Shown: piece by piece, positions 1-64,000 of the stretch
Numbering within the stretch: the first letter of the stretch is position 1
How the letters are laid out: each line of letters starts with the position of its first letter
DNA from: Arthrobacter sp. 260
Lineage (GTDB): Bacteria > Actinomycetota > Actinomycetes > Actinomycetales > Micrococcaceae
Reading direction: 5' to 3'
NCBI RefSeq assembly: GCF_013116745.1
Contig: NZ_JABFOE010000005.1
Location: 62,001-126,000 of the forward strand
Length of the DNA stretch: 64,000 bases
The notes under the pieces: generated by a model
What the model was told of the DNA's origin: nothing
Seen by the model: the letters and a program-made list of their open reading frames with translations, nothing else
The model's database searches: none
Position numbers and translations under genes: made by a program

Positions 1-627
1 CTGGATGAGGTCAAGGAACAGCATGCCGCGGCCGGTGTAACGCTTGGCCAGGGAAACCACCAGACGGAGGTTCGCTTCCAGCAGGTGGTTCTTGGCGCGC
101 TTGCCGTCGTGGATGACCCATTCCAGTTCACGGCGCAGTTTCGGATCCAGCGGCTTCGCGGCGTCCTTGTCTGCAGCGAGCTTTTCCTCGGCGAAGAGGC
201 CAGCCTCGATGCGGAGGGCAAGATCGACTTCCTGCTCCGCGTTCAGCAGAGCCACCTTGCCGATCTGCTTCAGGTAGTCCTTGACGGGGTCCGCGGTCGC
301 GCCGGCAGAGATAACCTGCTGGGCGGGGGCGTCGTCGTCGTCGGCGTCCGAGTAGACGAAGCCTGAGCCGGCCTTGGTTTCAGCCTCGGCGGCTGCGCGC
401 TCGGTGGTTTCAGCGGGCTCGACGGGGTTTCCCGCGGCGTCGATCTCCGGGCTGTCGTCTTCAACCTCAGCGGCGGCGGCGTTCTGCGCTGCCGCCTTCG
501 CGGCCCGTGCTGACAAGGGCTTCACAGCAGCGGTCTTCGGTGCCGCCTTCTTGGGGGCGGCCCGGCGTTTGGTGGTCGTTGCCCCGGGTTCTGTTACATC
601 CGGTGCAGTTGTCTTCTTGGCCGACAC
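1..627 (-). CDS. sigA: RNA polymerase primary sigma factor, N-terminal part (runs off left edge)
   Basis: Housekeeping sigma-70 factor that directs RNA polymerase to most promoters. Only the first 209 codons are present. After an Ala/Lys-rich, then acidic actinobacterial N-terminal extension, the region 1.2 segment ([20 protein letters not shown]) is visible. It is followed by the start of region 2 ([20 protein letters not shown], then GMLFLDLIQ at the edge). The start is a GTG at 627, chosen because GAAAGG lies 6 nt upstream and no in-frame ATG precedes the conserved part. The roughly 280 bp upstream hold no convincing gene and probably the promoter; a TTGACA sits there on this strand but I see no matching -10. 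The identity is clear; the symbol (sigA, hrdB or rpoD) follows actinobacterial usage. Confidence 0.93.
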
Positions 628-911
628 AGAGAACCTTTCATACGGCGTCTGTGATGCTGCCAAGGGGGCAACACCACTATGACCCTGTCAAGTCCGTGAT
701 TGAATTCAAGGAGATTGACGGGGCTTTCCTCATTGAAGAGGAACCGTCCCGCCGCCTGCACTATTCCCCAACCATCCAGCAAAGGATGGCCGGTTGAGAT
801 ACAGAACACTTCTTGACACACGAACCCGACCGGGTCTCGACTCCCATTGTCGCACGATTCGCGGGCTTCGATAAATCCTCTGCCCATCCGAAACCGCCCT
901 CGCGCCACCGC

Positions 912-2174
912 TTAGGGGGCAGATGGGTTGCCGTTCCGCCACGCCAGATCCTTGTCCCTTGACCATTCTGCGAGCATGCCCCGCGCCACCACCTCCTCCA
1001 GCAGTTCAGCGAGCCTGTAGCCGGGTTCGACCGTCAACGCCCGCTGGAAATAGAGGTGCGCCCGGGAGCCCCTGCCGCGTGCCCACTCGATCCACCCGAG
1101 CATGGTCAGCAGGGCGGCAAGCGGCTCCCCCTCGGCAACGGCGGACAACTGGGTCAGATGGTGGTGTGCTGCATCAATGCGTTGCCATTGCAGCTGGCCA
1201 CGGTACTGGCCGATCAGGACACTGCAGTAGTTGTCGGCGGCTGCCCGCTCGGGTGCGTCCCGGTCGGCGTCGGCCTGGGCTGTACCGGCGAGCCCAGTAC
1301 CCCTGAGGAGACCGAGCCCGGATGCCCCCTGCAGGGCCATTGACTTCCCCAGCCCCGTGAGCACCAGTACTGAGTCCCGCAGGGTGCGGCAGGTGAGCGA
1401 TGCCAGGAGGTGAGTGGTCGTTTCGAGGTCCGGGGTGGATTCCCCGGTGTGATCCTCCAGGAGGTGGTCCGCGGGCGCGGGGGGCGACGGCGCCGCAGGA
1501 ACTGCAGATTTGGTGGTGAGCAACTCCTCCCAGAGCGCGAGGGTGGCAGTGAATTGGGAGGTATTCCGCCACCGCCGTCGCAGACGGGATTCCTCGGCCC
1601 GCCACCGGCAGGTGAGGTCCGCCCGATCCGTCCACGGTTCGTGGCCGCCAACTCCGACGGCGGCGGTCAACGAGTCAGCATAACTGCTCCCCCGGTAGAC
1701 CAGTTCCGCGTTCAGCGGGCTGTCCTGGACGCTTGCCAGGGGGTGCCCCGGCCAGGGGCAGCACTTCGGGTCCTCACAGAAGTAGTCGCGCCAGCAGGTC
1801 TCGTTCACCAGCCAGCCATCGCGCAGGGCCAGCCCCACCTCGTCGAGTGACTGCCTGAGGCGGCCGACGATCTCGTAGTGGGGTGGTGGCCCGTGCCGGT
1901 CCCACGGCTCCCCCGTGTAAAGGATCATCAGCGTGCCGTCCGCGGAGGTGTCGGCGGTAAGAATTGAGCAAAGGCCCGACGCATAGGCAACCGGGTCAGC
2001 ATCCGAATGGGGCAGGTCAACCCGCAACATTGCCCCAACCCGCTTCCCGGACATCGTGAGCAGGACCAGGCTTGATTCCGGCTGGAAACCCAACGTATGC
2101 AGGATGTAACTGAGGATGTCGGCTGGCGACGTGACCTTGAAGGGGGGCTCGGGCGGGGCTGGTGCGGATGTCAT
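912..2174 (-). CDS. DUF4192 domain-containing protein
   Basis: A 420-residue soluble protein of the actinobacterial DUF4192 family, whose function is unknown. The family signature is at the N terminus: a segment about disabling the domain start (SPADILSYILHTLGFQPESS), followed by LVLLTMSG and a hydrophobic beta strand LRVDLP. The middle contains CWRDYFCEDPKCCPWPGHPL, the usual cysteine-rich DUF4192 stretch. The C-terminal third is Ala/Leu-rich and helical, with a TPR-like stretch (ALLTMLGWIEWARGRGSRAH). No signal peptide or membrane segment is seen. It sits between sigA and the PAC2 gene in the same orientation, a common actinobacterial arrangement. The ATG at 2174 is the only start that keeps the conserved N terminus. 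Confidence 0.85.
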   Translation of the reverse strand: MTSAPAPPEPPFKVTSPADILSYILHTLGFQPESSLVLLTMSGKRVGAMLRVDLPHSDADPVAYASGLCSILTADTSADGTLMILYTGEPWDRHGPPPHYEIVGRLRQSLDEVGLALRDGWLVNETCWRDYFCEDPKCCPWPGHPLASVQDSPLNAELVYRGSSYADSLTAAVGVGGHEPWTDRADLTCRWRAEESRLRRRWRNTSQFTATLALWEELLTTKSAVPAAPSPPAPADHLLEDHTGESTPDLETTTHLLASLTCRTLRDSVLVLTGLGKSMALQGASGLGLLRGTGLAGTAQADADRDAPERAAADNYCSVLIGQYRGQLQWQRIDAAHHHLTQLSAVAEGEPLAALLTMLGWIEWARGRGSRAHLYFQRALTVEPGYRLAELLEEVVARGMLAEWSRDKDLAWRNGNPSAP

Positions 2175-2190
2175 TGGTTGAGCATGCCCT

Positions 2191-2218
2191 CGGCCCGGCC
2201 AAAGCGGAGGCCGGGCCG
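2191..2218 (-). terminator. GC hairpin between PAC2 gene and DUF4192 gene
   Basis: Perfect inverted repeat with 10-bp arms (CGGCCCGGCC and GGCCGGGCCG) and an 8-nt loop. It lies downstream of the PAC2 gene and just upstream of the DUF4192 start. There is no U-run, so it could be a weak terminator or an mRNA-stabilising hairpin. Confidence 0.5.
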
Positions 2219-2273
2219 ACTCTATGTGCGTAACCCCAGAACGAAGACCCCTGTGGAGGAAGGTCGGGAAACC

Positions 2274-3272
2274 TTAGCGGCCGGCTTCGCCCTCGGGCTC
2301 GGTATCGGGATCCGGCGTTTCGCCGGCCTTCCGGTCCTCTTCCAGCAACTGCTCTGACTCGTCGGCAGCCTGCGGGCTGGCCAGGTAGGCTTCCACCGCC
2401 GCGCCGATCTCGTCCGCGTCCGCCAGCTCGCTGTTTTCCTTCACCAGCAGTGATCGGCGTTCGGCGGACCCGGCGCGCTCGTCGTAGCGCTGTTCAAGCG
2501 TGGTGACAACTCCGCGGACGTCGGCGGAACCGTCGACCTGCCGGGCGATCTGCCGTTCCACGTCACGGCCGGCTTCACGCAGCCGGTCGGTGGGCAGCAC
2601 CAGCGACGCGGACGCGCCGAGGTACTCAAGAGCAGTGACCGCGGCGGGCGGGTATTCGGCTTCCGCGAGGTAGTGGGGCACGTGCACCACGTAGCCGACG
2701 ACGTCGTGCCCGGACTCGATCAGGCGGAGCTCAAGGAGGTGGCCTACTGAGGCCTGCAACTCGGCGGTGGGCCGCCAGGTGTTCATTCCCTCGATCAGGT
2801 CCGCGCGGTTCCCATGAACTGTCACGCCGAGCGGGCGGGTGTGCGGGACGGGCATCGGCACGGAGTTGATCCAGGACACCAGGGGCACCTCGAACCGGTC
2901 GACGAGTCCTGTCACGGCGCTGATGAACCGTTCCCACTGCAGGTCCGGCTCAAAACCGGCAAGGAGCAGGAACGGCACTCCCATGCCGTCGTACACGCGG
3001 TGCAGTTCAAGGCGGGGCGGGTGGTAGTCGGCGAGGTGGTCCTCGGCGAACGTAATCCTGGGGCGCCGGCTGCGGTAGTCGATCAGCTGGTCGGCATCGA
3101 ACACCGCCACCAGCTCATGGTCAAGGGTGGTCAGCATTTCCTCGATCACCTGGGACACCACATGCCCCGCGTCGACAAATCCGGTGAAACCAGCAAGAAG
3201 AGGAAGCCCCCGCAGCTGCTGGCCGTCGATCAGGTCGGCGTTTGAGTTGAAAAGAGTTTCAGGATTGAGCAT
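2274..3272 (-). CDS. PAC2 family protein
   Basis: A 332-residue protein of the PAC2 (proteasome assembly chaperone 2) superfamily, common in actinobacteria; its bacterial role is not established. Visible PAC2 traits are LPLLAGFTGFVDAGHVVSQV near the N terminus, FLLLAGFEPDLQWERF in the middle, and a repeated hydrophobic-Gly-Pro pattern (VGYVVHVPHYLAEAEYPPAA). The last 90 residues are charged and probably disordered or helical (EQRYDERAGSAERR). A strong AGGAGGGG ribosome binding site directly precedes the ATG at 3272, so the start is firm. It is transcribed away from pepA across a 177-bp divergent intergenic region. Confidence 0.87.
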   Translation of the reverse strand: MLNPETLFNSNADLIDGQQLRGLPLLAGFTGFVDAGHVVSQVIEEMLTTLDHELVAVFDADQLIDYRSRRPRITFAEDHLADYHPPRLELHRVYDGMGVPFLLLAGFEPDLQWERFISAVTGLVDRFEVPLVSWINSVPMPVPHTRPLGVTVHGNRADLIEGMNTWRPTAELQASVGHLLELRLIESGHDVVGYVVHVPHYLAEAEYPPAAVTALEYLGASASLVLPTDRLREAGRDVERQIARQVDGSADVRGVVTTLEQRYDERAGSAERRSLLVKENSELADADEIGAAVEAYLASPQAADESEQLLEEDRKAGETPDPDTEPEGEAGR

Positions 3273-3449
3273 CTCCCCTCCTAACAGGTTCGTAGCTTTC
3301 TTCAGATACCTAGTCCAACGCCGGAAGGGAGCAGATTCATTCCGCCCGACGGCAGGTTCCCTAACAGACTACGATCGATAGTGGAACGGCGCGTCATTGA
3401 GCGCCCAGCCACCAATCTGTCCAGCACATGGAAGTGAGGAACACACCCA

Positions 3450-4985
3450 GTGAATATCGCCAGCGAACTCAAGCTGACAGCTGTCACCAAGGACTCCAAG
3501 AAGACCGCAGGTGACGCCCTGGTAATCGGCGTCGGCCAACAATCCGGAGCGCCCGTCCTGCTCGACTCCCCGCTCCCGGCCAAGGATGCGAAGGCACTTG
3601 CCGATTCCCTGCCGATGCTCGGTATCACCGGCGCAGCCGACGAGGTACGCCGACTCCCGGGCCTCGAAGGGACCGCTGCTGAAGTGCTTGTCCTCACCGG
3701 TGTAGGCCGCCTGCCAGCGGATGGAACCCTTACCGCCGAAGCGCTGCGCCGCGCCGCGGGGGCGGCAATCCGCCAGCTCATCGGACTCGACTCGGTCACC
3801 ATTGCCCTGCCTGCGGCCACAGTGGCCGACGCCGCAGCAGTGGCCGAGGGCGCAGCGATGGGAGCCTACTCCTACGACGAGCACCGGTCTGCCCGCGCAG
3901 CCAAGGACGGCTCGCCGGCCAAGCAGCCGGTCAAGAGCGTCACGATCGTGACCCCGGTGGCGCAGGACCGTCAGCTGAAGGCCGCGCTGAGCCGCGCCAC
4001 CATCCTCGGCCGCGGCGTCAACATCACCCGGTCGCTGGTTAACCAGCCACCGAGCCACCTTTACCCGGAGACCTTCGCCCAGGCCGCCAAGGACCTGAGC
4101 AAGGGCCTGCCCATCAAGGTCACAGTGCTGGATGAGAAGCGCCTGGAGAAGGACGGCTACGGCGGCATTCTCGGCGTCGGCAAGGGATCATCCCGGCAGC
4201 CGCGGCTGGTCAAGGTGGAATACTCTCCCGGCTCCGCAAAGAAGAGCCTCGCCTTCGTCGGCAAGGGCATCACCTTCGATTCCGGCGGACTGTCCCTGAA
4301 GCCAGCCGCCGGCATGCAGACCATGAAGCTCGACATGGCGGGTGCCGCCGTCGTGCTCAGCGCCGTCCTGGCCATCGCCGAACTGGGCTTGCCCGTGAAG
4401 GTGACCGGCTGGCTGTGCCTCGCCGAGAACATGCCGTCAGGATCGGCCCAGCGCCCGTCGGATGTTATGACCACCTATGGCGGACGCACCGTCGAGGTGC
4501 TCAACACCGACGCCGAGGGCCGCCTCGTGATGGCCGACGCACTGGCAGCCGCCAGTGAAGAGGCCCCCGACGCGCTGATCGACATCGCCACCCTCACCGG
4601 CGCGCAGATGATTGCCCTGGGTCGACGGGTGTCGGGCGTCATGGGTGACGACGAAGTGGTTGACGCGGTGAAGGGTGCCGCCGACCGTTCAGGCGAACTG
4701 TTCTGGCCGATGCCCCTCCCCGAGGAGCTCCGACCGAGCCTGGACTCCCAGGTCGCCGATATCGCCAACATCGGCGAGAAGTTCGGCGGCATGATGACCG
4801 CCGCGGTGTTCCTGCGGGAGTTCGTTGGCGAAGTCAACGGACGCAAGATTCCCTGGGCACACCTTGACATTGCGGGACCTGCATTCAACGAGGGCGCCCC
4901 GCACGGCTACACGCCGAAGGAGGCCACCGGCGTCGGCGTCCGCACCCTGCTGGCGTACGCCGAAGACGTGGCCGCCACAAAGTAA
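3450..4985 (+). CDS. pepA: Leucyl aminopeptidase (M17 family)
   Basis: Cytosolic dizinc/dimanganese exopeptidase that removes N-terminal residues, mainly Leu, from peptides. It has the usual M17 two-domain layout in 511 residues: a variable N-terminal domain and a catalytic C-terminal domain. In the catalytic domain are VGKGITFDSGGLSLK, KLDMAGAA and the M17 signature NTDAEGRLVMADAL (about residues 352-365), which supply the metal ligands and the catalytic Lys and Arg. The GTG start at 3450 follows GAGGA by 10 nt and gives MNIASELKL, typical for actinobacterial PepA. A long hairpin follows the stop codon, so the gene is probably a single transcription unit. Confidence 0.95.
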   Translation: MNIASELKLTAVTKDSKKTAGDALVIGVGQQSGAPVLLDSPLPAKDAKALADSLPMLGITGAADEVRRLPGLEGTAAEVLVLTGVGRLPADGTLTAEALRRAAGAAIRQLIGLDSVTIALPAATVADAAAVAEGAAMGAYSYDEHRSARAAKDGSPAKQPVKSVTIVTPVAQDRQLKAALSRATILGRGVNITRSLVNQPPSHLYPETFAQAAKDLSKGLPIKVTVLDEKRLEKDGYGGILGVGKGSSRQPRLVKVEYSPGSAKKSLAFVGKGITFDSGGLSLKPAAGMQTMKLDMAGAAVVLSAVLAIAELGLPVKVTGWLCLAENMPSGSAQRPSDVMTTYGGRTVEVLNTDAEGRLVMADALAAASEEAPDALIDIATLTGAQMIALGRRVSGVMGDDEVVDAVKGAADRSGELFWPMPLPEELRPSLDSQVADIANIGEKFGGMMTAAVFLREFVGEVNGRKIPWAHLDIAGPAFNEGAPHGYTPKEATGVGVRTLLAYAEDVAATK

Positions 4986-4991
4986 GCCTGC

Positions 4992-5030
4992 TGGGCAGTC
5001 TCGCTTCCCACCCGGGGGTGAGACTGCCCA
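4992..5030 (+). terminator. Hairpin after pepA
   Basis: Perfect 11-bp inverted repeat (TGGGCAGTCTC and GAGACTGCCCA) with a 17-nt loop, 7 nt after the pepA stop. No U-run follows, so it is a probable but not textbook terminator. Confidence 0.6.
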
Positions 5031-5066
5031 CAAAGGGGCGAACATTGCCCTTCATCAAGTGGATGC

Positions 5067-5105
5067 TGGTGTGATCTGGGGATAGGGTGAATCCAGATCA
5101 CACCA
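5067..5105. promoter_or_regulatory. Long inverted repeat around a -10-like element upstream of lpd
   Basis: Perfect 13-bp inverted repeat: TGGTGTGATCTGG at 5067-5079 and its complement at 5093-5105, with a 13-nt spacer. The spacer contains GGATAGGGT, a good actinobacterial -10 (TAGGGT at 5083-5088). A repressor dimer bound here would cover the lpd promoter; the same sequence could also form an RNA hairpin in a longer leader. It lies 70 bp before the lpd start. Confidence 0.55.
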
Positions 5106-5174
5106 AGCATTCCGCCAAAATCATCAACCGACGGGCCCCCTGGTCCGTCACAGATTACGCGAGGGAGCGTCCAA

Positions 5175-6557
5175 GTGGCCGATACGGCAGCTGCGCAAGA
5201 ATTCGACATCCTGGTACTGGGTGGGGGCAGTGGTGGCTATGCCGCCGCACTCCGAGCCGTCCAGCTGGGATTCACCGTGGGACTCATCGAGAAGAGCAAG
5301 CTGGGTGGTACCTGCCTGCACAACGGGTGTATTCCCACCAAAGCCCTGCTGCACTCCGCTGAGGTTGCCGACACCGCGCGTTCCTCCGAGAAGTACGGCA
5401 TCAAGGCGACGTTCGATTCGATCGACATGCCAGCCGTCAATGCGTACAAGGACGGCATCATCGCCGGCAAGTACAAGGGCCTGCAGGGACTGATCAAGTC
5501 CAAGGGCATCACAGTGATCGAGGGTGCTGGCAAGCTCACCTCCACCAACACCGTCGAGGTGGACGGCACGTCCTACACCGGCAAGAACATCATCTTGGCG
5601 ACCGGCTCCTACTCGCGCACCCTTCCCGGCCTGGAAATCGGCGGCAAGGTCATCACCTCCGATCACGCGCTGAAGATGGACACCCTTCCCAAGAAAGCAA
5701 TCGTGCTCGGCGGCGGAGTCATCGGCTGCGAGTTCGCCTCAGTCTGGAAGTCCTTTGGCGTCGACGTCACCATCGTCGAGGGCCTCCCATCGCTCGTTCC
5801 CAACGAGGACGCCACGATCATCAAGGCATTCGAACGGGCCTTCAAGAAGCGCGGCATCAACTTCAACACCGGCACCTTCTTCGAGAAGGTCGAGCAGAAC
5901 GACGACGGCGTCGTCGTCACCCTCGTGGACGGCAAGACTTTCGAGGCTGACCTCATGCTGGTCGCCGTCGGCCGCGGCCCCGTCACCGACGGTCTGGGCT
6001 ACGAGGAAGCCGGCGTCACGATCGACCGCGGCTTCGTCATCACGAACGAGCGCCTGCACACCGGCGTCGGCAACATCTACGCCGTCGGCGACATCGTTCC
6101 CGGCCTGCAGCTCGCGCACCGCGGGTTCCAGCAGGGCATCTTCGTCGCCGAAGAGATCGCCGGACTGAAGCCGGTCATCGTCGAGGACGTCAACATCCCG
6201 AAGGTCACCTACAGCGAACCCGAAATCGCCTCCGTCGGGCTGACCGAGAAGGCCGCCAAGGAAAAGTTGGGCGACGACAAGGTCCTCACCCAGGAATACA
6301 ACCTTGCCGGCAACGGCAAGACCTCCATCCTCGGCTCTGGCGGACTCGTCAAACTGGTCAGCGAGAAAGACGGACCGGTCATCGGGGTGCACATGATCGG
6401 CACCCGGATGGGCGAGCAGATTGGTGAAGCTCAGCTGATCGTGAACTGGGAAGCCTACCCGGAGGACGTGGCGCAGCTGATTCACGCCCACCCCACGCAG
6501 AACGAAGCACTCGGCGAGGCGCACCTCGCCCTGGCGGGTAAGGCGCTGCACGGATAA
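5175..6557 (+). CDS. lpd: Dihydrolipoyl dehydrogenase (E3)
   Basis: FAD-dependent disulphide oxidoreductase that reoxidises dihydrolipoyl groups of the 2-oxo acid dehydrogenase complexes and passes electrons to NAD+. It has 460 residues. In order: FAD-binding GGGSGGYAAALRA; the redox disulphide motif GGTCLHNGCIPTKAL with C47 and C52; the NAD-binding Rossmann motif VLGGGVIGCEFASVW (about 178-192); a second FAD contact (YAVGDIV); and the C-terminal interface motif HAHPTQNEALGEA (about 437-449), whose His-Glu pair acts as the base. The GTG start at 5175 has GAGGGAG upstream. It lies directly before the E2 gene sucB and so fits a shared pathway role; a hairpin in the 124-bp gap may tune their ratio. 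Confidence 0.96.
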   Translation: MADTAAAQEFDILVLGGGSGGYAAALRAVQLGFTVGLIEKSKLGGTCLHNGCIPTKALLHSAEVADTARSSEKYGIKATFDSIDMPAVNAYKDGIIAGKYKGLQGLIKSKGITVIEGAGKLTSTNTVEVDGTSYTGKNIILATGSYSRTLPGLEIGGKVITSDHALKMDTLPKKAIVLGGGVIGCEFASVWKSFGVDVTIVEGLPSLVPNEDATIIKAFERAFKKRGINFNTGTFFEKVEQNDDGVVVTLVDGKTFEADLMLVAVGRGPVTDGLGYEEAGVTIDRGFVITNERLHTGVGNIYAVGDIVPGLQLAHRGFQQGIFVAEEIAGLKPVIVEDVNIPKVTYSEPEIASVGLTEKAAKEKLGDDKVLTQEYNLAGNGKTSILGSGGLVKLVSEKDGPVIGVHMIGTRMGEQIGEAQLIVNWEAYPEDVAQLIHAHPTQNEALGEAHLALAGKALHG

Positions 6558-6615
6558 CCGTGCACTAAGCTCGCACTAAGCGTTCCACCAGCATTACTCG
6601 CAACCTTGGCTCGAA

Positions 6616-6645
6616 GGTGTCGGGTCCCCAAAGGGATCCGACACC
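6616..6645 (+). terminator. Strong hairpin between lpd and sucB
   Basis: GGTGTCGGGTCCC pairs with GGGATCCGACACC (one G-U) around a CAAA tetraloop, giving a 13-bp stem. No U-run follows. It may be a partial terminator or an RNA processing and stability element between lpd and sucB. Confidence 0.5.
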
Positions 6646-6681
6646 GCACAGCAAAACCTAATCAGGAGAAACGGGGACACT

Positions 6682-8469
6682 ATGTCTGAATCCGTCAACT
6701 TACCCGCCCTCGGCGAAAGCGTTACCGAAGGCACCGTCACACGCTGGCTCAAGGCGGTCGGTGACCGTGTCGAGGTTGACGAGCCCCTGCTCGAGGTGTC
6801 CACCGACAAGGTCGACACCGAGATCCCTTCGCCTATCGCCGGGGTCATCGAGGAAATTCTGGTAGCCGAGGACGAGACCGCTGAAGTGGGTGCACCACTG
6901 GTGCGCATCGGCGACGGATCCGGCGGCTCCGATGAGTCGGGCAGCTCGGACGACGCTGATGCGTCGGAGGCTGCCGAGGAGCCAGCAGCTGAGGAACCGG
7001 CAGCCGAGCCCGAAACCGAGGAGAAAGCCCCCGAGCCGGAGGCCGCCGCCAGCGATGAGTCGGGCGATTCATCAGGCGAGAGCACCGAAGTGACACTTCC
7101 TGCCCTGGGCGAGAGCGTCACCGAGGGCACCGTGACCCGCTGGCTGAAGGAAGTCGGCGACGACGTCGAGGTCGACGAGCCGCTCCTGGAGGTGTCCACC
7201 GACAAGGTTGACACCGAGATCCCCTCCCCCGTGGCCGGCAAGCTGCAGGAGATCCGCGTCGCCGAGGACGAGACCGCTGAAGTGGGCGCCGTCCTGGCAC
7301 TCATCGGTTCCGGAGCATCCGCGCCCGCCAAGGCCGAAGGCGGCGCCGAGCCGGTTGCCGCCGCTCCGTCCGAGGAACGCGAAGAGCCGGTCGCCGAGCC
7401 CGAGAAGGCCAAGGCAGAACCTGCCAAGGAAGAATCCGCTCCCAAGGAAGAGGCCAAGCCGGCAGCTCCCAAGGCCGCCGAGGAAAAGCCTGCGGACAAG
7501 CCAGCCGAGAAGAAGCCAGCCGAGGACACCTCGGGCGGCTCCGACGCGGCCTACGTGACTCCCCTGGTGCGCAAGCTTGCAAACCAGCAGGGCGTTGACC
7601 TGCAGTCCGTCAAGGGCACTGGCGTCGGCGGTCGCATCCGCAAGCAGGATGTTCTCGAAGCCGCCGAGGCGGCCAAGAAGACGTCCGAGCCGGCCCCAGC
7701 AGCAGCACCCGCCGCAGCTCCGGCAGCGCCGTCCGCCGAGGCCTCAAAGCTCAGGGGAACGGTCGAGAAGGCCCCACGGATCCGGCAGACCATTGCCCGC
7801 CGGATGCGCGAGTCGCTGGAGGTGTCAGCCCAGCTGACACAGGTCATCGAAGTGGACATGAGCAAGGTGGCGCGGTTGCGTGCCTCGGCGAAGGACAACT
7901 TCCAGGCCCAGAATGGCGCCAAGCTGACCTTCCTGCCGTTCATTTCCAAGGCGGTCACCGAGGCCCTGAAACAGCACCCGAAGCTGAACGCCTCGTTCGA
8001 TGAGGAAGCCAAGGAAGTCACCTACCACGACGCGGAGCACCTCGCGATCGCCGTCGACACCGAGAAGGGCCTCCTGGTTCCGGTCATCAACGACGCCGGG
8101 AACCTCAACCTCGCCGGGCTGGCCAAGAAGATTGCCGACGTCGGGTCGCGGACCCGCAGCGGCAAGATCGGACCCGACGAACTGTCGGGCGGCACCTTCA
8201 CCATCACGAACATCGGGTCGGTCGGCGCACTGTTCGACACCCCGATCATCAACCAGCCCCAGGTCGGTATCCTGGGCACCGGTGCGATCGTGAAGCGGCC
8301 CATCGTGGTGACCGCCGACGGTGAAGACACCATCGCGATCCGCTCCATGATGTACCTCAGCCTTACCTACGACCACCGCCTGGTGGACGGAGCCGACGCC
8401 GGCCGCTTCCTGCAGTCGCTGAAGTCCCGTCTGGAAGCCGGCGCATTCGAAGCGGATCTCGGACTCTAA
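6682..8469 (+). CDS. sucB: 2-oxoglutarate dehydrogenase E2, dihydrolipoamide succinyltransferase, two lipoyl domains
   Basis: Core acyltransferase of a 2-oxo acid dehydrogenase complex. Residues 1-77 and about 136-211 are two nearly identical lipoyl domains, each with the lipoylation motif [12 protein letters not shown] (Lys43 and Lys175). Ala/Pro/Glu-rich linkers follow each. The E3/E1-binding domain is near 290-328 ([14 protein letters not shown], then [14 protein letters not shown]). The C-terminal catalytic domain ends with [16 protein letters not shown], giving the active-site His and Asp near 565-569. The 595-residue length fits the actinobacterial SucB type annotated as DlaT/SucB; pyruvate specificity cannot be ruled out. 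The start ATG follows GGAGAAACGGGG. The lipoate enzymes LipB and LipA lie 7 kb downstream. Confidence 0.93.
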
Positions 8470-8514
8470 CCCGCTCCACCCCGAGGTCAGACACCAACCC
8501 GAAGGAGAACAGTT

Positions 8515-8946
8515 ATGGCTACATCACGTTCAGCCCACACCGTCTGGAGTGGCAACCTGCAGTCCGGCAGCGGACAGGTCAGCCTCGACACTTCCGGAAT
8601 CGGCACCTACGACGTCACCTGGAAGGCACGCTCGGAAGAGGCCGGAGGCAAGACCAGCCCGGAAGAGCTGATCGCTGCCGCCCACTCCTCCTGCTTCTCC
8701 ATGGCATTCAGCCTGGCGCTCAGTGAGGAAGGCAAGACGGCCGACCGGATCGAGACCAAGGCCGAGGTAGATTTTGTGCCCGGCGAAGGAATCACCGCCA
8801 TCCGGCTGATCCTCAACGCGTCCATCCCGGACATCGACGACGCCGACTTCCAGCGTCTCGCCGAATCAGCCAAGACCGGCTGCCCAGTGTCACAGGCACT
8901 GGCCGGGGTCAAGAGCATCACCCTTGAGGCGACGCTGCAGTCCTAG
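8515..8946 (+). CDS. OsmC family peroxiredoxin
   Basis: A 143-residue OsmC/Ohr-type thiol peroxidase that reduces organic hydroperoxides. The two family cysteines are present: C60 in AAHSSCFSMAFS and C123 in KTGCPVSQAL. The N-terminal beta segment (WSGNLQSGSGQVSL) and the middle KTSPEELIAAAHSSC fit the OsmC rather than the Ohr subgroup. A clear GAAGGAGAAC ribosome binding site precedes the ATG. It follows sucB by 45 nt in the same direction and ends in a strong terminator, so it may share the lpd-sucB transcript. OsmC proteins can use lipoyl-dependent reductants, which makes the neighbourhood suggestive, though this is inference. Confidence 0.92.
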   Translation: MATSRSAHTVWSGNLQSGSGQVSLDTSGIGTYDVTWKARSEEAGGKTSPEELIAAAHSSCFSMAFSLALSEEGKTADRIETKAEVDFVPGEGITAIRLILNASIPDIDDADFQRLAESAKTGCPVSQALAGVKSITLEATLQS

Positions 8947-8967
8947 CTCCCCGGTAGAGCAGACAGC

Positions 8968-9003
8968 AAAGGCGGCCACCCGGTAACGGGTGGCCGCCTT
9001 TTG
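8968..9003. terminator. Bidirectional terminator between osmC-like and S41 genes
   Basis: AAA then GGCGGCCACCC, a GGTAAC loop, GGGTGGCCGCC and TTTT. The 11-bp stem flanked by A and T runs works for both converging genes. Confidence 0.9.
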
Positions 9004-9019
9004 CATGCCGATTTGAGGA

Positions 9020-12000
9020 CTAGCCCTGCTGTGGCCGCGGGGGCAGTTTTCCCGGGTTCAGCAGCGGGTAGTTGGTCCGCACGGGTGGCACGTCGGTGGG
9101 CGCCGTCGTGATCATTTCCCTGAGGACTTCCATCCCACGCTTCAGCTGTGGGTCCTCCCCCGCCGCGTGGGCCTGTGGAGGGAACGGTACCTCGATGTCG
9201 GGATCCACGCCGTAGTTCTCCACTCCCCACCCCACACCGCCCGTCATCCAGAACGCGTACCGCGGCTGGGTGACAGCCGTGCCGTCCGCGAGGGAGAACC
9301 GGCCGTCGATTCCGACGACGCCGCCCCAGGTACGCGCCCCGATCACCGGGCCGATTGCCCTGAGCTTGGACACCTGCGTGATGATGTCGCCGTCGGACCC
9401 GGCGAACTCGTCGGTCAGGATGACCACCGGTCCGCGGGGCGCGTGGGCGGGATAGGTGCCGGGCTGCTCGCCCCGGGGGAAGGACCAGGCGGTGACCTTC
9501 CGGCCAATGAGCTCGGCCACCAACTGGGAGGTGTGGCCCCCACGGTTGCTCCGCACATCCACCACCAGTGCGTCGCGCGCGGTTTCCCGGTCGAGGTCGC
9601 GGTGCAGCTGCGCCCAGCCCCTGGCCACCATGTCCGGAATGTGCAGATACCCGAAGCGTCCCTCCGAGGCCTGGTGCACGAGTGCCCGGTTGGCGGTCAC
9701 CCAGTTCTGGTAGCGCAGCCGTTCCTCGCTGCGCAGCGGCACGACGGCCACCCGTCGGACCTGCGGTTCGCCCTGCTCCGGGTTCCTGACCACCGTCAGT
9801 TCGACGGTCTTGCCAGCGGCACCGGTAAGCAGCACCGAGGGTCCGTGCGCCGTCGGGACGGGGACTCCGTCGACGGCGGCGATGATGTCCCCCACCTCCA
9901 CTGCTACGCCAGGGGCAGTGAGTGGGGACACAGCCTGCGGGTCGGAGGACTCGCCGGCGAAGATGCGCTGGACCGCCCAACCCTGCTCGACCGGTGCCAG
10001 TTCGGCACCGAGGAAGCCCTGTGCGCCCGTTCCCGGTTCGCCGAACAGGAGTGGGGTCACGTACGCGTGGGAGGTTCCCAGTTCGCCATGTACCTCCCAG
10101 AGGACATCCACCAGGTCATCGTGTGACCCCAGGCGTTCCACCAGCGGACGGTAGCGGTCCCGGATGGCAGGCCAGTCGAGGCCGCCCATCTCCTGATCCC
10201 AGAAGAAGTCGCGCTGCAACCGCCAGGTTTCATCGAAGGCCTGACGCCAGACGCTGACGGGATCGAGCAGGACGCGGATCCGGCCCAGGTCGACTTCCAC
10301 GTTGTCCGGGGAGTCCTTGTCGACCTTGCCCTTAGTGGGGACTGCCGTGACCTTGCCGGCATGGATGACGACCACAGTGGCGCCGTCACCGCTCACCTCG
10401 AAGCTGTCCACCTCCGACACCAGGGTGTCGGCGGCGCGTTTGGCGAGGTCAAAGCGTTCAAGGCGTTTCGCCGGGTCCTTCGCCGACGTGGTAGCCCGCC
10501 CGTCGCCGGTCACACCGACACTCTCGGTCGCGGTCCACAGCAGCGCGCCGTCGACAGCGCGGAGCCCCTCGTAGTCTCCCTGCGGGACCGGTACGGCGAT
10601 GATCCGCTCGGCCAGTCGTCCAGGGTCAACGGTGACGCTGACGTCCGGTTCGTCGTCGGCCTGGTCAGCGCCCAGGGTGGCAGCCGGCGCGGGATCTGCC
10701 TGGTGCACCGACGGCCCGAACGGTGACGGCGTGTCAGCCGACAGCGCCACCAGGAAGGGCTTGGTGGACACGGGGAAGCTGAGGTCAAACCGGTGGGTGT
10801 CGTACACCGGATCAAAACTGCGGTCGGAGAGGAGGGCGAGGAAACGGCCGTCGCGGGTGAACACCGGCGAATGGTCGCGGAACCGGCCATCGGTCACATT
10901 GTGGATCTCGGCACCGGGTTCCGTCCTTGCGAGCCGGACCTGGGTCCTGGCCCCTTCGCCGGTGACCGGTTCGGCCCAGGTCAGCCACTGGGAATCCGGA
11001 GAGAACGCCAGATCGTCCACCGCCCCGTGGTGGGTTGAGGCCAGGGTGAACAGGGTGCCGCTGTCGAGCAGCAGGATAAGGATCTCGCCCATCTCACCGG
11101 CGACGGCCACCCGGGTGCCATCCGGGCTGGTGGTGAGGTTGCTCGCACGGAACGGCCCGTCGAACGCCCACCGCGAGACGCCCGAGGCGGCTGCCGTGTC
11201 CTGCGCGACGACGGTATCCTCGGCTGCCGTTCCGTCGGTCGGAAATATAGCGGACGCCGCTGACTCCAGGGATGAGCCCGACGAAGGAACTGCTGTCCTG
11301 GACCGTGGGCCGGGAACGCCGGTGGCGAACACGTCCCGGATGAACAGTGACTCCTCACCGCCATGGTCAGCAATGTAGGCCACCTGGTCTGCACCGAGCG
11401 GCTGGCCGAGCCGGGCCCGGACCCCGGCGGTGGCTTCCACCACGCGCGACGGTCCGTCCTTATGGGTCAGCCAGTGCAGGGTGCCGTGGCTTTCGACGAT
11501 GCTCGCTGTGCCGGTGGGCACCGGGGTGGCGGCCGCCAGGTGCCTGACCACGTTCAGTGGCTGGGGGCGGCGTCCGGTCGAGGCGGAGCCGAGCGAGATC
11601 TCCAGCCGGACGGGCGCGGCGTCGAGCGAGTCCATCAGCCAGAGAGCCCCGGCGGATTCGAAAACCATCCGCGTGCCATCTGTGGTGGCGTGCCGTACAT
11701 AGAAGTCGGAGTGGTCGGTGTGTCGCTGCAGGTCCTGTCCCTGGACGGTGACCGAGTACAGGTTCCCGTAACCCTCATGGTCGGAGAGGAAGGCAAGCCG
11801 GTCTTTCACCCACAGGGGGTCGGAGATGTTCCCGTCGAGTTCCGGGAGAAACCGGGCGAAGTCCCCGGATCCGTCGGCGTCGATCCACAGCTTCCCGGCG
11901 GTACCGCCACGGTAACGCTTCCACCAGGCTGGCTCGCGGGTCAGGACGCTGGCGATGACGACCGGCTGGGTGCCGCCGGTCACCGGGCCCTGGACCAGCG

Positions 12001-12409
12001 CGTCAAGGGGACCATAGGGGTAGACGGTCTGCGCTGATCCGTCGAGGGGAACACGATATCCCCAGGCGTGCCGCGGGTCCTGATGGCGGAACGCACTGGT
12101 CGCGATGACATCACCCTCGGCGGTGAACCCCCGGACCTTGGTGCTCTGATGGCCCCAGTAGGTCAGGCGGCGGAAATTGCCGCCCTCGGTGTCCGCCGCC
12201 ACCACTTCCGGTGCACCCGCCTGGGTGACGGTCCAGGCAATGGTGGTCCCGTCCGGAGAGAACCGGGGTCCGCGGGCAGGAAGTTGCATGGCTGAAATGC
12301 GCCAGGCCCGCCCACCCGTCAGAGGGGCGACCCAGACATCGTTTTCAGCGACAAAAGTGACCAGGTCACCGTGGACATGTGGGAAGCGCAGATAGTGTGA
12401 GGGAACCAT
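9020..12409 (-). CDS. S41 family tricorn-type protease
   Basis: A 1129-residue tricorn protease homologue. The N-terminal two thirds hold WD/beta-propeller-like repeats (for example RFSPDGTTIAWTVTQAG, DLAFSPDSQWLTWAEP and PVFTRDGRFLALLSDRS). A tricorn C1 domain (DETWRLQRDFFWDQEMGGLD), a PDZ domain (VEVGDIIAAVDGVPVP) and the S41 catalytic domain (VDVRSNRGGHTSQL, then LTDEFAGSDGDII) follow. The nucleophile is Ser1005 within AGSDGD. It has no signal peptide, so it should act in the cytosol on peptides from the proteasome or other proteases. On its strand TATGAT lies 6 nt before the ATG, suggesting a leaderless mRNA. It converges on the OsmC gene. Confidence 0.92.
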   Translation of the reverse strand: MVPSHYLRFPHVHGDLVTFVAENDVWVAPLTGGRAWRISAMQLPARGPRFSPDGTTIAWTVTQAGAPEVVAADTEGGNFRRLTYWGHQSTKVRGFTAEGDVIATSAFRHQDPRHAWGYRVPLDGSAQTVYPYGPLDALVQGPVTGGTQPVVIASVLTREPAWWKRYRGGTAGKLWIDADGSGDFARFLPELDGNISDPLWVKDRLAFLSDHEGYGNLYSVTVQGQDLQRHTDHSDFYVRHATTDGTRMVFESAGALWLMDSLDAAPVRLEISLGSASTGRRPQPLNVVRHLAAATPVPTGTASIVESHGTLHWLTHKDGPSRVVEATAGVRARLGQPLGADQVAYIADHGGEESLFIRDVFATGVPGPRSRTAVPSSGSSLESAASAIFPTDGTAAEDTVVAQDTAAASGVSRWAFDGPFRASNLTTSPDGTRVAVAGEMGEILILLLDSGTLFTLASTHHGAVDDLAFSPDSQWLTWAEPVTGEGARTQVRLARTEPGAEIHNVTDGRFRDHSPVFTRDGRFLALLSDRSFDPVYDTHRFDLSFPVSTKPFLVALSADTPSPFGPSVHQADPAPAATLGADQADDEPDVSVTVDPGRLAERIIAVPVPQGDYEGLRAVDGALLWTATESVGVTGDGRATTSAKDPAKRLERFDLAKRAADTLVSEVDSFEVSGDGATVVVIHAGKVTAVPTKGKVDKDSPDNVEVDLGRIRVLLDPVSVWRQAFDETWRLQRDFFWDQEMGGLDWPAIRDRYRPLVERLGSHDDLVDVLWEVHGELGTSHAYVTPLLFGEPGTGAQGFLGAELAPVEQGWAVQRIFAGESSDPQAVSPLTAPGVAVEVGDIIAAVDGVPVPTAHGPSVLLTGAAGKTVELTVVRNPEQGEPQVRRVAVVPLRSEERLRYQNWVTANRALVHQASEGRFGYLHIPDMVARGWAQLHRDLDRETARDALVVDVRSNRGGHTSQLVAELIGRKVTAWSFPRGEQPGTYPAHAPRGPVVILTDEFAGSDGDIITQVSKLRAIGPVIGARTWGGVVGIDGRFSLADGTAVTQPRYAFWMTGGVGWGVENYGVDPDIEVPFPPQAHAAGEDPQLKRGMEVLREMITTAPTDVPPVRTNYPLLNPGKLPPRPQQG

Positions 12410-12528
12410 CCCACGATCATAGTCACTGGGTACCCTGCGTCGGCCGACTGGACGCCTGCGGGAAATCCCCGGGACGCCACGGGCGCCACCTGTTCCTTTT
12501 GGACGGGGCTGGGTGGTGGGATAGGGGT

Positions 12529-13428
12529 ATGAGAATTCTGATCTCCGGTGCGTCCGGAACCATTGGCAAGGCCTTCATGCAGCAACTGGCCCCAGGGCCC
12601 CATGTGGTGACGCGACTGGTCCGCCGGACGCCGTCCGGCCCGGATGAGATCAAGTGGGATCCCACGGCGGGCGGCCTGGACCCGGCGATCATGGACGCCA
12701 CCGACGCCGTCGTGAACCTTTCAGGCGCCGGGATTGCCGGGGCGCCCTGGACACGCGGCTACAAGGAAACCCTCTACTCCTCACGCCTGACCGCCACCCG
12801 CACCCTGGTGGACAGTATGCAGCGGGCCGAATCACCGCCAGCGGTGTTCCTGAGCCAGTCGGCGTCGGGATACTACGGGGACCGCGGATCGGAGGTGCTG
12901 CCGGAATCCGCGGCGTCCGGCGACCTGCTGCTCTCCGACATCTGCCGGCGGTGGGAAGCCGAGGCGTTGCGGGCACCCGAATCCGTCCGCACCGTCCTGA
13001 TGCGCACCGGTGTGGTGATGTCCACCAAGGGTGGCGCCCTGCCCAAGCTCCTGGTGCCGCTGCGGCTCTTTGTCGGCGGACCGTTGGGGTCCGGGAAGCA
13101 GTGGTGGCCATGGGTGACCCTCGACGATCAGGCCCGGGCGATGGCTTTCCTGCTGGAGGCCGAGGTCAGCGGCCCGGTCAATATAGCGTCGCCTTCCCCG
13201 GCGACCGTCGCTGAACTGACGGAGGCGCTGGGCGCCGCCCTGAACCGTCCCACCCGGTTTCGGGTGCCGGAATGGCTGCTGACCGCGGTGCTGGGACAGT
13301 TGGCGCGCGAGCTGCTCCTGCCCAGCGCACGACTCGATCCAACGGTGCTCCGGGATGCCGGATTCGAATTCCGCCAGGACTCGCTGGACGACCTTGTCCA
13401 GTGGGTCAGGGACTCCCGGCGCGCCTAG
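12529..13428 (+). CDS. TIGR01777 family NAD-dependent epimerase/oxidoreductase-like protein
   Basis: A 299-residue extended short-chain dehydrogenase of the TIGR01777 (YfcH/SulA-like) family; substrate unknown. The N-terminal nucleotide-binding motif is LISGASGTIGKAF. Family motifs include AVVNLSGAGIAG, SASGYYGDRGSEVLPE (the YYGxRG motif) and the C-terminal DUF1731 segment (VPEWLLTAVLGQLARELLLPSARLDP, split here for length). The ATG at 12529 was chosen because it places the Rossmann motif at residue 4 and has a G-rich stretch upstream; longer in-frame starts add non-conserved sequence. Its stop codon overlaps the convergent kinase gene by 4 bp, so the two genes share a CTAG. Confidence 0.88.
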   Translation: MRILISGASGTIGKAFMQQLAPGPHVVTRLVRRTPSGPDEIKWDPTAGGLDPAIMDATDAVVNLSGAGIAGAPWTRGYKETLYSSRLTATRTLVDSMQRAESPPAVFLSQSASGYYGDRGSEVLPESAASGDLLLSDICRRWEAEALRAPESVRTVLMRTGVVMSTKGGALPKLLVPLRLFVGGPLGSGKQWWPWVTLDDQARAMAFLLEAEVSGPVNIASPSPATVAELTEALGAALNRPTRFRVPEWLLTAVLGQLARELLLPSARLDPTVLRDAGFEFRQDSLDDLVQWVRDSRRA

Positions 13429-15134
13429 GGTTCCCGCACCTCCCGGATCAGCCACCGGTCAGCGATCCGCTGCAGGACGAAGACCAGCTGCTGGCTGACT
13501 TCCTGGGGGACCACCCGTTGCGTCCGGCCGCCGACGGTGGCCTCTGCATAGCCGGAGGTGGTGGCCGTCGCTGCGATCGCCACCGTTCCAGTGTTACCCG
13601 TTCCAGTGTTACCCGCGGCGGTGTCCTTGGCGTCGCCAGGAGGGATGTCGATTCGCTCCAGGTTGGCCAGGTCGCTGCTGAGCCCGGTCAACACGTGTCC
13701 GCGGGCAGCCAGCTCGACGACCACTTCCTCATCGGCGGCCAATGCCGCTGATTCAGGGACGAAGACGTGCCTCAGCAGGGCCGGATCGGCCGTTTCGAAG
13801 GCCCGCTCCCGGACCCGGGACAGGTGCGGCAGTACCTCCAGCGGATCAGTCCCCGCGAGGGCCTCGGGTAGGACATCGGGCGCCGTGTCGCTGGCATGCG
13901 CCGTTGGTTCTCCTGCCGGAGCTGGCCTCGGTGGGGCCGTTTTCGGTGACGGTATTGGTGGCGGTCCTGACGGAACTGTCCCACTCGGGAGGTTGACGGC
14001 TCCCGCTCTCCCTGCCTCCACGGGGTCGGGCGCACTGACCGATACGGCCCCAATCGCGACGACGACAATCGCGACGACACCCAGGGCGAGGGCAATGAAC
14101 AACCCGGCCGCCACCCCGCGTACCCGGCGCTGGGATGGCGGGGCGGCCCGGCGTCGTGGACCTCCAGCGGGAGCTGCGGAGCGTGAGGTGGACCGTCTGG
14201 GAACAGGGGCGACGACCGAAGCCGGGCGTCGCCGCCGTCGTCGTTTCTTCTCCGGTTTTTCGTCCGGGTCGGGCCGCCGGGTCATGAGGCTTGGCGTGAC
14301 GTCGGGGTGGACGGCCGCCACCAGGTCCAGCGGTGCTGCGGTCGCCGTTCGCTGCACGGCCCGCGCGAACTCGATCGCGGTGGGCCGGTCTTCCGGCTCT
14401 GACTCCAGCCCCCAGCTAATGAGCTCAACAAGCGCCTCGGGGGTGTCGGGCACCAGCAGTGACAGCGGCGGGCGTTGACTCGCCGGGCCGGGGATTCTCC
14501 CGGTCAGGGCAAACCAGCCCACAGCGGCGAGGGCAAACAGGTCCGCCTCGGTATTCAACCCGTCGTGGTCCCGCGGCGTTTCCTGAAACCCCGGGGTACC
14601 CGTCGCCACGTGGCTGCCTTCCCCGAGCAGGCGCGCGATTCCCAGGTCGGCGAGGAGGGGCTTGCCCAGCTCGGTGAAAAGGATGTTGCCGGGGGACACA
14701 TCACCGTGCACGGCTCCCCCGTCATGCAGGTAGGCCAGTACCTGGGCCATCGGCGTCAGGACGGTCACCACCTCGCCCGGCGACAGCGGCCCCCGCACCG
14801 AGACAAGGTTCAGTAACGATCCGCCGGCCGCGTAGTCCATCCGAAGTGCGGTGCCCTGCGCGGTCTGGACCACCTCGTGGAGGGCAAGGAGGTGCTCGTG
14901 GGTAAACCGGGACAGCATCAGTTGCTCGCGGCGGACCACGTCCACGCCGCGGTCACCGCGACCGGCCGAATCCAGCACCTTGAGCGCGAAGCGCGCTCCT
15001 TGATCGTTGCAGACCAGCCAGACGGCTGCGCTGCCGCCCGTGCCCAGGAGACGTTCGCACCGGTAACCTGGCACGCTGGGTGGATTGGCGCCTGAATCGT
15101 TCAGGGGTTCCTCGCCGGTAGGTGTGCTGTCCAT
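13425..15134 (-). CDS. Membrane-anchored Ser/Thr protein kinase (non-RD type)
   Basis: A 569-residue Hanks-type kinase. The kinase domain spans about 23-265: glycine loop LLGTGGSAAVW, ATP Lys52 (FALKVL), catalytic loop HGDVSPGNILF with Asp145 and Asn150, and a DLG (163-165) in place of the usual DFG. A basic juxtamembrane segment (KKRRRRRRP), one membrane helix (about 340-366) and an extracytoplasmic Pro/Thr/Ala-rich tail follow. The catalytic Arg of HRD is Gly here, so activation-loop phosphorylation may not be needed. A 15-bp perfect tandem repeat at 13585-13614 encodes GNTGTGNTGT in the tail. The external domain is not a PASTA domain, so the ligand is unknown. It is divergent from lipB. 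Confidence 0.88.
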   Translation of the reverse strand: MDSTPTGEEPLNDSGANPPSVPGYRCERLLGTGGSAAVWLVCNDQGARFALKVLDSAGRGDRGVDVVRREQLMLSRFTHEHLLALHEVVQTAQGTALRMDYAAGGSLLNLVSVRGPLSPGEVVTVLTPMAQVLAYLHDGGAVHGDVSPGNILFTELGKPLLADLGIARLLGEGSHVATGTPGFQETPRDHDGLNTEADLFALAAVGWFALTGRIPGPASQRPPLSLLVPDTPEALVELISWGLESEPEDRPTAIEFARAVQRTATAAPLDLVAAVHPDVTPSLMTRRPDPDEKPEKKRRRRRRPASVVAPVPRRSTSRSAAPAGGPRRRAAPPSQRRVRGVAAGLFIALALGVVAIVVVAIGAVSVSAPDPVEAGRAGAVNLPSGTVPSGPPPIPSPKTAPPRPAPAGEPTAHASDTAPDVLPEALAGTDPLEVLPHLSRVRERAFETADPALLRHVFVPESAALAADEEVVVELAARGHVLTGLSSDLANLERIDIPPGDAKDTAAGNTGTGNTGTVAIAATATTSGYAEATVGGRTQRVVPQEVSQQLVFVLQRIADRWLIREVREP

Positions 15135-15233
15135 GCCCCTGTTGTACTGGATGACTCAAAAACCTGCAGAAGTTATCCACAGGCTTGCGGCGCCGCTCGA
15201 CAGGGGCTGTGAACTTTGGTCCCCGCGCAGGTC

Positions 15234-15239
15234 TACCCT
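15234..15239 (+). promoter_or_regulatory. Candidate -10 element for leaderless lipB mRNA
   Basis: TACCCT ends 6 nt before the lipB ATG and no Shine-Dalgarno sequence is present. In actinobacteria this spacing usually means the transcript begins at the start codon. Confidence 0.45.
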
Positions 15240-15245
15240 TAAGCC

Positions 15246-15962
15246 ATGACACTTCAGTACTCGCGTATTGGGCTGGACCCGGAGTTTGTCGACTATGAGA
15301 CCGGCTGGGACCTACAACGTGAACTCCACGCCGGCGTGGTGGCTGGCACGGCGCCGAGCACCGTGCTGCTGCTGGAACACAGCGCCGTGTATACGGCGGG
15401 GCGACGCACCGAGGACCATGAGCGGCCCTTCGACGGAACCCCAGTTGTCGCGGTGGACCGCGGTGGGAAACTCACCTGGCACGGTCCCGGCCAGCTGGTC
15501 GGCTATCCCATCCTTGCGCTCCCCGAGCCGACGCGGGTGGCTGGCTATGTCGCCATCCTCGAGGACGTGATCATCGCCGTACTGCGGGACTATGGGATCG
15601 CGGGGATCAGGATCGAGGGCCGGTCCGGAGTTTGGGTTGCGGCGGACGACCGCGGGCCGGACCGCAAGATCGCCGCCATCGGGATCCGCATCAACCGTCG
15701 GGTCACCATGCACGGGTTCGCTGTCAACTGCAGCAACGATCTGGCCCCGTTCGAGCAGATTGTCCCCTGCGGAATCAACGACGCCGGGGTGACAACGATC
15801 TCTGCGGAAACAGGCACATCGGTGACCCCGTCGGACATCGTTTCGCGGATTGAAGAGGAACTGCGCAAGAATGAACCATCACTGGTTGTCGAGGCGGCAG
15901 AGGTTTCCCGCCCGTCAAGCACAGTCAACCCTGCCGGTGCCCACCGGTCGGAAGGAGCATAA
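15246..15962 (+). CDS. lipB: Lipoyl(octanoyl) transferase LipB
   Basis: Transfers octanoate from octanoyl-ACP to lipoyl domains, the first step of lipoate assembly on E2 and GcvH proteins. It has 238 residues. Motifs: [15 protein letters not shown], the [17 protein letters not shown] signature (about 72-88), KIAAIGIRI with Lys141, GFAVNCSND, and VPCGINDAG with the acyl-accepting Cys175. The C-terminal 30 residues are variable. No ribosome binding site precedes the ATG; a -10-like TACCCT 6 nt upstream suggests leaderless translation. The lipA start follows 3 nt after the stop, so the two steps are made from one operon. Confidence 0.95.
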
Positions 15963-15965
15963 CCC

Positions 15966-16970
15966 GTGAGTCTAGCCCCCGAAGGACGACGCCTTCTCCG
16001 AGTCGAGGCCCGCAACGCCGCGATCCCGGTGGAGCGCAAGCCCGACTGGATCAAAGCGAAGGTGAACATCGGCCCCGAGTTTGTGGCCATGAAGAACCTG
16101 GTGAAAAAGGAAGGCCTCCACACGGTGTGTGAGGAGGCCGGCTGTCCCAACATCTTCGAGTGCTGGGAAGACCGGGAGGCAACCTTCCTGATCGGCGGCT
16201 CCGAGTGCACCCGCCGCTGTGACTTCTGCCAGATCGACACCGGCAAACCCCAGCCGTTGGACCGGAGCGAACCTTTCAAGGTTGCCCAGTCGGTGAAGTC
16301 AATGAACCTCCGTTACGCCACGGTGACCGGCGTCGCCCGCGACGACCTCGCTGACGAGGGCGTCTGGCTCTACGCGGAAACCATCCGCCAGATCCACAGC
16401 ATGAACCCCGGCACCGGCGTCGAGATCCTCATCCCTGACTTCTCCGGCAAACCGGAACACATCCAGGCGATCTGCGACGCCGCCCCCGAAGTCTTTGCGC
16501 ACAACGTTGAGACGGTCCCCCGGATCTTCAAGCGCATCCGTCCCGCCTTCCGGTATGAGCGCTCGCTCGACGTGATCACCCAGGGCCGGGACCTCGGGAT
16601 GGTCACCAAGTCCAACCTGATCCTGGGCATGGGCGAGACCCGGGAAGAAATCTCAGAGGCGATGCAGGACCTGCACGACGCCGGCTGCGACCTGATCACG
16701 ATCAACCAGTACCTGCGACCAAGCGAACGCCACCTCCCCGTGGACCGCTGGGTGAAGCCTCAGGAGTTCGTCGAATTGCGCGAGGAGGCGGAGGAGATCG
16801 GTTTCCTCGGTGTCATGAGCGGGCCATTGGTCCGGTCCTCGTACCGTGCCGGCCGACTCTGGGCACGGGCCATGCGCAAGAAGGGACTCGAACTTCCTCC
16901 CGCGCTGGCCCACATCGAGGACTCCGGCTCGACGCTCCAGGAGGCGTCAAGCCTCGCCCCCACGGGCTAG
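15966..16970 (+). CDS. lipA: Lipoyl synthase LipA
   Basis: Radical SAM enzyme that inserts two sulphur atoms into the octanoyl chain. It has 334 residues. Both iron-sulphur sites are visible: the auxiliary cluster cysteines C55, C60 and C66 ([12 protein letters not shown]) and the SAM cluster C81-x3-C85-x2-C88 (CTRRCDFC). Further family blocks are [20 protein letters not shown] and [12 protein letters not shown]. The RSSYRAG near the C terminus supplies the conserved Ser for the auxiliary cluster. The GTG start at 15966 has AAGGAG 8 nt upstream, inside the end of lipB. A terminator hairpin follows, closing the lipBA operon. Confidence 0.97.
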
Positions 16971-16988
16971 CCCGCCGGGTCAGCCGTG

Positions 16989-17016
16989 CACCCCGGTCTG
17001 ACGACCGGGGTGCTTT
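16989..17016 (+). terminator. Terminator after lipA
   Basis: CACCCCGGTC and GACCGGGGTG form a 10-bp stem with a TGAC loop, followed by CTTTC. It is a Rho-independent-type terminator 18 nt after the lipA stop. Confidence 0.8.
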
Positions 17017-17062
17017 CGGCACGTCCACCCGCCATTTGAGGATCACGTAGAATTGAAGCACT

Positions 17063-17815
17063 ATGGCCAACAGCATTGAATCAGACGGATCATCCACCCC
17101 CAAGCGGCGCCTTTTCTCCCGGAAGCCGAAGCCCCAGAAGGGGCCGAAGAAGACCGGGCGGATGAAGCAGATCTCCGAGGTCTTCAAGATGACCCGGCGG
17201 AACGACCCGAATGTCGTCTGGGTCATGCTGCTGGCGTTCCTCGCGATCGTCGCCGTCGGCCTGGTCATTGGTTTCCTCATCCAGAACTGGATCACGATGC
17301 TCATCATCGCGATCCCCCTGGGCTTCCTCGCGGCAGTGTTTATCCTGTCCCGGCGTGCCGAACGTGCTGCGTTCTCCCAGATAGAGGGCCAGCCGGGAGC
17401 CGCCGGGGCTGCCCTCAGCGTGCTGCGCCGTGGCTGGATCCTCCAGGATCAGCCGGTTGCCATGAACCCCCGCTCGCAGGACGCCGTGTTCCGCGCCATC
17501 GGCCGTCCCGGAATTGTCCTCGTCACCGAGGGTCCTTCAGCCCGGGTGAAGCCCCTGATCGACGCCGAGCGTCGCAAGATGGCAAGGATTGTGCCCAACG
17601 TCCAGATTCACGTCATCGAAGCCGGACGCGGCGAGGGCCAGCTTCCCCTGGCGAAGGTGGCCAAGAAGGCGCAGAAGCTCAAGAAGACCTTGACCAAGCA
17701 GGAAGTCCAGGCCGTCAACAAGCGCCTTACGGCCCTGGGTACCAAGCTCCCCATCCCCAAGGGTGTCGATCCCTTTAAGGCCCGCCCGGACCGCAAGGCC
17801 ATGCGCGGACGCTAG
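17063..17815 (+). CDS. DUF4191 domain-containing membrane protein
   Basis: A 250-residue actinobacterial DUF4191 protein of unknown function, often found beside lipA and glnA. The N terminus is basic (KRRLFSRKPKPQKGPKKTGR). Two adjacent membrane helices follow (about 54-76 and 78-96: VWVMLLAFLAIVAVGLVIGF, then ITMLIIAIPLGFLAAVFIL). A cytosolic domain with the family segment VLRRGWILQDQPVAMNPRSQ and a basic C terminus completes it. TAGAAT lies 9 nt before the ATG and no ribosome binding site is evident, so a nearly leaderless mRNA is likely. Confidence 0.88.
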   Translation: MANSIESDGSSTPKRRLFSRKPKPQKGPKKTGRMKQISEVFKMTRRNDPNVVWVMLLAFLAIVAVGLVIGFLIQNWITMLIIAIPLGFLAAVFILSRRAERAAFSQIEGQPGAAGAALSVLRRGWILQDQPVAMNPRSQDAVFRAIGRPGIVLVTEGPSARVKPLIDAERRKMARIVPNVQIHVIEAGRGEGQLPLAKVAKKAQKLKKTLTKQEVQAVNKRLTALGTKLPIPKGVDPFKARPDRKAMRGR

Positions 17816-17848
17816 ACCCCCACTGTCGATTGGTGGCACCATCGGGGC

Positions 17849-18187
17849 ATGACAAAATACCTCATCTCTTTCCCGAGCGAAGCCATGGTCGTCACCGACG
17901 AGGAGTTCCCCACCGTTGTCGCTGAGTCACATGCGGTAATCGAGGAAGCCAAGGCGGCCGGCGTGTATGTGTTTGGCGGCGGAATCAACGAGGACGTTGC
18001 GCCGGTCCTCGTTTCCGCTGACGGCTCAGTGAAGACCGATACCTACCCTGGCAGCGAGCTCAGGGGCGGGTTCACGGTGCTGGAACTGCCGACGCGCGAT
18101 GACGCGGTCAAGTGGTCGCAAAAGATTGCAGCTGCCTGCAGGTGCTCGCAGGAGCTCCGGGAGTTCATGTACGACCCGGCCAGCTAG
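17849..18187 (+). CDS. YciI-like (YCII-related) domain protein
   Basis: A 112-residue small cytosolic protein that matches the YCII/DGPF alpha-beta dimeric fold in layout: beta strand MTKYLISFPSEAM, helix with SHAVIEEAKAAGVYVFGGGI, then DGSVKTDTYPGSELRGGFTVLELPT and a C-terminal helix containing CRCSQELREF. The family includes enzymes and uncharacterised proteins; no specific reaction can be given. A GGGG motif lies close to the ATG. The stop codon falls in the first unit of a 15-bp tandem repeat shared with the convergent RDD gene. Confidence 0.75.
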   Translation: MTKYLISFPSEAMVVTDEEFPTVVAESHAVIEEAKAAGVYVFGGGINEDVAPVLVSADGSVKTDTYPGSELRGGFTVLELPTRDDAVKWSQKIAAACRCSQELREFMYDPAS

Positions 18188-18242
18188 GTCCGGACAGGCT
18201 AGGTCCGGACAGGCTAGATCCGGACGGGCTAGATCCGGACGA
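18183..18242. repeat. 15-bp tandem repeat, four units, across two convergent stop codons
   Basis: Four units of GCTAGRTCCGGACRG run from 18183. Units 1-2 carry GGTCC and units 3-4 carry GATCC. Each unit contains CTAG, which reads TAG on both strands. The first unit supplies the stop of the YciI-like gene (18185-18187) and the last supplies the stop of the RDD gene (18229-18231). Confidence 0.9.
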
Positions 18243-18666
18243 GGACAGTCTGGACAGCGCGGTCGTGCACGCCGCGTTGATCCCGGTCCACAATGAGCGC
18301 TGGGACCACCAGGCAAATCAAAAGGGTTCGTATTGCGGCCTTGGCGAACCCCGCCGGACGACCGCTGAGCGTCTGCACCTGCATCCCCATCATCCGGTGG
18401 CCGATGCTGTAGCCGAAGAAGCCGACCAGCAGGATCTGGGTCACCGCGAATACGCCCAGCGTCGCGAAGCTGTTGTAGTCGAAGAACAGGTAAGAAATCA
18501 GCGAGCTGAGGGCCCAGTCGAGCAGCAAAGCGCCGACACGTCGGGCTGGCCGGGCAATCGATGCTGGCCCTTCCTTTGGCCGGCCCATCCCCTGCCCCGG
18601 CCAATAGTTGGTGTGGTTCGACGGCGAACCGCCGAGCCATGAGCCAATGTCATTTCTATCTACCAC
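18229..18666 (-). CDS. RDD family membrane protein
   Basis: A 145-residue integral membrane protein of the RDD family; in some bacteria these affect ion or stress tolerance, but the role here is unknown. A hydrophilic N terminus (about 40 residues) precedes membrane segments near 44-65, 69-90 and about 110-125. The family motif GYSIGHRMMGMQVQTLSG is clear near residue 85. The Arg-Asp pair of the family is represented by ARPARRVGALLLDW. It is divergent from glnA and ends inside the 15-bp tandem repeat. Confidence 0.85.
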   Translation of the reverse strand: MVDRNDIGSWLGGSPSNHTNYWPGQGMGRPKEGPASIARPARRVGALLLDWALSSLISYLFFDYNSFATLGVFAVTQILLVGFFGYSIGHRMMGMQVQTLSGRPAGFAKAAIRTLLICLVVPALIVDRDQRGVHDRAVQTVLVRI

Positions 18667-18793
18667 CGTCCAATCTTAACGCCTCGGCATGTCCCGGATT
18701 CCCGGCGTCGTCGTCGCACCCGGGTGCCCTTTCCGACCCGCGAGCGTAAATCAGGCTAGGCTAAAAGAGCCTTAGTCACCCGACCATCCTTAA

Positions 18794-18831
18794 GTAACGT
18801 GCCGGAAACAATTGCGACACCAGTGGGAAAC
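18794..18831. promoter_or_regulatory. GlnR-type binding site upstream of glnA
   Basis: Reads GTAAC-n6-GAAAC-n6-GACAC-n6-GAAAC, which fits the actinobacterial GlnR box (gTnAC-n6-GaAAC repeated) in all four elements and all three spacings. It is centred about 115 bp before the glnA start. Family knowledge: GlnR activates glnA under nitrogen limitation. The regulator gene itself is not in this window. Confidence 0.72.
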
Positions 18832-18927
18832 TGCAATCTCCTACAGTTGTAACTATTGCGGCGGAGCGCTCAATGCTACTGATCTGCGCCCGGTCGTTAT
18901 CCCCCACATGCGTTAGGAGCATAAACG

Positions 18928-20352
18928 ATGTTCAAGAATGCGGACGAAGTCCTCAAGTTCATCGCTGACGAAGACGTAAAGTTTGTCGACGTCCGATTCA
19001 CCGACCTTCCCGGAGTGCAGCAGCACTTCAACGTTCCCGCTAAGTCAGTCGATGCAGACTTCTTTGTGAACGGGCAGCTGTTTGACGGATCATCGATCCG
19101 CGGCTTCCAGGGAATCGCCGAGTCGGACATGCAGCTGATTCCGGACGTCACCACTGCGTTCATTGACCCCTTCCGCATTGAGAAGACGCTCGCACTGAGC
19201 TTCTCGATTGTTAACCCTCGGACCGGCGATCCCTACCACCGTGACCCACGGGGTGTGGCAGAGCGCGCCGAGGCTTACCTCAGCTCAACCGGCATCGCTG
19301 ACACCGCGTTCTTCGCCCCTGAAGCCGAGTTCTACATCTTTGACAACGTGCAGTACGAATCCCTCCCCCAGGGCAGCTTCTACAAGGTTGACTCAGTCGA
19401 GGCACCCTGGAACAGCGGTCGCGAGGAAGAGGGCGGAAACCTTGGCAACAAGACTCCGTTCAAGGGTGGCTACTTCCCCGTGTCCCCCGTCGACAAGCAG
19501 GCCGACCTCCGCGACGCCATCTGCGTCGAACTGGACAATGCCGGCCTTGAGGTCGAGCGGTCGCACCACGAGGTAGGTGGCGCGGGCCAGGCGGAGATCA
19601 ACTACAAGTTCACCACCATGACTCACGCAGCTGACGACCTGCAGAAGTTCAAGTACATCGTCAAGAACGTTTCCGACGCGTGGGGCAAGTCGGCAACGTT
19701 CATGCCCAAGCCGGTCTTCGGTGACAACGGTTCGGGGATGCACTGCCACCAGTCGCTGTGGAGCGCTGGCGAGCCACTGTTCTATGACGAGCGCGGCTAC
19801 GCAGGACTGTCCGACATGGCCCGCTGGTACATCGGCGGCCTCCTCAAGCACGCCTCTGCTGTGCTGGCATTCACCAACCCGACGGTTAACTCCTACCGCC
19901 GCCTGGTCAAGGGCTTCGAAGCTCCGGTCAACATGGTCTACTCGCAGGGCAACCGCTCGGCCGGTATCCGCATCCCGATCACCGGTTCCAACCCGAAGGC
20001 CAAGCGCATCGAGTTCCGCGCGCCGGACCCCTCGTCCAACCCGTACCTGGCCTTCGCAGCACAGCTGATGGCCGGCCTTGACGGCATCAAGAACCGGATC
20101 GAGCCAGCTGACCCGATCGATAAGGATCTCTACGAGCTCCCCGCCGAGGAAGCCAAGGACATCCAGAAGGCTCCAGGCTCGTTGGAGGAAGCTCTGCTCG
20201 CCCTCGAGGCGGACAACGAGTTCCTGCAGGCCGGTGGCGTCTTCACCCAGGACCTGATCGACACCTGGATCGAGTACAAGCGTGAATTCGAGATCATCCC
20301 GCTGTCGCTGCGCCCGAACCCTTACGAGTTCGAGCTCTACTACGGCGTCTAG
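18928..20352 (+). CDS. glnA: Type I (beta) glutamine synthetase GlnA
   Basis: Makes glutamine from glutamate, ammonia and ATP, as a cytosolic dodecamer. It has 474 residues. Visible motifs: the N-terminal latch region [28 protein letters not shown]/metal-binding [20 protein letters not shown], the [16 protein letters not shown] signature, and NRSAGIRIP. The regulatory adenylylation tyrosine is present (Tyr402 in [10 protein letters not shown]), and its modifying enzyme GlnE is encoded beyond the prophage. AGGAG precedes the ATG. The last eight codons plus stop form the 27-bp attL core: the phage inserted here without changing the protein, but the gene's native terminator now lies at 58769. 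Confidence 0.97.
20326..20352 (+). repeat. attL core (27 bp) in the glnA 3' end
   Basis: Identical to 58731-58757 over 27 bp, with a mismatch on each side. It encodes EFELYYGV plus stop, so strand exchange anywhere in it leaves glnA unchanged. Confidence 0.95.
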
Positions 20353-20374
20353 CTAAAACAAAGGGCTGTAGCGG

Positions 20375-20400
20375 GTTTAGTCCGCAGGCAGTCCGCAAGA
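20375..20400 (+). promoter_or_regulatory. Candidate integrase arm-type sites, left end
   Basis: Two AGTCCGCA copies at 20379-20386 and 20390-20397, 11 bp apart start to start, in the context GTTTAGTCCGCAG. The same doubled motif recurs at 58605-58630 near attR. It starts 22 bp from the attL core. Confidence 0.6.
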
Positions 20401-20419
20401 GTTCGAAACGGCATAAAAG

Positions 20420-20455
20420 ATTGGAGCCCTTCACCTCGGTGGGGGGCTCCAATCT
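20420..20455 (+). terminator. Phage-borne terminator downstream of glnA
   Basis: ATTGGAGCCC and GGGCTCCAAT form a 10-bp stem around a 14-nt loop, followed by CTGTG. It is the first hairpin after glnA in the lysogen and probably replaces the displaced native terminator. Confidence 0.65.
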
Positions 20456-20532
20456 GTGATGTCTTCCCCGGCATACTCCGGCGCCCACACCCCAGGGCTA
20501 CCAGGGCTCCCGTGCTCAAGATTCATGAAACA

Positions 20533-20584
20533 TCCTTTGAGGGTTCTTTGAGTGGTATGACAGAATGTTAGTAACCTCAAAGGA
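20533..20584. promoter_or_regulatory. Three CTTTGAG boxes around the promoter of the AlbA_2 gene
   Basis: TCCTTTGAGG (20533-20542) and its exact complement CCTCAAAGGA (20575-20584) flank a third box TTCTTTGAGT near 20545. The right box overlaps the AAAGGAG ribosome binding site of the next gene. The spacing suggests a looped or autoregulated operator. Confidence 0.5.
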
Positions 20585-20592
20585 GTATCAAA

Positions 20593-22341
20593 GTGGACCT
20601 TGATTCCGCCCTTCATCTCATTCTGACGTCAAAAACATCCGCGGCGAAAATCGAGTCGTCGTCCCTTGAATTCAAGCAAGAGAAAAGGGAGAAAAAGGAA
20701 ACTTTCCAAGACATAGCTGAAGCGTCAGTCTGCTTCGCGAATGGCGCGGGTGGGAAGATCATTCTCGGTGTCAGCGATCGAGGTACCGGTTCGGATGCGT
20801 TCCTAGGAACGGATATCGAAGCCGACGTCATGAAGGAGCGAATCTACGCGCTTACCCAGCCCTCACTTTTGGTGACTCTGGAGGAAATGACCACTGCAGA
20901 CGTCCGCTTACTGATTATCGACGTACCTGCGGGCCTAGATGTCTACCAAACCCACAAGACTGCGCCTACTCGTCGCCTCGGCGACCAGTGTCTCGTTCTG
21001 CTACCTGCGGAGGTGGGACGACTCAACGACGAGCGACGAGGCGCTGACTGGTCAGCGGATGCATCCGGGCGGCCATTAGAAGATATTTTGCCCTTAGCCC
21101 TTGTGCGGCTGAGGGGGTTGCTGAGCCAAACCACATCGCCCGGACTCAGAAGTCTCGCTGAGGCCGGTGTAGACGAGATGCTGACTTCCCTCAGATTTAT
21201 CCACCAGGATGGAACGCTCACTCGTGCGGCTGAGATAATGCTCTGCGGATCGACACAAGGCTTACCTGACACTCTCGTTGTTTATCAACATCGCAGCACG
21301 ACCGGTGGAGAGGCTGATTTTGTCCGGCGGTGGGGCGCTCCGCTCGTACAAGCCTTTCCAGAAATAATGGACGTCATAGCCAATCGCATCGGGATTACAC
21401 CGGTCACAACCGGTTCGGGCCAGCAGATCCAGATTGAGGACTATCCCCTGGCTGCCATCCGAGAGGCACTAGCAAACGCGCTCATGCATGGAGATCATAG
21501 GGAATCACGCCCCGTTTCCATCGAGCACTCCCCCGAACTGTTGACTGTACGTTCACCGGGACCGCTCGTGACTGGTGTTCTTCCCACCAATATTCTCACT
21601 CATCCGTCTAAGCCCCGTTTCAGGCACTTAGCGGATGTTTTCAGGAACATTGGTCTAGCCGAACAGCTCGGACAAGGCGTCGACCGAATGTTTAGAGAGA
21701 TGATCAGGAGCGGTCGAGCTGTTCCGTCTGTCGAAGAGGTAAGTGAGGGACAGGACACCTTGATCACTTTCACTGGTGGCCCGCCAAACTCACGAGTTGC
21801 TCGATTCTTGGCAACGTTACCCCTTGCCGAGCAGAACGATACTGACACGCTTCTCGTTACGACCGTGCTCTGTGAAAAGAGGACCATTACAGCTTCCTCA
21901 ATCAGTAATGTCCTCCAGCGAAGTGTCGAGGCCACTGAGTCGATCTTGCGTCGCTTGGCAACCGGCGAAGCTCATCTTCTGGAACCGACAGCTGGCACAT
22001 CATCTAGGCGACACCCTAGTTATCGCCTCCAACGAACCGCACTCGTCGCGCTCGGACCCGCGCTTCGGTATCAGAAGCGCTCAGTGAATGAGAGCGACGC
22101 AAAGATAGTGGAGCATGTAAAGGACTACGGTCAGATAAATAGCAGAACGGTGCAACGACTATTCGATCTGGACGTCTTTCAGGCGCGGGACCTGCTCCGG
22201 GATCTTCTCGGACGGGAACTTCTGATTCGTATATCTGAGCAATCAAGGGGTACCGCGGTTCGCTATGGTCCTGGTCCTAAGTTCCCACTGAAGAAGGCTA
22301 GGCCGAAACCCGGACCCGCGCCTGACGAGACATTGTTTTGA
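20593..22341 (+). CDS. AlbA_2 / divergent ATPase domain protein (Schlafen-like regulator)
   Basis: A 582-residue cytosolic protein with an N-terminal AlbA_2 (Schlafen-type) domain: SSLEFKQEK near residue 25, then EASVCFANGAGGKIILGVSD. In the middle is the HATPase-like domain typical of these proteins (YPLAAIREALANALMHGDH near 286, then GLAEQLGQGVDRMF). The C terminus has one or two winged-helix-like segments (DYGQINSRTVQRLFDL). Such proteins are annotated as putative transcriptional regulators or helicases, and some belong to phage-defence loci; the role here is unknown. GTG start after AAAGGAG. It sits alone between attL and the lysogeny operon, in the classic lysogenic-conversion position, with its own operator boxes. 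GC content is clearly lower than in the host genes. Confidence 0.82.
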   Translation: MDLDSALHLILTSKTSAAKIESSSLEFKQEKREKKETFQDIAEASVCFANGAGGKIILGVSDRGTGSDAFLGTDIEADVMKERIYALTQPSLLVTLEEMTTADVRLLIIDVPAGLDVYQTHKTAPTRRLGDQCLVLLPAEVGRLNDERRGADWSADASGRPLEDILPLALVRLRGLLSQTTSPGLRSLAEAGVDEMLTSLRFIHQDGTLTRAAEIMLCGSTQGLPDTLVVYQHRSTTGGEADFVRRWGAPLVQAFPEIMDVIANRIGITPVTTGSGQQIQIEDYPLAAIREALANALMHGDHRESRPVSIEHSPELLTVRSPGPLVTGVLPTNILTHPSKPRFRHLADVFRNIGLAEQLGQGVDRMFREMIRSGRAVPSVEEVSEGQDTLITFTGGPPNSRVARFLATLPLAEQNDTDTLLVTTVLCEKRTITASSISNVLQRSVEATESILRRLATGEAHLLEPTAGTSSRRHPSYRLQRTALVALGPALRYQKRSVNESDAKIVEHVKDYGQINSRTVQRLFDLDVFQARDLLRDLLGRELLIRISEQSRGTAVRYGPGPKFPLKKARPKPGPAPDETLF

Positions 22342-22382
22342 CGATCTCAGTTCTGTCCGATCGGAATCCGCCTTCTAATTAT

Positions 22383-22799
22383 CTAGATGCTGACTTTGCC
22401 CATGTCGCTCCACAGGGAATCAAGTTCACTTGCATCTTCCACTACCACCCCCGCTGGAACGATTGCTATCTCAGCCTTCACCTCAGTTGTGCCGTGTTGC
22501 AGAGGCTCGAATGAAAGTGAATAGAAGCTCATAAGATCATTTTCCGCGGTTGCGCTGGGGCCGACGATGCCTGCATATTTTTGACCTTCATCACCAAGTA
22601 GCCTGAATCGTGGATGTCCACCACCCAATCCTTTGGCCGGAAACGCGACATGAATTCTTGTGCGCACGTTCCAGACTTCAAGGCTGATGAAGTAGCCTCG
22701 GTGGCGAAGCTGCCCGTCTTCCAAAATGAACTGAGGGTTCTCAGGAGTGAGTACTTTTCTAAGCTCAACGAGAGCAGGGAAATCGTCGAATTCATCCAT
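22383..22799 (-). CDS. Hypothetical protein at the end of the lysogeny operon
   Basis: I do not recognise this 138-residue protein. It is acidic, without membrane helices or signal peptide, and has a regular alternating hydrophobic pattern (HRGYFISLEVWNVRTRIHVA, then EVKAEIAIVPAGVVVED) suggesting a beta-rich fold. It lies 83 bp beyond the 22883-23569 gene on the same strand, with a 20-bp tandem repeat near that gene's stop. The start could be either of two adjacent ATGs (22799 or 22795 frame shift excluded; 22799 keeps the frame), with no strong ribosome binding site. Position downstream of the integrase suggests expression in the lysogen. Confidence 0.55.
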   Translation of the reverse strand: MDEFDDFPALVELRKVLTPENPQFILEDGQLRHRGYFISLEVWNVRTRIHVAFPAKGLGGGHPRFRLLGDEGQKYAGIVGPSATAENDLMSFYSLSFEPLQHGTTEVKAEIAIVPAGVVVEDASELDSLWSDMGKVSI

Positions 22800-22873
22800 C
22801 AGTCGAAGCTAACATCTATGACTGTGCGATGAAAGGATTCCACAGGCTTTTCGGACGATGAAGACGCCCTACT

Positions 22874-22913
22874 GATGGAAACTTACGGTTGAGGATGGAA
22901 ACTTACGGTTGAG
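22874..22913. repeat. 20-bp perfect tandem duplication
   Basis: GATGGAAACTTACGGTTGAG occurs twice in a row (22874-22893 and 22894-22913). It spans the stop codon of the neighbouring leftward gene. Confidence 0.9.
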
Positions 22914-23569
22914 CCGCGGTGACCTTCCAGGGTCCTGCCGGTCAAATGCCTAGATACATCTTCCTGGGCCAACCTTGGGGTGTGCTTGAGGACGGACCCG
23001 GCCGCTGATCCTCCGATCCCGTCATACATGGACACACGCGCCAGCGAAACTCCGGGCTTGAATAGTGCAACCGCATCTTTGATGGCGTCGTAGAAAGCTC
23101 GCTGTTTCCACCTTGAGGAACCGAGGGTGCCCAAAACGCCGGGTGGGTCAGAGGGACCAAACATGCGCTCGGTCGAGTTGCTTGACCAATATTTGCCATA
23201 GCTTGCTTTGGTGATGCACGCTGACTCCCAAGCCGAAGACATCTCGCGATACTGTTCCGCCCAGGGCAACCGATCGCTCCATGACAGTTCTAGAGTGGCG
23301 AGTCGATACCTGTTGAAGTGGGCTTCCTCGTCGTATTCGATGTGAAGTCCGGTAGAGCTGACGAAGTCCCATTGGCCTGTTGTGAAACTTGTTGGAACTG
23401 TTCGGCCGGTCAGCTTGCTGTGGAGCTGGAATAGCTCCTCTTGAGCGAACGCCGGAAGGTCTGTTGTTGTTGCCCTGCCCCACCCAGCCCTTTTTCGCTG
23501 GGGGATATCAAGCAGAACAAACCCCAGCTGATTAAGGCACTCAGTGAAGTTGGCTGCTTGATTACCCAT
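22883..23569 (-). CDS. Hypothetical protein downstream of integrase
   Basis: I do not recognise this 228-residue protein. Notable charged and aromatic clusters are LHIEYDEEAHFNRYRLATLE (about residues 75-95), WESACITKASYGKYW, and SSRWKQRAFYDAIKDAVALF in the C-terminal half. The spacing of Glu/Asp, His and Lys/Arg residues would suit a nuclease-like or restriction-like fold, but this is only a guess. The ATG at 23569 was chosen over upstream starts because TAAGGAG lies 7 nt before it and it begins 10 nt after the integrase stop, so the two are probably translated from one mRNA. It is a candidate lysogenic-conversion or immunity gene. Confidence 0.7.
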   Translation of the reverse strand: MGNQAANFTECLNQLGFVLLDIPQRKRAGWGRATTTDLPAFAQEELFQLHSKLTGRTVPTSFTTGQWDFVSSTGLHIEYDEEAHFNRYRLATLELSWSDRLPWAEQYREMSSAWESACITKASYGKYWSSNSTERMFGPSDPPGVLGTLGSSRWKQRAFYDAIKDAVALFKPGVSLARVSMYDGIGGSAAGSVLKHTPRLAQEDVSRHLTGRTLEGHRGSTVSFHPQP

Positions 23570-23579
23570 TTTCGGCTCC

Positions 23580-24656
23580 TTATTTCGAAGCTGATCCATG
23601 CATTCCGGTGGAGGTGCGCTCGATGAGAATAGCGGAGACTGCGGCTCGCGAGGAGTCGTCCTTGTCTGGCCAGATATGCCCATACGTATCGAGCGTGGTT
23701 TTTGCGGACGAGTGCCGAAGTCGTGTTTGAACGACCTTCACATCGAGCCCAGAGGCTATGAGTAGCGAAGCAAAGTAGTGCCGGAGGTCGTGGAACCGGA
23801 AACCGTCGGGTAGACCTTCTACCTGGACTCGTGCACGCCGGAACTGCGTCTCAATCGTGTAGGGCGCCACGGAGCGGCCCCACTCCCCCGTGACGATCGT
23901 TTCCGAACCCCACTTGGTCGGGTTGTGGTTGAGCTGCAGCGCGAGCTCCCGCGGGATCGGGATGGGCGTCTTGGACATCTCAGTCTTGAGTGGCTCGGCC
24001 GGATACTGAATTGTCGGATTGACGAAACCTCGCATGAAGTCGACGTCCTGGACCCGGAGCGCCGCTACTTCCGCGACCCTCAGCCCTGCGAAGGCGGCCA
24101 AGAGGATTGCCGGCCGCATACTCTCTGGCATTAGGTCATGAAGCGCCCACACTTGCCCGGTGGTTGCGACGTAAGGTCGCTGCTTGCCGGCGCCGGGAGA
24201 CGTCCTGCGGCTCACGGGTGACTTAGGGATTAGCCCGTCATGCACTGCATCCGCAAAGAGGTGGGACAGGCGGGCGTGCAGCGCGTACACGGTCGAGTCG
24301 GCGTAACCCTCTGCCTTCAGCTTCGCGGTCCAGGACCGCACCTCCGACGGTCGCACTGACGCCAGCTCCTTCGTCCCGAACTCGGCCTCGATGTGCTTGA
24401 GGTGGGACCGGGCCTGCTTCACTGTCGACGGACGCTTGTTCTCGTAACCCTTCATCCAGGAGACGCACCATTGCGACACTGTCGTCTTCGCGGTCTTGGG
24501 GTCCACATAGGTGCCAGTAACGACCGATGTCGTTACCTCATCGAGCCATCGTTGACCGTTCAGCTTCCGGGCAAAGTGTCGCGAGTGCTCCTTGCCGGCG
24601 GCGTCCCTGTATCGGGCACGCCAGCGCCCGTCAGCCCTCTTCTTAATGCTCGCCAT
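23580..24656 (-). CDS. int: Tyrosine recombinase (phage integrase)
   Basis: Site-specific recombinase that inserts and excises the prophage at the glnA 3' end. It has 358 residues from the ATG at 24656. The N-terminal arm-binding domain is the basic segment MASIKKRADGRWRARYRD. A SAM-like core-binding domain follows (about 55-150). The catalytic residues are visible: Arg in AAFAGLRVAEVAAL, His and Arg in FHDLRHYFASLL, the RHSSAKTTLDTYGHI block with His and the nucleophilic Tyr. The start at 24656 gives the typical N terminus and overlaps the repressor stop by 14 nt, implying translational coupling. Longer ATG and GTG starts up to 24707 exist. Expected DNA sites are the att cores and the AGTCCGCA repeats at both ends. 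Confidence 0.95.
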   Translation of the reverse strand: MASIKKRADGRWRARYRDAAGKEHSRHFARKLNGQRWLDEVTTSVVTGTYVDPKTAKTTVSQWCVSWMKGYENKRPSTVKQARSHLKHIEAEFGTKELASVRPSEVRSWTAKLKAEGYADSTVYALHARLSHLFADAVHDGLIPKSPVSRRTSPGAGKQRPYVATTGQVWALHDLMPESMRPAILLAAFAGLRVAEVAALRVQDVDFMRGFVNPTIQYPAEPLKTEMSKTPIPIPRELALQLNHNPTKWGSETIVTGEWGRSVAPYTIETQFRRARVQVEGLPDGFRFHDLRHYFASLLIASGLDVKVVQTRLRHSSAKTTLDTYGHIWPDKDDSSRAAVSAILIERTSTGMHGSASK

Positions 24657-25395
24657 CAGTTTCCATCGCTCTCCGGGGCAAGGACTCACGGACATAAGAT
24701 CGGGCACGTTGGATTTCTACATCCGAGCTGAGTCCCACGATTGGAAGTTCTGCATCCTGCGCCTTGCTCCAGTCCTTCTCAAAGGCCAGGAGAGCCTCGG
24801 GCAACGGCAGAGATTCCAATTTCCCACCCGATCTGACGAACTCTGCCCTCACCTCCATAAGATCCCATATCGCCTCCCGAAGGAGCACTCCGGAGATCAC
24901 TGGGCCAGCGAATTCCCTGTCCAGCTTCGCCGCATCAAAGTTGGGGAAGACATGTTGAAGAGCATTTTGCCAGACGACCGTTCGTAGGAATCGGTTGTAG
25001 TTCCTAAGAGAGTCAAAGGGACCGTCTGACTGATTGCCCGTTAGCCAGTCATAAGCATCGACTAAGGGCATAGGTAACTCGGCGGACGGACTCATACTCA
25101 ATTCAGACGCGTAAGGCATCCCCAGGAGCAGATAGGCAGGGGGAACTTGCAGTGCCGACGCGAAGGCGTACACCTCCCCAACGCTGAACGAGGTTCGCTT
25201 TCGGCCCGACAAAATGCCATTGAGGGTTGCGACGCCAACGGGCCACCCAAACTCATCCAAACGGACCACAAGATCCCGGATAGTGAGGCCCTGGTCGTCC
25301 CTTAGAGCATTGACGCTGTCGACGATGAGATTGGCATGGGCGGCCTCCCAGCCCCTCCACCGTTCCTTGCTCTGCCCAGCACTACTGTTTGTCAT
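24643..25395 (-). CDS. Phage repressor-like HTH protein
   Basis: A 250-residue protein with an XRE-type helix-turn-helix near residues 25-75 (LTIRDLVVRLDEFGWPVGVA, then TLNGILSGRKR) and a long C-terminal domain without known protease motifs. It is first in the leftward lysogeny operon and divergent from the early genes, so it is the best candidate for the immunity repressor. The ATG at 25395 is preferred: ATAATC and the -10-like AATAAT lie just upstream and it starts before the HTH with a short basic tail; an upstream in-frame ATG at 25485 would run through the control region. The stop overlaps the integrase start. Confidence 0.75.
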   Translation of the reverse strand: MTNSSAGQSKERWRGWEAAHANLIVDSVNALRDDQGLTIRDLVVRLDEFGWPVGVATLNGILSGRKRTSFSVGEVYAFASALQVPPAYLLLGMPYASELSMSPSAELPMPLVDAYDWLTGNQSDGPFDSLRNYNRFLRTVVWQNALQHVFPNFDAAKLDREFAGPVISGVLLREAIWDLMEVRAEFVRSGGKLESLPLPEALLAFEKDWSKAQDAELPIVGLSSDVEIQRARSYVRESLPRRAMETDGEH

Positions 25396-25526
25396 TATCT
25401 GATTATTGCATATGGGTCGAGTTGTCGCCTGTTGACATGCGTAGGCCATTCCGGGTACCGTCGTCCTGTCAGCAAAACAAGACAACTTTTCTATAGTTTA
25501 TTATCAAGATTTGATAAGGAGTACTC
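25396..25526. promoter_or_regulatory. Divergent lysogeny/lysis control region
   Basis: It separates the leftward repressor operon from the rightward early genes. Leftward: AATAAT (complement of 25402-25407) lies 6 nt before the repressor ATG. Rightward candidates: TTGACA at 25432-25437 with TACCGT 18 nt on, and TATAGT at 25492-25497. TGTC/GACA inverted pairs occur at about 25424-25437 and 25467-25484 and may be operators. A 17-bp palindrome at 25501-25517 abuts the ribosome binding site of the first early gene. Confidence 0.6.
25501..25517. promoter_or_regulatory. Perfect palindrome TTATCAA-GAT-TTGATAA over an RBS
   Basis: Seven-bp perfect arms with a 3-nt centre. The right arm runs into AAGGAG, 6 nt before the ATG at 25527. 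It is a likely operator, or an RNA hairpin that hides the ribosome binding site. Confidence 0.6.
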
Positions 25527-25727
25527 ATGGGGTCAACCCCGAATTCTCACCTGCTAACCCTCGACGAGGCAGCGGCCTTCCTTCGAAAGTCACCCGCCCA
25601 ACTTCGATGGATGCGGCACCGGTCTGAAGGACCAAAGTCCGCAAAACTCCAAGGACGCGTTATGTACCGCGAGCAGGATTTAGTTGCCTGGGTCGACGCC
25701 GCATTCGAAGCGGAAGAAGCCAGATAG
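25527..25727 (+). CDS. Small HTH protein (excisionase/MerR-like), first early gene
   Basis: A 66-residue DNA-binding protein of the HTH_17 type: TLDEAAAFLRKSPAQLRWMR followed by a short beta wing (SAKLQGRVMYREQDLVAWV). Candidates for its role are excisionase or a Cro-like switch protein; its place opposite the repressor favours a switch or directionality role. AAGGAG lies 5-6 nt before the ATG, next to the 17-bp palindrome. The next possible start (GTG at 25727) overlaps the stop codon. Confidence 0.78.
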   Translation: MGSTPNSHLLTLDEAAAFLRKSPAQLRWMRHRSEGPKSAKLQGRVMYREQDLVAWVDAAFEAEEAR

Positions 25728-25837
25728 TGAATGCCGCATCTGGACCCACCTCTACACACAAAAACGGCCTGGACACTCCCGCCAAGAAGTCAGTCCAGAC
25801 CGTCATCAGCAACGCCCTCCAGAGAGAAGGAATCGCA

Positions 25838-26317
25838 ATGTTTGAAGCCTACTACACGTCTACGATTTGTCGGGGTATTAGCGCGAATCACGACCATAGC
25901 TACCCAACCGACGCCGTTCGGATCGAGGATTCAATATACGTCTCGCTTTCTCCTCGCGCCGTAAGAACGGCCCAGTCGTACGACGGTAAATTGGTGCGCT
26001 ACTTCGCCACAATCAACCATTGGCCAGCGACCGGCCGCATGCTGGTTACCATCTATGCCGGTGCTACATCCGCCGAGATCGACTCAGCGCTATGCACAGC
26101 CGAAGCCCCACGCCAAGATCCCCGCACTTGGTTCAACCATCCATGCGAGCCGGAACGACTCCGCATTAGCCTGTGCCGCTACGTGGACGATCACTATGTC
26201 AGCGAGGTCGCCGAAGCGGTCTTCGCGGACCTCGGGAACATCGACCAGGATCACCAGCTTCAAGTGGAGCACCTCCCGCTGTCCATCAACGCCGATGCGA
26301 CGGAGGCCGCAAAATGA
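25838..26317 (+). CDS. Hypothetical early phage protein
   Basis: I do not recognise this 159-residue protein. It is soluble, with mixed alpha-beta character (DSIYVSLSPRAVRTAQSYDG, then MLVTIYAGATSAEIDS). The ATG at 25838 was chosen because AGAAGGA lies 7 nt upstream; an in-frame GTG at 25727 would add 37 residues and overlap the HTH gene stop. It overlaps the next gene by an ATGA, so it belongs to the rightward early operon. Confidence 0.68.
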   Translation: MFEAYYTSTICRGISANHDHSYPTDAVRIEDSIYVSLSPRAVRTAQSYDGKLVRYFATINHWPATGRMLVTIYAGATSAEIDSALCTAEAPRQDPRTWFNHPCEPERLRISLCRYVDDHYVSEVAEAVFADLGNIDQDHQLQVEHLPLSINADATEAAK

Positions 26318-26604
26318 CGGACCACACGAAGACCGCACCCCAGGCCAGCAAGAAAGAGAACAGGTTGGACCCCGCCCATATTTTCTTGGGCGAAGGCACC
26401 TATCCCCCGATCTACGGCTCCAAAGTCCCGACCCGCTGCGGAAAGTTGCTGGAGCCTCGAAGCCGTCCGGGCGACAAGGAGTTCCCGACAACACCATTCG
26501 CCAAAGACGAACTATGTGACACCTGCACGCTGATGTCTTCCATCGGTGCAGTGATCCCTCCAGAGGGACTCGCAATTGAATCGCGCAAAGAGGAGACCAA
26601 ATGA
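26314..26604 (+). CDS. Small phage protein with a probable zinc-binding motif
   Basis: A 96-residue protein of unknown role. Cysteines in RCGKLL and LCDTCTL could bind one zinc ion, as in many small actinophage proteins. The start overlaps the upstream stop (ATGA) and the stop overlaps the next ATG in the same manner, so three genes are translationally coupled. Confidence 0.68.
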   Translation: MTDHTKTAPQASKKENRLDPAHIFLGEGTYPPIYGSKVPTRCGKLLEPRSRPGDKEFPTTPFAKDELCDTCTLMSSIGAVIPPEGLAIESRKEETK

Positions 26605-27014
26605 CCCGCGACGAATTGAATGGCGTGCTGGCCAAGCTCGGCCTTCTCGAAGGACGTAGCTTCACCACAGCTCAAGGAGACGCTTGGTACGAGATCCTCG
26701 GGGCACGGAAGGCAGATGACGCACACACGGCCGTTCTCCAATTCCACTCCAAACCATTCAAGCGTGTGGCGTACCCAGGGGACATCAACGGGATCGTGGA
26801 GGACATCGAGCGGTCACGGCTCGCCTTAATCGGCTCTCTGGAGCCGAATCTCGCAGACCTGGAGTCCACTGGTAACCGAAGGCCGCTCAACAAGGAGCTT
26901 TACAGGGTCGTTCGGCAGGGAGAGCTCAGCCCTGCAGGATACCGGGAGTACCAGCGCTCACGGATGACCCTCAAGGCCTTCATGGCAGGACAGGCGGTTC
27001 TAACCAGTGCCTAG
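26601..27014 (+). CDS. Hypothetical early phage protein
   Basis: I do not recognise this 137-residue protein. It is charged and mainly helical (MTRDELNGVLAKLGLLEGRS at the N terminus, EYQRSRMTLKAFMAGQAVL at the C terminus). It is coupled to the upstream gene by an ATGA overlap, and its end overlaps the start of the initiator-like gene by 8 nt. Location suggests a replication or DNA-metabolism accessory. Confidence 0.68.
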   Translation: MTRDELNGVLAKLGLLEGRSFTTAQGDAWYEILGARKADDAHTAVLQFHSKPFKRVAYPGDINGIVEDIERSRLALIGSLEPNLADLESTGNRRPLNKELYRVVRQGELSPAGYREYQRSRMTLKAFMAGQAVLTSA

Positions 27015-28110
27015 GGAACGAGCGAACCTGAGGGTGGACATGCTCGCGGATGACGACTTCCGCGGGCTGTCCGTCCCAGCCCAACACCTATACATGATCC
27101 TCATGATCCACCCGACACTGTCCTACGCCGGCGTCGCAGATTGGCGGAAAGGGCGGATCGCAGGCATGAGTTCCGGTGCCACCTCCGAGTCCGTCAACGC
27201 AGCAGCACGGGAGCTGCAGACGGAACACTTCATCTACGTCGACGAGGAATCCGAGGAAGTCTTCGTTCGGTCCTTCGTGAGGCACGACGGGCTCCTCAAG
27301 CAGCACCGGCTGCCGATCTCCATGGCGAACGACTACGCGGCAATCTCGTCGCCCAAGATCCGAACCTACTTCGTGCACGAGTTGAAACGACTGCACGAGG
27401 AGATCCCGAATGAAAAATGCTGGGAGAACGACCGTGTCAGGAAGCTTCTGCAGGCACCTTCGAAAGACATGAAAACGGCTACCCATGCCGACGGTTATGC
27501 CAAAGGTTATGGCAAAGCCTATGCCGAGGGTTATGCCACCACCTTTGCCGAATCGTCGGGCGACGCTACTAGATGCCCTACTACTACAGCTACTACTACA
27601 GCTACATCTTCTAAAGAAGATAAAACCTTCTCGTCGGAAATCGCTGAAGCGATTCCACGACCAGACGTTGAACAGCTTCTCGATCTCCTCGAAAACCTCA
27701 TCTTCGAAAACGGCTTCAAGAAGCCATCAAGGAACAAGGCGAACACCTCAGCGGCTCGCCTCCTCATCGACCGGGACGGGTACACCGTTCCGCAGATCGA
27801 GTGGATGATCCGATGGGCGACCAACGACGAGTTCTGGCGGAAGAACATCCTGTCCATGTCAAAGCTGCGGGACAAGTTCCCCCAACTGCTGGCGAAGGCG
27901 GACGTGAACCGTTCGAAACCGCAGGCAGGCTTCAACGGCGAGATAGACGTGGATGCCGTGCTGGGTCTCGACACCTGGGTGCTCGGTGACCCTCCGTCTG
28001 GGCTCTCCATCCCGGAGGAAGCTGCCTGGAAGAAAGCCCAAGTAGATACCCACCGGAAGGATCGGCTCAACTTGGCCCGGAAGCGTCTGGAGGGAACCAA
28101 TGCAGCCTAG
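27007..28110 (+). CDS. Replication initiator / helicase-loader-like protein with in-gene iterons
   Basis: A 367-residue protein directly before the DnaB-type helicase, the place where phage initiator or helicase-loader genes lie. The N-terminal half resembles a winged-helix initiator domain (LRVDMLADDDFRGLSVPAQH, then GVADWRKGRIAGM). Residues 159-182 are a four-residue repeat (GYAK, GYGK, AYAE, GYAT), encoded by 12-bp DNA repeats. A Thr/Ser-rich linker follows, then a C-terminal domain (LLDLLENLIFENGFKKPSRN, then IEWMIRWATNDEFWRKN) like helicase-loading domains. The start (ATG-like TTG/GTG absent; GTG at 27007 context CAGTGCC) overlaps the upstream gene. The exact start is therefore less sure than the domain content. 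Confidence 0.75.
   Translation: MPRERANLRVDMLADDDFRGLSVPAQHLYMILMIHPTLSYAGVADWRKGRIAGMSSGATSESVNAAARELQTEHFIYVDEESEEVFVRSFVRHDGLLKQHRLPISMANDYAAISSPKIRTYFVHELKRLHEEIPNEKCWENDRVRKLLQAPSKDMKTATHADGYAKGYGKAYAEGYATTFAESSGDATRCPTTTATTTATSSKEDKTFSSEIAEAIPRPDVEQLLDLLENLIFENGFKKPSRNKANTSAARLLIDRDGYTVPQIEWMIRWATNDEFWRKNILSMSKLRDKFPQLLAKADVNRSKPQAGFNGEIDVDAVLGLDTWVLGDPPSGLSIPEEAAWKKAQVDTHRKDRLNLARKRLEGTNAA
27481..27552 (+). repeat. Six 12-bp iterons inside the initiator-like gene (candidate phage origin)
   Basis: Six consecutive 12-bp units with core TATGCC: ACCCATGCCGAC, GGTTATGCCAAA, GGTTATGGCAAA, GCCTATGCCGAG, GGTTATGCCACC and ACCTTTGCCGAA. A doubled CTACTACTACAG and an AT-richer 16-bp palindrome (ATCTTCT-AA-AGAAGAT) follow downstream. 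The layout recalls lambda, where the origin lies in the O gene. Confidence 0.6.
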
Positions 28111-29401
28111 GCATGATTTGGATGCGGAGATGATCGTCCTCGGTTCGGCAATGCTGGACAGCCGGGTCATCGACGATTGCGTGATCGACTCGGAGGACTT
28201 CTACCGGCCAGCCCACGAGCAGCTCTGGACTTTGATCCTGACGGAACACCGGGCCGGCAACCCAATCAATCCGGTGACATTGGCCCAGAAGCTCGTCGGG
28301 TCACCAATCACAGGTTTGACGGACAGCTACCTGCACGACTGCCTAGCCGCTCCCACCTCAGCGTTCCAGGCACCGCACTACGCCTCAATGGTGCGATCCA
28401 TGGCACGCCTGAGGAGGATCGCGGACGTCGGGACCGCGCTGGTGCAAAGCTCAAGCGAGGCTGACTGGGCGACCGTGGATGAGGTTCTGGAAGCCAACAG
28501 GGCGCGACTCGACGGCGTGGTCCAGATGGAGGGCACACAGGCGAGGGTACGAACCTTTGCTGATGCCCTGAAGCTGGCCGTCGACCGGTGGGACAAACCG
28601 AAGCCACGTGCCTTCCGTACCGGTTGGCCCGAGCTTGACGACATGCTCAACGGCGGTTGGAGGCCAGGTCAGCTGACCGTCATGGGTGCACGCCCAGCGG
28701 TCGGTAAATCTTTAGTCGCTGGGTGCGCTGCGGTTGCTGCAGCCGAGTATGGGTGCGGGTTCTTCTCACTCGAAATGAGCGAAGAAGACATGGTCGACAG
28801 GCTGGTCTCCCACGCTACCGAGGTCAACCTGGCCGCAATCAGCAACCACAAGCTCAAGGACGACGACTGGTCCAGGATCAGTGACCTGGTTCAGAAGTCG
28901 GCGAACTGGCCGCTCTACGTCGAAGAGGCTTCACAGTTCTCGATGGCGCAGATCCGGTCGAAAGTCCGAACCTGGACTCGACGCGGGCCGGTACCTCTAA
29001 TCGTTATCGACTACCTGCAGCTTGTAACGCCGGCCAGTCGATCTGATCAGCGAGAGCGGCAGGTCTCTCGCATTGCCGAAGACTGCAAGCACTTGGCGAA
29101 GGAATTCAACACACATGTGCTCGCCCTCGCCCAGGTCAACCGCGGATCCACTCAACGCGAGATCAAAACACCCACAATGAGTGATCTCAGGGAGTCCGGC
29201 GGGATCGAAGCCCACGCCGACAACATCATCCTTCTGCACAGGGAAGGCACCGCAGAGGACTCCATCATTGAGCTCATCATCGCGAAGAATCGACACGGCA
29301 AAACCGGGAACCTGCAACTCAATTGGAGGCCCCACGTTGCCTCCGTAAGCGGCAACCACCGCAACCCTTACGAGCGCTACGAACTGGACCAAACCGCGTG
29401 A
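28100..29401 (+). CDS. DnaB-like replicative helicase
   Basis: Hexameric 5'-3' helicase that unwinds phage DNA. It has 433 residues. The N-terminal DnaB domain is recognisable (AEMIVLGSAMLDSRVIDDC). The RecA-like motor has Walker A GARPAVGKS (about 196-204), Walker B LIVIDYLQL with Asp304, FFSLEMSEEDM and the motif H4-like LRESGGIEAHADNII. The Arg finger region is within IAKNRHGKTGN. The start overlaps the initiator-like gene by 11 nt, so the two are made together. A phage-coded helicase implies replication that does not depend on host DnaB loading. Confidence 0.92.
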   Translation: MQPRHDLDAEMIVLGSAMLDSRVIDDCVIDSEDFYRPAHEQLWTLILTEHRAGNPINPVTLAQKLVGSPITGLTDSYLHDCLAAPTSAFQAPHYASMVRSMARLRRIADVGTALVQSSSEADWATVDEVLEANRARLDGVVQMEGTQARVRTFADALKLAVDRWDKPKPRAFRTGWPELDDMLNGGWRPGQLTVMGARPAVGKSLVAGCAAVAAAEYGCGFFSLEMSEEDMVDRLVSHATEVNLAAISNHKLKDDDWSRISDLVQKSANWPLYVEEASQFSMAQIRSKVRTWTRRGPVPLIVIDYLQLVTPASRSDQRERQVSRIAEDCKHLAKEFNTHVLALAQVNRGSTQREIKTPTMSDLRESGGIEAHADNIILLHREGTAEDSIIELIIAKNRHGKTGNLQLNWRPHVASVSGNHRNPYERYELDQTA

Positions 29402-29456
29402 CCTACCCGCAGGCCCAAAAATCACACCTAACACCCATCGAACTGGTTGGAGCGAA

Positions 29457-30113
29457 ATGACCGCCACCGAACAACTTCTCAACGACCACATCCACCGCCT
29501 CACCCGCGAACACCGAGTCACCTACACCGACCCAGAAACCGGCAACTCGTCGTACCCCACAGAAATGTCGCTATTCGACCAGCTGCGGCTTGAACAAGCA
29601 TCAGGCCGGCGTAGCACCGGAGGCAGCGGATCAGGGTCGCGCTCCCCCATCGCAATCCAGGCAATGATCCTCTGGAACGAGATTCGGGAAGCTCTCAACA
29701 CCAGGCACATCCAACACACCGCGGCCGACGAGCCTGAGGTCAGTCACGAATCAAAGCTCCAGAAGTGGGGCGTACGAGCGCTCGCCGACCCGACCGGTGT
29801 AGCACAAGAGAACTGCCTCCGCACCACAGTCGGTTGGGTCAACGCCATCAGCAACCTCATCAATCCCGTCCGCAAGATCGAGATCGTTGGAACATGCCCC
29901 GTCGAAGGCTGCCACGCCACACACGCCTGGACATGGAACGAAGACGAATGGATCCGCAACACCGCCATCACCGCGGCCGGACTCCAAGTCCAATGTGGAG
30001 CATGCGGAACCACTTGGGCTGGCGCCGATCTGCACTCCCTCCCAGCTCTTATGGAAGCGGCCGAAGAATTCGTCCTAGAACTGTCAGTGGCGAATGAGTT
30101 GGTGAACCCATGA
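29457..30113 (+). CDS. Hypothetical phage protein with zinc ribbon
   Basis: A 218-residue protein of unknown role. The C-terminal part has a probable zinc ribbon (CPVEGCHATHAW, then VQCGACGTTW). The N-terminal half is helical with a Ser/Gly linker (RRSTGGSGSGSRSP). Similar proteins are common in the early region of actinophages, often annotated only as hypothetical. It ends in an ATGA overlap with the next gene. Confidence 0.72.
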   Translation: MTATEQLLNDHIHRLTREHRVTYTDPETGNSSYPTEMSLFDQLRLEQASGRRSTGGSGSGSRSPIAIQAMILWNEIREALNTRHIQHTAADEPEVSHESKLQKWGVRALADPTGVAQENCLRTTVGWVNAISNLINPVRKIEIVGTCPVEGCHATHAWTWNEDEWIRNTAITAAGLQVQCGACGTTWAGADLHSLPALMEAAEEFVLELSVANELVNP

Positions 30114-30475
30114 AGAACCCCGGACTGCACCTCGCAGCACTCAGATCCTTCACCAAAAGGAAAGAACCGGCCTGTAAGGGATGGCAAGTGACCCTCCCTG
30201 AAAAGATCAGCATCGTCCACTGCTTCCGCCGAGACTCGCGTATACGGCACATCGAAGCTCCACTCTTCCTCGAAGAACCGGACGACTACCGACACGCGCT
30301 CTGTGGCGCCCAAGTAAAACTCATACTGCCAACAGCATTCGCTAACGCCGGCGACGATGAGTGCCCTCGCTGCGCAGAACAGCTCAGTCTGGACCAGTCC
30401 AACGGGCTTCGCCACCCGACACCTTGGGATGGCGTTCCATGGTGGACAGGAGCTGAAGGGCCACGGCCAAGATGA
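30110..30475 (+). CDS. Small phage protein; its 3' end is duplicated 1.2 kb downstream
   Basis: A 121-residue protein of unknown function, coupled to the preceding gene by ATGA. Cys residues in ECPRCAEQ and HALCGAQ may bind zinc. The final 15 codons (30431 onward) are repeated almost exactly at 31634, where the rest of the gene is absent. That makes the 31634 copy a remnant and places the duplication border in this gene. Confidence 0.68.
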   Translation: MKNPGLHLAALRSFTKRKEPACKGWQVTLPEKISIVHCFRRDSRIRHIEAPLFLEEPDDYRHALCGAQVKLILPTAFANAGDDECPRCAEQLSLDQSNGLRHPTPWDGVPWWTGAEGPRPR

Positions 30476-30535
30476 CACGCTTGTAAGTCGCGGCCGGGTG
30501 GGTTAATCTTGAGGCACAGAGCATAAGTGTCTCTA
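30431..30535 (+). repeat. Long direct repeat, copy A
   Basis: Aligns without gaps to 31634-31738 (offset 1203), with high identity in 30431-30487 and 30512-30533 and divergence between. It includes the end of the 121-aa gene and the promoter-like part of RNA element A. Confidence 0.85.
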
Positions 30536-30580
30536 CGACATGATGAAGGCCGCCATTGGTTCTAATGGCGGCCTTCAGTT
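30504..30580 (+). ncRNA. Candidate small RNA A (promoter, conserved 22-nt core, hairpin)
   Basis: A -35-like TTGTAA at 30481-30486 is followed after 17 bp by TAATCT at 30504-30509. The conserved core at 30512-30533 (GGCACAGAGCATAAGTGTC inside it) can pair as GAGGCAC with GTGTCTC. A strong hairpin (GAAGGCCGCCAT and ATGGCGGCCTTC, 30545-30576) follows, with a short T-rich end. No ORF or ribosome binding site is seen. Copy B has the same layout. The RNA itself is inferred. Confidence 0.45.
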
Positions 30581-30597
30581 TGTAGACACCCTATGTT

Positions 30598-31203
30598 CTA
30601 ATTTTCGACCCAAATGGAGCTATCCCGAGCGGCTAGGCGTTGGATCGAAGCTATTAGTTCCCTTTCCTTCGAACTACGCTGGTCGACGCTCGAAGATTGA
30701 GCCCCAGACAACACCCTTGCCATTTGCCTTTTTTGCTTTCTTGACAAGTTGTTAGAAGCTTTTTTGATCGCTGCGATCACTTCTTGTTCCTCGTCTCGTA
30801 TGCTTCTTCTCATCGCATTCGCAGCTTCCTGCGCAGATGCCTCTGCTCGAAACTTGCGACCTTCCGCAAGATCCCTCACTGCATGCGAAACCTGCCTAAG
30901 AACATAAGCTACAGCGGCAACGCCGGCCGATGCGGTCATAGCAGCCGATTGGATTACCTGCAGATCCATCTCATAGGGACTCCCATAGCGAGACCGGATA
31001 ACCTGAAATCTTGACAGGATTCTGTGATTCGATGAGTAGCTAGGGTCATCCGATTCGAGGAACAGTCCGAGAGCTAGAATATTTGTCACATCGCGAGTCA
31101 ATCGCTCGTGGGCAACGATGCTGATCCGAGGCCGCATTTCGATTCTCACAAATATGAATGTCGAGCTCAGATCCACTTCCGCAGAGACCGTCGTAGTCGT
31201 CAT
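30598..31203 (-). CDS. Hypothetical protein in the accessory island
   Basis: I do not recognise this 201-residue protein. Its N-terminal part is beta-rich (EVDLSSTFIFVRIEMRPRIS). A weakly hydrophobic Ala-rich helix (SAAMTASAGVAAVAYVL) near residue 95 could be a membrane segment. The C-terminal half is a long charged helix or coiled coil (RRSIRDEEQEVIAAIKKASN). GGAGGG lies about 12 nt before the ATG. It is leftward within a rightward early region, has lower GC, and sits between the two copies of the direct repeat, so it looks like cargo acquired with the duplication. Confidence 0.55.
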   Translation of the reverse strand: MTTTTVSAEVDLSSTFIFVRIEMRPRISIVAHERLTRDVTNILALGLFLESDDPSYSSNHRILSRFQVIRSRYGSPYEMDLQVIQSAAMTASAGVAAVAYVLRQVSHAVRDLAEGRKFRAEASAQEAANAMRRSIRDEEQEVIAAIKKASNNLSRKQKRQMARVLSGAQSSSVDQRSSKERELIASIQRLAARDSSIWVEN

Positions 31204-31438
31204 TCACGAATATTACCCTCCACACTTCCGTTTAGGCACCTGCTTCAATAAGAGCACCAGCAATGTTGGTCGTCTGAGCGACATGGCGGCGGACACGTTC
31301 CCTCCTCACTGGCGAGCGAAGAGCATAACTGAGGGTTCACCCAGAGGGCGGGGGGCGATCCACGATGCGATCCAGGATCACGTGGCCCGATTAGGGCACA
31401 GCGGCCTACTCGTCGATGTGGTCATTGGGTAAACGACA

Positions 31439-31570
31439 ATGGCCGACGATGACGGCTTCATAAACTCGTGCTCCACACCTGCAGCTTCCACACCACACAG
31501 CTCATTTGGACTAGCGAAACTCACCGTCGAACAGCTCACCGATGACATCCTCGGGCGGAACCAAGACTGA
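31439..31570 (+). CDS. Possible 43-codon ORF in the accessory island
   Basis: A 43-residue ORF (MADDDGFINSCSTPA at the start, LTVEQLTDDILGRNQD at the end). Codon choice looks coding-like (ACC, GTC, CTC and ATC), but there is no ribosome binding site. It is too short to call with confidence and has no recognisable domain. Confidence 0.3.
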   Translation: MADDDGFINSCSTPAASTPHSSFGLAKLTVEQLTDDILGRNQD

Positions 31571-31633
31571 CTTTGATTGTTCCAATTCTTCGATAGACGG
31601 CTACTAGACTTGCGCCGCCCAACACTATGGCAC

Positions 31634-31738
31634 GGCGTTCCATAGTGGACAGGAGCCGAAGGGCCACGGCCAAGATGACACGCTTGTAAGTGCCCGCCAA
31701 GCGCATTAACCCGAAGGCACAGAGCATAAGTGTCTCCA
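31634..31738 (+). repeat. Long direct repeat, copy B
   Basis: Gap-free match to 30431-30535 at a constant offset of 1203 bp. The coding part is a remnant of the 121-aa gene end with no start codon, while the promoter-like and 22-nt core parts are intact. Confidence 0.85.
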
Positions 31739-31790
31739 AGACACGACGGTTGGCCGCCACTCTCCGAATGGTGGCCAACCGTTTTTATTT
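31707..31790 (+). ncRNA. Candidate small RNA B with strong terminator
   Basis: TTGTAA at 31684-31689 is followed after 17 bp by TAACCC at 31707-31712. The 22-nt core matches copy A exactly (31715-31736). The terminator GGTTGGCCGCCA and TGGTGGCCAACC (31748-31780) followed by GTTTTTATTT is textbook. Compared with A, the outer stem pairs differ on both sides and still pair, which points to selection on structure. The U-run reaches the stop codon of the opposing Fic gene. Confidence 0.45.
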
Positions 31791-33218
31791 GGAATCCTGA
31801 AGCTTTTGGTGAAATTGCCCTAACGCTCGGCTCAACTCCCCTTCCACCCAGTTAGTGAGCTTCCTCATCAACACCTCCGTGGCTTGAGGGGTCAATTCGC
31901 GCATCCAAACATCCAAACCGTCGTTTGCGCTAGAGGCGACAATGAGTTCAGCCCGCCCGTCATCAGCTGTAGAGATTCCAATATTTATCTTGACCAAAAC
32001 CCTCGCTGCCTTGGGCCACGTACTGGCTATCCTCAGGTAGAGTGCGCCGTCCTTACCAATTACTTCGTACCCTGTTGGCACGTGATGCGGGCCCGTAAGC
32101 AAGCTAGCGTATGCGGAGCTTTCGATAGCCCTCGGAAGATCTAAGGTGGCGAGCTGACTAGTCAGTTCATTCACCGTCATATCCCTCAGCCGAACTGCGG
32201 CCGCACGGATTTCCTCGCTCCCCGAGCTACTTGCAAAAAGTTCCCGCAGATCATCCATGATGGTTTGCGTTTCGCCCGAATAATGCAACGACGATCGGAT
32301 CAATCCGATAGTGTCGACAACCCTCTCCCCTATAAAGCTCACGAATGGCTTAGAATTTCCTCGGTCCGCGGCTTCAAGCGCATCAAAGTAGGGGTTGCGC
32401 TGATCCGCAAAAATCACAAGGGGAATGCCTGGATTGCGATAGAGATAAATACTGGCGAGGGCGCGAGCCACTCGTCCATTGCCGTCTGCGAATGGGTGGA
32501 TGCAAACATAGGCATAGTGAGCGTATGCGGCCTGAACGATCGGATGTGCAGCGATAAACTTCTCTGATCGCAGTTCATCGACAAGCCTCTGCATCTCGGG
32601 TGCAGTGTCAGCGACGGGAGCGTAGGCGTGCACGTGACCACCCTCCAAAGTGGGACTGTTAGGCATCGTCTTATATTTCCCCTTTGGCAGGTCATGCTTC
32701 TGCGGTCCAACCGCGGTGTAGACGGTGTAGGTGTCCTGACTGGCGCAGACCAGCGCATGCAGTTCCCTGATGAAGACCTCCGTCACGATGACAGATTGTG
32801 TCGCGGCATCTAGAACAAATTCATAGGCATTCAACGCATCCTCGAAAGCCCTCCGAACATGATCTCCGCGGGAGGCCATGGCAACCTCCCAACTGGCGGA
32901 TTGCGTGGCTATCGTTCTGGTGAAGCCGCGATCGACGGAGTACAAACCCTCAATGGCGCCCGTATCGATCGCAGCAGACCGCGTGGCAGCCAATACAGCG
33001 GATTCGAGCGTCGATGCGCTGGCCCCATCTTTAGCGTGTTGGAGCAGGTCGCGGTATCGGTCGAATGCTTCGGACCTAAATTCACCGGGATACCACTCGC
33101 TGTAAGTCGGGATTGGTCGGTAAACGGCGCCATTCTGATCTGTCATAAGTCGAACCCTACCCGCATACATGCCGGCGAACAGGTCTGTCGCATTGGATAT
33201 TAGCGGATGCCTCGCCAT
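31785..33218 (-). CDS. Fic family protein, class II with N-terminal inhibitory motif
   Basis: Fic enzymes transfer AMP or related groups from a nucleotide to hydroxyls on target proteins. This 477-residue protein has the complete active-site motif HPFADGNGRVAR (241-252), with the catalytic His241, and the nucleotide-binding flap (TVYTAVGPQKHDLPKGKYKT region, about 164-183). Upstream, DTGAIEG (85-91) fits the inhibitory (S/T)xxxE(G/N) motif, which puts it in class II (self-inhibited). The C-terminal 200 residues look like a winged-helix or extra domain (VRLRDMTVNELTSQLATL). GGAGGG precedes the ATG. It is leftward inside the rightward region: a cargo gene, possibly a toxin or an anti-phage function. 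Confidence 0.92.
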   Translation of the reverse strand: MARHPLISNATDLFAGMYAGRVRLMTDQNGAVYRPIPTYSEWYPGEFRSEAFDRYRDLLQHAKDGASASTLESAVLAATRSAAIDTGAIEGLYSVDRGFTRTIATQSASWEVAMASRGDHVRRAFEDALNAYEFVLDAATQSVIVTEVFIRELHALVCASQDTYTVYTAVGPQKHDLPKGKYKTMPNSPTLEGGHVHAYAPVADTAPEMQRLVDELRSEKFIAAHPIVQAAYAHYAYVCIHPFADGNGRVARALASIYLYRNPGIPLVIFADQRNPYFDALEAADRGNSKPFVSFIGERVVDTIGLIRSSLHYSGETQTIMDDLRELFASSSGSEEIRAAAVRLRDMTVNELTSQLATLDLPRAIESSAYASLLTGPHHVPTGYEVIGKDGALYLRIASTWPKAARVLVKINIGISTADDGRAELIVASSANDGLDVWMRELTPQATEVLMRKLTNWVEGELSRALGQFHQKLQDSK

Positions 33219-33311
33219 TCAACCCTCCGGTGAATTGAAACAGAGGAATGCGCACCACCCGACCGGACTATGCAGAGCGTTCCTATAGTCGAATCCACCC
33301 AGGAGCAACCT

Positions 33312-33578
33312 ATGTCTACTCAGTACCGCAAAACGCCAGTCGTCATCGAAGCGATGCTTCTCAATGGCAACGCCCACGAAGTCATGACATGGGTTCAGCA
33401 GATCCCCCGGGGGGCCTCAGCTACCTATGATCTGGACGATAACGGGCCCATCTACATCACGACGGTCGAGGGGACGATGAAAGCGGAGCCCGGCGATTAC
33501 ATCATCCGGGGAGTTCAGGGTGAGTTTTACCTTTGCAAGCCGGACATCTTCGAGAAGACCTACGAGCAGGTTGGATAG
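33312..33578 (+). CDS. Small conserved phage protein (PGDYIIRG type)
   Basis: An 88-residue protein with the widely conserved phage motif PGDYIIRGVQGEFYLCKPDI, then FEKTYEQVG. The function of this family is unknown; it is common in phage early and structural-border regions. AGGAG lies 7 nt before the ATG at 33312, so this start is preferred over an upstream one at 33270. The neighbouring rightward HNH gene begins 235 bp on. Confidence 0.82.
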   Translation: MSTQYRKTPVVIEAMLLNGNAHEVMTWVQQIPRGASATYDLDDNGPIYITTVEGTMKAEPGDYIIRGVQGEFYLCKPDIFEKTYEQVG

Positions 33579-33813
33579 CCTTGCGTCGGCTATACAGTGC
33601 TGTGTGCCAGTGGCTCGAGGCCGATGCGCAAGCAAAGGGGCAGGCCAACGAAGACCAGCCAGAAGGCGACAACTTTAGTCAAGTCGAACTTGCACACTCC
33701 TACACCAGCCACCCCGAGATGCACAGTGGCCACCGTGAGCAATCCATAGATGATGACAACGGTGGACGTGGACGGTCCATCTCACTGCGATGGAATGGAA
33801 CCGCCGACAGCTG

Positions 33814-34116
33814 ATGGCATGGCATACCTCCACCCGCTCGAAGCGCCTACCACCTGACTGGCCCAAGCTCAGGCAAGCCGTCAAACGTAGAGCCGGCGGG
33901 ATATGCGAATGGGTAGCCGACGGCCACCGGTGCACAACCATAGGTAGCGAGTGCGACCACACCACCCCGGGCGACAACCACGCGCTGTCCAACCTCCAAT
34001 GGTTATGCACCAATCACCACGCCGAAAAGACCCGGCAAGAGAACGCGGCACGCAACACAGCCAACGCCCAACTCAGACGCAGACCCACCGAACCACACCC
34101 AGGGAGAACACCATGA
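33814..34116 (+). CDS. HNH endonuclease
   Basis: A 100-residue HNH nuclease, often required with terminase for genome packaging or cos cleavage. The motif is complete: ECDHTTPGDNHALSNLQWLC then TNHHAEKT, with the zinc-binding cysteines in GGICEWVADGHRCTTIGSEC. The N terminus MAWHTSTRSKRLPPDWPKLR is typical for actinophage HNH proteins, so the ATG at 33814 is chosen; an in-frame ATG at 33790 is possible. It overlaps the next gene by ATGA. Confidence 0.9.
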   Translation: MAWHTSTRSKRLPPDWPKLRQAVKRRAGGICEWVADGHRCTTIGSECDHTTPGDNHALSNLQWLCTNHHAEKTRQENAARNTANAQLRRRPTEPHPGRTP

Positions 34117-34376
34117 CCGCAGTCACCCTCAGCAAAGCAATCGGCGGACACAACAAAGGTGCGACCATCAACGTCACACCAGGCGTCGCCGCCTACCTCA
34201 CCAACACTGGACACGTCGAAGAGACCACAACTCCGGCCGTGGCTGAGGACACGGACACCAAGCCAGCCGGCAACGCAAGCCTAGAAGCATGGTACGACTA
34301 CGCACTACGCAACGGACACACCGAAGCCGAACTTGACGGACTCAAGAGGGACGACATCAAGACACTCATCGGATAG
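34113..34376 (+). CDS. Small phage protein with C-terminal Rho-N/SAP-like helical motif
   Basis: An 87-residue protein of unknown function. The first 35 residues are a small beta-rich domain (LSKAIGGHNKGATINVTPGV), a Thr/Pro/Asp-rich linker follows, and the tail ALRNGHTEAELDGLKRDDIK, then TLIG, looks like the short two-helix domains of the Rho-N/SAP type found in phage head and connector proteins. The ATGA overlap with the HNH gene defines the start. Confidence 0.68.
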   Translation: MTAVTLSKAIGGHNKGATINVTPGVAAYLTNTGHVEETTTPAVAEDTDTKPAGNASLEAWYDYALRNGHTEAELDGLKRDDIKTLIG

Positions 34377-34663
34377 ACTCAAACCATCGCGAGGTCGACG
34401 GCCAACCCCACTGCGGGGTGCCTCCCCCGCGGAAAACCCCCTTACCGCCGGATAGCAACTCTCATCCTGCGTGCGCTCCTTCTGGCTTTTTCGGTGGGGC
34501 TGGGAGCTCCCTGGCTCTCTCTGTGCCGACCTTTCGATGGCTTTGTGGGCTTGAATAACCCCCGCTTCGGTAGATCGGCTCCTGCAGATGCAACCTCTTG
34601 CGAACCCTTCCAACTCTCCTAGATTTAGCGGATTATCCGTAACAACTACGGTAGACTAGAAGG
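34377..34663. promoter_or_regulatory. Non-coding region before the packaging genes
   Basis: It has 287 bp without a supportable gene. It contains a small hairpin (ACCCC-ACTGC-GGGGT near 34404) and, just upstream of the next gene, two adjoining inverted repeats: CGGAT-T-ATCCG (34629-34639) and CCGTA-ACAAC-TACGG (34637-34651). AGAAGG at 34658 is the ribosome binding site of the next gene. By position it could hold the cos or pac site; the sequence does not prove it. Confidence 0.4.
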
Positions 34664-35254
34664 ATGACTGAGAGGGTGTGCGAGTACTGCGGAGAGAGCA
34701 TCAATCTCCTGCGTGCTGGCGCCCGGTTCTGTTCCACGAAGCATCGTGTTTATGCGTCTCGGAAGCCTGTTTTACCGGTGGAAATGACTAGTAAAGCGCG
34801 ATGGATGCGGTGGAAACCGGTTCGACGTGGGGGTCGGGTGACGAAGCTGCCCATCACCACCGAGGGGAAGCCGGCGTCTTCTACGAATACGGCTACGTGG
34901 TGTTCCTACCAGGTGGCTCGCCAGTCCACCTTGGGCACCGGCCTCGGGTTCGCCCTTGGTGAGGGTATCGGCTGCATTGACTTGGATCACTGCATCATCG
35001 ACGGCGTGGTCGCCGAGTGGGCACGCGCAATCTTGGACTCATGCCCGCCGACCTATATCGAGGTCTCCCAGTCCGGTGAAGGCCTGCATATCTTCGGCCT
35101 GTTGCCTGAGGGTTCCGGTCGGAACATCCGCTCGGGAGAAATGGCGATCGAGTTCTACTCCGCCGGCCGGTACATCGCCGTAACCGGCAACAGCTTCGAG
35201 GGTTCCCCTACGAGGCTCGCAGATTTGTCCGGGGTTGTTGCCTCGGTCGTCTAG
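34664..35254 (+). CDS. AEP-type primase/polymerase-like protein with zinc finger
   Basis: A 196-residue protein. The N terminus is a zinc finger (CEYCGESINLLRAGARFCST with C6, C9, C23 and H27). The rest resembles an archaeo-eukaryotic primase/polymerase (bifunctional primase-polymerase) domain: metal motif GCIDLDHCI (Asp106 and Asp108), YIEVSQSGEGLHIFGLLPEG, and AIEFYSAGRYIAVTGNSFEG. No helicase or large C-terminal primase domain follows, so it is a short AEP. AGAAGG precedes the ATG. It sits between HNH and terminase rather than in the replication block. Confidence 0.72.
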   Translation: MTERVCEYCGESINLLRAGARFCSTKHRVYASRKPVLPVEMTSKARWMRWKPVRRGGRVTKLPITTEGKPASSTNTATWCSYQVARQSTLGTGLGFALGEGIGCIDLDHCIIDGVVAEWARAILDSCPPTYIEVSQSGEGLHIFGLLPEGSGRNIRSGEMAIEFYSAGRYIAVTGNSFEGSPTRLADLSGVVASVV

Positions 35255-35293
35255 TGCCCCTGGTGGGCGCGCACAGCGTCCCGGGAGGACATC

Positions 35294-35644
35294 ATGGCAG
35301 CTACAGCACCGCGTGGCCTGGAGGCCAAGGGTAAGCGCCTGTGGAAGGACACCACATCTAACTACGAACTCCGCGCCGATGAACTGGACACACTCGAGGA
35401 CATCTGCCGTGAGGCCGACCTGATCGTTCGCCTCGAGGCAGAACTCGATGGGGCGGAGCTGATCACAACTGGTTCACAGGGGCAGGACGTTGCTAATCCC
35501 ATGGTGTCGGAAATCCGGCAGCATCGGGCAACAAAGAAGGCTCTGTGGGCCAGCCTGAAACTGCCAGATGAGGGTACCGCGGGCAACCAGCAACGCGCGG
35601 CGGCACAAACACGTTGGGCCCAGACCCGTGGCAAGGTCTCGTAG
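35294..35644 (+). CDS. Terminase small subunit
   Basis: A 116-residue DNA-recognition subunit of the packaging motor. The N-terminal LEAKGKRLWKDTTSNYELRA, then DELDTLEDICREADLIVRLE, matches the P27-like small-terminase pattern, followed by a linker and a short basic tail (NQQRAAAQTRWAQTRGKVS). GGGAGGAC lies upstream of the ATG. The large-subunit gene overlaps its end. Confidence 0.85.
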   Translation: MAATAPRGLEAKGKRLWKDTTSNYELRADELDTLEDICREADLIVRLEAELDGAELITTGSQGQDVANPMVSEIRQHRATKKALWASLKLPDEGTAGNQQRAAAQTRWAQTRGKVS

Positions 35645-37394
35645 CTCCGCGGCTCTCATCACTTCTGCCGAGTCGGACTTCGCGGAGATTATCCGTTGGT
35701 ACGAGGATCAGCTCGCGTCTGCTTTCCCTCCTGCCGGGCTGTTGTGGGAGCCGGTAAAGATCGGTCCGACCTGGCAGTACGAGAACGGGTGGACGCTCCC
35801 CCGCTTCACACTCGGATGGCGGATCCTTGCTTGGTGTGGGTACTGGCTGAAGGACAAGCACGGGAAGCCTTGGGCGTTCACCGCTGAGCAGACCCGGTTC
35901 ATCCTCTGGTACTTCGCTGTCGAAGAGTCCGGTGACTTCGTCTACCACTCGGGTGTTCTGCAGCGGTTGAAGGGTTGGGGCAAGGACCCGATCGCTGCGT
36001 GCCTGTCGATGGCGGCCATGTTCGCCGAGGTGACCTTCGACTACTGGGATGGAGACAACCCGGTGGGACGCGAGCAGTCGAACGCGTGGATCCAAATCGT
36101 TGCCGTATCACTCATTCAGACGCAGAACACGATGAAGCTCTTTCCGTCGCTGATCACTGCGGAGGCACGGAAGCACTACGGCATCCAAGTCGGCAAGCGG
36201 AACGTGTGGGGTGCTGGCGATGAGCGGCAGATCGAGGCGGTGACGTCGTCGGTAATGTCCATCGAGGGCGGCCGACCGACGTTGGTGATCCGCAACGAGA
36301 CGCAGAACTGGAATTCTTCGAACTCTGGTCATGAGATGGCTGGAGCAATCGAGGGTAACGCGGCGAAGTCCGATAAGGATTCGCCGGCAAGGATGCTGGA
36401 CATCTGCAATGCGTACCGGCCGGGTGAGGACTCGGTGGGTCAGCGTATGAGGGAGGCCTACGAGTCGACATTGGGTGATGAGGCAGATTTTGCCGAGTTC
36501 GGTGTCATGTATGACTCGCTTGAGGCTCCCCCGGAGGCGCCGTTGACGTTGGCCGCTGCCCCTGACGTGGTGCTTGCGGTGCGGGGTGACGCGGTGTGGT
36601 TGGACGCGGAGGGGCGCATCAGAAAGTCGATCGCGAACCCGGCGAACACTCCGAGTGAGTCGCGGCGTAAGTGGTACAACCAGATCACCGCGGCCGAGGA
36701 CGCGTGGACTGAGCCGCTTGAGTTCGACCCGCTGAAGGATCCTGAAAAGGTCCTGGAACGTGGCGAGGAAATCGCCCTGTTCTTGGACTGCTCTAAGTCC
36801 GACGATGCCACCGCTTTGGTGGGCTGCCGGATGTCCGATGGACATGTGGTGACTCTCGGTATGTGGCAGCGTCCGCCTGGCAAGCGCGGGGACGGATGGT
36901 TGGCGCCCCGCGAGAAGGTCGACCAATCGGTGCGCGAAGCGTTCGACGAGTTCACAGTGGTGGGTTTCTTCGGGGACCCGTCGCATGTGAAGGACGACGA
37001 GACGATGGACCGCTACTGGGATCCGCTGTTCAACGACTGGCACCTGCAATACCGGCACAAGCTCCGTGTGTGGGCGTCAGGAAAGAAGGGTGGATCTGGC
37101 CATGCGGTCATGTTCGACATGTCGGCCCGGGACAACACCCGTTCGTTCGCTTCTGCGGTGGGCTTCACTCTCGAGGAGATCAAGTCTGCATCGTTCACCT
37201 GGGACGGCGACGCCCGGTTGCGTCGACATGTGCTGAATGCCCGTCGGTACCCGGTTGACGGGTACGTATCCATTTCGAAAGACAAACGCGAGTCGAAGAA
37301 CAAGATCGACCTCGCAATCTGCATGGTCGGCGCCCGCATGGTGCGCCGGCTAATCCTGAACAGCGGCAAGAAGGGTGGTGGGCAAGTATGGTGA
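35628..37394 (+). CDS. Terminase large subunit
   Basis: ATPase and nuclease of the packaging motor, 588 residues from the GTG at 35628. The ATPase part has the Walker-A-like QRLKGWGKDPIAA (about 112-124). The nuclease part shows the acidic triad pattern: FLDCSKSDDATAL, FFGDPSHVKDDE and KNKIDLAICMVGAR. The GTG start overlaps the small subunit by 17 nt; an in-frame ATG at 35568 would extend further into it. The portal gene overlaps its end by 7 nt. Confidence 0.93.
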   Translation: MARSRSSAALITSAESDFAEIIRWYEDQLASAFPPAGLLWEPVKIGPTWQYENGWTLPRFTLGWRILAWCGYWLKDKHGKPWAFTAEQTRFILWYFAVEESGDFVYHSGVLQRLKGWGKDPIAACLSMAAMFAEVTFDYWDGDNPVGREQSNAWIQIVAVSLIQTQNTMKLFPSLITAEARKHYGIQVGKRNVWGAGDERQIEAVTSSVMSIEGGRPTLVIRNETQNWNSSNSGHEMAGAIEGNAAKSDKDSPARMLDICNAYRPGEDSVGQRMREAYESTLGDEADFAEFGVMYDSLEAPPEAPLTLAAAPDVVLAVRGDAVWLDAEGRIRKSIANPANTPSESRRKWYNQITAAEDAWTEPLEFDPLKDPEKVLERGEEIALFLDCSKSDDATALVGCRMSDGHVVTLGMWQRPPGKRGDGWLAPREKVDQSVREAFDEFTVVGFFGDPSHVKDDETMDRYWDPLFNDWHLQYRHKLRVWASGKKGGSGHAVMFDMSARDNTRSFASAVGFTLEEIKSASFTWDGDARLRRHVLNARRYPVDGYVSISKDKRESKNKIDLAICMVGARMVRRLILNSGKKGGGQVW

Positions 37395-38707
37395 TGCGAA
37401 AAAATGCTGTGCTGGAGCTCGCCAACGACGTCCTTGTCCCTGGCTGGCAGCAGGAACGCCAGAAACTCGACAGGATCGATAATTGGCTGCGTTGGACACC
37501 TGAAAAAGTGCGGGTGCCAACCTCGGCTGACCAGGAAGAGAAGTACCTTCGGGACCTCGCTGAGACTCCTTGGCTTAGTTTGGTCGTCACGACGGTGGCT
37601 CAGCAGTTGGTTGCTGAACTGGTTCGTTCAGCCAAGTCGCTGAATGTGGATCCGGTGTGGGAGCCGTGGGTGCGGAACCGGATGCCATCACGGCAGCGGG
37701 CCATCCACCGCGCAGCCCTTGGCTACGGGTACGCCTACACGACGGTGATGCCCGGTGACACAGGCTCCGTGATCCGGGGTTACTCGCCACGGGACATGTA
37801 CGCGGTCTACGCTGACCCGGTTGAGGACGAGTACCCGATGTATTACCTGCGTGTGCGCGGCGATCACCGGTACGTGGTCGACGAGGAAACTGTCCACGTT
37901 CTCGGGCTTGAGGATGGGCGCCTCCAGTACATTGAGGAACGCTCCCACGGGGTTGGTGTGGCTCCGGCTATCCGGTACTCCAATCAGATCGACCTTGAAG
38001 GCCGCACCCCGGGCGAAGTTGAACCATTCATCCCAGCCGCTCAACGTATCAATAAGACGACATTCGACAGGTTGCTTGTTCAGCATCACTCGTCGTGGAA
38101 GGTTCGCACTGCCACCGGCCTCGAAGACCCCAAGAGCGACGAAGAGAACGAGCGCCGGAAGCTGCTGTTGCGCCAGAACGACATCCTCACGGGCGGTGAG
38201 GGGGTCAACTTCGGCACCCTCGATGAGACGAGCCCTGAGGGCCTGATCAAGGCCGAGGAAGCGGACATTGAAACGCTGGCCGCGGTCTCCCAAACCCCGG
38301 CGCACGCACTGACGGGCAAGATGATCAACCTGTCCGCTGACGCGATCACCGAGGCCCGAGCCATGCTCGACCTGAAAGCTGGAGAGCGCAAGGTCGGCTT
38401 CGGTGACTCGCACTGCCAGACATTGCGGCTCGCCTCCCATATCGAAGGGCGCGAGAACGACGCGAACGACTTCAGCCTGGTCATTGACTGGGCAGACCTC
38501 GAATCGCGTTCAATGTCGCAGGCTGCGGACGCTCTCGGCAAGATGGCGTCGATGCTCGGCATTCCTCCGGAGAAACTGTGGGATCGTATCCCCGGCATCA
38601 CTCCGGATGTGGCGAAAGGCTGGCTGGACTACAAGCGGGAGAATCCTTCCGCCGAAGCCCAGTTGGCCAACTCCCTGATGGTTCAGTCCAATGGCACTGA
38701 CGGCTGA
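37388..38707 (+). CDS. Portal protein
   Basis: Dodecameric ring at the packaging vertex. It has 439 residues of the SPP1 gp6-like portal type: YLRDLAETPWLSLVVTTVAQ, PSRQRAIHRAALGYGYAYTT, the wing region, INKTTFDRLLVQHHSSWKVR, and the tunnel/helix region QTPAHALTGKMINLSADAIT. It overlaps the terminase and the following MuF gene, so all three are coupled. Confidence 0.92.
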   Translation: MVMRKNAVLELANDVLVPGWQQERQKLDRIDNWLRWTPEKVRVPTSADQEEKYLRDLAETPWLSLVVTTVAQQLVAELVRSAKSLNVDPVWEPWVRNRMPSRQRAIHRAALGYGYAYTTVMPGDTGSVIRGYSPRDMYAVYADPVEDEYPMYYLRVRGDHRYVVDEETVHVLGLEDGRLQYIEERSHGVGVAPAIRYSNQIDLEGRTPGEVEPFIPAAQRINKTTFDRLLVQHHSSWKVRTATGLEDPKSDEENERRKLLLRQNDILTGGEGVNFGTLDETSPEGLIKAEEADIETLAAVSQTPAHALTGKMINLSADAITEARAMLDLKAGERKVGFGDSHCQTLRLASHIEGRENDANDFSLVIDWADLESRSMSQAADALGKMASMLGIPPEKLWDRIPGITPDVAKGWLDYKRENPSAEAQLANSLMVQSNGTDG

Positions 38708-39488
38708 GGGCAGGGAGCTCACTGAGGCCAACCGTCTCGCCCAGCTTGCTATCGCGGCCCGCGCTATGGCCGTCTCTAGCGTCCTCTGGGATGGCGTGGA
38801 CGTGGGGCGATTGGATCAGTCCACGGCCCGATGGATGCCCGCCCAGCTGGCGGTGCTTCGCAGGTTCCACAATGACTCCAACCGCGTTGCTGGGGAATAT
38901 CTGCGCCAGTACCGGCTAGCCGAGGTCGGACAGCCCGGGGATCCTATCCCGGGTGTGTTTGATACGGCCGAGATGCGCAACACCATGTTGCTGGCTGGCC
39001 CGGTTCGAACAAAGTTGCTGATCGCTAACGGCATGGAGCCAGATGAGGCGAAGGCAGGAACGTTCGTCAAGCTTGGCGGCATGGTTCGCCGGCAGGTGCT
39101 TGATGGCGGTCGCGGATCGGTCAACAGGACTGAACGTGGCGACCGGAGAGCCAAAGGTTGGCGGCGCGTCAGCGATAGAGACCCTTGTACGTTCTGCGCG
39201 ATGCTTTGCGCTCGGGGCCCTGTCTACGGATCTGAACAGAAAGCTAACCAGGTGGGCGGCTCCGGACTCCAATTCCACGGACACTGTGGCTGTACCGCCG
39301 AGATCATCTACGGCGAGTGGACACCCACTGAGACTGAGCAGACATTCGTGAACGCCTATGACGCTGCGGCAGCGGAGGCCGACGCGGCAGGTCAGTCACG
39401 CATGCAAAGCACCATCCTCTACAGGATGCGCCGAGATGGATCCTTCAAGGACTCCCCCAAGATCCGCAACGCGAACAGCGCTGCGTAA
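38691..39488 (+). CDS. MuF-like minor capsid protein
   Basis: A 265-residue head morphogenesis protein located directly after the portal. The family's metal-binding core is clear: DRDPCTFCAMLCARGPVY, then QFHGHCGCTAEII. No extra toxin domain follows it; the protein ends about 60 residues later. It overlaps the portal by 17 nt. Confidence 0.88.
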   Translation: MALTAEGRELTEANRLAQLAIAARAMAVSSVLWDGVDVGRLDQSTARWMPAQLAVLRRFHNDSNRVAGEYLRQYRLAEVGQPGDPIPGVFDTAEMRNTMLLAGPVRTKLLIANGMEPDEAKAGTFVKLGGMVRRQVLDGGRGSVNRTERGDRRAKGWRRVSDRDPCTFCAMLCARGPVYGSEQKANQVGGSGLQFHGHCGCTAEIIYGEWTPTETEQTFVNAYDAAAAEADAAGQSRMQSTILYRMRRDGSFKDSPKIRNANSAA

Positions 39489-39535
39489 GAGCTGCCCTGG
39501 TGGCGGCGCCAGTACGAGAAGCCCCAGGAGGGCAC

Positions 39536-40015
39536 ATGTCAGAACAGCCAGCCGAATCCACTGAATCGACCGAGGAGAACACGGAGGAAACCAAAGCCCA
39601 GGAGGCGAAGGGGACCGAAGAAGAATCCACGGAAGAGGTATTCGACGCAGAGAGGGCTCGCGAGAAGATCCGCAAAGCCAATGGCGAAGCGAAGAACCTC
39701 CGAGAACGCGCCCTCGCTGCTGAGGAGAAGGCGAAGGGCGCCGAAGGCAAAGACACGAGGATCACGACCCTGGAGGCCGAGAATCTGCGTCTGCGCGTTG
39801 GTGTCAAGCATGGACTGCCCGAGGCGCTGATCAAGCGCCTGTCGGGAACCACCGAGGAAGAGATTCTCAAGGACGCCGAAGAGCTCATGGAGTTGTTCGG
39901 CCCGAAGAAGCCTCCGACGAACCGCCCAAGCGAAAAGCTCCGCGGCGGCGGTGACCCAACTAGCGAGCCCGAAGAGCGGGACCTCGACAAGTTGGCGCAA
40001 GGCATTTTCCGTTAG
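39536..40015 (+). CDS. Scaffolding protein
   Basis: A 159-residue, highly charged helical protein (ESTESTEENTEETKAQEAKG, then ERALAAEEKAKGAEGKDTRI) of scaffold type. A coiled coil spans about 45-95; the C terminus (ERDLDKLAQGIFR) is the likely coat-binding tail. CAGGAGGGC precedes the ATG at 39536. It precedes the coat gene as expected. No protease is fused to it. Confidence 0.88.
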   Translation: MSEQPAESTESTEENTEETKAQEAKGTEEESTEEVFDAERAREKIRKANGEAKNLRERALAAEEKAKGAEGKDTRITTLEAENLRLRVGVKHGLPEALIKRLSGTTEEEILKDAEELMELFGPKKPPTNRPSEKLRGGGDPTSEPEERDLDKLAQGIFR

Positions 40016-40070
40016 ATCGTGCGTCTCCGCCACGGAGGTCGCGCCAGTAACTACACACTAGGAGGCCCCC

Positions 40071-40967
40071 GTGGCTAACACTCTTTACACCCCGGAACAG
40101 GCGGCGCGGGCTACGCTCGCTTCCCTGCGCTGGTTGACCAACCTTCCCCGCACCGTCCGTCAGGACTTTTCCAGTGACTTCGTTGCTGGCCGGGGTCAGA
40201 CCGTGAATGTGCTCGGCCCGGTTAGCGCCGGCACCGCGAAGGTCTACACCAAGGCCCAGCGCGACGCCCGCGAAGCAATCCAATTCAACGAGCTGGATCA
40301 GCAGTGGTTCCCGGTCACCCTGGATAACCAGGTGTACAACGCACTGCGACTGCCGGACGACTTCGCAACGTTCACCCTGACCAACCTTGCCCAGCAGGTC
40401 CTTCGACCTCAGGCTGAGTCGGTCGTTGATGAACTCGCTGCGCCGCTGATCGCGGAGATGGCGACCATAGCTACGGACGCGTCGATCCCTGCTGTGGCTC
40501 CGGATGGCTCGAACATCATGCAGGTCCTGATCAAGTCCCGGCAGGTACTCAACGAGCGTCGCGTCCCTACCGACAGCCGCACGTTCGCTGTCGGGGCGGA
40601 CATCGAGGCCGCGATCCTATCGTTGCCCCAGCTTCAGAAGGTCAATGAGGCCGGAACTTCGGAGACCCTGCGGAACGCGACCATCGGCCGCCTGTTCGGT
40701 TGGACCATCGTGGCTGATGCTGCGCTGCCATCCGATTTCGGTATCGGCTACCACCGGGACGCGTTCGCTCACGTCACCCGTCCATCACGTCAGCCTGAGG
40801 GTGCGGCGAAGTCGGCCACGGTCGCACAGGATGGGTTCGCGCTCCGCTGGATCCAGCACTACAACCCGCTGCAGCTCGAAGACCAGTCAGTTGTGGACAC
40901 CTTCTACGGTGCCGCCACACTGGACGCCAACCGGGCCGTCTCCGTCTCGCTCGCGACAGGCGTGTAA
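40071..40967 (+). CDS. Major capsid protein (P22-coat-like)
   Basis: A 298-residue coat subunit of HK97-like fold, P22-type by sequence pattern: MANTLYTPEQAARATLASLR at the N terminus, QTVNVLGPVSAGTAKVYTKA, FPVTLDNQVYNALRLPDDFA, and QVLNERRVPTDSRTFAVGAD. There is no N-terminal delta domain to be cut off. AGGAGG lies 5-6 nt before the GTG start. The connector gene begins at its stop codon (TAATG). Confidence 0.92.
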   Translation: MANTLYTPEQAARATLASLRWLTNLPRTVRQDFSSDFVAGRGQTVNVLGPVSAGTAKVYTKAQRDAREAIQFNELDQQWFPVTLDNQVYNALRLPDDFATFTLTNLAQQVLRPQAESVVDELAAPLIAEMATIATDASIPAVAPDGSNIMQVLIKSRQVLNERRVPTDSRTFAVGADIEAAILSLPQLQKVNEAGTSETLRNATIGRLFGWTIVADAALPSDFGIGYHRDAFAHVTRPSRQPEGAAKSATVAQDGFALRWIQHYNPLQLEDQSVVDTFYGAATLDANRAVSVSLATGV

Positions 40968-41428
40968 TGGCGGCCCCGGCAACTCTCGCCGGGGTCGAAG
41001 AGCTCGCCGATTGGCTTGGTGAGCCGATCCCAAATGGTACGGCTGAGTCCAAGCGAGCGGTGCTCTGCCTGCGTATCGCGTCCGCCCTGGTTCGTAAGGA
41101 ATCGGGGCGGACGTGGACCACTGACACGGGGACCCTTGTCGCGGATGTCCCCGAGGATGCGGTCATGGTCACTCTTTATTGTGCTGGCCGGGTGTTCGAT
41201 AACCGGTCAGCACAGACGCGGGGTTCCATTGACGACCGGGACGAGGCATGGCGGGTCGATGAGTCAGGTGCTTACCTGACTGACTCCGAGAAGCGGATGC
41301 TGTCCGCCTTCAAAGCCACGTCTTTGAGGGGTCTTGGTGTTGTTGCGACGACTCGCATTGACACTGTTCCCGCCTCCCAGGGGTGGGTTCCTACGGGTAC
41401 GCCCGAGGTCCAGTTTCCTTGGTATTAG
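40967..41428 (+). CDS. Head-tail connector (adaptor) protein
   Basis: A 153-residue protein in the gp6/gp15-like adaptor position. The first 80 residues are helical (LAGVEELADWLGEPIPNGTA, then LCLRIASALVRKESGRTW). It overlaps the coat stop by one base (TAATG). Confidence 0.85.
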   Translation: MAAPATLAGVEELADWLGEPIPNGTAESKRAVLCLRIASALVRKESGRTWTTDTGTLVADVPEDAVMVTLYCAGRVFDNRSAQTRGSIDDRDEAWRVDESGAYLTDSEKRMLSAFKATSLRGLGVVATTRIDTVPASQGWVPTGTPEVQFPWY

Positions 41429-41437
41429 GGGGTTTTC

Positions 41438-41827
41438 ATGCGTCTTGGAGTTCTGCTCAAAAGTGGGCAGCGTGCGGCTGAACGGCTGATGGTCGATCGG
41501 TGCAAGGTTGCCCGCACCACAGGTGAGTCGGTGTTCAACCCGGCGACGGGGAAGTACGAACCTTCCCTGACCACCACCTATGAGGGTAAATGCCGGTTGC
41601 AGACTTCACGCACGCAAGCGGCCAACCCCGAGGCCGGCGGCGCGGTGTTCACCGTCGAAAGGCTCGACCTGCAACTGCCGGTCTTGGTTGAACTTTCGGT
41701 GGGTGAGGTCGCCGAGCTGGTCGAGTCAATCAATCCGATGATCGTGGGGAACAAGTACCGCGTCACCGGGTTGGCGGGCAAGACTCACGAGACGAAGCGG
41801 ACCTACAGTGTGGAGGTTGTGTCGTGA
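41438..41827 (+). CDS. Head-tail stopper (DUF6093-like)
   Basis: A 129-residue beta-rich protein (MVDRCKVARTTGESVFNPAT, then YEGKCRLQTSRTQAANPEAG) matching the DUF6093 actinophage family at the stopper position. A GGGGG sequence precedes the ATG. It overlaps the next gene by GTGA. Confidence 0.83.
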   Translation: MRLGVLLKSGQRAAERLMVDRCKVARTTGESVFNPATGKYEPSLTTTYEGKCRLQTSRTQAANPEAGGAVFTVERLDLQLPVLVELSVGEVAELVESINPMIVGNKYRVTGLAGKTHETKRTYSVEVVS

Positions 41828-42207
41828 TCGACTCGTCAGAGCTCAACGGTTTGGCCGCGGACTTCTCCAGAGCGGGAAGTGTTGCTGTCGGGAAGGTTCG
41901 CCCGATTGTTTCCAAGGGCGCACTGAACATCAAGAACCGGATGCAGAAAGACGCTAGCGCCTCCCGACACTTCGGGCAGATCGCGCCGACCATCGACTAC
42001 CACATCAACGCCACTGACGAAGGTATCGAAGCCGAGATTGGCCCGAACAAAGCTCGAGGCCGGTCAGCTTCCCTGGCCGGTCTGGCTTACTTCGGTTCGT
42101 CCCGGCCAGGCGGTGCCACCGTCATGGATCCCATCCACGCTTTGAACGACGAGGCGGGGAACTTCGTGGAGCATCTAGCTAAGGCTGTGGGGTTCATCTT
42201 CGAATGA
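41824..42207 (+). CDS. Tail completion protein (HK97 gp10-like)
   Basis: A 127-residue protein: KVRPIVSKGALNIKNRMQKD then TIDYHINATDEGIEAEIGPN, typical of HK97 gp10-type neck proteins. It starts with GTG in an overlap with the upstream stop and ends in an ATGA overlap. Confidence 0.85.
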   Translation: MIDSSELNGLAADFSRAGSVAVGKVRPIVSKGALNIKNRMQKDASASRHFGQIAPTIDYHINATDEGIEAEIGPNKARGRSASLAGLAYFGSSRPGGATVMDPIHALNDEAGNFVEHLAKAVGFIFE

Positions 42208-42638
42208 TCCGTGAACACTACCTAGCAGTCCGCGACCTCATCCCCGAGTCCGCAAGTTATGACATCCACTTCGGGAGCGTGAGCCCCAAGCACGACGAAG
42301 AAGGCAAGGAGATCCCCCTGCGTTACCCGTATGTGGTCGTGTGGGGCGACTTCGGCACGGAGCATTCGGAGTCTTTGGCCCGCGTCCCCGACCAGCTGGA
42401 CCTCCGCCCGCGTGTCACCTACGCAGGCGAGGGGTATGAGCAGGTGATGTGGCTCGCCGACACGGTGCGCCCCCACCTGAACCGGGCATCCCCTGTGGTG
42501 ACCGGTTGGCACCCGGGAAAGATGAACGTCTCCCCTCTCCGCCCACCCGAAGAAGACCAAGATGTGACCCTCCCCGGTTCGAACACCTACCCGTGGGCGG
42601 CTGTTGACGAGTTCCCGTTCATATCCACCCGCAACTAA
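42204..42638 (+). CDS. Tail terminator protein
   Basis: A 144-residue protein at the tail-terminator position, with FPYVVVWGDFGTEHSESL-like beta core (RYPYVVVWGDFGTE), and a conserved C-terminal stretch (PGSNTYPWAAVDEFPFISTR). No membrane or signal segment is present. It is coupled to gp10-like upstream and followed by a terminator-like hairpin. Confidence 0.82.
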   Translation: MIREHYLAVRDLIPESASYDIHFGSVSPKHDEEGKEIPLRYPYVVVWGDFGTEHSESLARVPDQLDLRPRVTYAGEGYEQVMWLADTVRPHLNRASPVVTGWHPGKMNVSPLRPPEEDQDVTLPGSNTYPWAAVDEFPFISTRN

Positions 42639-42644
42639 CAATCC

Positions 42645-42669
42645 CCGGCCCCATTGAGGGCCATTTTTT
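42645..42669 (+). terminator. Hairpin plus T-run, punctuation motif copy 1
   Basis: GGCCC-CATTGA-GGGCC followed by ATTTTTTATGCCC. The same pattern (hairpin, then ATTTTTATGCCC) recurs at 53341 and 54263. Confidence 0.65.
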
Positions 42670-42689
42670 ATGCCCGAAAGGCGATCATC

Positions 42690-42848
42690 ATGCCCCTCAT
42701 TGAGGTCTATTCCAAGACGACCGGGGAGAAGCAGTACGTCCCCGAGCACTTCCTGGCTTCGAAGAATCCAAAGCTGAACAACTTCCGCAAGACCCCGCTC
42801 CCCGAAGTTCCGGCGGCAGCAGAAACCCCGAAGAAGAAGGAGTCCTGA
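42690..42848 (+). CDS. Small phage protein between tail terminator and major tail genes
   Basis: A 52-residue basic protein (MPLIEVYSKTTGEKQYVPEH, then a Lys/Pro-rich tail ETPKKKES). The function is unknown. AAAGGCG lies 7-8 nt before the ATG at 42690; an in-frame upstream ATG at 42654 is less likely. Its stop is directly followed by the major tail gene. Confidence 0.7.
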   Translation: MPLIEVYSKTTGEKQYVPEHFLASKNPKLNNFRKTPLPEVPAAAETPKKKES

Positions 42849-42849
42849 C

Positions 42850-43362
42850 ATGCCCCGTTTCATTGGCGATGGAAAGACCAAGTTCACCCTGCTCACCACG
42901 AAGCCAGCTAACCCGGCTGACCCGACCGCTACCGAGCTGAACGCGGGTATTGATGCGTCGTTCAAGGTTCTCGGCAGCGACTTCCTTTGGTCGGCCACAG
43001 ACTCGACAGCGATCACTGAAACCCCGCTTGGCGAAAAGATCGAATCCTCCGCACCGGGCCGCGGCATCTATCAGGCAGGCCTGACCCTCTGGCGTTACTT
43101 CGCCCTGGCCGGCGGTGCGGATCCCACCGAGGACGAGGTATTCGAGGCGCTGAAGGCCAAGGGCACCACCCTGTGGGGGTACGCCCGCGAAACCGACAAG
43201 GACGCTGAGGAAGATTGGGCGGCCGGCGACGAGATCTATCTCGGAGCTGAGGTCGTCAATGACACCCCACAGCGTCTCGATGGGACCGGATTCATCAAGC
43301 GCCGGGTCCCAATGATGGTCCAGCGGGCCTACGACAACATCACTGTTGCCGCCGGGGTCTAA
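42850..43362 (+). CDS. Major tail protein
   Basis: A 170-residue tail tube subunit: FIGDGKTKFTLLTTKPANPA, DASFKVLGSDFLWSATDST, and YQAGLTLWRYFALAGGADPT. Length and position, just before the tail chaperone, support the call. An AAGAAGGAG ribosome binding site lies within the end of the previous gene. A long hairpin follows. Confidence 0.88.
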   Translation: MPRFIGDGKTKFTLLTTKPANPADPTATELNAGIDASFKVLGSDFLWSATDSTAITETPLGEKIESSAPGRGIYQAGLTLWRYFALAGGADPTEDEVFEALKAKGTTLWGYARETDKDAEEDWAAGDEIYLGAEVVNDTPQRLDGTGFIKRRVPMMVQRAYDNITVAAGV

Positions 43363-43374
43363 CACCCCTCGACC

Positions 43375-43454
43375 GGTTGGGTGCGCGTGATTTCAGTCTC
43401 CGCGCACCCAACCGCACCACGCCTTCTCGAGACTGAGCGAAATGGAGACTGAAA
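43375..43454 (+). promoter_or_regulatory. Hairpin whose loop is complementary to the tail-chaperone RBS
   Basis: A perfect 13-bp stem (GGTTGGGTGCGCG, 43375-43387, with its complement at 43401-43413) has the 13-nt loop TGATTTCAGTCTC. The loop segment TTTCAGTCTC is the exact complement of GAGACTGAAA at 43445-43454, next to the GGAG at 43444-43447 that serves the ATG at 43458. A second partial match (GAGACTGA) lies at 43429-43436. It may be a terminator or attenuator and a pseudoknot switch. Confidence 0.6.
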
Positions 43455-43457
43455 CCC

Positions 43458-43979
43458 ATGACTAATTCACCAGACGAGTTCGACCTCGACGGTTGGGTGA
43501 AGGGCATCAAACGCCCTGAGCGTTCCGTGACTGTGTACCAGCGGCCCGACATCATCGCCGAGCTGGATGAGTTGGAGAGGCAGATCAAGACCGCCCGACG
43601 CGTCGCACAGGACGACGAAGGAAGCCTCGGATCCAAACGTTCGCTGCGTGCCCTTGAGGGTGAGTACCAGCGGATGGCTCAGGAGTTCTCCGACTCGGCC
43701 CTCACGATTCGTCTCCGGTTGGTTGACGCGGACGAGAAGAAGCGGATTGTCGCGAAGTCCAAGAAGGGCGACATGGCCGATTTCGCCGGCCGCATGTGGT
43801 CAGCGGCGATCATCAGTCCGAAGGTCACACCCAAGCAGGCGCTGGCCCTACTCAGCAGCATCGATGAGGTCCAACTCGCCGCCGTGCAGGAGAAGTTCGA
43901 CGCCATGCAGGCGGACATGCCATCTGTGAGCGCCGATTTTTTGCCGAGGTCCTCTGGACGGGAAAGTGGCACGGAGTAG
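43458..43979 (+). CDS. Tail assembly chaperone, short form (gpG-like)
   Basis: A 173-residue protein translated in frame 0. It keeps the tape measure protein soluble and helps tail tube growth. Charged helices (AELDELERQIKTARRVAQDD, DEKKRIVAKSKKGDMADFAG) and a position between the major tail and tape measure genes fit the G protein. Shortly before its stop the slippery T TTT TTG (43937-43943) allows the longer form. GGAG at 43444-43447 is its ribosome binding site. Confidence 0.88.
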   Translation: MTNSPDEFDLDGWVKGIKRPERSVTVYQRPDIIAELDELERQIKTARRVAQDDEGSLGSKRSLRALEGEYQRMAQEFSDSALTIRLRLVDADEKKRIVAKSKKGDMADFAGRMWSAAIISPKVTPKQALALLSSIDEVQLAAVQEKFDAMQADMPSVSADFLPRSSGRESGTE

Positions 43980-44368
43980 TCCAGATCCTCAAAACGTGTG
44001 AGCGGTTCGGCCGTCCGCCGTCCGCTTACATGGGCGGTCCGGAGTGGGGCGAGAAAGACCACCTATTGACTCTCGCCTACACCGTTTACGTGGATGGGTT
44101 GAACGAGATGGGCTTCCCTATCAATCAGTCCCGCCACTTCGATAACGACGGTTACTACGAGGCCGAAACCATCCAGGATCATTCACTGGCTGCCGTTGAG
44201 CAGTTCCAGAAGGACAACAAAGTTTCGAGTCCTGGCGAGCGGGTCGTGGTTCGTTACACGCGCCCGCCGGGTAAACCGCTAGCTACGTTCCCTGCGGATA
44301 CCAAAACCAACAATCAGGGTAATCAACCCTGCAAACGCGACAAGAATGCTGAAGCCGTACAGGAATGA
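43458..44368 (+). CDS. Tail assembly chaperone, -1 frameshift form (gpGT-like)
   Basis: Join of 43458-43943 and 43943-44368, 303 residues. After the slip the product reads SADFFAEVLWTGKWHGVVQI and continues through FGRPPSAYMGGPEWGEKDHL, a clearly coding extension with no start codon of its own at the junction. Such G/GT pairs are the rule in siphophages, and the frameshift fixes the ratio of the two. The extension overlaps an opposite-strand ORF (44279-44497). Confidence 0.87.
43937..43943 (+). promoter_or_regulatory. Slippery heptamer T TTT TTG for -1 frameshift
   Basis: The frame-0 codons are GAT TTT TTG. The heptamer fits X XXY YYZ. The -1 frame stays open for 141 codons after it, and frame 0 stops 12 codons later. 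Confidence 0.85.
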
Positions 44369-44497
44369 CTCTGAGGAATCTTCGCCGCCTGTAGCAAATA
44401 TCAAGTGAACGGCGATCCCGAGCACGAGCATGGCCAACCCGGTCACTATCGCGTTGTGCCCGCGCCGTTTGGCCTGTATCCCCCGCGTGTCAGTCAT
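44279..44497 (-). CDS. Possible small membrane protein, opposite strand between tail chaperone and tape measure
   Basis: A 72-residue ORF with a basic N terminus (MTDTRGIQAKRRGHN) and two good membrane helices (AIVTGLAMLVLGIAVHLIF and FLYGFSILVAFAGLITLIVG) separated by a short acidic loop. GGGTGG precedes the ATG at 44497. It uses the 160-bp gap before the tape measure gene and overlaps the 3' end of the gpGT frame by 90 bp. Either it is a real leftward gene expressed in the lysogen, or a chance ORF; the helix quality favours the former. Confidence 0.42.
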   Translation of the reverse strand: MTDTRGIQAKRRGHNAIVTGLAMLVLGIAVHLIFATGGEDSSESFLYGFSILVAFAGLITLIVGFGIRRERS

Positions 44498-44531
44498 CCA
44501 CCCATTGAACAGCATGTAGGGGGTTCCCGCT

Positions 44532-47500
44532 ATGGCGGATCGCAATGTAGTCGTGCGCCTAACAGCCGAAATCGCCGGTTTCAAGCAGGCGATGGACGAA
44601 GCCACACGGGTTACGAAACAGACCCAGAAGGCTACCGAGGATGCCGGGAAGTCCGCTGACACAAACCTTGGGCGGATGGTCCAGTCTGCGCAGAAGAACC
44701 GCCAAGCGTGGGATCAGACCGGCGCCACATTCCTGAAGACAGGTGCCGTCATCGGCGGCGGCTTGGCAATGGTCACGAAGGCTGCCGTTTCGTGGGAGTC
44801 TGCGTGGGCTGGCGTCCAGAAGACCACGGACGGCTCGCCTGAGCAGATGGCCGCGCTTGAGAAAGAGCTTCGCGGACTTGCCAAGACTCTGCCGGCAACG
44901 CATGAAGAGATTGCTGGTGTGGCTGAAGCTGCAGGTCAGTTGGGTATTCAACGCGAGAACGTTGCGTCCTTCACCAAAACGATGGTTGACCTCGGGGAAT
45001 CCACCAACCTGTCATCTGAGGAAGCGGCTACGGGTTTGGCGCGGTTCTCCAACGTGATGGGCACCAGCCAGGACGACGTCTCGCGTTTGGGCTCCACGCT
45101 GGTGGGGTTGGGCAATAACTTCGCCACCACTGAGTCCGAAATCCTGGCGATGTCCATGCGCCTCTCCGGTGCTGGCGTGCAGGCTGGGCTTTCTGAGGGC
45201 GAAGTGATGGGTCTCGCGGCTGCTATGTCCTCAGTGGGCATTGAGGCTGAGGCTGGCGGTAGCGCCATGTCCATCACCATGAAGCGGATCAGTAAGGCCG
45301 TCGAAGAGGGCGGCGGGTCACTCGACCTGTTCGCCAAGACTTCCGGCATGACCTCGGAGCAGTTCTCGACGGCTTGGGAGAATGACGCAGCCGGTGCCTT
45401 GACCACATTCGTTGCTGGTCTTTCTGAGACTGAAGCGATGGGCATGTCCACCAACGCTGTGTTGACCGAGCTGGGCATCACTGGCATCCGCGAGGCTGAC
45501 GCACTCTTGCGCCTGTCGTCCGCTCACGAGGTAACGACGGCAGCAATGGCTCAGGGCAACGAGGAGTTCGCACGCAACACCGCCTTGCAGGAAGAGGCTG
45601 CGAAGCGGTACGAGACTACTGAATCCAAGATCAAGATCGCTTGGAACAACATCAAAGATGCTGCCATTGAGGGCGGCGCTGTAATCCTGCCCGTTATAGC
45701 TGGGCTGGCTGAGGGTGTCGCTGATATGGCGGAGTTCTTCGGGAACCTTCCGGGGCCGGTGAAGGGTGCCATGACCGGTATCGCTGGCATTGCCGGTGTT
45801 GGTGCGCTCGCCGCTGGAGCTTTCCTCACCCTGTTTCACCGGGTAATGGACACGGTCGGCGCGTTCAAAACGCTATCTGCTGATGCTCCACGGGCTGCTA
45901 GTGCCCTCGGCAAGGTCGGCAAGGCTGCTGGTGTGGCTGCTGTTATCGGCGGTGTGGTTACGGCGCTGGCTAAGTGGTCAGAGTCCAGCTACATGGCGGA
46001 CATTGACACGGGTATGGGCAAAGTCTCCGACGCGCTCGCCGACATCACCACCGACGCACCCGGCGCGGCAACAGCGCTAGACTCCCTCTTCCAAGATCGC
46101 AATGGCGGGGATCTGATCGGGAATGTTGACGATCTCGGATCAGCTATCGACCGGACGTTCAACAAGACTGCGGGCCGTAAGTTCAATGACTGGGCTGAGG
46201 GCATCATTAGCTCAATAGTCCCCGTTGAGGGCTCATCCCACATACTGGCGGATTCATGGAAGCGGCTTGATCAGGGGCTCTCCGATCTGGTCACCTCGGG
46301 CAACCTTGCGGGCGCGGACGATGCGTTCAAGAGCATCCAGGAGCAGGCTGAAGCTCAGGGTGTTTCCCTTGAGGAACTGTCGGCTAAGTTCCCCCAGTAC
46401 GCTGACGCTCTAGCTACTGCTAGTGCTGAGCAGAAGGAAGCGGCCTCTAGTGCTGAGGCGACTGAGGCTGCTCTTGAGCAGGAGGCTGCTGCTGCGGAGG
46501 AAGCTGCTGTTGCTTCTGCGGAAATGGAAGAAGCTCTTGCTGAGATTGGTTTGTCAGCAGACGGCACGATCGCTTCTCTGAACACCTTCATCGGTGTACT
46601 GCAGGAGTCGGGTCTTCTGACCCTGTCTGCGCGGGATGCTTCCCGTAACTTCGAGGCCGCAATCGATTCGATCCAACCCGCCATTGATGCACTCATTGAG
46701 AAGCATGGCGGTCTGGGCGAGGTCCTCAACGACACCGCATCGGGTTTTCGAGACGACACGGAGGCCGGCCGTGAGGCCGGTTCCGCGTTCGACGCTGTCG
46801 CTTCATCGGGCGCAAACATGGCGCAAGCTATGGCTGACGCTGGCGGCACACAGGAAGAGCTCCAAGCACAACTTGGCACCACCTACGGCTCGCTGATCAA
46901 CGCTGCGGGCCAATTCGGCATCACAGGTGAAGCTGCGGACCTGCTGGCCCGCGACGTAATGGGCATCCCCGCCGAGGCGAACATCGAAACGTGGATGTCC
47001 GACGAAGCCCTGAAGCGGGCCGAGGCGACGACCGCGGCCATGGACAACATCCCCGGCGAGGTCGACGTCCACTCATTCATGAGTAGCGATGCGAACGACA
47101 TGGCGCTGAATACCAAGGCATCAGCCGAGGACGTGCCAGACCAAGTCACAATCGACTCCTGGATGTCCGACGCGGCGTTCATCGAGGCACTGGAAACCCG
47201 GGCCGCTGCACTGAACATCCCGCCGGACGTTGCGGTTGCTTCATTCATGTCGTCCGCGGCGCGGAACGAGGCCGACAGTACGACGGCGCAGGTGCTCAAT
47301 ATTCCTGCCGGGACATCGATCAGCTCATACATGGACGCCTACGCGCGGTACGAGGCGCAGAACCTCAACGCTGAACTGGACCGGGCGAACGGTCGGGTTG
47401 TGACCTCCTACATGGATGTGATTACCCGGCGGTCAGTCGTGGATATGGGTGGCGGTGCTGCACTAAAGCCTGGACAGATTGGCCGGATCGCAACTGGTGG

Positions 47501-47924
47501 GCGCGTTCGTGCTCCATCATTCGCTGACGGTGGACGGCTCCCCGCTACAGGGTTGGGTACTGACAAGATCCTTGGCATCTCGTCTATGACCGGCGGGCCT
47601 ACTGCATGGGTTGATGACCGTGAATGGGTAATCAACCGCCCCATGTCTGATAAGTGGGACGTTCTGCTGGCCGCCATAAACCGCGACGACCCGCGCCTGT
47701 CTTCTATCCCGGCGCTTGCCGGCGGTGGACGTATGTCGCGGGAGTACCCGGCGGCGCCAGCTTATGCGGGTGGCAGCGGTTCGATGACGGCGACTGTGGA
47801 AACGGCGGCGATTGCTGCGGCGGTGTCGTCTGCGGTGGCCGGAATGCGGCCAATGGTCAACATCGGCGGGCGCGAGTTCTACGGCCTCATGCAGCAAACC
47901 AACAGAGACAACGGGGGCATCTAG
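44532..47924 (+). CDS. Tape measure protein
   Basis: Sets tail length and helps DNA entry. At 1130 residues it is the longest phage gene. The N-terminal tape-measure domain is recognisable (AALEKELRGLAKTLPATHEE, then AAGQLGIQRENVASFTKTMV). Hydrophobic helices near residues 405-435 (GAMTGIAGIAGVGALAAGAF) and a long Ala/Glu coiled coil (about 630-670) follow. Residues 812-951 are five 28-residue repeats with the core S(F/W/Y)MS or SYMD. No lytic domain is seen. A tail of about 170 nm would be expected from about 0.15 nm per residue. Confidence 0.93.
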   Translation: MADRNVVVRLTAEIAGFKQAMDEATRVTKQTQKATEDAGKSADTNLGRMVQSAQKNRQAWDQTGATFLKTGAVIGGGLAMVTKAAVSWESAWAGVQKTTDGSPEQMAALEKELRGLAKTLPATHEEIAGVAEAAGQLGIQRENVASFTKTMVDLGESTNLSSEEAATGLARFSNVMGTSQDDVSRLGSTLVGLGNNFATTESEILAMSMRLSGAGVQAGLSEGEVMGLAAAMSSVGIEAEAGGSAMSITMKRISKAVEEGGGSLDLFAKTSGMTSEQFSTAWENDAAGALTTFVAGLSETEAMGMSTNAVLTELGITGIREADALLRLSSAHEVTTAAMAQGNEEFARNTALQEEAAKRYETTESKIKIAWNNIKDAAIEGGAVILPVIAGLAEGVADMAEFFGNLPGPVKGAMTGIAGIAGVGALAAGAFLTLFHRVMDTVGAFKTLSADAPRAASALGKVGKAAGVAAVIGGVVTALAKWSESSYMADIDTGMGKVSDALADITTDAPGAATALDSLFQDRNGGDLIGNVDDLGSAIDRTFNKTAGRKFNDWAEGIISSIVPVEGSSHILADSWKRLDQGLSDLVTSGNLAGADDAFKSIQEQAEAQGVSLEELSAKFPQYADALATASAEQKEAASSAEATEAALEQEAAAAEEAAVASAEMEEALAEIGLSADGTIASLNTFIGVLQESGLLTLSARDASRNFEAAIDSIQPAIDALIEKHGGLGEVLNDTASGFRDDTEAGREAGSAFDAVASSGANMAQAMADAGGTQEELQAQLGTTYGSLINAAGQFGITGEAADLLARDVMGIPAEANIETWMSDEALKRAEATTAAMDNIPGEVDVHSFMSSDANDMALNTKASAEDVPDQVTIDSWMSDAAFIEALETRAAALNIPPDVAVASFMSSAARNEADSTTAQVLNIPAGTSISSYMDAYARYEAQNLNAELDRANGRVVTSYMDVITRRSVVDMGGGAALKPGQIGRIATGGRVRAPSFADGGRLPATGLGTDKILGISSMTGGPTAWVDDREWVINRPMSDKWDVLLAAINRDDPRLSSIPALAGGGRMSREYPAAPAYAGGSGSMTATVETAAIAAAVSSAVAGMRPMVNIGGREFYGLMQQTNRDNGGI

Positions 47925-48742
47925 TGGTGGCTTACCTTGGCCCGTTCGGGTCGATGATCCCATTCAAGTGCCCGTCCGCGTTGGCTGTTTCAGCGGCCGA
48001 GCGTTCGACGCTGACCCGGCTACTGGGCGGAGCTGTGTATGAGCAGCGCGGCCCTCGCGGCCGGCGTCAATGGTCAGTCGACATCGGCACGGCCACCCCG
48101 CAGGAGATCGCAATGTTGGGTGCGCTGGTAGATGGGTTCTATGGTCCGCCGCCGTGGGTGTTCGTTGGCCCAATGCAGATGGTCACCAACCTGCTCTCGC
48201 CTGAGCAGGCGCTGCTTGATACGGGAACGTATTCGACGGGCACCACGATCACTCAGGGTGGTGCTGGGACTACGGCTGACGGGCTGCGTTATGGCCGGTC
48301 ATTGAACGTGTCGGGTGGTGCTGAGGTTGCTTTACATCGCCGTGATTCTCAGACTGAGCGGCTACCAGTGGTTCCCGGCATCCCTGTCACCGCATCCATT
48401 TACGGATCCGGCGGGGCTGCTATCCGACTCGACTGGATTAGTAACACGGGCGGGTTCATCTCCAACGTGACTAGCGCTGCGGGTTCGGGGAGTTGGACTC
48501 GCCGCGTGCTCAAAGCCACCCCACCTAGTAACGCTGCGGGCGCGCAGATGGTTGTCGTCGGAGCTACCGGCTTCACCATGCCCGCGTTTACCTGGACAAC
48601 CGACACCGCCCCCTGGTCACCCGGTAAGGGTTCCAACGCCGTGACGGTTGACGGGCTCGCCGAGGCCGTCCAAATGGCCGTCCAAGATGCCCCGAACATG
48701 CGACGCGGTTCGGCCTCGTTCACAATACAGGAGCTCAATTAG
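47924..48742 (+). CDS. Distal tail / minor tail protein
   Basis: A 272-residue protein at the Dit-like position after the tape measure. The N-terminal part (RGRRQWSVDIGTATPQEIAM) is baseplate-like and the C-terminal part is a beta-sandwich resembling carbohydrate-binding modules (RSLNVSGGAEVALHRRDSQT, then VTASIYGSGGAAIRLDWISN). Start GTG at 47924 (overlapping the upstream stop by one base) or the next codon 47927. The following gene starts directly after its stop. Confidence 0.82.
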   Translation: MVAYLGPFGSMIPFKCPSALAVSAAERSTLTRLLGGAVYEQRGPRGRRQWSVDIGTATPQEIAMLGALVDGFYGPPPWVFVGPMQMVTNLLSPEQALLDTGTYSTGTTITQGGAGTTADGLRYGRSLNVSGGAEVALHRRDSQTERLPVVPGIPVTASIYGSGGAAIRLDWISNTGGFISNVTSAAGSGSWTRRVLKATPPSNAAGAQMVVVGATGFTMPAFTWTTDTAPWSPGKGSNAVTVDGLAEAVQMAVQDAPNMRRGSASFTIQELN

Positions 48743-51022
48743 ATGCAGACGATCGCGGGGTATCCCACCAATCTGACCAGCTCGAAGCCTACTGTGACTG
48801 TCGGTTTGAATGGCACCCCGCGCAAGGTTGCATCAGTGAATGTCACTCGCGAGCTTCCCTCGGAACTTCCGGAGCAGGTTTCTGGTGGCTCAGGGATTGC
48901 GGCAGCAACGGGCGAAGTGGTGTGGTCCACCGAGGAGGTTTCCCGGTCGAAGCGAGTAACCCCATGGGGGTCGGGTGCCTTCCCTCCGAGGACTTGGGAG
49001 ACGATCACCGTCGATTCAGGTTATGGCGGTGTGGAGGCGCGGTTGTTGACGGGCCAGGTCCGCGGCGGTTCCGGTTCGCTATCGTCCCGCTTCGTGTCGT
49101 CGGCGGTTATCGACTCGATCCACATGTTGAACCAACCCGTCTCGATTCAGCCGCTCCTGAAGGATATGCCGCCATTGAACTCGGGTGGAGATTACCGGTA
49201 TATCGGGATCACGCCAACGTATTTCACTGACCGTATCCTGCGTGCGTGCGGGTTTTACTCGACGCCGGCACAGGAGAATGGCTGCGTGTTTTCGGCCCCT
49301 CTCATGGGCTCTGCGTGGCCTGAGCGCGGGCTGTGTGTGTCGTCTTCGTCGGCTGACTCGTTGGGTTCGCCGTCGTGGGTTGAGGCACCGTGGGGGCAGT
49401 CAGCATTCTCGCTGGACGCTTCCTACACTGGTGCGTTCACACCGGCCTATGATGGCCGGCTGAACCAGCCCATGCAGATGAGCCTCTGTGTAGACCGTTC
49501 GTACGCGTTTCCTGGTTCGGCGTCGGGCACGTTCACGACGTGGTGGGATGCGGATCATGTGCGGATTGGCGTCACTTCATCGGGTGCCGTGACGGCAATG
49601 AAGCGTGTCGGCGGCGTGGATTCTGAGGTTTGCCGGCTGACCATTGGGTCGGGCCGCGTGTTCACTCTGCGTGTTACTCCCGCTGGTCTGTGGACGATTG
49701 TGTCATCCGATGGCCGCACGGTTAGTGGCACGTCGGCGCTCTCGTCTGGGATGACCTCGACGCCGTTCACGTCGGTGCAGGTCCGCTCCGGTCATCAGGC
49801 GGCTTACCCGATTGGTGGTGCCCAAGTTGCTTTCACGAGCGTGTACACGGCGATCAATCATGTGCGGAACACGTCGCTGACTCCTGCCGCTTACCGGTTC
49901 AGTCTGGATGCTTCGCCGGCCATTGAGAACCGTAACGCCCTGGACTTGCTGAAGGAGCAGGCGTCGGCTGAGTGCGCGGCTTTCTATCTTGATGAGTACG
50001 GTGTCGCGACATGGATCAACCGTGACCTACTGACACCTGCCGGTCCTGTCGTTGAAACGATCACGCCTTCTACAAAATTGGTTGACCTCGATTGGGAGTA
50101 CAACTGGGGCGGCGTCCGGTCGAAGGTCATCATCAACTACCGAATCCCTACGACATCTAAGGCGTCGAAGTGGGTCAATGATCTGGCGTTCCGTGGTGGC
50201 GGCGATTCGATGGAGTCCGGGCAGGAAAAGGTCGAGTTCGTTTCGGCTGGCTCCGATGAGGACTGGATCATCATCGATGAGACACCCGAGAGGATCGGTG
50301 ACAGCGGCACTACGGCACCGTTCAACCGTGGCTGGGGATCCTTCTACGGGGGCACGGTCACAGATGGTGAGGACCTGGACCGGCTGGCAACAGCAACCGA
50401 ACTGAGCGTGTCCGTTGAACGTCTCGGCGTCAATACCCTCAAGGTCACAACGCAGGTTGGCACGTTGCCTGCTGGGACGACGCTTGAGCTGCGTATGCCG
50501 GATTCTGTGACAGGAATTTGGCCGCAACATTCCAAGGCGAACCTGCCCGTGTTCCACGCGAACCGTGTTCTGCAATGGACCGGACAGAGTAAGACTGGCG
50601 TCAACCTTGGGCCGGTCAACGCACCAGTCCTTGAGCATGACACTGGCTTTTGGGTTCATCCTGACGGCATCCAGGCACTCGCTGACTGGCTCTCCGCACA
50701 AGTTTCACAACCACGAGCCGTAATCCGCTCACTCGAAGTGCTGCCAAATGATTGCAGGCAACGCACCGATATTGTGCAGGTCGAATTCGATCTAGTCAGT
50801 CTCCGGTGCCTCGTGGTTGGGATCAATGACACTACGTCCATGTCTGGACAAGCGATCAGTAAGTCTCAGTCACTCTCACTCCGGGTCATCAGCGACACGG
50901 CAGGCGAGACCTACAACGACCTTGACGCAGCCTACGGGTACGCAAACTATAGCCAGTTCGATGCGGCGTGGTCCCCGGACACCTACAACACCCTAGACTC
51001 CGATCCGCTAAGAGAGGCGTAA
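48743..51022 (+). CDS. Minor tail protein (tail hub/Tal-like)
   Basis: A 759-residue baseplate hub protein. The N- and C-terminal thirds look like the siphophage tail hub (VTRELPSELPEQVSGGSGIA; LVDLDWEYNWGGVRSKVIIN; VIRSLEVLPNDCRQRTDIVQ). In the middle (about 235-390) a jelly-roll/LamG-like domain is inserted (FTTWWDADHVRIGVTSSGAV, then GRVFTLRVTPAGLWTIVSSD), possibly for host-surface binding. The start is adjacent to the upstream stop. Confidence 0.83.
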   Translation: MQTIAGYPTNLTSSKPTVTVGLNGTPRKVASVNVTRELPSELPEQVSGGSGIAAATGEVVWSTEEVSRSKRVTPWGSGAFPPRTWETITVDSGYGGVEARLLTGQVRGGSGSLSSRFVSSAVIDSIHMLNQPVSIQPLLKDMPPLNSGGDYRYIGITPTYFTDRILRACGFYSTPAQENGCVFSAPLMGSAWPERGLCVSSSSADSLGSPSWVEAPWGQSAFSLDASYTGAFTPAYDGRLNQPMQMSLCVDRSYAFPGSASGTFTTWWDADHVRIGVTSSGAVTAMKRVGGVDSEVCRLTIGSGRVFTLRVTPAGLWTIVSSDGRTVSGTSALSSGMTSTPFTSVQVRSGHQAAYPIGGAQVAFTSVYTAINHVRNTSLTPAAYRFSLDASPAIENRNALDLLKEQASAECAAFYLDEYGVATWINRDLLTPAGPVVETITPSTKLVDLDWEYNWGGVRSKVIINYRIPTTSKASKWVNDLAFRGGGDSMESGQEKVEFVSAGSDEDWIIIDETPERIGDSGTTAPFNRGWGSFYGGTVTDGEDLDRLATATELSVSVERLGVNTLKVTTQVGTLPAGTTLELRMPDSVTGIWPQHSKANLPVFHANRVLQWTGQSKTGVNLGPVNAPVLEHDTGFWVHPDGIQALADWLSAQVSQPRAVIRSLEVLPNDCRQRTDIVQVEFDLVSLRCLVVGINDTTSMSGQAISKSQSLSLRVISDTAGETYNDLDAAYGYANYSQFDAAWSPDTYNTLDSDPLREA

Positions 51023-51027
51023 CCAAT

Positions 51028-53301
51028 ATGGGGACAATACCTATCGGCTCAAACAACTGGGTCACCATCGACGGCAATACTGCGGTGGCGACTGTCGCTG
51101 ACATCGCCGCAATCGTGGTTTCCGGTGACGCTTCCGTGGCGACAGCTAAGGGTGAAGCGGTCGCAGGAGACGCGGACACCCTAGCCGCTGCTGCTGTGGA
51201 CGCCCAGAACAGGGTCAACATTGCGAAGGCTGAGGCGGGCGACTACTCGGATTTCCGGGATGACATCATCCGCACCGAGGCGATCACGCAGGCCGGGGTC
51301 TACACCGACCAGGAGACGGCGAAGGAGCGGGTACGGCTGACTCAGGTGGAGTCCACCAACACGAACCAGGGATCCACGCTCAACAACCACGACATCCGGT
51401 TGGAAGCTGTGGAGGCTCTCGGCGGGCTCGCACCCGGTAGCCTTTCAGATGCAACGATGGCTTCCATTGCTGCTTCGGCTGGGACACAGTTCGCAACCGA
51501 ACTGACCAGCCAGATCGTCGGGTCGCTCCCTGTAGTGGTCACTAATGAACCCACAGGTGGAACCGACACGGCAATGCTGAACGCCGTACTCGCGGCCAAC
51601 GCGGGCAAAATGGTGCAACTCCGCGCCGGCCGAACCTACATCATCAACGATCAACTCAACGTACCTAGCGGGACGACGTTCGACCTTAACGGTTCAACCA
51701 TCGATGCCACAAGCATTCCAGCAGCCACCGCGTTGGGACAGCGCACAGCGTTCCGCACCGAGGGCTCGCTAAACTCCGCGCTGCCAATTTCGGCAGCTCT
51801 TGCTCAGGGGTCGCGAACAGTTACGGGGATCAGCAGCACAACAACCCTTTCGCCCGGCGACCTCGTGTTGATGGCTAATGACGAGTCGCCGGTGCCAGGG
51901 ATGACCCGCTCGGACCGCGACAAGGGTGAGCTCAATGTCATTAAGTCGGTGGACTCGGGGACTCAGGCAACTCTTTTTATTGGCTCCCTTTTCGCTTACG
52001 GGAATACTGGGTTCAATCTGAGGAAGGTAAACCCGACGAAGGACGTGCGTGTTTCCGATGGCGAGGTATTGCTAGGTGGCGTGGGGTCAGGACACTGCGG
52101 ATTGCAAGCTCGATATGGAAGAAACATCTATTTCGAGAATATGCGTGTGGACGGCGCCGAAGACACAGCCGTCAACTTCCGCACCGTCTGGAACGGACAA
52201 GTGCGAGGCGGCAACATTGAGAACTCCACGAGCTCAGCCACACTTGGCACGACCGGATACGGCGTGTCCATCGTGGAGGGATCAAGGTTCTGCGACGCCG
52301 AACGCGTCGAATTCAAGAACTGCAGACACTTCATAACAGGCGGCGGCTTCTGGCCGGCGTCGAACATCGACATCAACGACTGTTTCGGAATCGGTTCGCT
52401 CAACGCCGCCTACGACACCCACGAGTCGTGCTTCTACTGGCGTCTGCGGAAAAACAAGGCGCTTGCTTGCGCGGCAGGCTTTGGTATGCGAGGGCAGTTC
52501 ATCGAAGTCGATGACAACTATGTCTTCGATTCCCCAGGGCTTGGTTACTCAGCACGTACTTTCGACGGTGTTACTGAGCAGCGCGGTATTTCCTTCCGAC
52601 GCAACACTGCGGTTCGGTGTGCTGGCGGAGGTATCGCATTTGAGGGTATGGCTATCGGGGCCGAACCAAACTGCCTGAAGATCGACGGGGAGGCAACCGA
52701 TAACATCATCACGGATTGCGGAACGCCAACCGTAGATGGGGTCGTTTTGCGCCACTTCGACGGGATGAGGGCGTGGGGTAACACTATCCTCAGGTCGGGC
52801 CGCAACGGCATCAACATAATCGGGCTTGTAGGGACACCATCGAAGAATCTGCAAATCGGGCCGCAGCGAATCCTTGACTCCGGAAGGCATGGAATCGAGA
52901 TTGCGAATGTTGACGATGGTGCTGTCAGTGGCGCGGGAGGGGAGATTCGAGGCACGGTGAATAGCGGGATGAATATCACCAACTGCAACAGGTTTAACTA
53001 CACCACCCCCACCATCCGGAACCCTGGGCAAGCCGGCGTGAATATCGTCGGCGGGTCAGGCCACTGCTTCTCGAACCCTTCGATAAGCGGTGGCCTCAAC
53101 GCGGGCTACGACGCGATTCGAGTGAGCGGAAGTGGTGACTTTTCAGTGATCGGCGGAAACCTAGGTTCCTCGCGGCACGCTGTGTATTCGACCGCCACAG
53201 AGAACGTCATTCTTCAAGGGGTGAATATGCGTGGAGCAGCTAGCGGCCCCAGGTTTATCGTGGAGGCCGTCAATAAGGCGGTAAGCGGCAACCTGATCTG
53301 A
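51028..53301 (+). CDS. Tail fibre / tailspike with right-handed beta-helix
   Basis: A 757-residue receptor-binding protein. The N-terminal 150 residues are helical and Ala-rich with a likely trimeric coiled coil (TKGEAVAGDADTLAAAAVDA, then RLTQVESTNTNQGSTLNNHD). From about 180 onward it has pectate-lyase-like parallel beta-helix repeats (for example VDGAEDTAVNFRTVWNGQVR, RNTAVRCAGGGIAFEGMAIG, SGRHGIEIANVDDGAVSGAG). It may cleave or bind surface polysaccharide. AGAGAGG lies 10 nt before the ATG at 51028; an upstream ATG at 50968 lies inside the previous gene. Confidence 0.86.
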   Translation: MGTIPIGSNNWVTIDGNTAVATVADIAAIVVSGDASVATAKGEAVAGDADTLAAAAVDAQNRVNIAKAEAGDYSDFRDDIIRTEAITQAGVYTDQETAKERVRLTQVESTNTNQGSTLNNHDIRLEAVEALGGLAPGSLSDATMASIAASAGTQFATELTSQIVGSLPVVVTNEPTGGTDTAMLNAVLAANAGKMVQLRAGRTYIINDQLNVPSGTTFDLNGSTIDATSIPAATALGQRTAFRTEGSLNSALPISAALAQGSRTVTGISSTTTLSPGDLVLMANDESPVPGMTRSDRDKGELNVIKSVDSGTQATLFIGSLFAYGNTGFNLRKVNPTKDVRVSDGEVLLGGVGSGHCGLQARYGRNIYFENMRVDGAEDTAVNFRTVWNGQVRGGNIENSTSSATLGTTGYGVSIVEGSRFCDAERVEFKNCRHFITGGGFWPASNIDINDCFGIGSLNAAYDTHESCFYWRLRKNKALACAAGFGMRGQFIEVDDNYVFDSPGLGYSARTFDGVTEQRGISFRRNTAVRCAGGGIAFEGMAIGAEPNCLKIDGEATDNIITDCGTPTVDGVVLRHFDGMRAWGNTILRSGRNGINIIGLVGTPSKNLQIGPQRILDSGRHGIEIANVDDGAVSGAGGEIRGTVNSGMNITNCNRFNYTTPTIRNPGQAGVNIVGGSGHCFSNPSISGGLNAGYDAIRVSGSGDFSVIGGNLGSSRHAVYSTATENVILQGVNMRGAASGPRFIVEAVNKAVSGNLI

Positions 53302-53340
53302 TCGCACAAATTTACTAATATCCAGCGAGGCGATCACTGA

Positions 53341-53366
53341 AGCACCCCTAGTGGGTGCCATTTTTA
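53341..53366 (+). terminator. Terminator after the tail fibre, punctuation motif copy 2
   Basis: GCACCC-CTAGT-GGGTGC followed by CATTTTTATGCCC. Confidence 0.8.
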
Positions 53367-53439
53367 TGCCCGATTTGTGCTACCGGCCTGAACCCGGTGA
53401 CTGCTACCCATCGTTCAACCACTAAGGCAAGGAAGGTCT

Positions 53440-53865
53440 ATGCGCCTGAAACCATACGGCCCGCGAGGGGTGGCGATGCTGTTCCTCGCAGCACTGGCCC
53501 TCACGAGAGCCTTCGCTTACCTGCAGCCGAGCTCACCGGCATTCACCCCGTCAATCCTCACCGAGTGGGTCATCCCTATCTGGGTGTGGGGAATCCTCTG
53601 GCTCGGCACTGCGATCCACCTGACCATCGCCGCTTGCAGGATGAACCACGCCCTTGCTTTGGCGGCCATCCAATCGATGTCCCTGCTGTGGGCGATCGTC
53701 TACATCATCGCCGCCTGGAACCGGGCAATAGTCGATGGACTCTTCATGGCGTCTGGCACGATCATCACCGCGGTCGTCTACATTTGCTTCGCCGGCCTCA
53801 TCTACTGCCTCTCCAAAATGGTGAACCTCTCCCGCAAGGACTTCGAGGTGAGGGCGCATGGATAG
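53440..53865 (+). CDS. Four-helix membrane protein of the lysis cassette
   Basis: A 141-residue membrane protein with about four transmembrane helices (VAMLFLAALALTRAFAYL; IPIWVWGILWLGTAIHLTIA; ALALAAIQSMSLLWAIVYII; GTIITAVVYICFAGLIYCLS). The role is unknown; position beside the endolysin suggests a holin-like or accessory lysis protein. AAGGAAGG lies 5-6 nt before the ATG. It overlaps the next gene by 8 nt. Confidence 0.8.
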   Translation: MRLKPYGPRGVAMLFLAALALTRAFAYLQPSSPAFTPSILTEWVIPIWVWGILWLGTAIHLTIAACRMNHALALAAIQSMSLLWAIVYIIAAWNRAIVDGLFMASGTIITAVVYICFAGLIYCLSKMVNLSRKDFEVRAHG

Positions 53866-54238
53866 CTGGGGAACGATCATCACCGGGGTCCTCGCCCTCA
53901 TCGGTGTGGGCCTCGGCACCTGGGCGACCTACAAGCGCGGCAAACAGTCTGACAAAGTCACCGCGACCGTGTCGAGGGAGGCCAACGCGATCACCTGGTC
54001 ACAACAGCTCCTCGACCGTTTGGAGAACGTAGAGAAGGAAGTCGAGAAGCTCCGCACCGATCTGAACAAGGTCACCCGCACGTTCTCCACGGCGATCAAC
54101 TTCATTGAGCGGCTCATGCTGTGGGCGATCGATGGGTGCAAGGGCCCAATGCCTGTTGTCCCCAGGACGTTGATTGAGCATCTTGACCCGGGTCTGGTGG
54201 ATGAGCACCAGCGTCAGCAGTCCCACCCAAAAGCCTGA
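53858..54238 (+). CDS. Single-pass membrane protein with coiled coil
   Basis: A 126-residue protein with one N-terminal membrane helix (IITGVLALIGVGLGTWATYK) and a coiled coil (QLLDRLENVEKEVEKLRTDL, then NKVTRTFSTAINF). The layout resembles actinophage DUF2746-type or spanin-like proteins, but the assignment is uncertain. It is coupled by overlap to the four-helix protein. Confidence 0.78.
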   Translation: MDSWGTIITGVLALIGVGLGTWATYKRGKQSDKVTATVSREANAITWSQQLLDRLENVEKEVEKLRTDLNKVTRTFSTAINFIERLMLWAIDGCKGPMPVVPRTLIEHLDPGLVDEHQRQQSHPKA

Positions 54239-54262
54239 CAGGTCTCACCAGGCACAATCCCA

Positions 54263-54288
54263 GCTCCGCATAGTCGGAGCATTTTTTA
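54263..54288 (+). terminator. Hairpin plus T-run, punctuation motif copy 3
   Basis: GCTCCG-CATAGT-CGGAGC followed by ATTTTTTATGCCC. It stands before the endolysin gene, and GAAAGGCG follows as its ribosome binding site, as after copy 1. Confidence 0.72.
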
Positions 54289-54310
54289 TGCCCTCTGAAA
54301 GGCGTCCACC

Positions 54311-55243
54311 ATGACTGTCCTAAAGCGCCACCCGGTAGACCGACCATCAATCAGCCAACGCTTCGCCGCCCTCAGCAATCGCGGGAGCCACCTCGGGGTG
54401 GACTATCGCCCCGACTACCCAGGGCAAACCGACTTCCCTGTGTACGCGGCGCACGACGGGTATGTGGTGTTCGCGAAAGACGGTCCCCACTCCTACGGCA
54501 ACCCGTGGGAGCAGATCCCGGGCAATGGCAACAATGGCCGGTCGGTCATCCTGCAAGCAGTGGCACCACACCAAGCGTGCGCCACGTCCTACAACCACCT
54601 CGGGAACATTGCCGTCCGAGAGGGCCAGTGGGTCACCGCCGGCACGTTCCTCGGCTACATGGGCTGGTCGGGCTTTGTTATCCCCGCTGACCCGAATGGG
54701 ACGCACCTACACTTCGAGCTGTTCATCGACTACGGCAACGGCCAGTACCCCGCAGGAACCAGCTACGGACGGGTCAACCCGCTTGACTACTTCGCCATCG
54801 AAACCATCGTCCCAGTTGCACCGGGGCCAGGTGGCGGATCCGGCACCACCAAACCGACAACCCCAGCACCCCAGAAACCGAAAGAGTGGTACGAAATGCC
54901 AATCCCCCAGACAGACCTCGACAAGATCACCCGCGACCTCCTGCACCAGCAGGTCCCGCTCAACAAGGGCGACAAGGCCTACCCGGCAGGCTTCAGCCTA
55001 TCCGTGGAGTACCTGCTGTTCGATGCCCGGCGTCTGGCTCAGCAGAACGCGTCCCAGCTCGCATCACAGTCCGCCCAGATCAAGGGACTTATCGGAGCGA
55101 TTGCCGCCATCTCAAAAGGTGAACCTTTCGATGAAGCCAAGCTCCTCGCCGGGGTGAAGTCCGCGGCCGAGGCCGGTGTGAAGAACGCGGTCGACTCAAT
55201 CGAGAAGACCGAGACCACGACCGTCACCATTAAGGAAGGCTGA
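54311..55243 (+). CDS. Endolysin, M23-type peptidase
   Basis: Cuts peptide cross-links of the cell wall to free progeny. It has 310 residues. The N-terminal M23/LytM domain carries the zinc ligands His27 and Asp31 (GSHLGVDYRPD), His96 (SYNHLGNI) and the HLHFE motif (His132 and His134). A Gly/Pro/Thr linker (about 174-195) leads to a C-terminal helical region (LAQQNASQLASQSAQIKGLI), perhaps for cell-wall binding or oligomerisation. No signal peptide is present, so release needs the holin. GAAAGGCG precedes the ATG. Confidence 0.9.
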   Translation: MTVLKRHPVDRPSISQRFAALSNRGSHLGVDYRPDYPGQTDFPVYAAHDGYVVFAKDGPHSYGNPWEQIPGNGNNGRSVILQAVAPHQACATSYNHLGNIAVREGQWVTAGTFLGYMGWSGFVIPADPNGTHLHFELFIDYGNGQYPAGTSYGRVNPLDYFAIETIVPVAPGPGGGSGTTKPTTPAPQKPKEWYEMPIPQTDLDKITRDLLHQQVPLNKGDKAYPAGFSLSVEYLLFDARRLAQQNASQLASQSAQIKGLIGAIAAISKGEPFDEAKLLAGVKSAAEAGVKNAVDSIEKTETTTVTIKEG

Positions 55244-55245
55244 CC

Positions 55246-55629
55246 ATGGACGCCCTCGCAACCGTTCTCACGGCCGTCCTGACCATCGTCTCGCCGTTGG
55301 CGATCGCCTACCAGAAGAAATCCAGCTGGTCGACGCTGCTTAGGACGGCGGTCCCGATCATCGTCTCCCTGGTCATCGCCCTCGCCTACCTCTGGTACAC
55401 CGGCGGTATCGTCGCGGGTGAAGACATCATCGCGGTCATCCTCGCGGTCTACGGACTGCAGCAGCTCGCCTACACCACGTTCCTCCGCTGGTGGGCTGGA
55501 CTCCTGGAGAAGCACAACGACCCTGCGCGACAGGCCGATCAGGCGGCGGTGAGCGAACCTGCCGAGTTCGTGAACCTGGACGCCGATCAGTTGCGTGTAC
55601 GCGAGGACCCTAGTCGGCCTGACCTGTAG
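55246..55629 (+). CDS. Holin
   Basis: A 127-residue membrane protein that starts 2 nt after the endolysin stop. It has about three membrane helices (LATVLTAVLTIVSPLAIAYQ; LLRTAVPIIVSLVIALAYLW; DIIAVILAVYGLQQLAYTTF) and a charged cytosolic tail, typical of holins. AAGGAAGG precedes the ATG. A strong terminator follows. Confidence 0.87.
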   Translation: MDALATVLTAVLTIVSPLAIAYQKKSSWSTLLRTAVPIIVSLVIALAYLWYTGGIVAGEDIIAVILAVYGLQQLAYTTFLRWWAGLLEKHNDPARQADQAAVSEPAEFVNLDADQLRVREDPSRPDL

Positions 55630-55651
55630 GCATGGGTTTGACGAACTGTTA

Positions 55652-55694
55652 ATGGCCCCCATCACCCCATCAGGGGTGGTGGGGGCCATTTTTC
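55652..55694 (+). terminator. Strong terminator after the lysis cassette
   Basis: A 17-bp stem (ATGGCCCCCATCACCCC with its complement, one G-U pair) with an ATCA loop, followed by TTTTT. It ends the late operon. Confidence 0.93.
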
Positions 55695-55804
55695 GTCGAG
55701 GATCTATGCACTTCGCTTCATCGGAGGCATACTGGTTTTGCGAGGGGGTCGGACGCTTAACCCAGGGTCCCCCGTCGGGGCATGGTGCTGTGACCACCTG
55801 CCCA

Positions 55805-55848
55805 CTGGGCGGAGCCGGACGGCCCCAAACAGTTCCGGCTCCGCCCAG
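55805..55848. repeat. GC hairpin element, copy 1
   Basis: CTGGGCGGAGCCGG and CCGGCTCCGCCCAG, a perfect 14-bp stem, with a 16-nt loop containing GGCCCC. Copy 2 is at 56609-56649. Confidence 0.8.
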
Positions 55849-55922
55849 CCACCCTCGTCAACAATCTCCGATTCTGGGTAAAATCCTTAAGTCCAAACTG
55901 ATACGAGCGATCGGGGCAAGTC

Positions 55923-56174
55923 ATGAGTGAGTCCAGCCGCCTTTTACCGGAGGATCCTTTTCCAGAGGATCTCAGCGAGTTAGAGAAGGTTGAGGTCGAG
56001 GTGTTAAACAGCCGAGTCCACCGTGAATTAGACGCCGAGTACTTCGAAGACGACGGCCCGCAACCAGCGACACAGGACCGATTAGAAGAGATCCAGGAAG
56101 AGCTGGACCGCCGTGACGGGGTCGGACCGCAACGGGAATCCGTTACTCGCGAGACCGGTGAAAGTGTCGCCTAA
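55923..56174 (+). CDS. Small acidic phage protein
   Basis: I do not recognise this 83-residue protein. It is strongly acidic and helical (LSELEKVEVEVLNSRVHREL, then QDRLEEIQEELDRRDGVGPQ), perhaps a coiled coil. It is isolated between the late terminator and the HTH cluster. GGGGCAAG lies before the ATG. Confidence 0.6.
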   Translation: MSESSRLLPEDPFPEDLSELEKVEVEVLNSRVHRELDAEYFEDDGPQPATQDRLEEIQEELDRRDGVGPQRESVTRETGESVA

Positions 56175-56311
56175 CCGCGCTCCTACTCAACCCACCTGGC
56201 TTAGTCGGCCTTTAGGCCTATCTAAAGTCTGGTGTCCGGGTGTACCGTATCCACATCGATAGACACACCATCGTTTTCGGCCGCTATCGTGCGATGGCAG
56301 TGTTCGAGGAT

Positions 56312-56346
56312 AGCCCTCATCCCCAGGGGCAGGGGTGAGGGCTTTT
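56312..56346 (+). terminator. Terminator downstream of the small acidic protein gene
   Basis: GCCCTCA-TCCCC pairs with GGGG-TGAGGGC and is followed by TTTTC. Confidence 0.72.
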
Positions 56347-56608
56347 CGTCGACTAAACACCTTTTGGGGGCGTTCGGCTGTTCCTTTTCATGTACGTTTC
56401 GCCCTATACTTTCGGCAGGCTTACATCCCCCAGACCCCGGGGTGTAAGTCCAAAAAGGGGTTTGAAATACCGCCAAAGTTTAGGCCAGACGCGACCAAAC
56501 TCTTGCTCTGTACAACCAGCTTTACCCCGGGCATACTGGTGCCCGAGGGGTGGCCATCCGAAGGTGAGCCTGTCCCTTCTGGGTTCGGCGATCCGACCGC
56601 TGGACCAG

Positions 56609-56649
56609 CTGGGCGGGGTCGGTGGCCCCCACAAGCCGGCTCCGCCCAG
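56609..56649. repeat. GC hairpin element, copy 2
   Basis: CTGGGCGGGGTCGG and CCGGCTCCGCCCAG, paired throughout if G-U is allowed, with a 13-nt loop containing GGCCCCC. The right arm is identical to that of copy 1. Confidence 0.75.
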
Positions 56650-56736
56650 CCCTCACAAGGCAGACGAAGGTTCGCCTTTTCTTCCTCCCCCGACTGTCAA
56701 GGTATTTTGTCGCCAGCCGGGAGTACCCTCCTGGAC

Positions 56737-57027
56737 ATGGCGCACAAGTTTCACGGTGACAGCTGGAGCCTCGCCCCCGGCACCCGCAACTGGACCCCAC
56801 CCCTACAGGTGGAGGAACCAGATCCCGCCGTCGTGCACACCACCGACAAGACAATCCCCCTCTGGGCCGACCTCGCTTACCCCGATGGCCACACAGCGAC
56901 AGCCAAAGGTTTTGCCCAGGCATGGACACGTGAAGTGGTCCGGATCCAATGGGTCGAGAACAGCCTTCCCCGGTACGCCTGGGTGGCTGTAGGCCAAGTT
57001 CGACGACGAACACTGAGTGGGCGGTAA
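56737..57027 (+). CDS. Small phage protein (unknown), leaderless-type start
   Basis: A 96-residue protein of unknown function (MAHKFHGDSWSLAPGTRNWT, then PLWADLAYPDGHTATAKGFA), with a C terminus rich in aromatic residues (RYAWVAVGQVRRR). The ATG at 56737 has TACCCT 7 nt upstream and no ribosome binding site, the pattern shared with the HTH genes that follow. The reading frame is open further upstream, but without coding signs. Confidence 0.6.
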   Translation: MAHKFHGDSWSLAPGTRNWTPPLQVEEPDPAVVHTTDKTIPLWADLAYPDGHTATAKGFAQAWTREVVRIQWVENSLPRYAWVAVGQVRRRTLSGR

Positions 57028-57038
57028 GCTAACGCTTC

Positions 57039-57254
57039 ATGAGCCGATCTCTTTCAACTGAAGAACTTGCCCAACGCTGGGGTCGGCGACAGGCCTGGAT
57101 TACCGGCGAGGCACGGCGAGGCGGAATCCCTGGAGCATGGAAACTAGGTCACCTATGGCGGTTTTCCCTTCCAGAAATTGAAGCATTCGAAGTAGCGCAG
57201 CAAACGCCGAGCATCTTCGCACTCAGTAAAGGTGCAGCGGCACGGCGACGGTAG
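57039..57254 (+). CDS. Small HTH DNA-binding protein 1
   Basis: A 71-residue HTH protein of excisionase/MerR type: LSTEELAQRWGRRQAWITGE followed by AWKLGHLWRFSLPEIEAFEV. A -10-like TAAGCT (57025-57030) lies 8 nt before the ATG, with no ribosome binding site, which suggests a leaderless mRNA. It belongs to the group of five such genes beside attR. Confidence 0.75.
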   Translation: MSRSLSTEELAQRWGRRQAWITGEARRGGIPGAWKLGHLWRFSLPEIEAFEVAQQTPSIFALSKGAAARRR

Positions 57255-57299
57255 GACCGATCTTCCCAAACTTCGGATGAGGCATCTGCCGGGAAATCT

Positions 57300-57758
57300 T
57301 CAGGATCGGCAGGTCGCGAAATGGTCCAGCCCCTCGGCTTCTCCTGCGACTGCTGCGCGTTGCCTGATGTGGTCGCGAATGGCCTCCACGTCCTCCTTCG
57401 AGAGAGTGATCCTGTTCCGCTCTAGCCGTGTGCAGATGCCTGTTTGTCGGCACAAGCGGCGGAGAGTAGTCGGCTTCAATCCCAGTTCTGGTGCGACATC
57501 CTCGGGTGTGCGAAATACTTTTCCGGCCGCCGACGTTTCCATGGACGTTGCAATAGTGGTGCCGCTGTCATGCCTTCTTTGGAGTGTCGCCGGAAGGCCC
57601 AGCAGCCAGCCTTCCAAGTCATGGTGAAGGATGATTTGCTCCTCGCAAACGAAGCGTGCGACTAGGATTCCGTCACTCACTTGCTGGTCGATAGTGCGAA
57701 CACTACAACCACACGCCTCTGCGGCTTCCTCCAGTGTGTAAGCGAGCTTAAATGCCAT
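57300..57758 (-). CDS. Double-HTH DNA-binding protein
   Basis: A 152-residue protein with two excisionase-like HTH modules. Module 1 is KLAYTLEEAAEACGCSVRTI, related to the 57855 and 58371 proteins. Module 2 is TPEDVAPELGLKPTTLRRLC. A Ser/Thr-rich linker separates them. TAGGAT (complement of 57766-57771) lies 7 nt before the ATG and there is no ribosome binding site. It may bind two sites at once, as excisionases or directionality factors do; the role is unproven. Confidence 0.74.
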   Translation of the reverse strand: MAFKLAYTLEEAAEACGCSVRTIDQQVSDGILVARFVCEEQIILHHDLEGWLLGLPATLQRRHDSGTTIATSMETSAAGKVFRTPEDVAPELGLKPTTLRRLCRQTGICTRLERNRITLSKEDVEAIRDHIRQRAAVAGEAEGLDHFATCRS

Positions 57759-57854
57759 GCTTGAAATCCTAGGCCGGAAACGTACAAGAGGCAGCGGGCG
57801 GGGTTTAGCACCGACACCGTCCGGTAATGCCCGCTGCTACTGAAGACCTACTGA

Positions 57855-58040
57855 TTATGTGACGTATTCACTCGGTAGGGAATCAAACCACGCTTTGAGT
57901 TCGTCCGCCCCGATGACTGGTCTGCTGGTTGGGTATCTGGCCACGAGGTTCCCGGCTTTGATGTGCGCTCGGATTACGTTGTGACTTACCCCGTAAGCGG
58001 CTGCAGCTTCGGGGATAGTGTAGGCGAGTTTTGAGGTCAT
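57855..58040 (-). CDS. Small HTH DNA-binding protein 2
   Basis: A 61-residue HTH protein (KLAYTIPEAAAAYGVSHNVI) with the segment AHIKAGNLVARYPTSRPVIG, shared with the 58371 protein. TAGGGT (complement of 58048-58053) lies 7 nt before the ATG. Its promoter is back-to-back with that of the 58095 gene, 27 bp apart, so the two may share an operator. Confidence 0.74.
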   Translation of the reverse strand: MTSKLAYTIPEAAAAYGVSHNVIRAHIKAGNLVARYPTSRPVIGADELKAWFDSLPSEYVT

Positions 58041-58094
58041 ATCGACAACCCTAAGGCGACCTCAACGGTGCAGCCAGAGGTAGGCTCACTGAGC

Positions 58095-58340
58095 ATGACT
58101 TCACCTTCAGCCAACCTGACCGCAGCAGACATCGCCGAGAGATTGAACGTGGACGTAGAAACGGTTCGTCGTATGTGCCGGACGGGCATATGGTCTGCAA
58201 CCAGGATCGGCAGGCTCTACCGTTTCACCGAAGACCAGTACCTCAGCATCATTGACCCCAAGCAGGCACCCGGCCCGACACAACAGCGACGGCGAACACA
58301 GCAACGCGAGAACATAGACCGGTTGTTCCGCAATCACTAA
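58095..58340 (+). CDS. Small HTH DNA-binding protein 3
   Basis: An 81-residue HTH protein (LTAADIAERLNVDVETVRRM followed by SATRIGRLYRFTEDQYLSII), basic at its C terminus. TAGGCT (58081-58086) lies 8 nt before the ATG at 58095, which is preferred to an upstream GTG at 58068. It is divergent from the 57855 gene. Confidence 0.72.
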   Translation: MTSPSANLTAADIAERLNVDVETVRRMCRTGIWSATRIGRLYRFTEDQYLSIIDPKQAPGPTQQRRRTQQRENIDRLFRNH

Positions 58341-58370
58341 GCGTCCGATCTCAACAATAGGATCGACGGT

Positions 58371-58601
58371 ATGAGCGAAGAATTGATGCGCGAGCGAAGC
58401 GACAAGATTGCGTACAACATCCAAGAAGCTGCGGCCGCGGTCGGCTGCAGCGCTGATACCCTCCGAGCACACATCAAAGCCGGCTACCTTATCGCCCGTT
58501 ACCCGACATCGCGCCCGGTCATTGTTCGGGAGGAGCTGATAGCTTGGCTGAGTTCCCTGCCGTCGGAGCCTAAGGGGGGTCACGGCCCAGTAAGCCTGTA
58601 A
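58371..58601 (+). CDS. Small HTH DNA-binding protein 4, next to the arm sites
   Basis: A 76-residue HTH protein, a paralogue of the 57855 product: both read AHIKAG, ARYPTSRPVI, EL, AW and SLPSE in register. TAGGAT (58358-58363) lies 7 nt before the ATG. Its stop codon is a few bases from the AGTCCGCA arm repeats, so it is the best-placed candidate for the excisionase. Confidence 0.76.
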   Translation: MSEELMRERSDKIAYNIQEAAAAVGCSADTLRAHIKAGYLIARYPTSRPVIVREELIAWLSSLPSEPKGGHGPVSL

Positions 58602-58604
58602 GAG

Positions 58605-58630
58605 GTTTAGTCCGCAGAAAGTCCGCACGA
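58605..58630 (+). promoter_or_regulatory. Candidate integrase arm-type sites, right end
   Basis: AGTCCGCA at 58609-58616 and 58620-58627, again 11 bp apart, in the same context (GGTTTAGTCCGCAG) as at attL. It lies about 100 bp inside the attR core. Confidence 0.6.
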
Positions 58631-58730
58631 GGTCCAAAACAGGGCTGATCTAGCCAACCACTGACAACGCCGAAAACCCCTAAAACAAGCGGATCTCAGC
58701 ACCTACCAACACCCTGCAATAACCCCTGGT

Positions 58731-58757
58731 GAGTTCGAGCTCTACTACGGCGTCTAG
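58731..58757 (+). repeat. attR core (27 bp)
   Basis: Exact copy of 20326-20352. It looks like the end of glnA without the gene. Host sequence resumes right after it. Confidence 0.95.
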
Positions 58758-58768
58758 TCTCTAGATGG

Positions 58769-58807
58769 CAGGAGGCCCGCACGGTGTTCCGTGTGGGCCT
58801 CCTTTTT
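58769..58807. terminator. Native glnA terminator, displaced by the prophage
   Basis: AGGAGGCCCGCACGG and CCGTGTGGGCCTCC with a TGTT loop, followed by TTTTT. It lies 11 bp beyond the attR core, just where the glnA terminator would be in the unlysogenised chromosome. It can also serve the convergent HTH gene. Confidence 0.85.
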
Positions 58808-58821
58808 GCCCGAAAGCGGGT

Positions 58822-59022
58822 CTACCGTTTGCCGTACTTCTTGTGCACGGCTTGCCGGCTTACTTCCAGCACTTGCGCGATCACCTCCCAGGAGAAACCC
58901 GCCTGACGGGCCTGGCGTACGGCTGCTGTTTCAGCCCGGGCAAGTTCCCTGCGCAACTCTTTGACGGCCCGCAACCGGTTGGCCGGCCCGCCGTCGTCGA
59001 GCGATCCAACGAGCGTTTTCAT
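58822..59022 (-). CDS. Small host HTH regulator
   Basis: A 66-residue HTH protein (AVRQARQAGFSWEVIAQVLE, then VSRQAVHKKYGKR), a short actinobacterial transcription-factor type. The ATG at 59022 has GGAGGTGG 5-6 nt upstream; a start at 59037 or 59088 is possible. A near-perfect palindrome (59041-59056) lies in its promoter, implying self-control. It sits between glnA (before phage entry) and glnE. Confidence 0.75.
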   Translation of the reverse strand: MKTLVGSLDDGGPANRLRAVKELRRELARAETAAVRQARQAGFSWEVIAQVLEVSRQAVHKKYGKR

Positions 59023-59040
59023 GCGTTCCACCTCCATGCC

Positions 59041-59056
59041 GTCAACTTTAGTTGAC
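59041..59056. promoter_or_regulatory. Operator-like inverted repeat GTCAACT-TT-AGTTGAC
   Basis: Seven-bp perfect arms with a 2-nt centre, 19 bp upstream of the small HTH gene start. It is a likely autoregulatory operator. Confidence 0.6.
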
Positions 59057-59224
59057 AGATGGGGTGGTGGGCAAGAGAACACGGGCATGGATTGGCTCAG
59101 GGTGGTGCAACAATCTCACCGAACACGTTCCATCGGTGGGATTGTCTAGACAGTCCCACTGATCGGGGCCGATGGGTGGGAAAGGTCGACGGCGGCGCAC
59201 CAGGACCGCTGGGAAACTGGGGCT

Positions 59225-62200
59225 TCAGTACCCGTAGAAGGCGCGCTCGAAGATGGACCGCGCCCGGCGGGTCAGCCTCAGGTAGTCCTCTTCCAGCCGG
59301 GCGCCCATTCCGGGGCCGTACCCACACCAGCGGGCCACCGCTTCCAGATCCCGGCGCGACGACGGCAACAGGTCCGACGCCTTGCCGCTCCAGATCACGT
59401 TCGCCGCCCGCACCCGGCTCGACAGGCACCAGCTCTGCCGCAGGGTGGCTACATCCGCCGAGGGAAGCAGATCGGCCGCCTCGATGGCGTCCATCGCGGT
59501 GAGGGTGGAGGTGGTTTTCAGGGCGTCGTTCCCGTGGGCGTGCTGCAGCTGAAGCAGCTGCACCAGCCATTCGACGTCGCTCAGGCCGCCCCGGCCCAGT
59601 TTGAGGTGCCGCGACGGATCGGCTCCGCGGGGAAGCCGTTCCGACTCCATCCGCGCCTTCAGCCGGCGGATCTCCCGCAGGCTCTGACTCGAAATGGTCT
59701 CCGGATACCGGATGGGGTCGATCAGCTCGGTGAACGCCGCGGCCAGGTCGTCACTCCCGGCGACGGGCAACGCGCGCAGCAGTGCCTGTGACTCCCAGAC
59801 CAGCGACCAGCGTCGGTAATACTCGCGGAAGGACTCCAGTGATCGCACCATCGGACCCTGCTTGCCCTCCGGCCGCAGATCGGCATCGATCTCCAGCACC
59901 CGCTCCGCCTGGATGGCAGGGGTGCAGGGCTGCTGCAGCAGCGCAGACAGCTGGCTGACAATCCGTTCGGCCTGGCCCTGCGCGGCTGCCTCATTGGCGC
60001 CGGGATGGGCCCGATGCACGTACATGACGTCCGCGTCCGAGCCGTAGGTGATCTCCCGTCCGCCCTGGCGCCCCATCGCGACGACGACGACCTCGGTCAG
60101 CGGCGCTTCGTTCGCGAACACCGCTCCCTCGGCCACATGCAGTGCGCCAAGGATGGCTGCCCGGTCAGTGGCGGACAGCGCCGCACCCACCTCGGCCTGG
60201 TCCAGCAGGCCGGAGCTGTCAGCAATCGCGATCCGCAGCAGTTCCCGACGGCGGATCAACCGGATCAGGCGCATCGCCTCCCGCGGCTCAGGGTGACGTG
60301 ACATCTTCGACTGGATCTCGCCCCACTGGGCCTCGAACTCGACCGGGACCAGATCCTTGTCGTTGCCGAGCCACTTGGTCGACTCGGGTGAGACCTCCAG
60401 CAGGTCGGCGATGAAGCGGCTGCTGGAGAGGATGTGGCAGAGTCGCTCGGCGGCGGCCTTCGAGTCGCGGAGCATGCCCAGATACCAGTGGGTCTGCCCC
60501 AGCCCTTCGCTGAGCCGCCGGAAACCCAGCAGGCCGGCGTCGGGATCCACGCCGTCGGCGAGCCAGCCAAGCAGCACCGGCAGCAGCTGCCGCTGCAGGG
60601 CCGAGCGCCGGCTGATCCCGGAGGTGAGGGCCTCGATGTGCCGCATGGCCACCTTCGGGTCCAGGTAGCCCAGGGCTGCGAGGCGGGCCCGGGCCGCCTC
60701 CGGGGTGAGCTTGACCTCATCAACGCTGAGATTAGCGGCGGTGTTCAGCAGCGGACGGTAGAAGATGCTCTCGTGGAGTCCCCGCACCAGCCGCTTGGTC
60801 TGCTGCCATTGCTCCAGCAGGGCGGCAGCAGCGGGCCGGGTGGTGACCTGCGCACCCTGGGAGGACATGGCGAGGGCGCGGCGTGAGGCGTCGTCCTCGG
60901 GCATCAGGTGGGTGCGGCGCATGTTGACCAGCTGGATCCGGTGTTCCAGCACGCGCAGGTACCGGTAGGACTCGTCGAACGCCTTCGCGTCGGAGCGGCC
61001 GATATAGCCGGCCGCGCTCAGTGCAGCGATTGCCGACGTAGTGTCGCGGATTCTGATCGACTCTTCCGCTTTCCCGTGCACCAGCTGCAGCAGCTGGACG
61101 GTGAATTCGACGTCGCGCAGGCCACCCGGGCCAAGCTTCAGCTGGCGTTCCGCCTCGTGGGAGGGAATGTTGTCGGTGACCCGGCGGCGCATCGCCTGGA
61201 CCGAGTCGACAAACCCTTCACGCTCCGACGAGTTCCAGACGAGGGGCGCCACTGAGTCCTCATACCGGCGGCCGAGGTCTACGTCGCCAGCGATGGTGCG
61301 GGCCTTCAGCAGTGCCTGGAACTCCCAGCTCTGGGCCCACCGTGCGTAATAGGACAGGTGGGAGTCAAGAGTTCTGACGAGGGGACCATCGCGACCCTCC
61401 GGACGCAGATTGGCGTCCACCTCCCAGAGGCCCGGTTCGATCCCACTGGACGTGATGGCCCGGGAGATCCCGGTCGCAAGTGACGTCCCGATCTTCACGG
61501 CCAGGTCCTCGGCGAGGTCCGGCGCGTCGATCACGTAGATGACGTCGACGTCAGAAATGTAGTTCAGCTCGCCGGCACCGCACTTGCCCATCCCCATCAC
61601 AGCGAGGCGGACCGAGGCAATATCGGCGACGGAGAAGCTGCTCGCCAGTTCAGCCCGGGAGACGGCCAGCGCTGCCTCGACGGCCGCCGCTGCCAAATCG
61701 GCGAGTTCCTGGCCAACGGTGGGCAGGTAGTCCACCGGCGATGCCGAACACAGGTCGCGTACGGCAAGCTCCACCAGGTGGCGGCGGTAGCGGGTGCGCA
61801 GGAGGGCGTAGGCTTCCTTCCCGCCCGCCTCAGCCACGGGCGTGCCCGACGACGGGTCGGCACCGACCGCCTCCAGCAGGGAGGACCGGAGCTGCTGAGC
61901 GGAAACCCCGCCGGGGGCCCTGCTGGGGCTGACCTTGATGGTGTCGAGGTGCTCGGGCCGGCGCATCAGGAATTCTGCCAGAGCCTCCGACGCCCCGAGC
62001 AGGCGGAACAGCGGTTCGCTGCTGGCACCGCCGTCGGCCACCACCGACGCCAACCCTGGTTCAACCGCCAGGAGGCGGACGAGGGACTGCAGGGCAAGAT
62101 CGGGGTTGGCCGAGCGCGCCAGCCCATCAAACAGGGACCGCTCCGGGATGTCCTTCAATTCAGGCGCATCCAGGAACCGGGTGCTTTTCTCCAGATCGGT

Positions 62201-62236
62201 GAAGCCCCTGCTGATGAGTTGGCGGTTCAGGCTCAT
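59225..62236 (-). CDS. glnE: Bifunctional glutamine synthetase adenylyltransferase/adenylyl-removing enzyme
   Basis: Adds AMP to the regulatory tyrosine of GlnA to switch it off and removes it again. It has 1003 residues with the two duplicated nucleotidyltransferase domains: N-terminal (removing) GAGELNYISDVDVIYVI near 222-238 and C-terminal (adding) REITYGSDADVMYVHRAHPG near 727-746. Each is followed by a GlnD-type helical domain (RRVTDNIPSHEAERQLKLGP; SRHLKLGRGGLSDVEWLVQL). The ATG at 62236 was chosen over an upstream in-frame start that would overlap glnA2. It starts 13 nt after the glnA2 stop, so both are cotranscribed. Confidence 0.95.
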   Translation of the reverse strand: MSLNRQLISRGFTDLEKSTRFLDAPELKDIPERSLFDGLARSANPDLALQSLVRLLAVEPGLASVVADGGASSEPLFRLLGASEALAEFLMRRPEHLDTIKVSPSRAPGGVSAQQLRSSLLEAVGADPSSGTPVAEAGGKEAYALLRTRYRRHLVELAVRDLCSASPVDYLPTVGQELADLAAAAVEAALAVSRAELASSFSVADIASVRLAVMGMGKCGAGELNYISDVDVIYVIDAPDLAEDLAVKIGTSLATGISRAITSSGIEPGLWEVDANLRPEGRDGPLVRTLDSHLSYYARWAQSWEFQALLKARTIAGDVDLGRRYEDSVAPLVWNSSEREGFVDSVQAMRRRVTDNIPSHEAERQLKLGPGGLRDVEFTVQLLQLVHGKAEESIRIRDTTSAIAALSAAGYIGRSDAKAFDESYRYLRVLEHRIQLVNMRRTHLMPEDDASRRALAMSSQGAQVTTRPAAAALLEQWQQTKRLVRGLHESIFYRPLLNTAANLSVDEVKLTPEAARARLAALGYLDPKVAMRHIEALTSGISRRSALQRQLLPVLLGWLADGVDPDAGLLGFRRLSEGLGQTHWYLGMLRDSKAAAERLCHILSSSRFIADLLEVSPESTKWLGNDKDLVPVEFEAQWGEIQSKMSRHPEPREAMRLIRLIRRRELLRIAIADSSGLLDQAEVGAALSATDRAAILGALHVAEGAVFANEAPLTEVVVVAMGRQGGREITYGSDADVMYVHRAHPGANEAAAQGQAERIVSQLSALLQQPCTPAIQAERVLEIDADLRPEGKQGPMVRSLESFREYYRRWSLVWESQALLRALPVAGSDDLAAAFTELIDPIRYPETISSQSLREIRRLKARMESERLPRGADPSRHLKLGRGGLSDVEWLVQLLQLQHAHGNDALKTTSTLTAMDAIEAADLLPSADVATLRQSWCLSSRVRAANVIWSGKASDLLPSSRRDLEAVARWCGYGPGMGARLEEDYLRLTRRARSIFERAFYGY

Positions 62237-62249
62237 GGTGGGTGCCAGC

Positions 62250-63590
62250 TTAGAGAATCCCGAGGTTGCGACGCAGTTCGTAGGGCGTGACCTGGATGCG
62301 GTAGTCGTGCCACTCGGCGCGCTTGTTCCGCAGGAAATTCTCGTAGACCTGCTCACCGAGAATCCCTGCGACCAGCTCCGAATCCTCCATCACCCGGATG
62401 GCGTCGTGGAGGCTCGCTGGCAGCGGGTCGTGACCCATGGCGCGGCGCTCGGTGGCCGTCAGGCTCCACACGTCGTCCTCGGCGCCGGGCGGCAGCTCGT
62501 AGCCTTCCTCGATACCCTTCAGACCGGCGCCCAGCAGCACCGAGTAGGCGAGGTAGGGGTTGCTGGCCGAGTCGATGCCGCGGTACTCGATGCGAGCAGA
62601 CTGGCCCTTGTTCGGCTTGTACAGGGGGACGCGGACCAGTGCAGAACGGTTGTTGTGCCCCCAGGACAGGTAGCTGGGCGCTTCTCCCCCGCCCCAGAGG
62701 CGCTTGTAGGAGTTCACGAACTGGTTGGTGACCGCGGTGAACTCGGGCGCGTGCTTGAGGATCCCCGCGATGAATTGGCGGGCCGTCTTGGACAGCTGGA
62801 ATTCGGCGCCGGCCTCGTAGAAGGCGTTGGCGTCGCCCTCGAAGAGGGAGAAGTGGGTGTGCATGCCGGAGCCGGGGTGGTCGGAGAACGGCTTGGGCAT
62901 GAAGGTGGCGTAGCTGTTCTGGGTCAGCGCCACCTCCTTGATGATGGTCCTGAAGGTCATGATGTTGTCGGCGGTCTGCAGCGCGTCGGCGTAGCGCAGA
63001 TCGATCTCGTTCTGCCCTGGCCCGGCTTCGTGGTGGCTGAACTCCACGGAGATCCCCACCGATTCCAGCATCGCGACGGCGGTACGCCGGAAGTCCTGCG
63101 CCACCCCGCCCGGGACGTGGTCGAAGTAGCCCGCCTGGTCCACCGGCACGGGCTGGCCGTCCGGACCCAGCTCGTCGGACTTGAGCAGGTAGAACTCGAT
63201 TTCCGGGTGGGTGTAGCAGGTGAACCCCATGTCAGCGGCTTTCGCCAGGGTCCGCTTCAGCACCCCGCGGGGGTCAGCCGTGGAAGGCATCCCGTCAGGG
63301 GTGAGGATGTCGCAGAACATCCTGGACGTCGGTTCCTTCTCCCCGCGCCAGGGCAGGATCTGGAAGGTGGACGGGTCGGGCTGCGCCAGCATGTCCGATT
63401 CGAACACCCGCGCCAGGCCTTCGATGGAGGAGCCATCAAAGCCCAGCCCCTCCTCGAAGGCACCTTCCACTTCCGCCGGGGCAAGTGCCACCGACTTCAG
63501 TGATCCCACGACGTCGGTGAACCACAGGCGCACAAACCGCACATCGCGTTCCTCGATGGTACGGAGTACAAATTCCTGCTGGCGGTCCAT
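62250..63590 (-). CDS. glnA2: Second type I glutamine synthetase (GlnA2-like), not adenylylatable
   Basis: A 446-residue GS-I. The signature motifs are there: FDGSSIEGLARVFESD, PEIEFYLL, GPGQNEIDLRY, KPFSDHPGSGMHTHFS and NNRSALVRVP. Where GlnA has the modified tyrosine (KDLYELP), this protein reads DDVWSLTATE, so GlnE cannot regulate it in the same way. It may be the mycobacterial-type GlnA2 or an enzyme acting on other gamma-glutamyl substrates; the substrate cannot be settled from sequence. It is the first gene of the glnA2-glnE operon. Confidence 0.92.
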   Translation of the reverse strand: MDRQQEFVLRTIEERDVRFVRLWFTDVVGSLKSVALAPAEVEGAFEEGLGFDGSSIEGLARVFESDMLAQPDPSTFQILPWRGEKEPTSRMFCDILTPDGMPSTADPRGVLKRTLAKAADMGFTCYTHPEIEFYLLKSDELGPDGQPVPVDQAGYFDHVPGGVAQDFRRTAVAMLESVGISVEFSHHEAGPGQNEIDLRYADALQTADNIMTFRTIIKEVALTQNSYATFMPKPFSDHPGSGMHTHFSLFEGDANAFYEAGAEFQLSKTARQFIAGILKHAPEFTAVTNQFVNSYKRLWGGGEAPSYLSWGHNNRSALVRVPLYKPNKGQSARIEYRGIDSASNPYLAYSVLLGAGLKGIEEGYELPPGAEDDVWSLTATERRAMGHDPLPASLHDAIRVMEDSELVAGILGEQVYENFLRNKRAEWHDYRIQVTPYELRRNLGIL

Positions 63591-63713
63591 TGCTACCCTC
63601 TTTCATGCAGTTGATTGGTGCCCGCGCATCATCACGAGTTCGGGCCACCAGTTCACTCTACTGGGCGGGGTGACTAACGGCAGGATTGTGCCGCTATGCC
63701 GGGTGGGTAAGCG

Positions 63714-64000
63714 TCAGAGCACCAGGCCCAGGGCGAAAGGACCGATCATGACCGTGAAGATCGTGATGAGGATGACGCCCACGATATTGAGGACAATACC
63801 GCCGCGCACCATCTCGGAAATCTTCACGTTTCCGGTGGCGTAGACGATCGCGTTCGGAGGCGTACCGACCGGGAGCATAAACGCGCAGGTGGCTGCTAGA
63901 GCCGCCGGGATGAGCAGTGTCTGCGGGTCGATCCCGATGCCGATGGCAACGCCGCCGAGGATTGGGATGAAGGTGGCCGCCGTCGCCGTGTTGCTGGTGA
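63714..64000 (-). CDS. DASS/SLC13 family transporter, C-terminal part (runs off right edge)
   Basis: The last 95 codons of a sodium-coupled dicarboxylate or anion transporter. Visible are SNTATAAT, a hydrophobic helix, and the family signature MLPVGTPPNAIVYATG, followed by KISEMVRGGIVLNIVGVILI and a short C-terminal helix. The P-x-G-T-P-P-N loop is the substrate/sodium site of the DASS family. It is in the same direction as glnA2 with a 123-bp gap. Confidence 0.9.
   Translation of the reverse strand, partial: TSNTATAATFIPILGGVAIGIGIDPQTLLIPAALAATCAFMLPVGTPPNAIVYATGNVKISEMVRGGIVLNIVGVILITIFTVMIGPFALGLVL

Follow-up and report, generated by a model that had tools for sequence, protein, structure and literature searches.

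Single excisionases, excisionase–repressor switches and excisionase crosstalk are already known. For EcCIMP1, PMC11773190 describes several AlpA-family excisionase-type proteins per cell, some of which complement and some of which inhibit a prophage without an excisionase of its own; the excisionases of a PICI and of a presumed ICE support excision of the prophage, and two others, when overexpressed, reduce its replication further. The E. coli genes of that account are spread over separate elements, whereas those described below lie in one cluster on one element. In Pf4, the genes for XisF4 and the repressor Pf4r are divergent, with overlapping 5' UTRs and mutual repression (PMC7379572). Our locus may share with XisF4/Pf4r a head-to-head switch that includes an excisionase, but Pf4 sets one excisionase against one repressor, whereas both partners here are of excisionase type. 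Tripartite ICEs reportedly use several directionality factors (RdfS) per system with three recombinases; here there is one integrase instead of three recombinases, and the sequence match to RdfS (PDB 8dgl) was not significant (E 0.72).

Temperate Arthrobacter phages carry the same protein lineages as our cluster (Hestia 46, MargaretKali 34, BrayBeast 37, Zucker 44, Faja 55 and EvePickles 50). In these phages the genes occupy one place per record (in the searches with the E- and CC-type proteins defined below) and lie inside an early operon without the upstream hexamer described below (0/9), whereas the cluster has its five genes as separate units, distributed over both strands, at the attachment site. 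Among the literature matches listed, a set with most subscription papers outside its scope, there was no report of several excisionase lineages recurring together, partly fused, as a cluster on the arm side.

The window, the whole 64,000-nucleotide stretch of Arthrobacter sp. 260 that was analysed, holds a prophage of ~38.4 kb inserted at the 3' end of glnA. The host family is Micrococcaceae, shared with Arthrobacter koreensis. The integration module and attachment sites are as follows.

20326..20352, forward strand: attL core at the 3' end of glnA, a 27-bp exact direct repeat of 58731-58757
20379..20397, forward strand: attL arm-type sites, two AGTCCGCA starting at 20379 and 20390, 11 bp apart
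23580..24656, reverse strand: tyrosine integrase, int (Pfam Phage_integrase, E 1e-18; phrog_1, E 6e-61 for the longer reading)
24643..25395, reverse strand: probable XRE-type repressor (HTH_3, E 0.0021, below the cut-off), adjoining int
25527..25727, forward strand: X25, an excisionase-like HTH gene (HTH_17, E 1.5e-9; phrog_66) with the Shine-Dalgarno site aaggag, in the usual early slot
58609..58627, forward strand: attR arm-type sites, two AGTCCGCA starting at 58609 and 58620, 11 bp apart
58631..58730, no strand: arm-to-core stretch of attR with candidate accessory-factor sites, partly alike in A. koreensis
58731..58757, forward strand: attR core, the second copy of the 27-bp core

The sequence-only reading that preceded this work had placed a cluster of small HTH genes beside attR, and the repetition of the 27-bp core at 20326-20352 and 58731-58757 bears out that attR is real. 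We read the AGTCCGCA pairs as putative integrase arm sites; a pair of the same type adjoins int in many members of the prophage's integrase family. The attR pair was aligned with 13 other P-arms, which had been chosen by this very pattern, and the stretch 58631-58730 showed no clear likeness in 12 of these, the other being that of A. koreensis. An Rfam scan of 20000-59300 gave 0 hits, and a DNA search in phages returned no match. Six genes precede the attR arm sites.

56737-57027, forward strand: gene A, 96 aa, not HTH; hexamer TACCCT at 56724-56729, gap 7 nt
57039-57254, forward strand: gene B, 71 aa, HTH; hexamer TAAGCT at 57025-57030, gap 8 nt
57300-57758, reverse strand: gene C, 152 aa, two HTH; hexamer TAGGAT at 57766-57771 (reverse strand), gap 7 nt
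57855-58040, reverse strand: gene D, 61 aa, HTH; hexamer TAGGGT at 58048-58053 (reverse strand), gap 7 nt
58095-58340, forward strand: gene E, 81 aa, HTH; hexamer TAGGCT at 58081-58086, gap 8 nt
58371-58601, forward strand: gene F, 76 aa, HTH; hexamer TAGGAT at 58358-58363, gap 7 nt

Gene F stops just ahead of the arm sites, the first arm repeat (58609) lying 8 nt past the end of its stop codon. The hexamer of gene B overlaps the stop codon of gene A. The description of five HTH genes, one of them with two HTH modules, was confirmed: Pfam HTH_17 matched B–F, with two stretches in C, at E-values of 1e-4 (B), 1.3e-10 (C), 3.7e-5 (D), 2.4e-8 (E) and 3.9e-5 (F), of which those of C and E reached the curated cut-off and those of B, D and F fell below it. 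All five also match PHROG excisionase families (for B, phrog_1840 excisionase, E 1e-5). Gene A gave no Pfam or PHROG match; its kin occur in 59/295 host-family genomes, this genome included. The genes at 57855 and 58371, previously noted as paralogues, share 67% identity over 57 aa (D versus F), and the N-terminal half of C is a third paralogue of this set (~40% to D). Gene C is accordingly a D-type N-terminal half fused to a C-terminal half of another type, designated CC; its structure prediction, run on two sequences, reached a mean pLDDT of 49.8 and was set aside. Genes D and E point away from each other, with their hexamers 27 bp apart; this is the divergent promoter pair of the earlier description. 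A shared operator for the cluster was sought and none was found; the candidate TTGTACGTTTC has 2 sites in the window, a number that 7/100 shuffles also reach.

Turning to expression, each of the six genes has a TAnnnT hexamer 7–8 nt before its ATG, as had been observed (gaps of 7, 8, 7, 7, 8 and 7 nt), and none has a separate Shine-Dalgarno site, the AGGA before C and F being part of the hexamer. Given the background of TAnnnT in this stretch (0.0066 per position, with the six cluster hexamers counted in) and the candidate starts, the chance of 6/6 at a spacing of 7–8 nt is of the order of 1e-10, assuming independence; the hexamers are far beyond chance. Leaderless genes are described in PMC3160421 as having TANNNT around 12 bp before the start, and in the cluster the first T of each hexamer stands 13–14 nt before the ATG. 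In the host chromosome, surveyed by mechanical gene calls over nine 20-kb stretches and the window flanks (159 genes, 929 candidate starts), TAnnnT peaks exactly 6 nt before the start, with 22 cases against 4 at 7 nt and 0 at 8 nt. The cluster spacing is 1–2 nt off this usage, and none of its genes has the host-typical gap of 6 nt. Because the host gap peaks at 6 nt and that of the cluster at 7–8 nt, leaderless expression of the six genes is plausible only; either the start site is shifted to the ATG or the transcripts would have a leader of 1–2 nt. The term leaderless-type promoters thus fits the hexamers and the lack of a separate Shine-Dalgarno site but not the spacing, and a description as canonical leaderless promoters was not upheld.

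The claim that all the genes have such promoters extends from the window to L015, a related viral locus in IMG/VR, but not to other clusters of this kind (A. koreensis, L197 and L220–L224; see below), where a hexamer occurs at 6–8 nt in 9/23 HTH genes. In the remainder of the prophage, 2/35 genes have the hexamer at 7–8 nt. Among HTH genes that abut arm sites, 6/8 have it at 6–8 nt (window F, A. koreensis C2, L028, L030, L024 and L221), and it is absent at this distance in those of L143 and L223. L220 has its D and E hexamers at the host-typical 6 nt, with 2 bp separating the two. None of nine phage excisionase-type genes in early operons (0/9) has a hexamer 5–10 nt before its start.

The cluster exists as a unit outside this prophage, and its absence from related phages had been named beforehand as the outcome that would tell against it. 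In IMG/VR, L014 is identical over this stretch and presumably the same prophage, and the related L015 carries the whole cluster, all six genes, at 83% DNA identity. All six hexamers and their spacings are retained in L015, with altered middle bases in those of A (TACCCT to TAGCCT) and C (TAGGAT to TAATAT). Ka/Ks values against L015, calculated with a Nei-Gojobori script and for D, E and F over the first 57, 52 and 66 codons only, were ~0.15 (A), ~0.10 (B), ~0.20 (C), 0 (D), ~0.08 (E) and ~0.07 (F); gene D shows no amino-acid change across the 57 codons compared. The cluster genes are under purifying selection.

Related sets recur in other elements. In A. koreensis DSM 16760, C2 (a homologue of the second half of C), D, E and B lie beside the same arm repeats; the D homologue is 78% identical to window D, and the likeness extends to the arm-to-core stretch. 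This element spans 10.2 kb between two 20-bp core copies and has its own integrase and an X25-like gene. Its small size, own integrase, early regulator and attachment-site repeats are features of satellites, and it may be a phage-inducible satellite or a shrunken prophage. A search with a CC profile gave 22 viral loci and 13/295 family genomes, including the window, L015 and A. koreensis. Among the 32 other CC loci, some of which are only 3.2 kb long or trimmed, 6 have clear D or E genes near CC and 26 do not; several of the 32 are known phages in which CC is the sole gene of such type.

The clusters differ in composition, and their frequency is biased upward, since the extra ones were found through searches with the cluster proteins. 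The viral contig L197 has D, E, D and CC, with overlapping D and CC genes, next to an integrase whose relation to that of the prophage is distant (25% over the matched part). L220 has CC, D and E with an arm pair ~95 nt away, and L224 has D, E and CC with an arm pair ~1.1 kb away. D and CC are fused in one ORF in L221, which an arm pair directly adjoins, and in L222, where one small ORF separates the fusion from the arms. L223 combines a D-CC fusion, E and D with a directly adjoining arm pair; a second arm pair lies ~4.5 kb off with further E- and D-type genes, and integrase fragments lie between the pairs. Within the 20-kb stretches that hold these clusters, an integrase of the same type as in the window is present for L222 and L224, and as fragments for L223; none was found for L220 or L221. 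Two more multi-gene sets are L030, in which three HTH-like genes lie close to an arm pair with other ORFs intervening, and L047, in which co-oriented F-like and B-like genes adjoin an integrase. Gene order and pairings vary among the clusters, but D and CC types are often neighbours or fused, and the D-CC fusion of window gene C has several counterparts. Neighbouring HTH genes in head-to-head orientation are present in 6/9 multi-gene sets (window, L015, A. koreensis, L197, L220 and L223) and absent from L224, L030 and L047. L015 and the other clusters rule out a cluster peculiar to this phage, and the D-CC pairs and fusions in other genomes weaken the idea of independent captures from rival phages.

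We next consider the integrase family as a whole. An X25-type gene stands at a similar place near int in 38/42 loci of the family in IMG/VR, a set that includes the window, L015 and the near-duplicates L097 and L098, as scored with a profile built from sequences including those of the window and L028. An excisionase-type HTH gene abuts the arm at 3 of the 12 further distinct P-arms in the survey (L028, L143 and L024); the L024 gene has a weak PHROG match only, to a family also matched by the L028 gene, and no Pfam match. The L166 P-arm has an HTH-like ORF of another kind, and no arm-abutting HTH gene was found at the other 8/12. In the contigs L142, L144 and L146, which each end at a gene, the far end is likewise occupied by an HTH gene of excisionase-like type, judged by eye and partly by profile; the arms themselves are not visible.

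Since X25 occupies the usual early slot and co-occurs with the integrase in 38/42 loci, the cluster looks accessory; it does not itself co-occur with the integrase across the family, as a directionality factor would. As a rule, excision has to proceed with no cluster of this kind, because at 8/12 further P-arms no such gene was found. The position and co-occurrence of X25 led us to reject the simple view that one of the five is the only excisionase. The recurrence of the cluster, its position beside the arm sites, its divergent promoters and its relatedness to phage excise genes favour the earlier proposal of a regulated, excision-related set, which the presence of X25 in the early slot qualifies.

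Tentatively, and with somewhat less than even confidence, we propose that the cluster is an attachment-side switch whose components are DNA-binding proteins of the excisionase (Xis/Cox) type. The short promoters that serve D (and C) on one strand and E on the other would, in the lysogen, compete or be cross-repressed, which would leave one side expressed at a time. As is usual for Xis/Cox-type proteins, the products would bind both attachment DNA and one another's promoters. Near the P arm they would bend the DNA and, alongside X25 as the integrase's general partner, either assist the integrase or hinder it. The cluster would in this way set when the element may excise, with excision tied to the state of the switch. 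This reading is favoured by the location at the arm sites, the recurrence of the lineages there, the adjacency and fusion of D and CC, the head-to-head arrangement in 6/9 sets, the match of B–F to HTH_17 and excisionase families, the purifying selection and the XisF4/Pf4r precedent. Against it stand X25 in 38/42 loci, an arm-abutting gene at no more than 3/12 further P-arms, the variable gene order, the 3/9 sets lacking a head-to-head pair, the failure to find such an integrase around the L220 and L221 clusters, the hexamer in 9/23 HTH genes of other clusters and the lack of any shared operator found.

Kinship to phage genes raises an alternative, which we consider unlikely though the most serious competitor of the switch: the lineages might act on other temperate phages, either by excising a prophage that is a helper or a rival, or by preventing it from integrating or transcribing its early genes. 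Phage-record matches number 32 for D-type (30 listed), 26 for E-type and 21 for CC-type proteins, with GenBank and RefSeq copies of one phage counting twice. The E and CC matches have no accession in common, and the six Arthrobacter records among the 30/32 listed D matches appear in neither of the other lists; among the matches listed, D, CC and E may thus each stand alone of their kind in a temperate phage group of their own, at one place per phage record in the E and CC searches. In nine phages inspected, the matched gene comes after the gene in the cro position, or after an HNH gene in Faja. Identities reach 81% between A. koreensis C2 and Zucker gp44, 60% between E and EvePickles gp50, 58% between the N-terminal half of C and Hestia gp46, 55% between its C-terminal half and BrayBeast gp37, and 47% between D and MargaretKali gp34; the best phage matches of the C halves, D, E and F fall at 46–60%. 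Gene B has no match in the phage collection; outside the clusters, the closest relative is a gene of L020 (58%) that has no annotation and follows a cro-like gene in an early operon. Each lineage (B, CC, D, E) is nearer to particular phage genes, most of them annotated as excise or HTH, than to the other lineages, with tree support of 100/99 for B, 99/98 for CC, 91/88 for the N-terminal half of C with Hestia and 92/87 for E with Faja and EvePickles; 12/30 inner branches of this tree are unresolved, and several long branches leave deeper placements unsure. The cluster genes also have their own promoters, unlike the nine early-operon genes, and crosstalk of excisionases among a PICI, a presumed ICE and a prophage offers a direct precedent (PMC11773190).

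Several points count against such action on other elements. Judged by eye, D and MargaretKali gp34 are unlike in the recognition helix. Some matched phage genes are annotated excise or excisionase, but these names are annotations rather than tests, and many are annotated only as HTH or hypothetical. Moreover, D and CC are linked and in places fused, and the cluster sits at the arm sites of the element that carries it; both features suggest a module with a home function and tilt us toward a switch of the element's own. The sequence evidence does not decide between the two. Among structures, PDB matches were 6ama/6amk, which we take to be BldC, and Gp37 4j2n, presumably a mycobacteriophage Xis (E 2e-4 to 6.5e-4); the CC profile gave no convincing PDB match. 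The entry with the best E-value, 8vd6 (CAP REPEAT), was discarded as a repeat artefact in which no single stretch passes alone.

It is also conceivable, though we think it rather improbable, that both roles are joined, with B, D, CC and E, some of them fused, forming a combinatorial lineage set at Micrococcaceae attachment sites that would serve as a switchboard for the element's own excision and override the excision or integration of co-resident or incoming phages.

Recurring sets at element ends suggest a dedicated switch for entry to and exit from the chromosome, or interference with rival elements, and the cluster may help explain the pile-up of small DNA-binding genes at prophage ends. 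With several excisionase lineages under separate, partly head-to-head promoters, it would offer a compact natural test system for an element's control of its own and others' excision.

There is little likelihood that the cluster is prophage-end cargo, that is, small regulators transcribed from their own promoters in the lysogen and acting on host or phage genes without a role in recombination. The place between the late genes and attR, the separate promoters on both strands and the presence of the gene A family in 59/295 host-family genomes would suit cargo, but membership of the genes in excisionase-type families, and the occurrence of similar genes next to arm sites in elements that otherwise differ in their genes, speak against it. 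Finally, we regard as very doubtful that repeated insertions of small elements at one site left the excisionase genes as a residue of little present function: L223, with its two arm pairs ~4.5 kb apart, HTH genes by each and integrase fragments between, and L220 and L221, with an arm pair and HTH genes but no such integrase in 20 kb, are consistent with such stacking, which is weakened by the low Ka/Ks of all the genes and the conserved hexamers.

A sharp rule for leaderless-type starts emerged from the host chromosome, where the motif TAnnnT lies exactly 6 nt before the start in 22 of 929 candidate starts, compared with 0–5 cases at each of the other spacings from 0 to 29 nt. The survey covered a sample of host chromosome stretches (L052–L060) together with the flanks of the window, and the 6-nt spacing should be of use in annotation.

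Gene A (56737–57027, forward strand), the first gene of the cluster near attR, has no Pfam match; its protein family has matches in 59 of the 295 host-family genomes, its own genome included, with adjacent copies in several of them. Upstream of this gene, an element of approximately 125 nt occurs twice in the window, and a further copy is present in L015, the related viral record that carries the whole cluster:

55726–55850, first copy, predicted folding energy −66 kcal/mol
56526–56652, second copy, −76 kcal/mol
L015 3543–3668, further copy, −56 kcal/mol

The element is apparently non-coding, with a strong predicted fold and a long hairpin at its terminus, and an Rfam scan of 20000–59300 gave no match for it. 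The second copy is 76% alike to that of L015 overall, yet one 21-nt stretch is exact; allowing at most one mismatch, the 21-mer of this copy was present in one of the 295 family genomes, that of Arthrobacter sp. 260 itself. The repeated element may be a phage non-coding RNA.

Turning to relatives, a small integrative element of approximately 10.2 kb in A. koreensis (L046) carries an integrase and a gene resembling X25, the excisionase-like gene near int, along with two genes assigned by eye, one likely to encode a helicase-type ATPase and the other possibly a small terminase. It is a candidate actinobacterial phage satellite. A second small element, approximately 8 kb (L222, approximately 2.1–10.3 kb), contains an integrase, an X25-type gene and a D-CC fusion, in which two excisionase-type lineages share one ORF; it adjoins a phosphoglycerate-mutase-like gene (named by eye) similar to that flanking the A. 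koreensis element. In L223 (9.7–15.8 kb), two pairs of integrase arm-type repeats follow one another together with several excisionase-like genes of the D and E types and fragments of integrase, an arrangement resembling the tandem insertion of two related elements.

One further gene lies between attL and int and was assigned by domain search:

20593–22341, encoding a Schlafen AlbA_2 domain and a RecG-like ATPase domain in one protein

Accessory or defence-like genes of this type are common.
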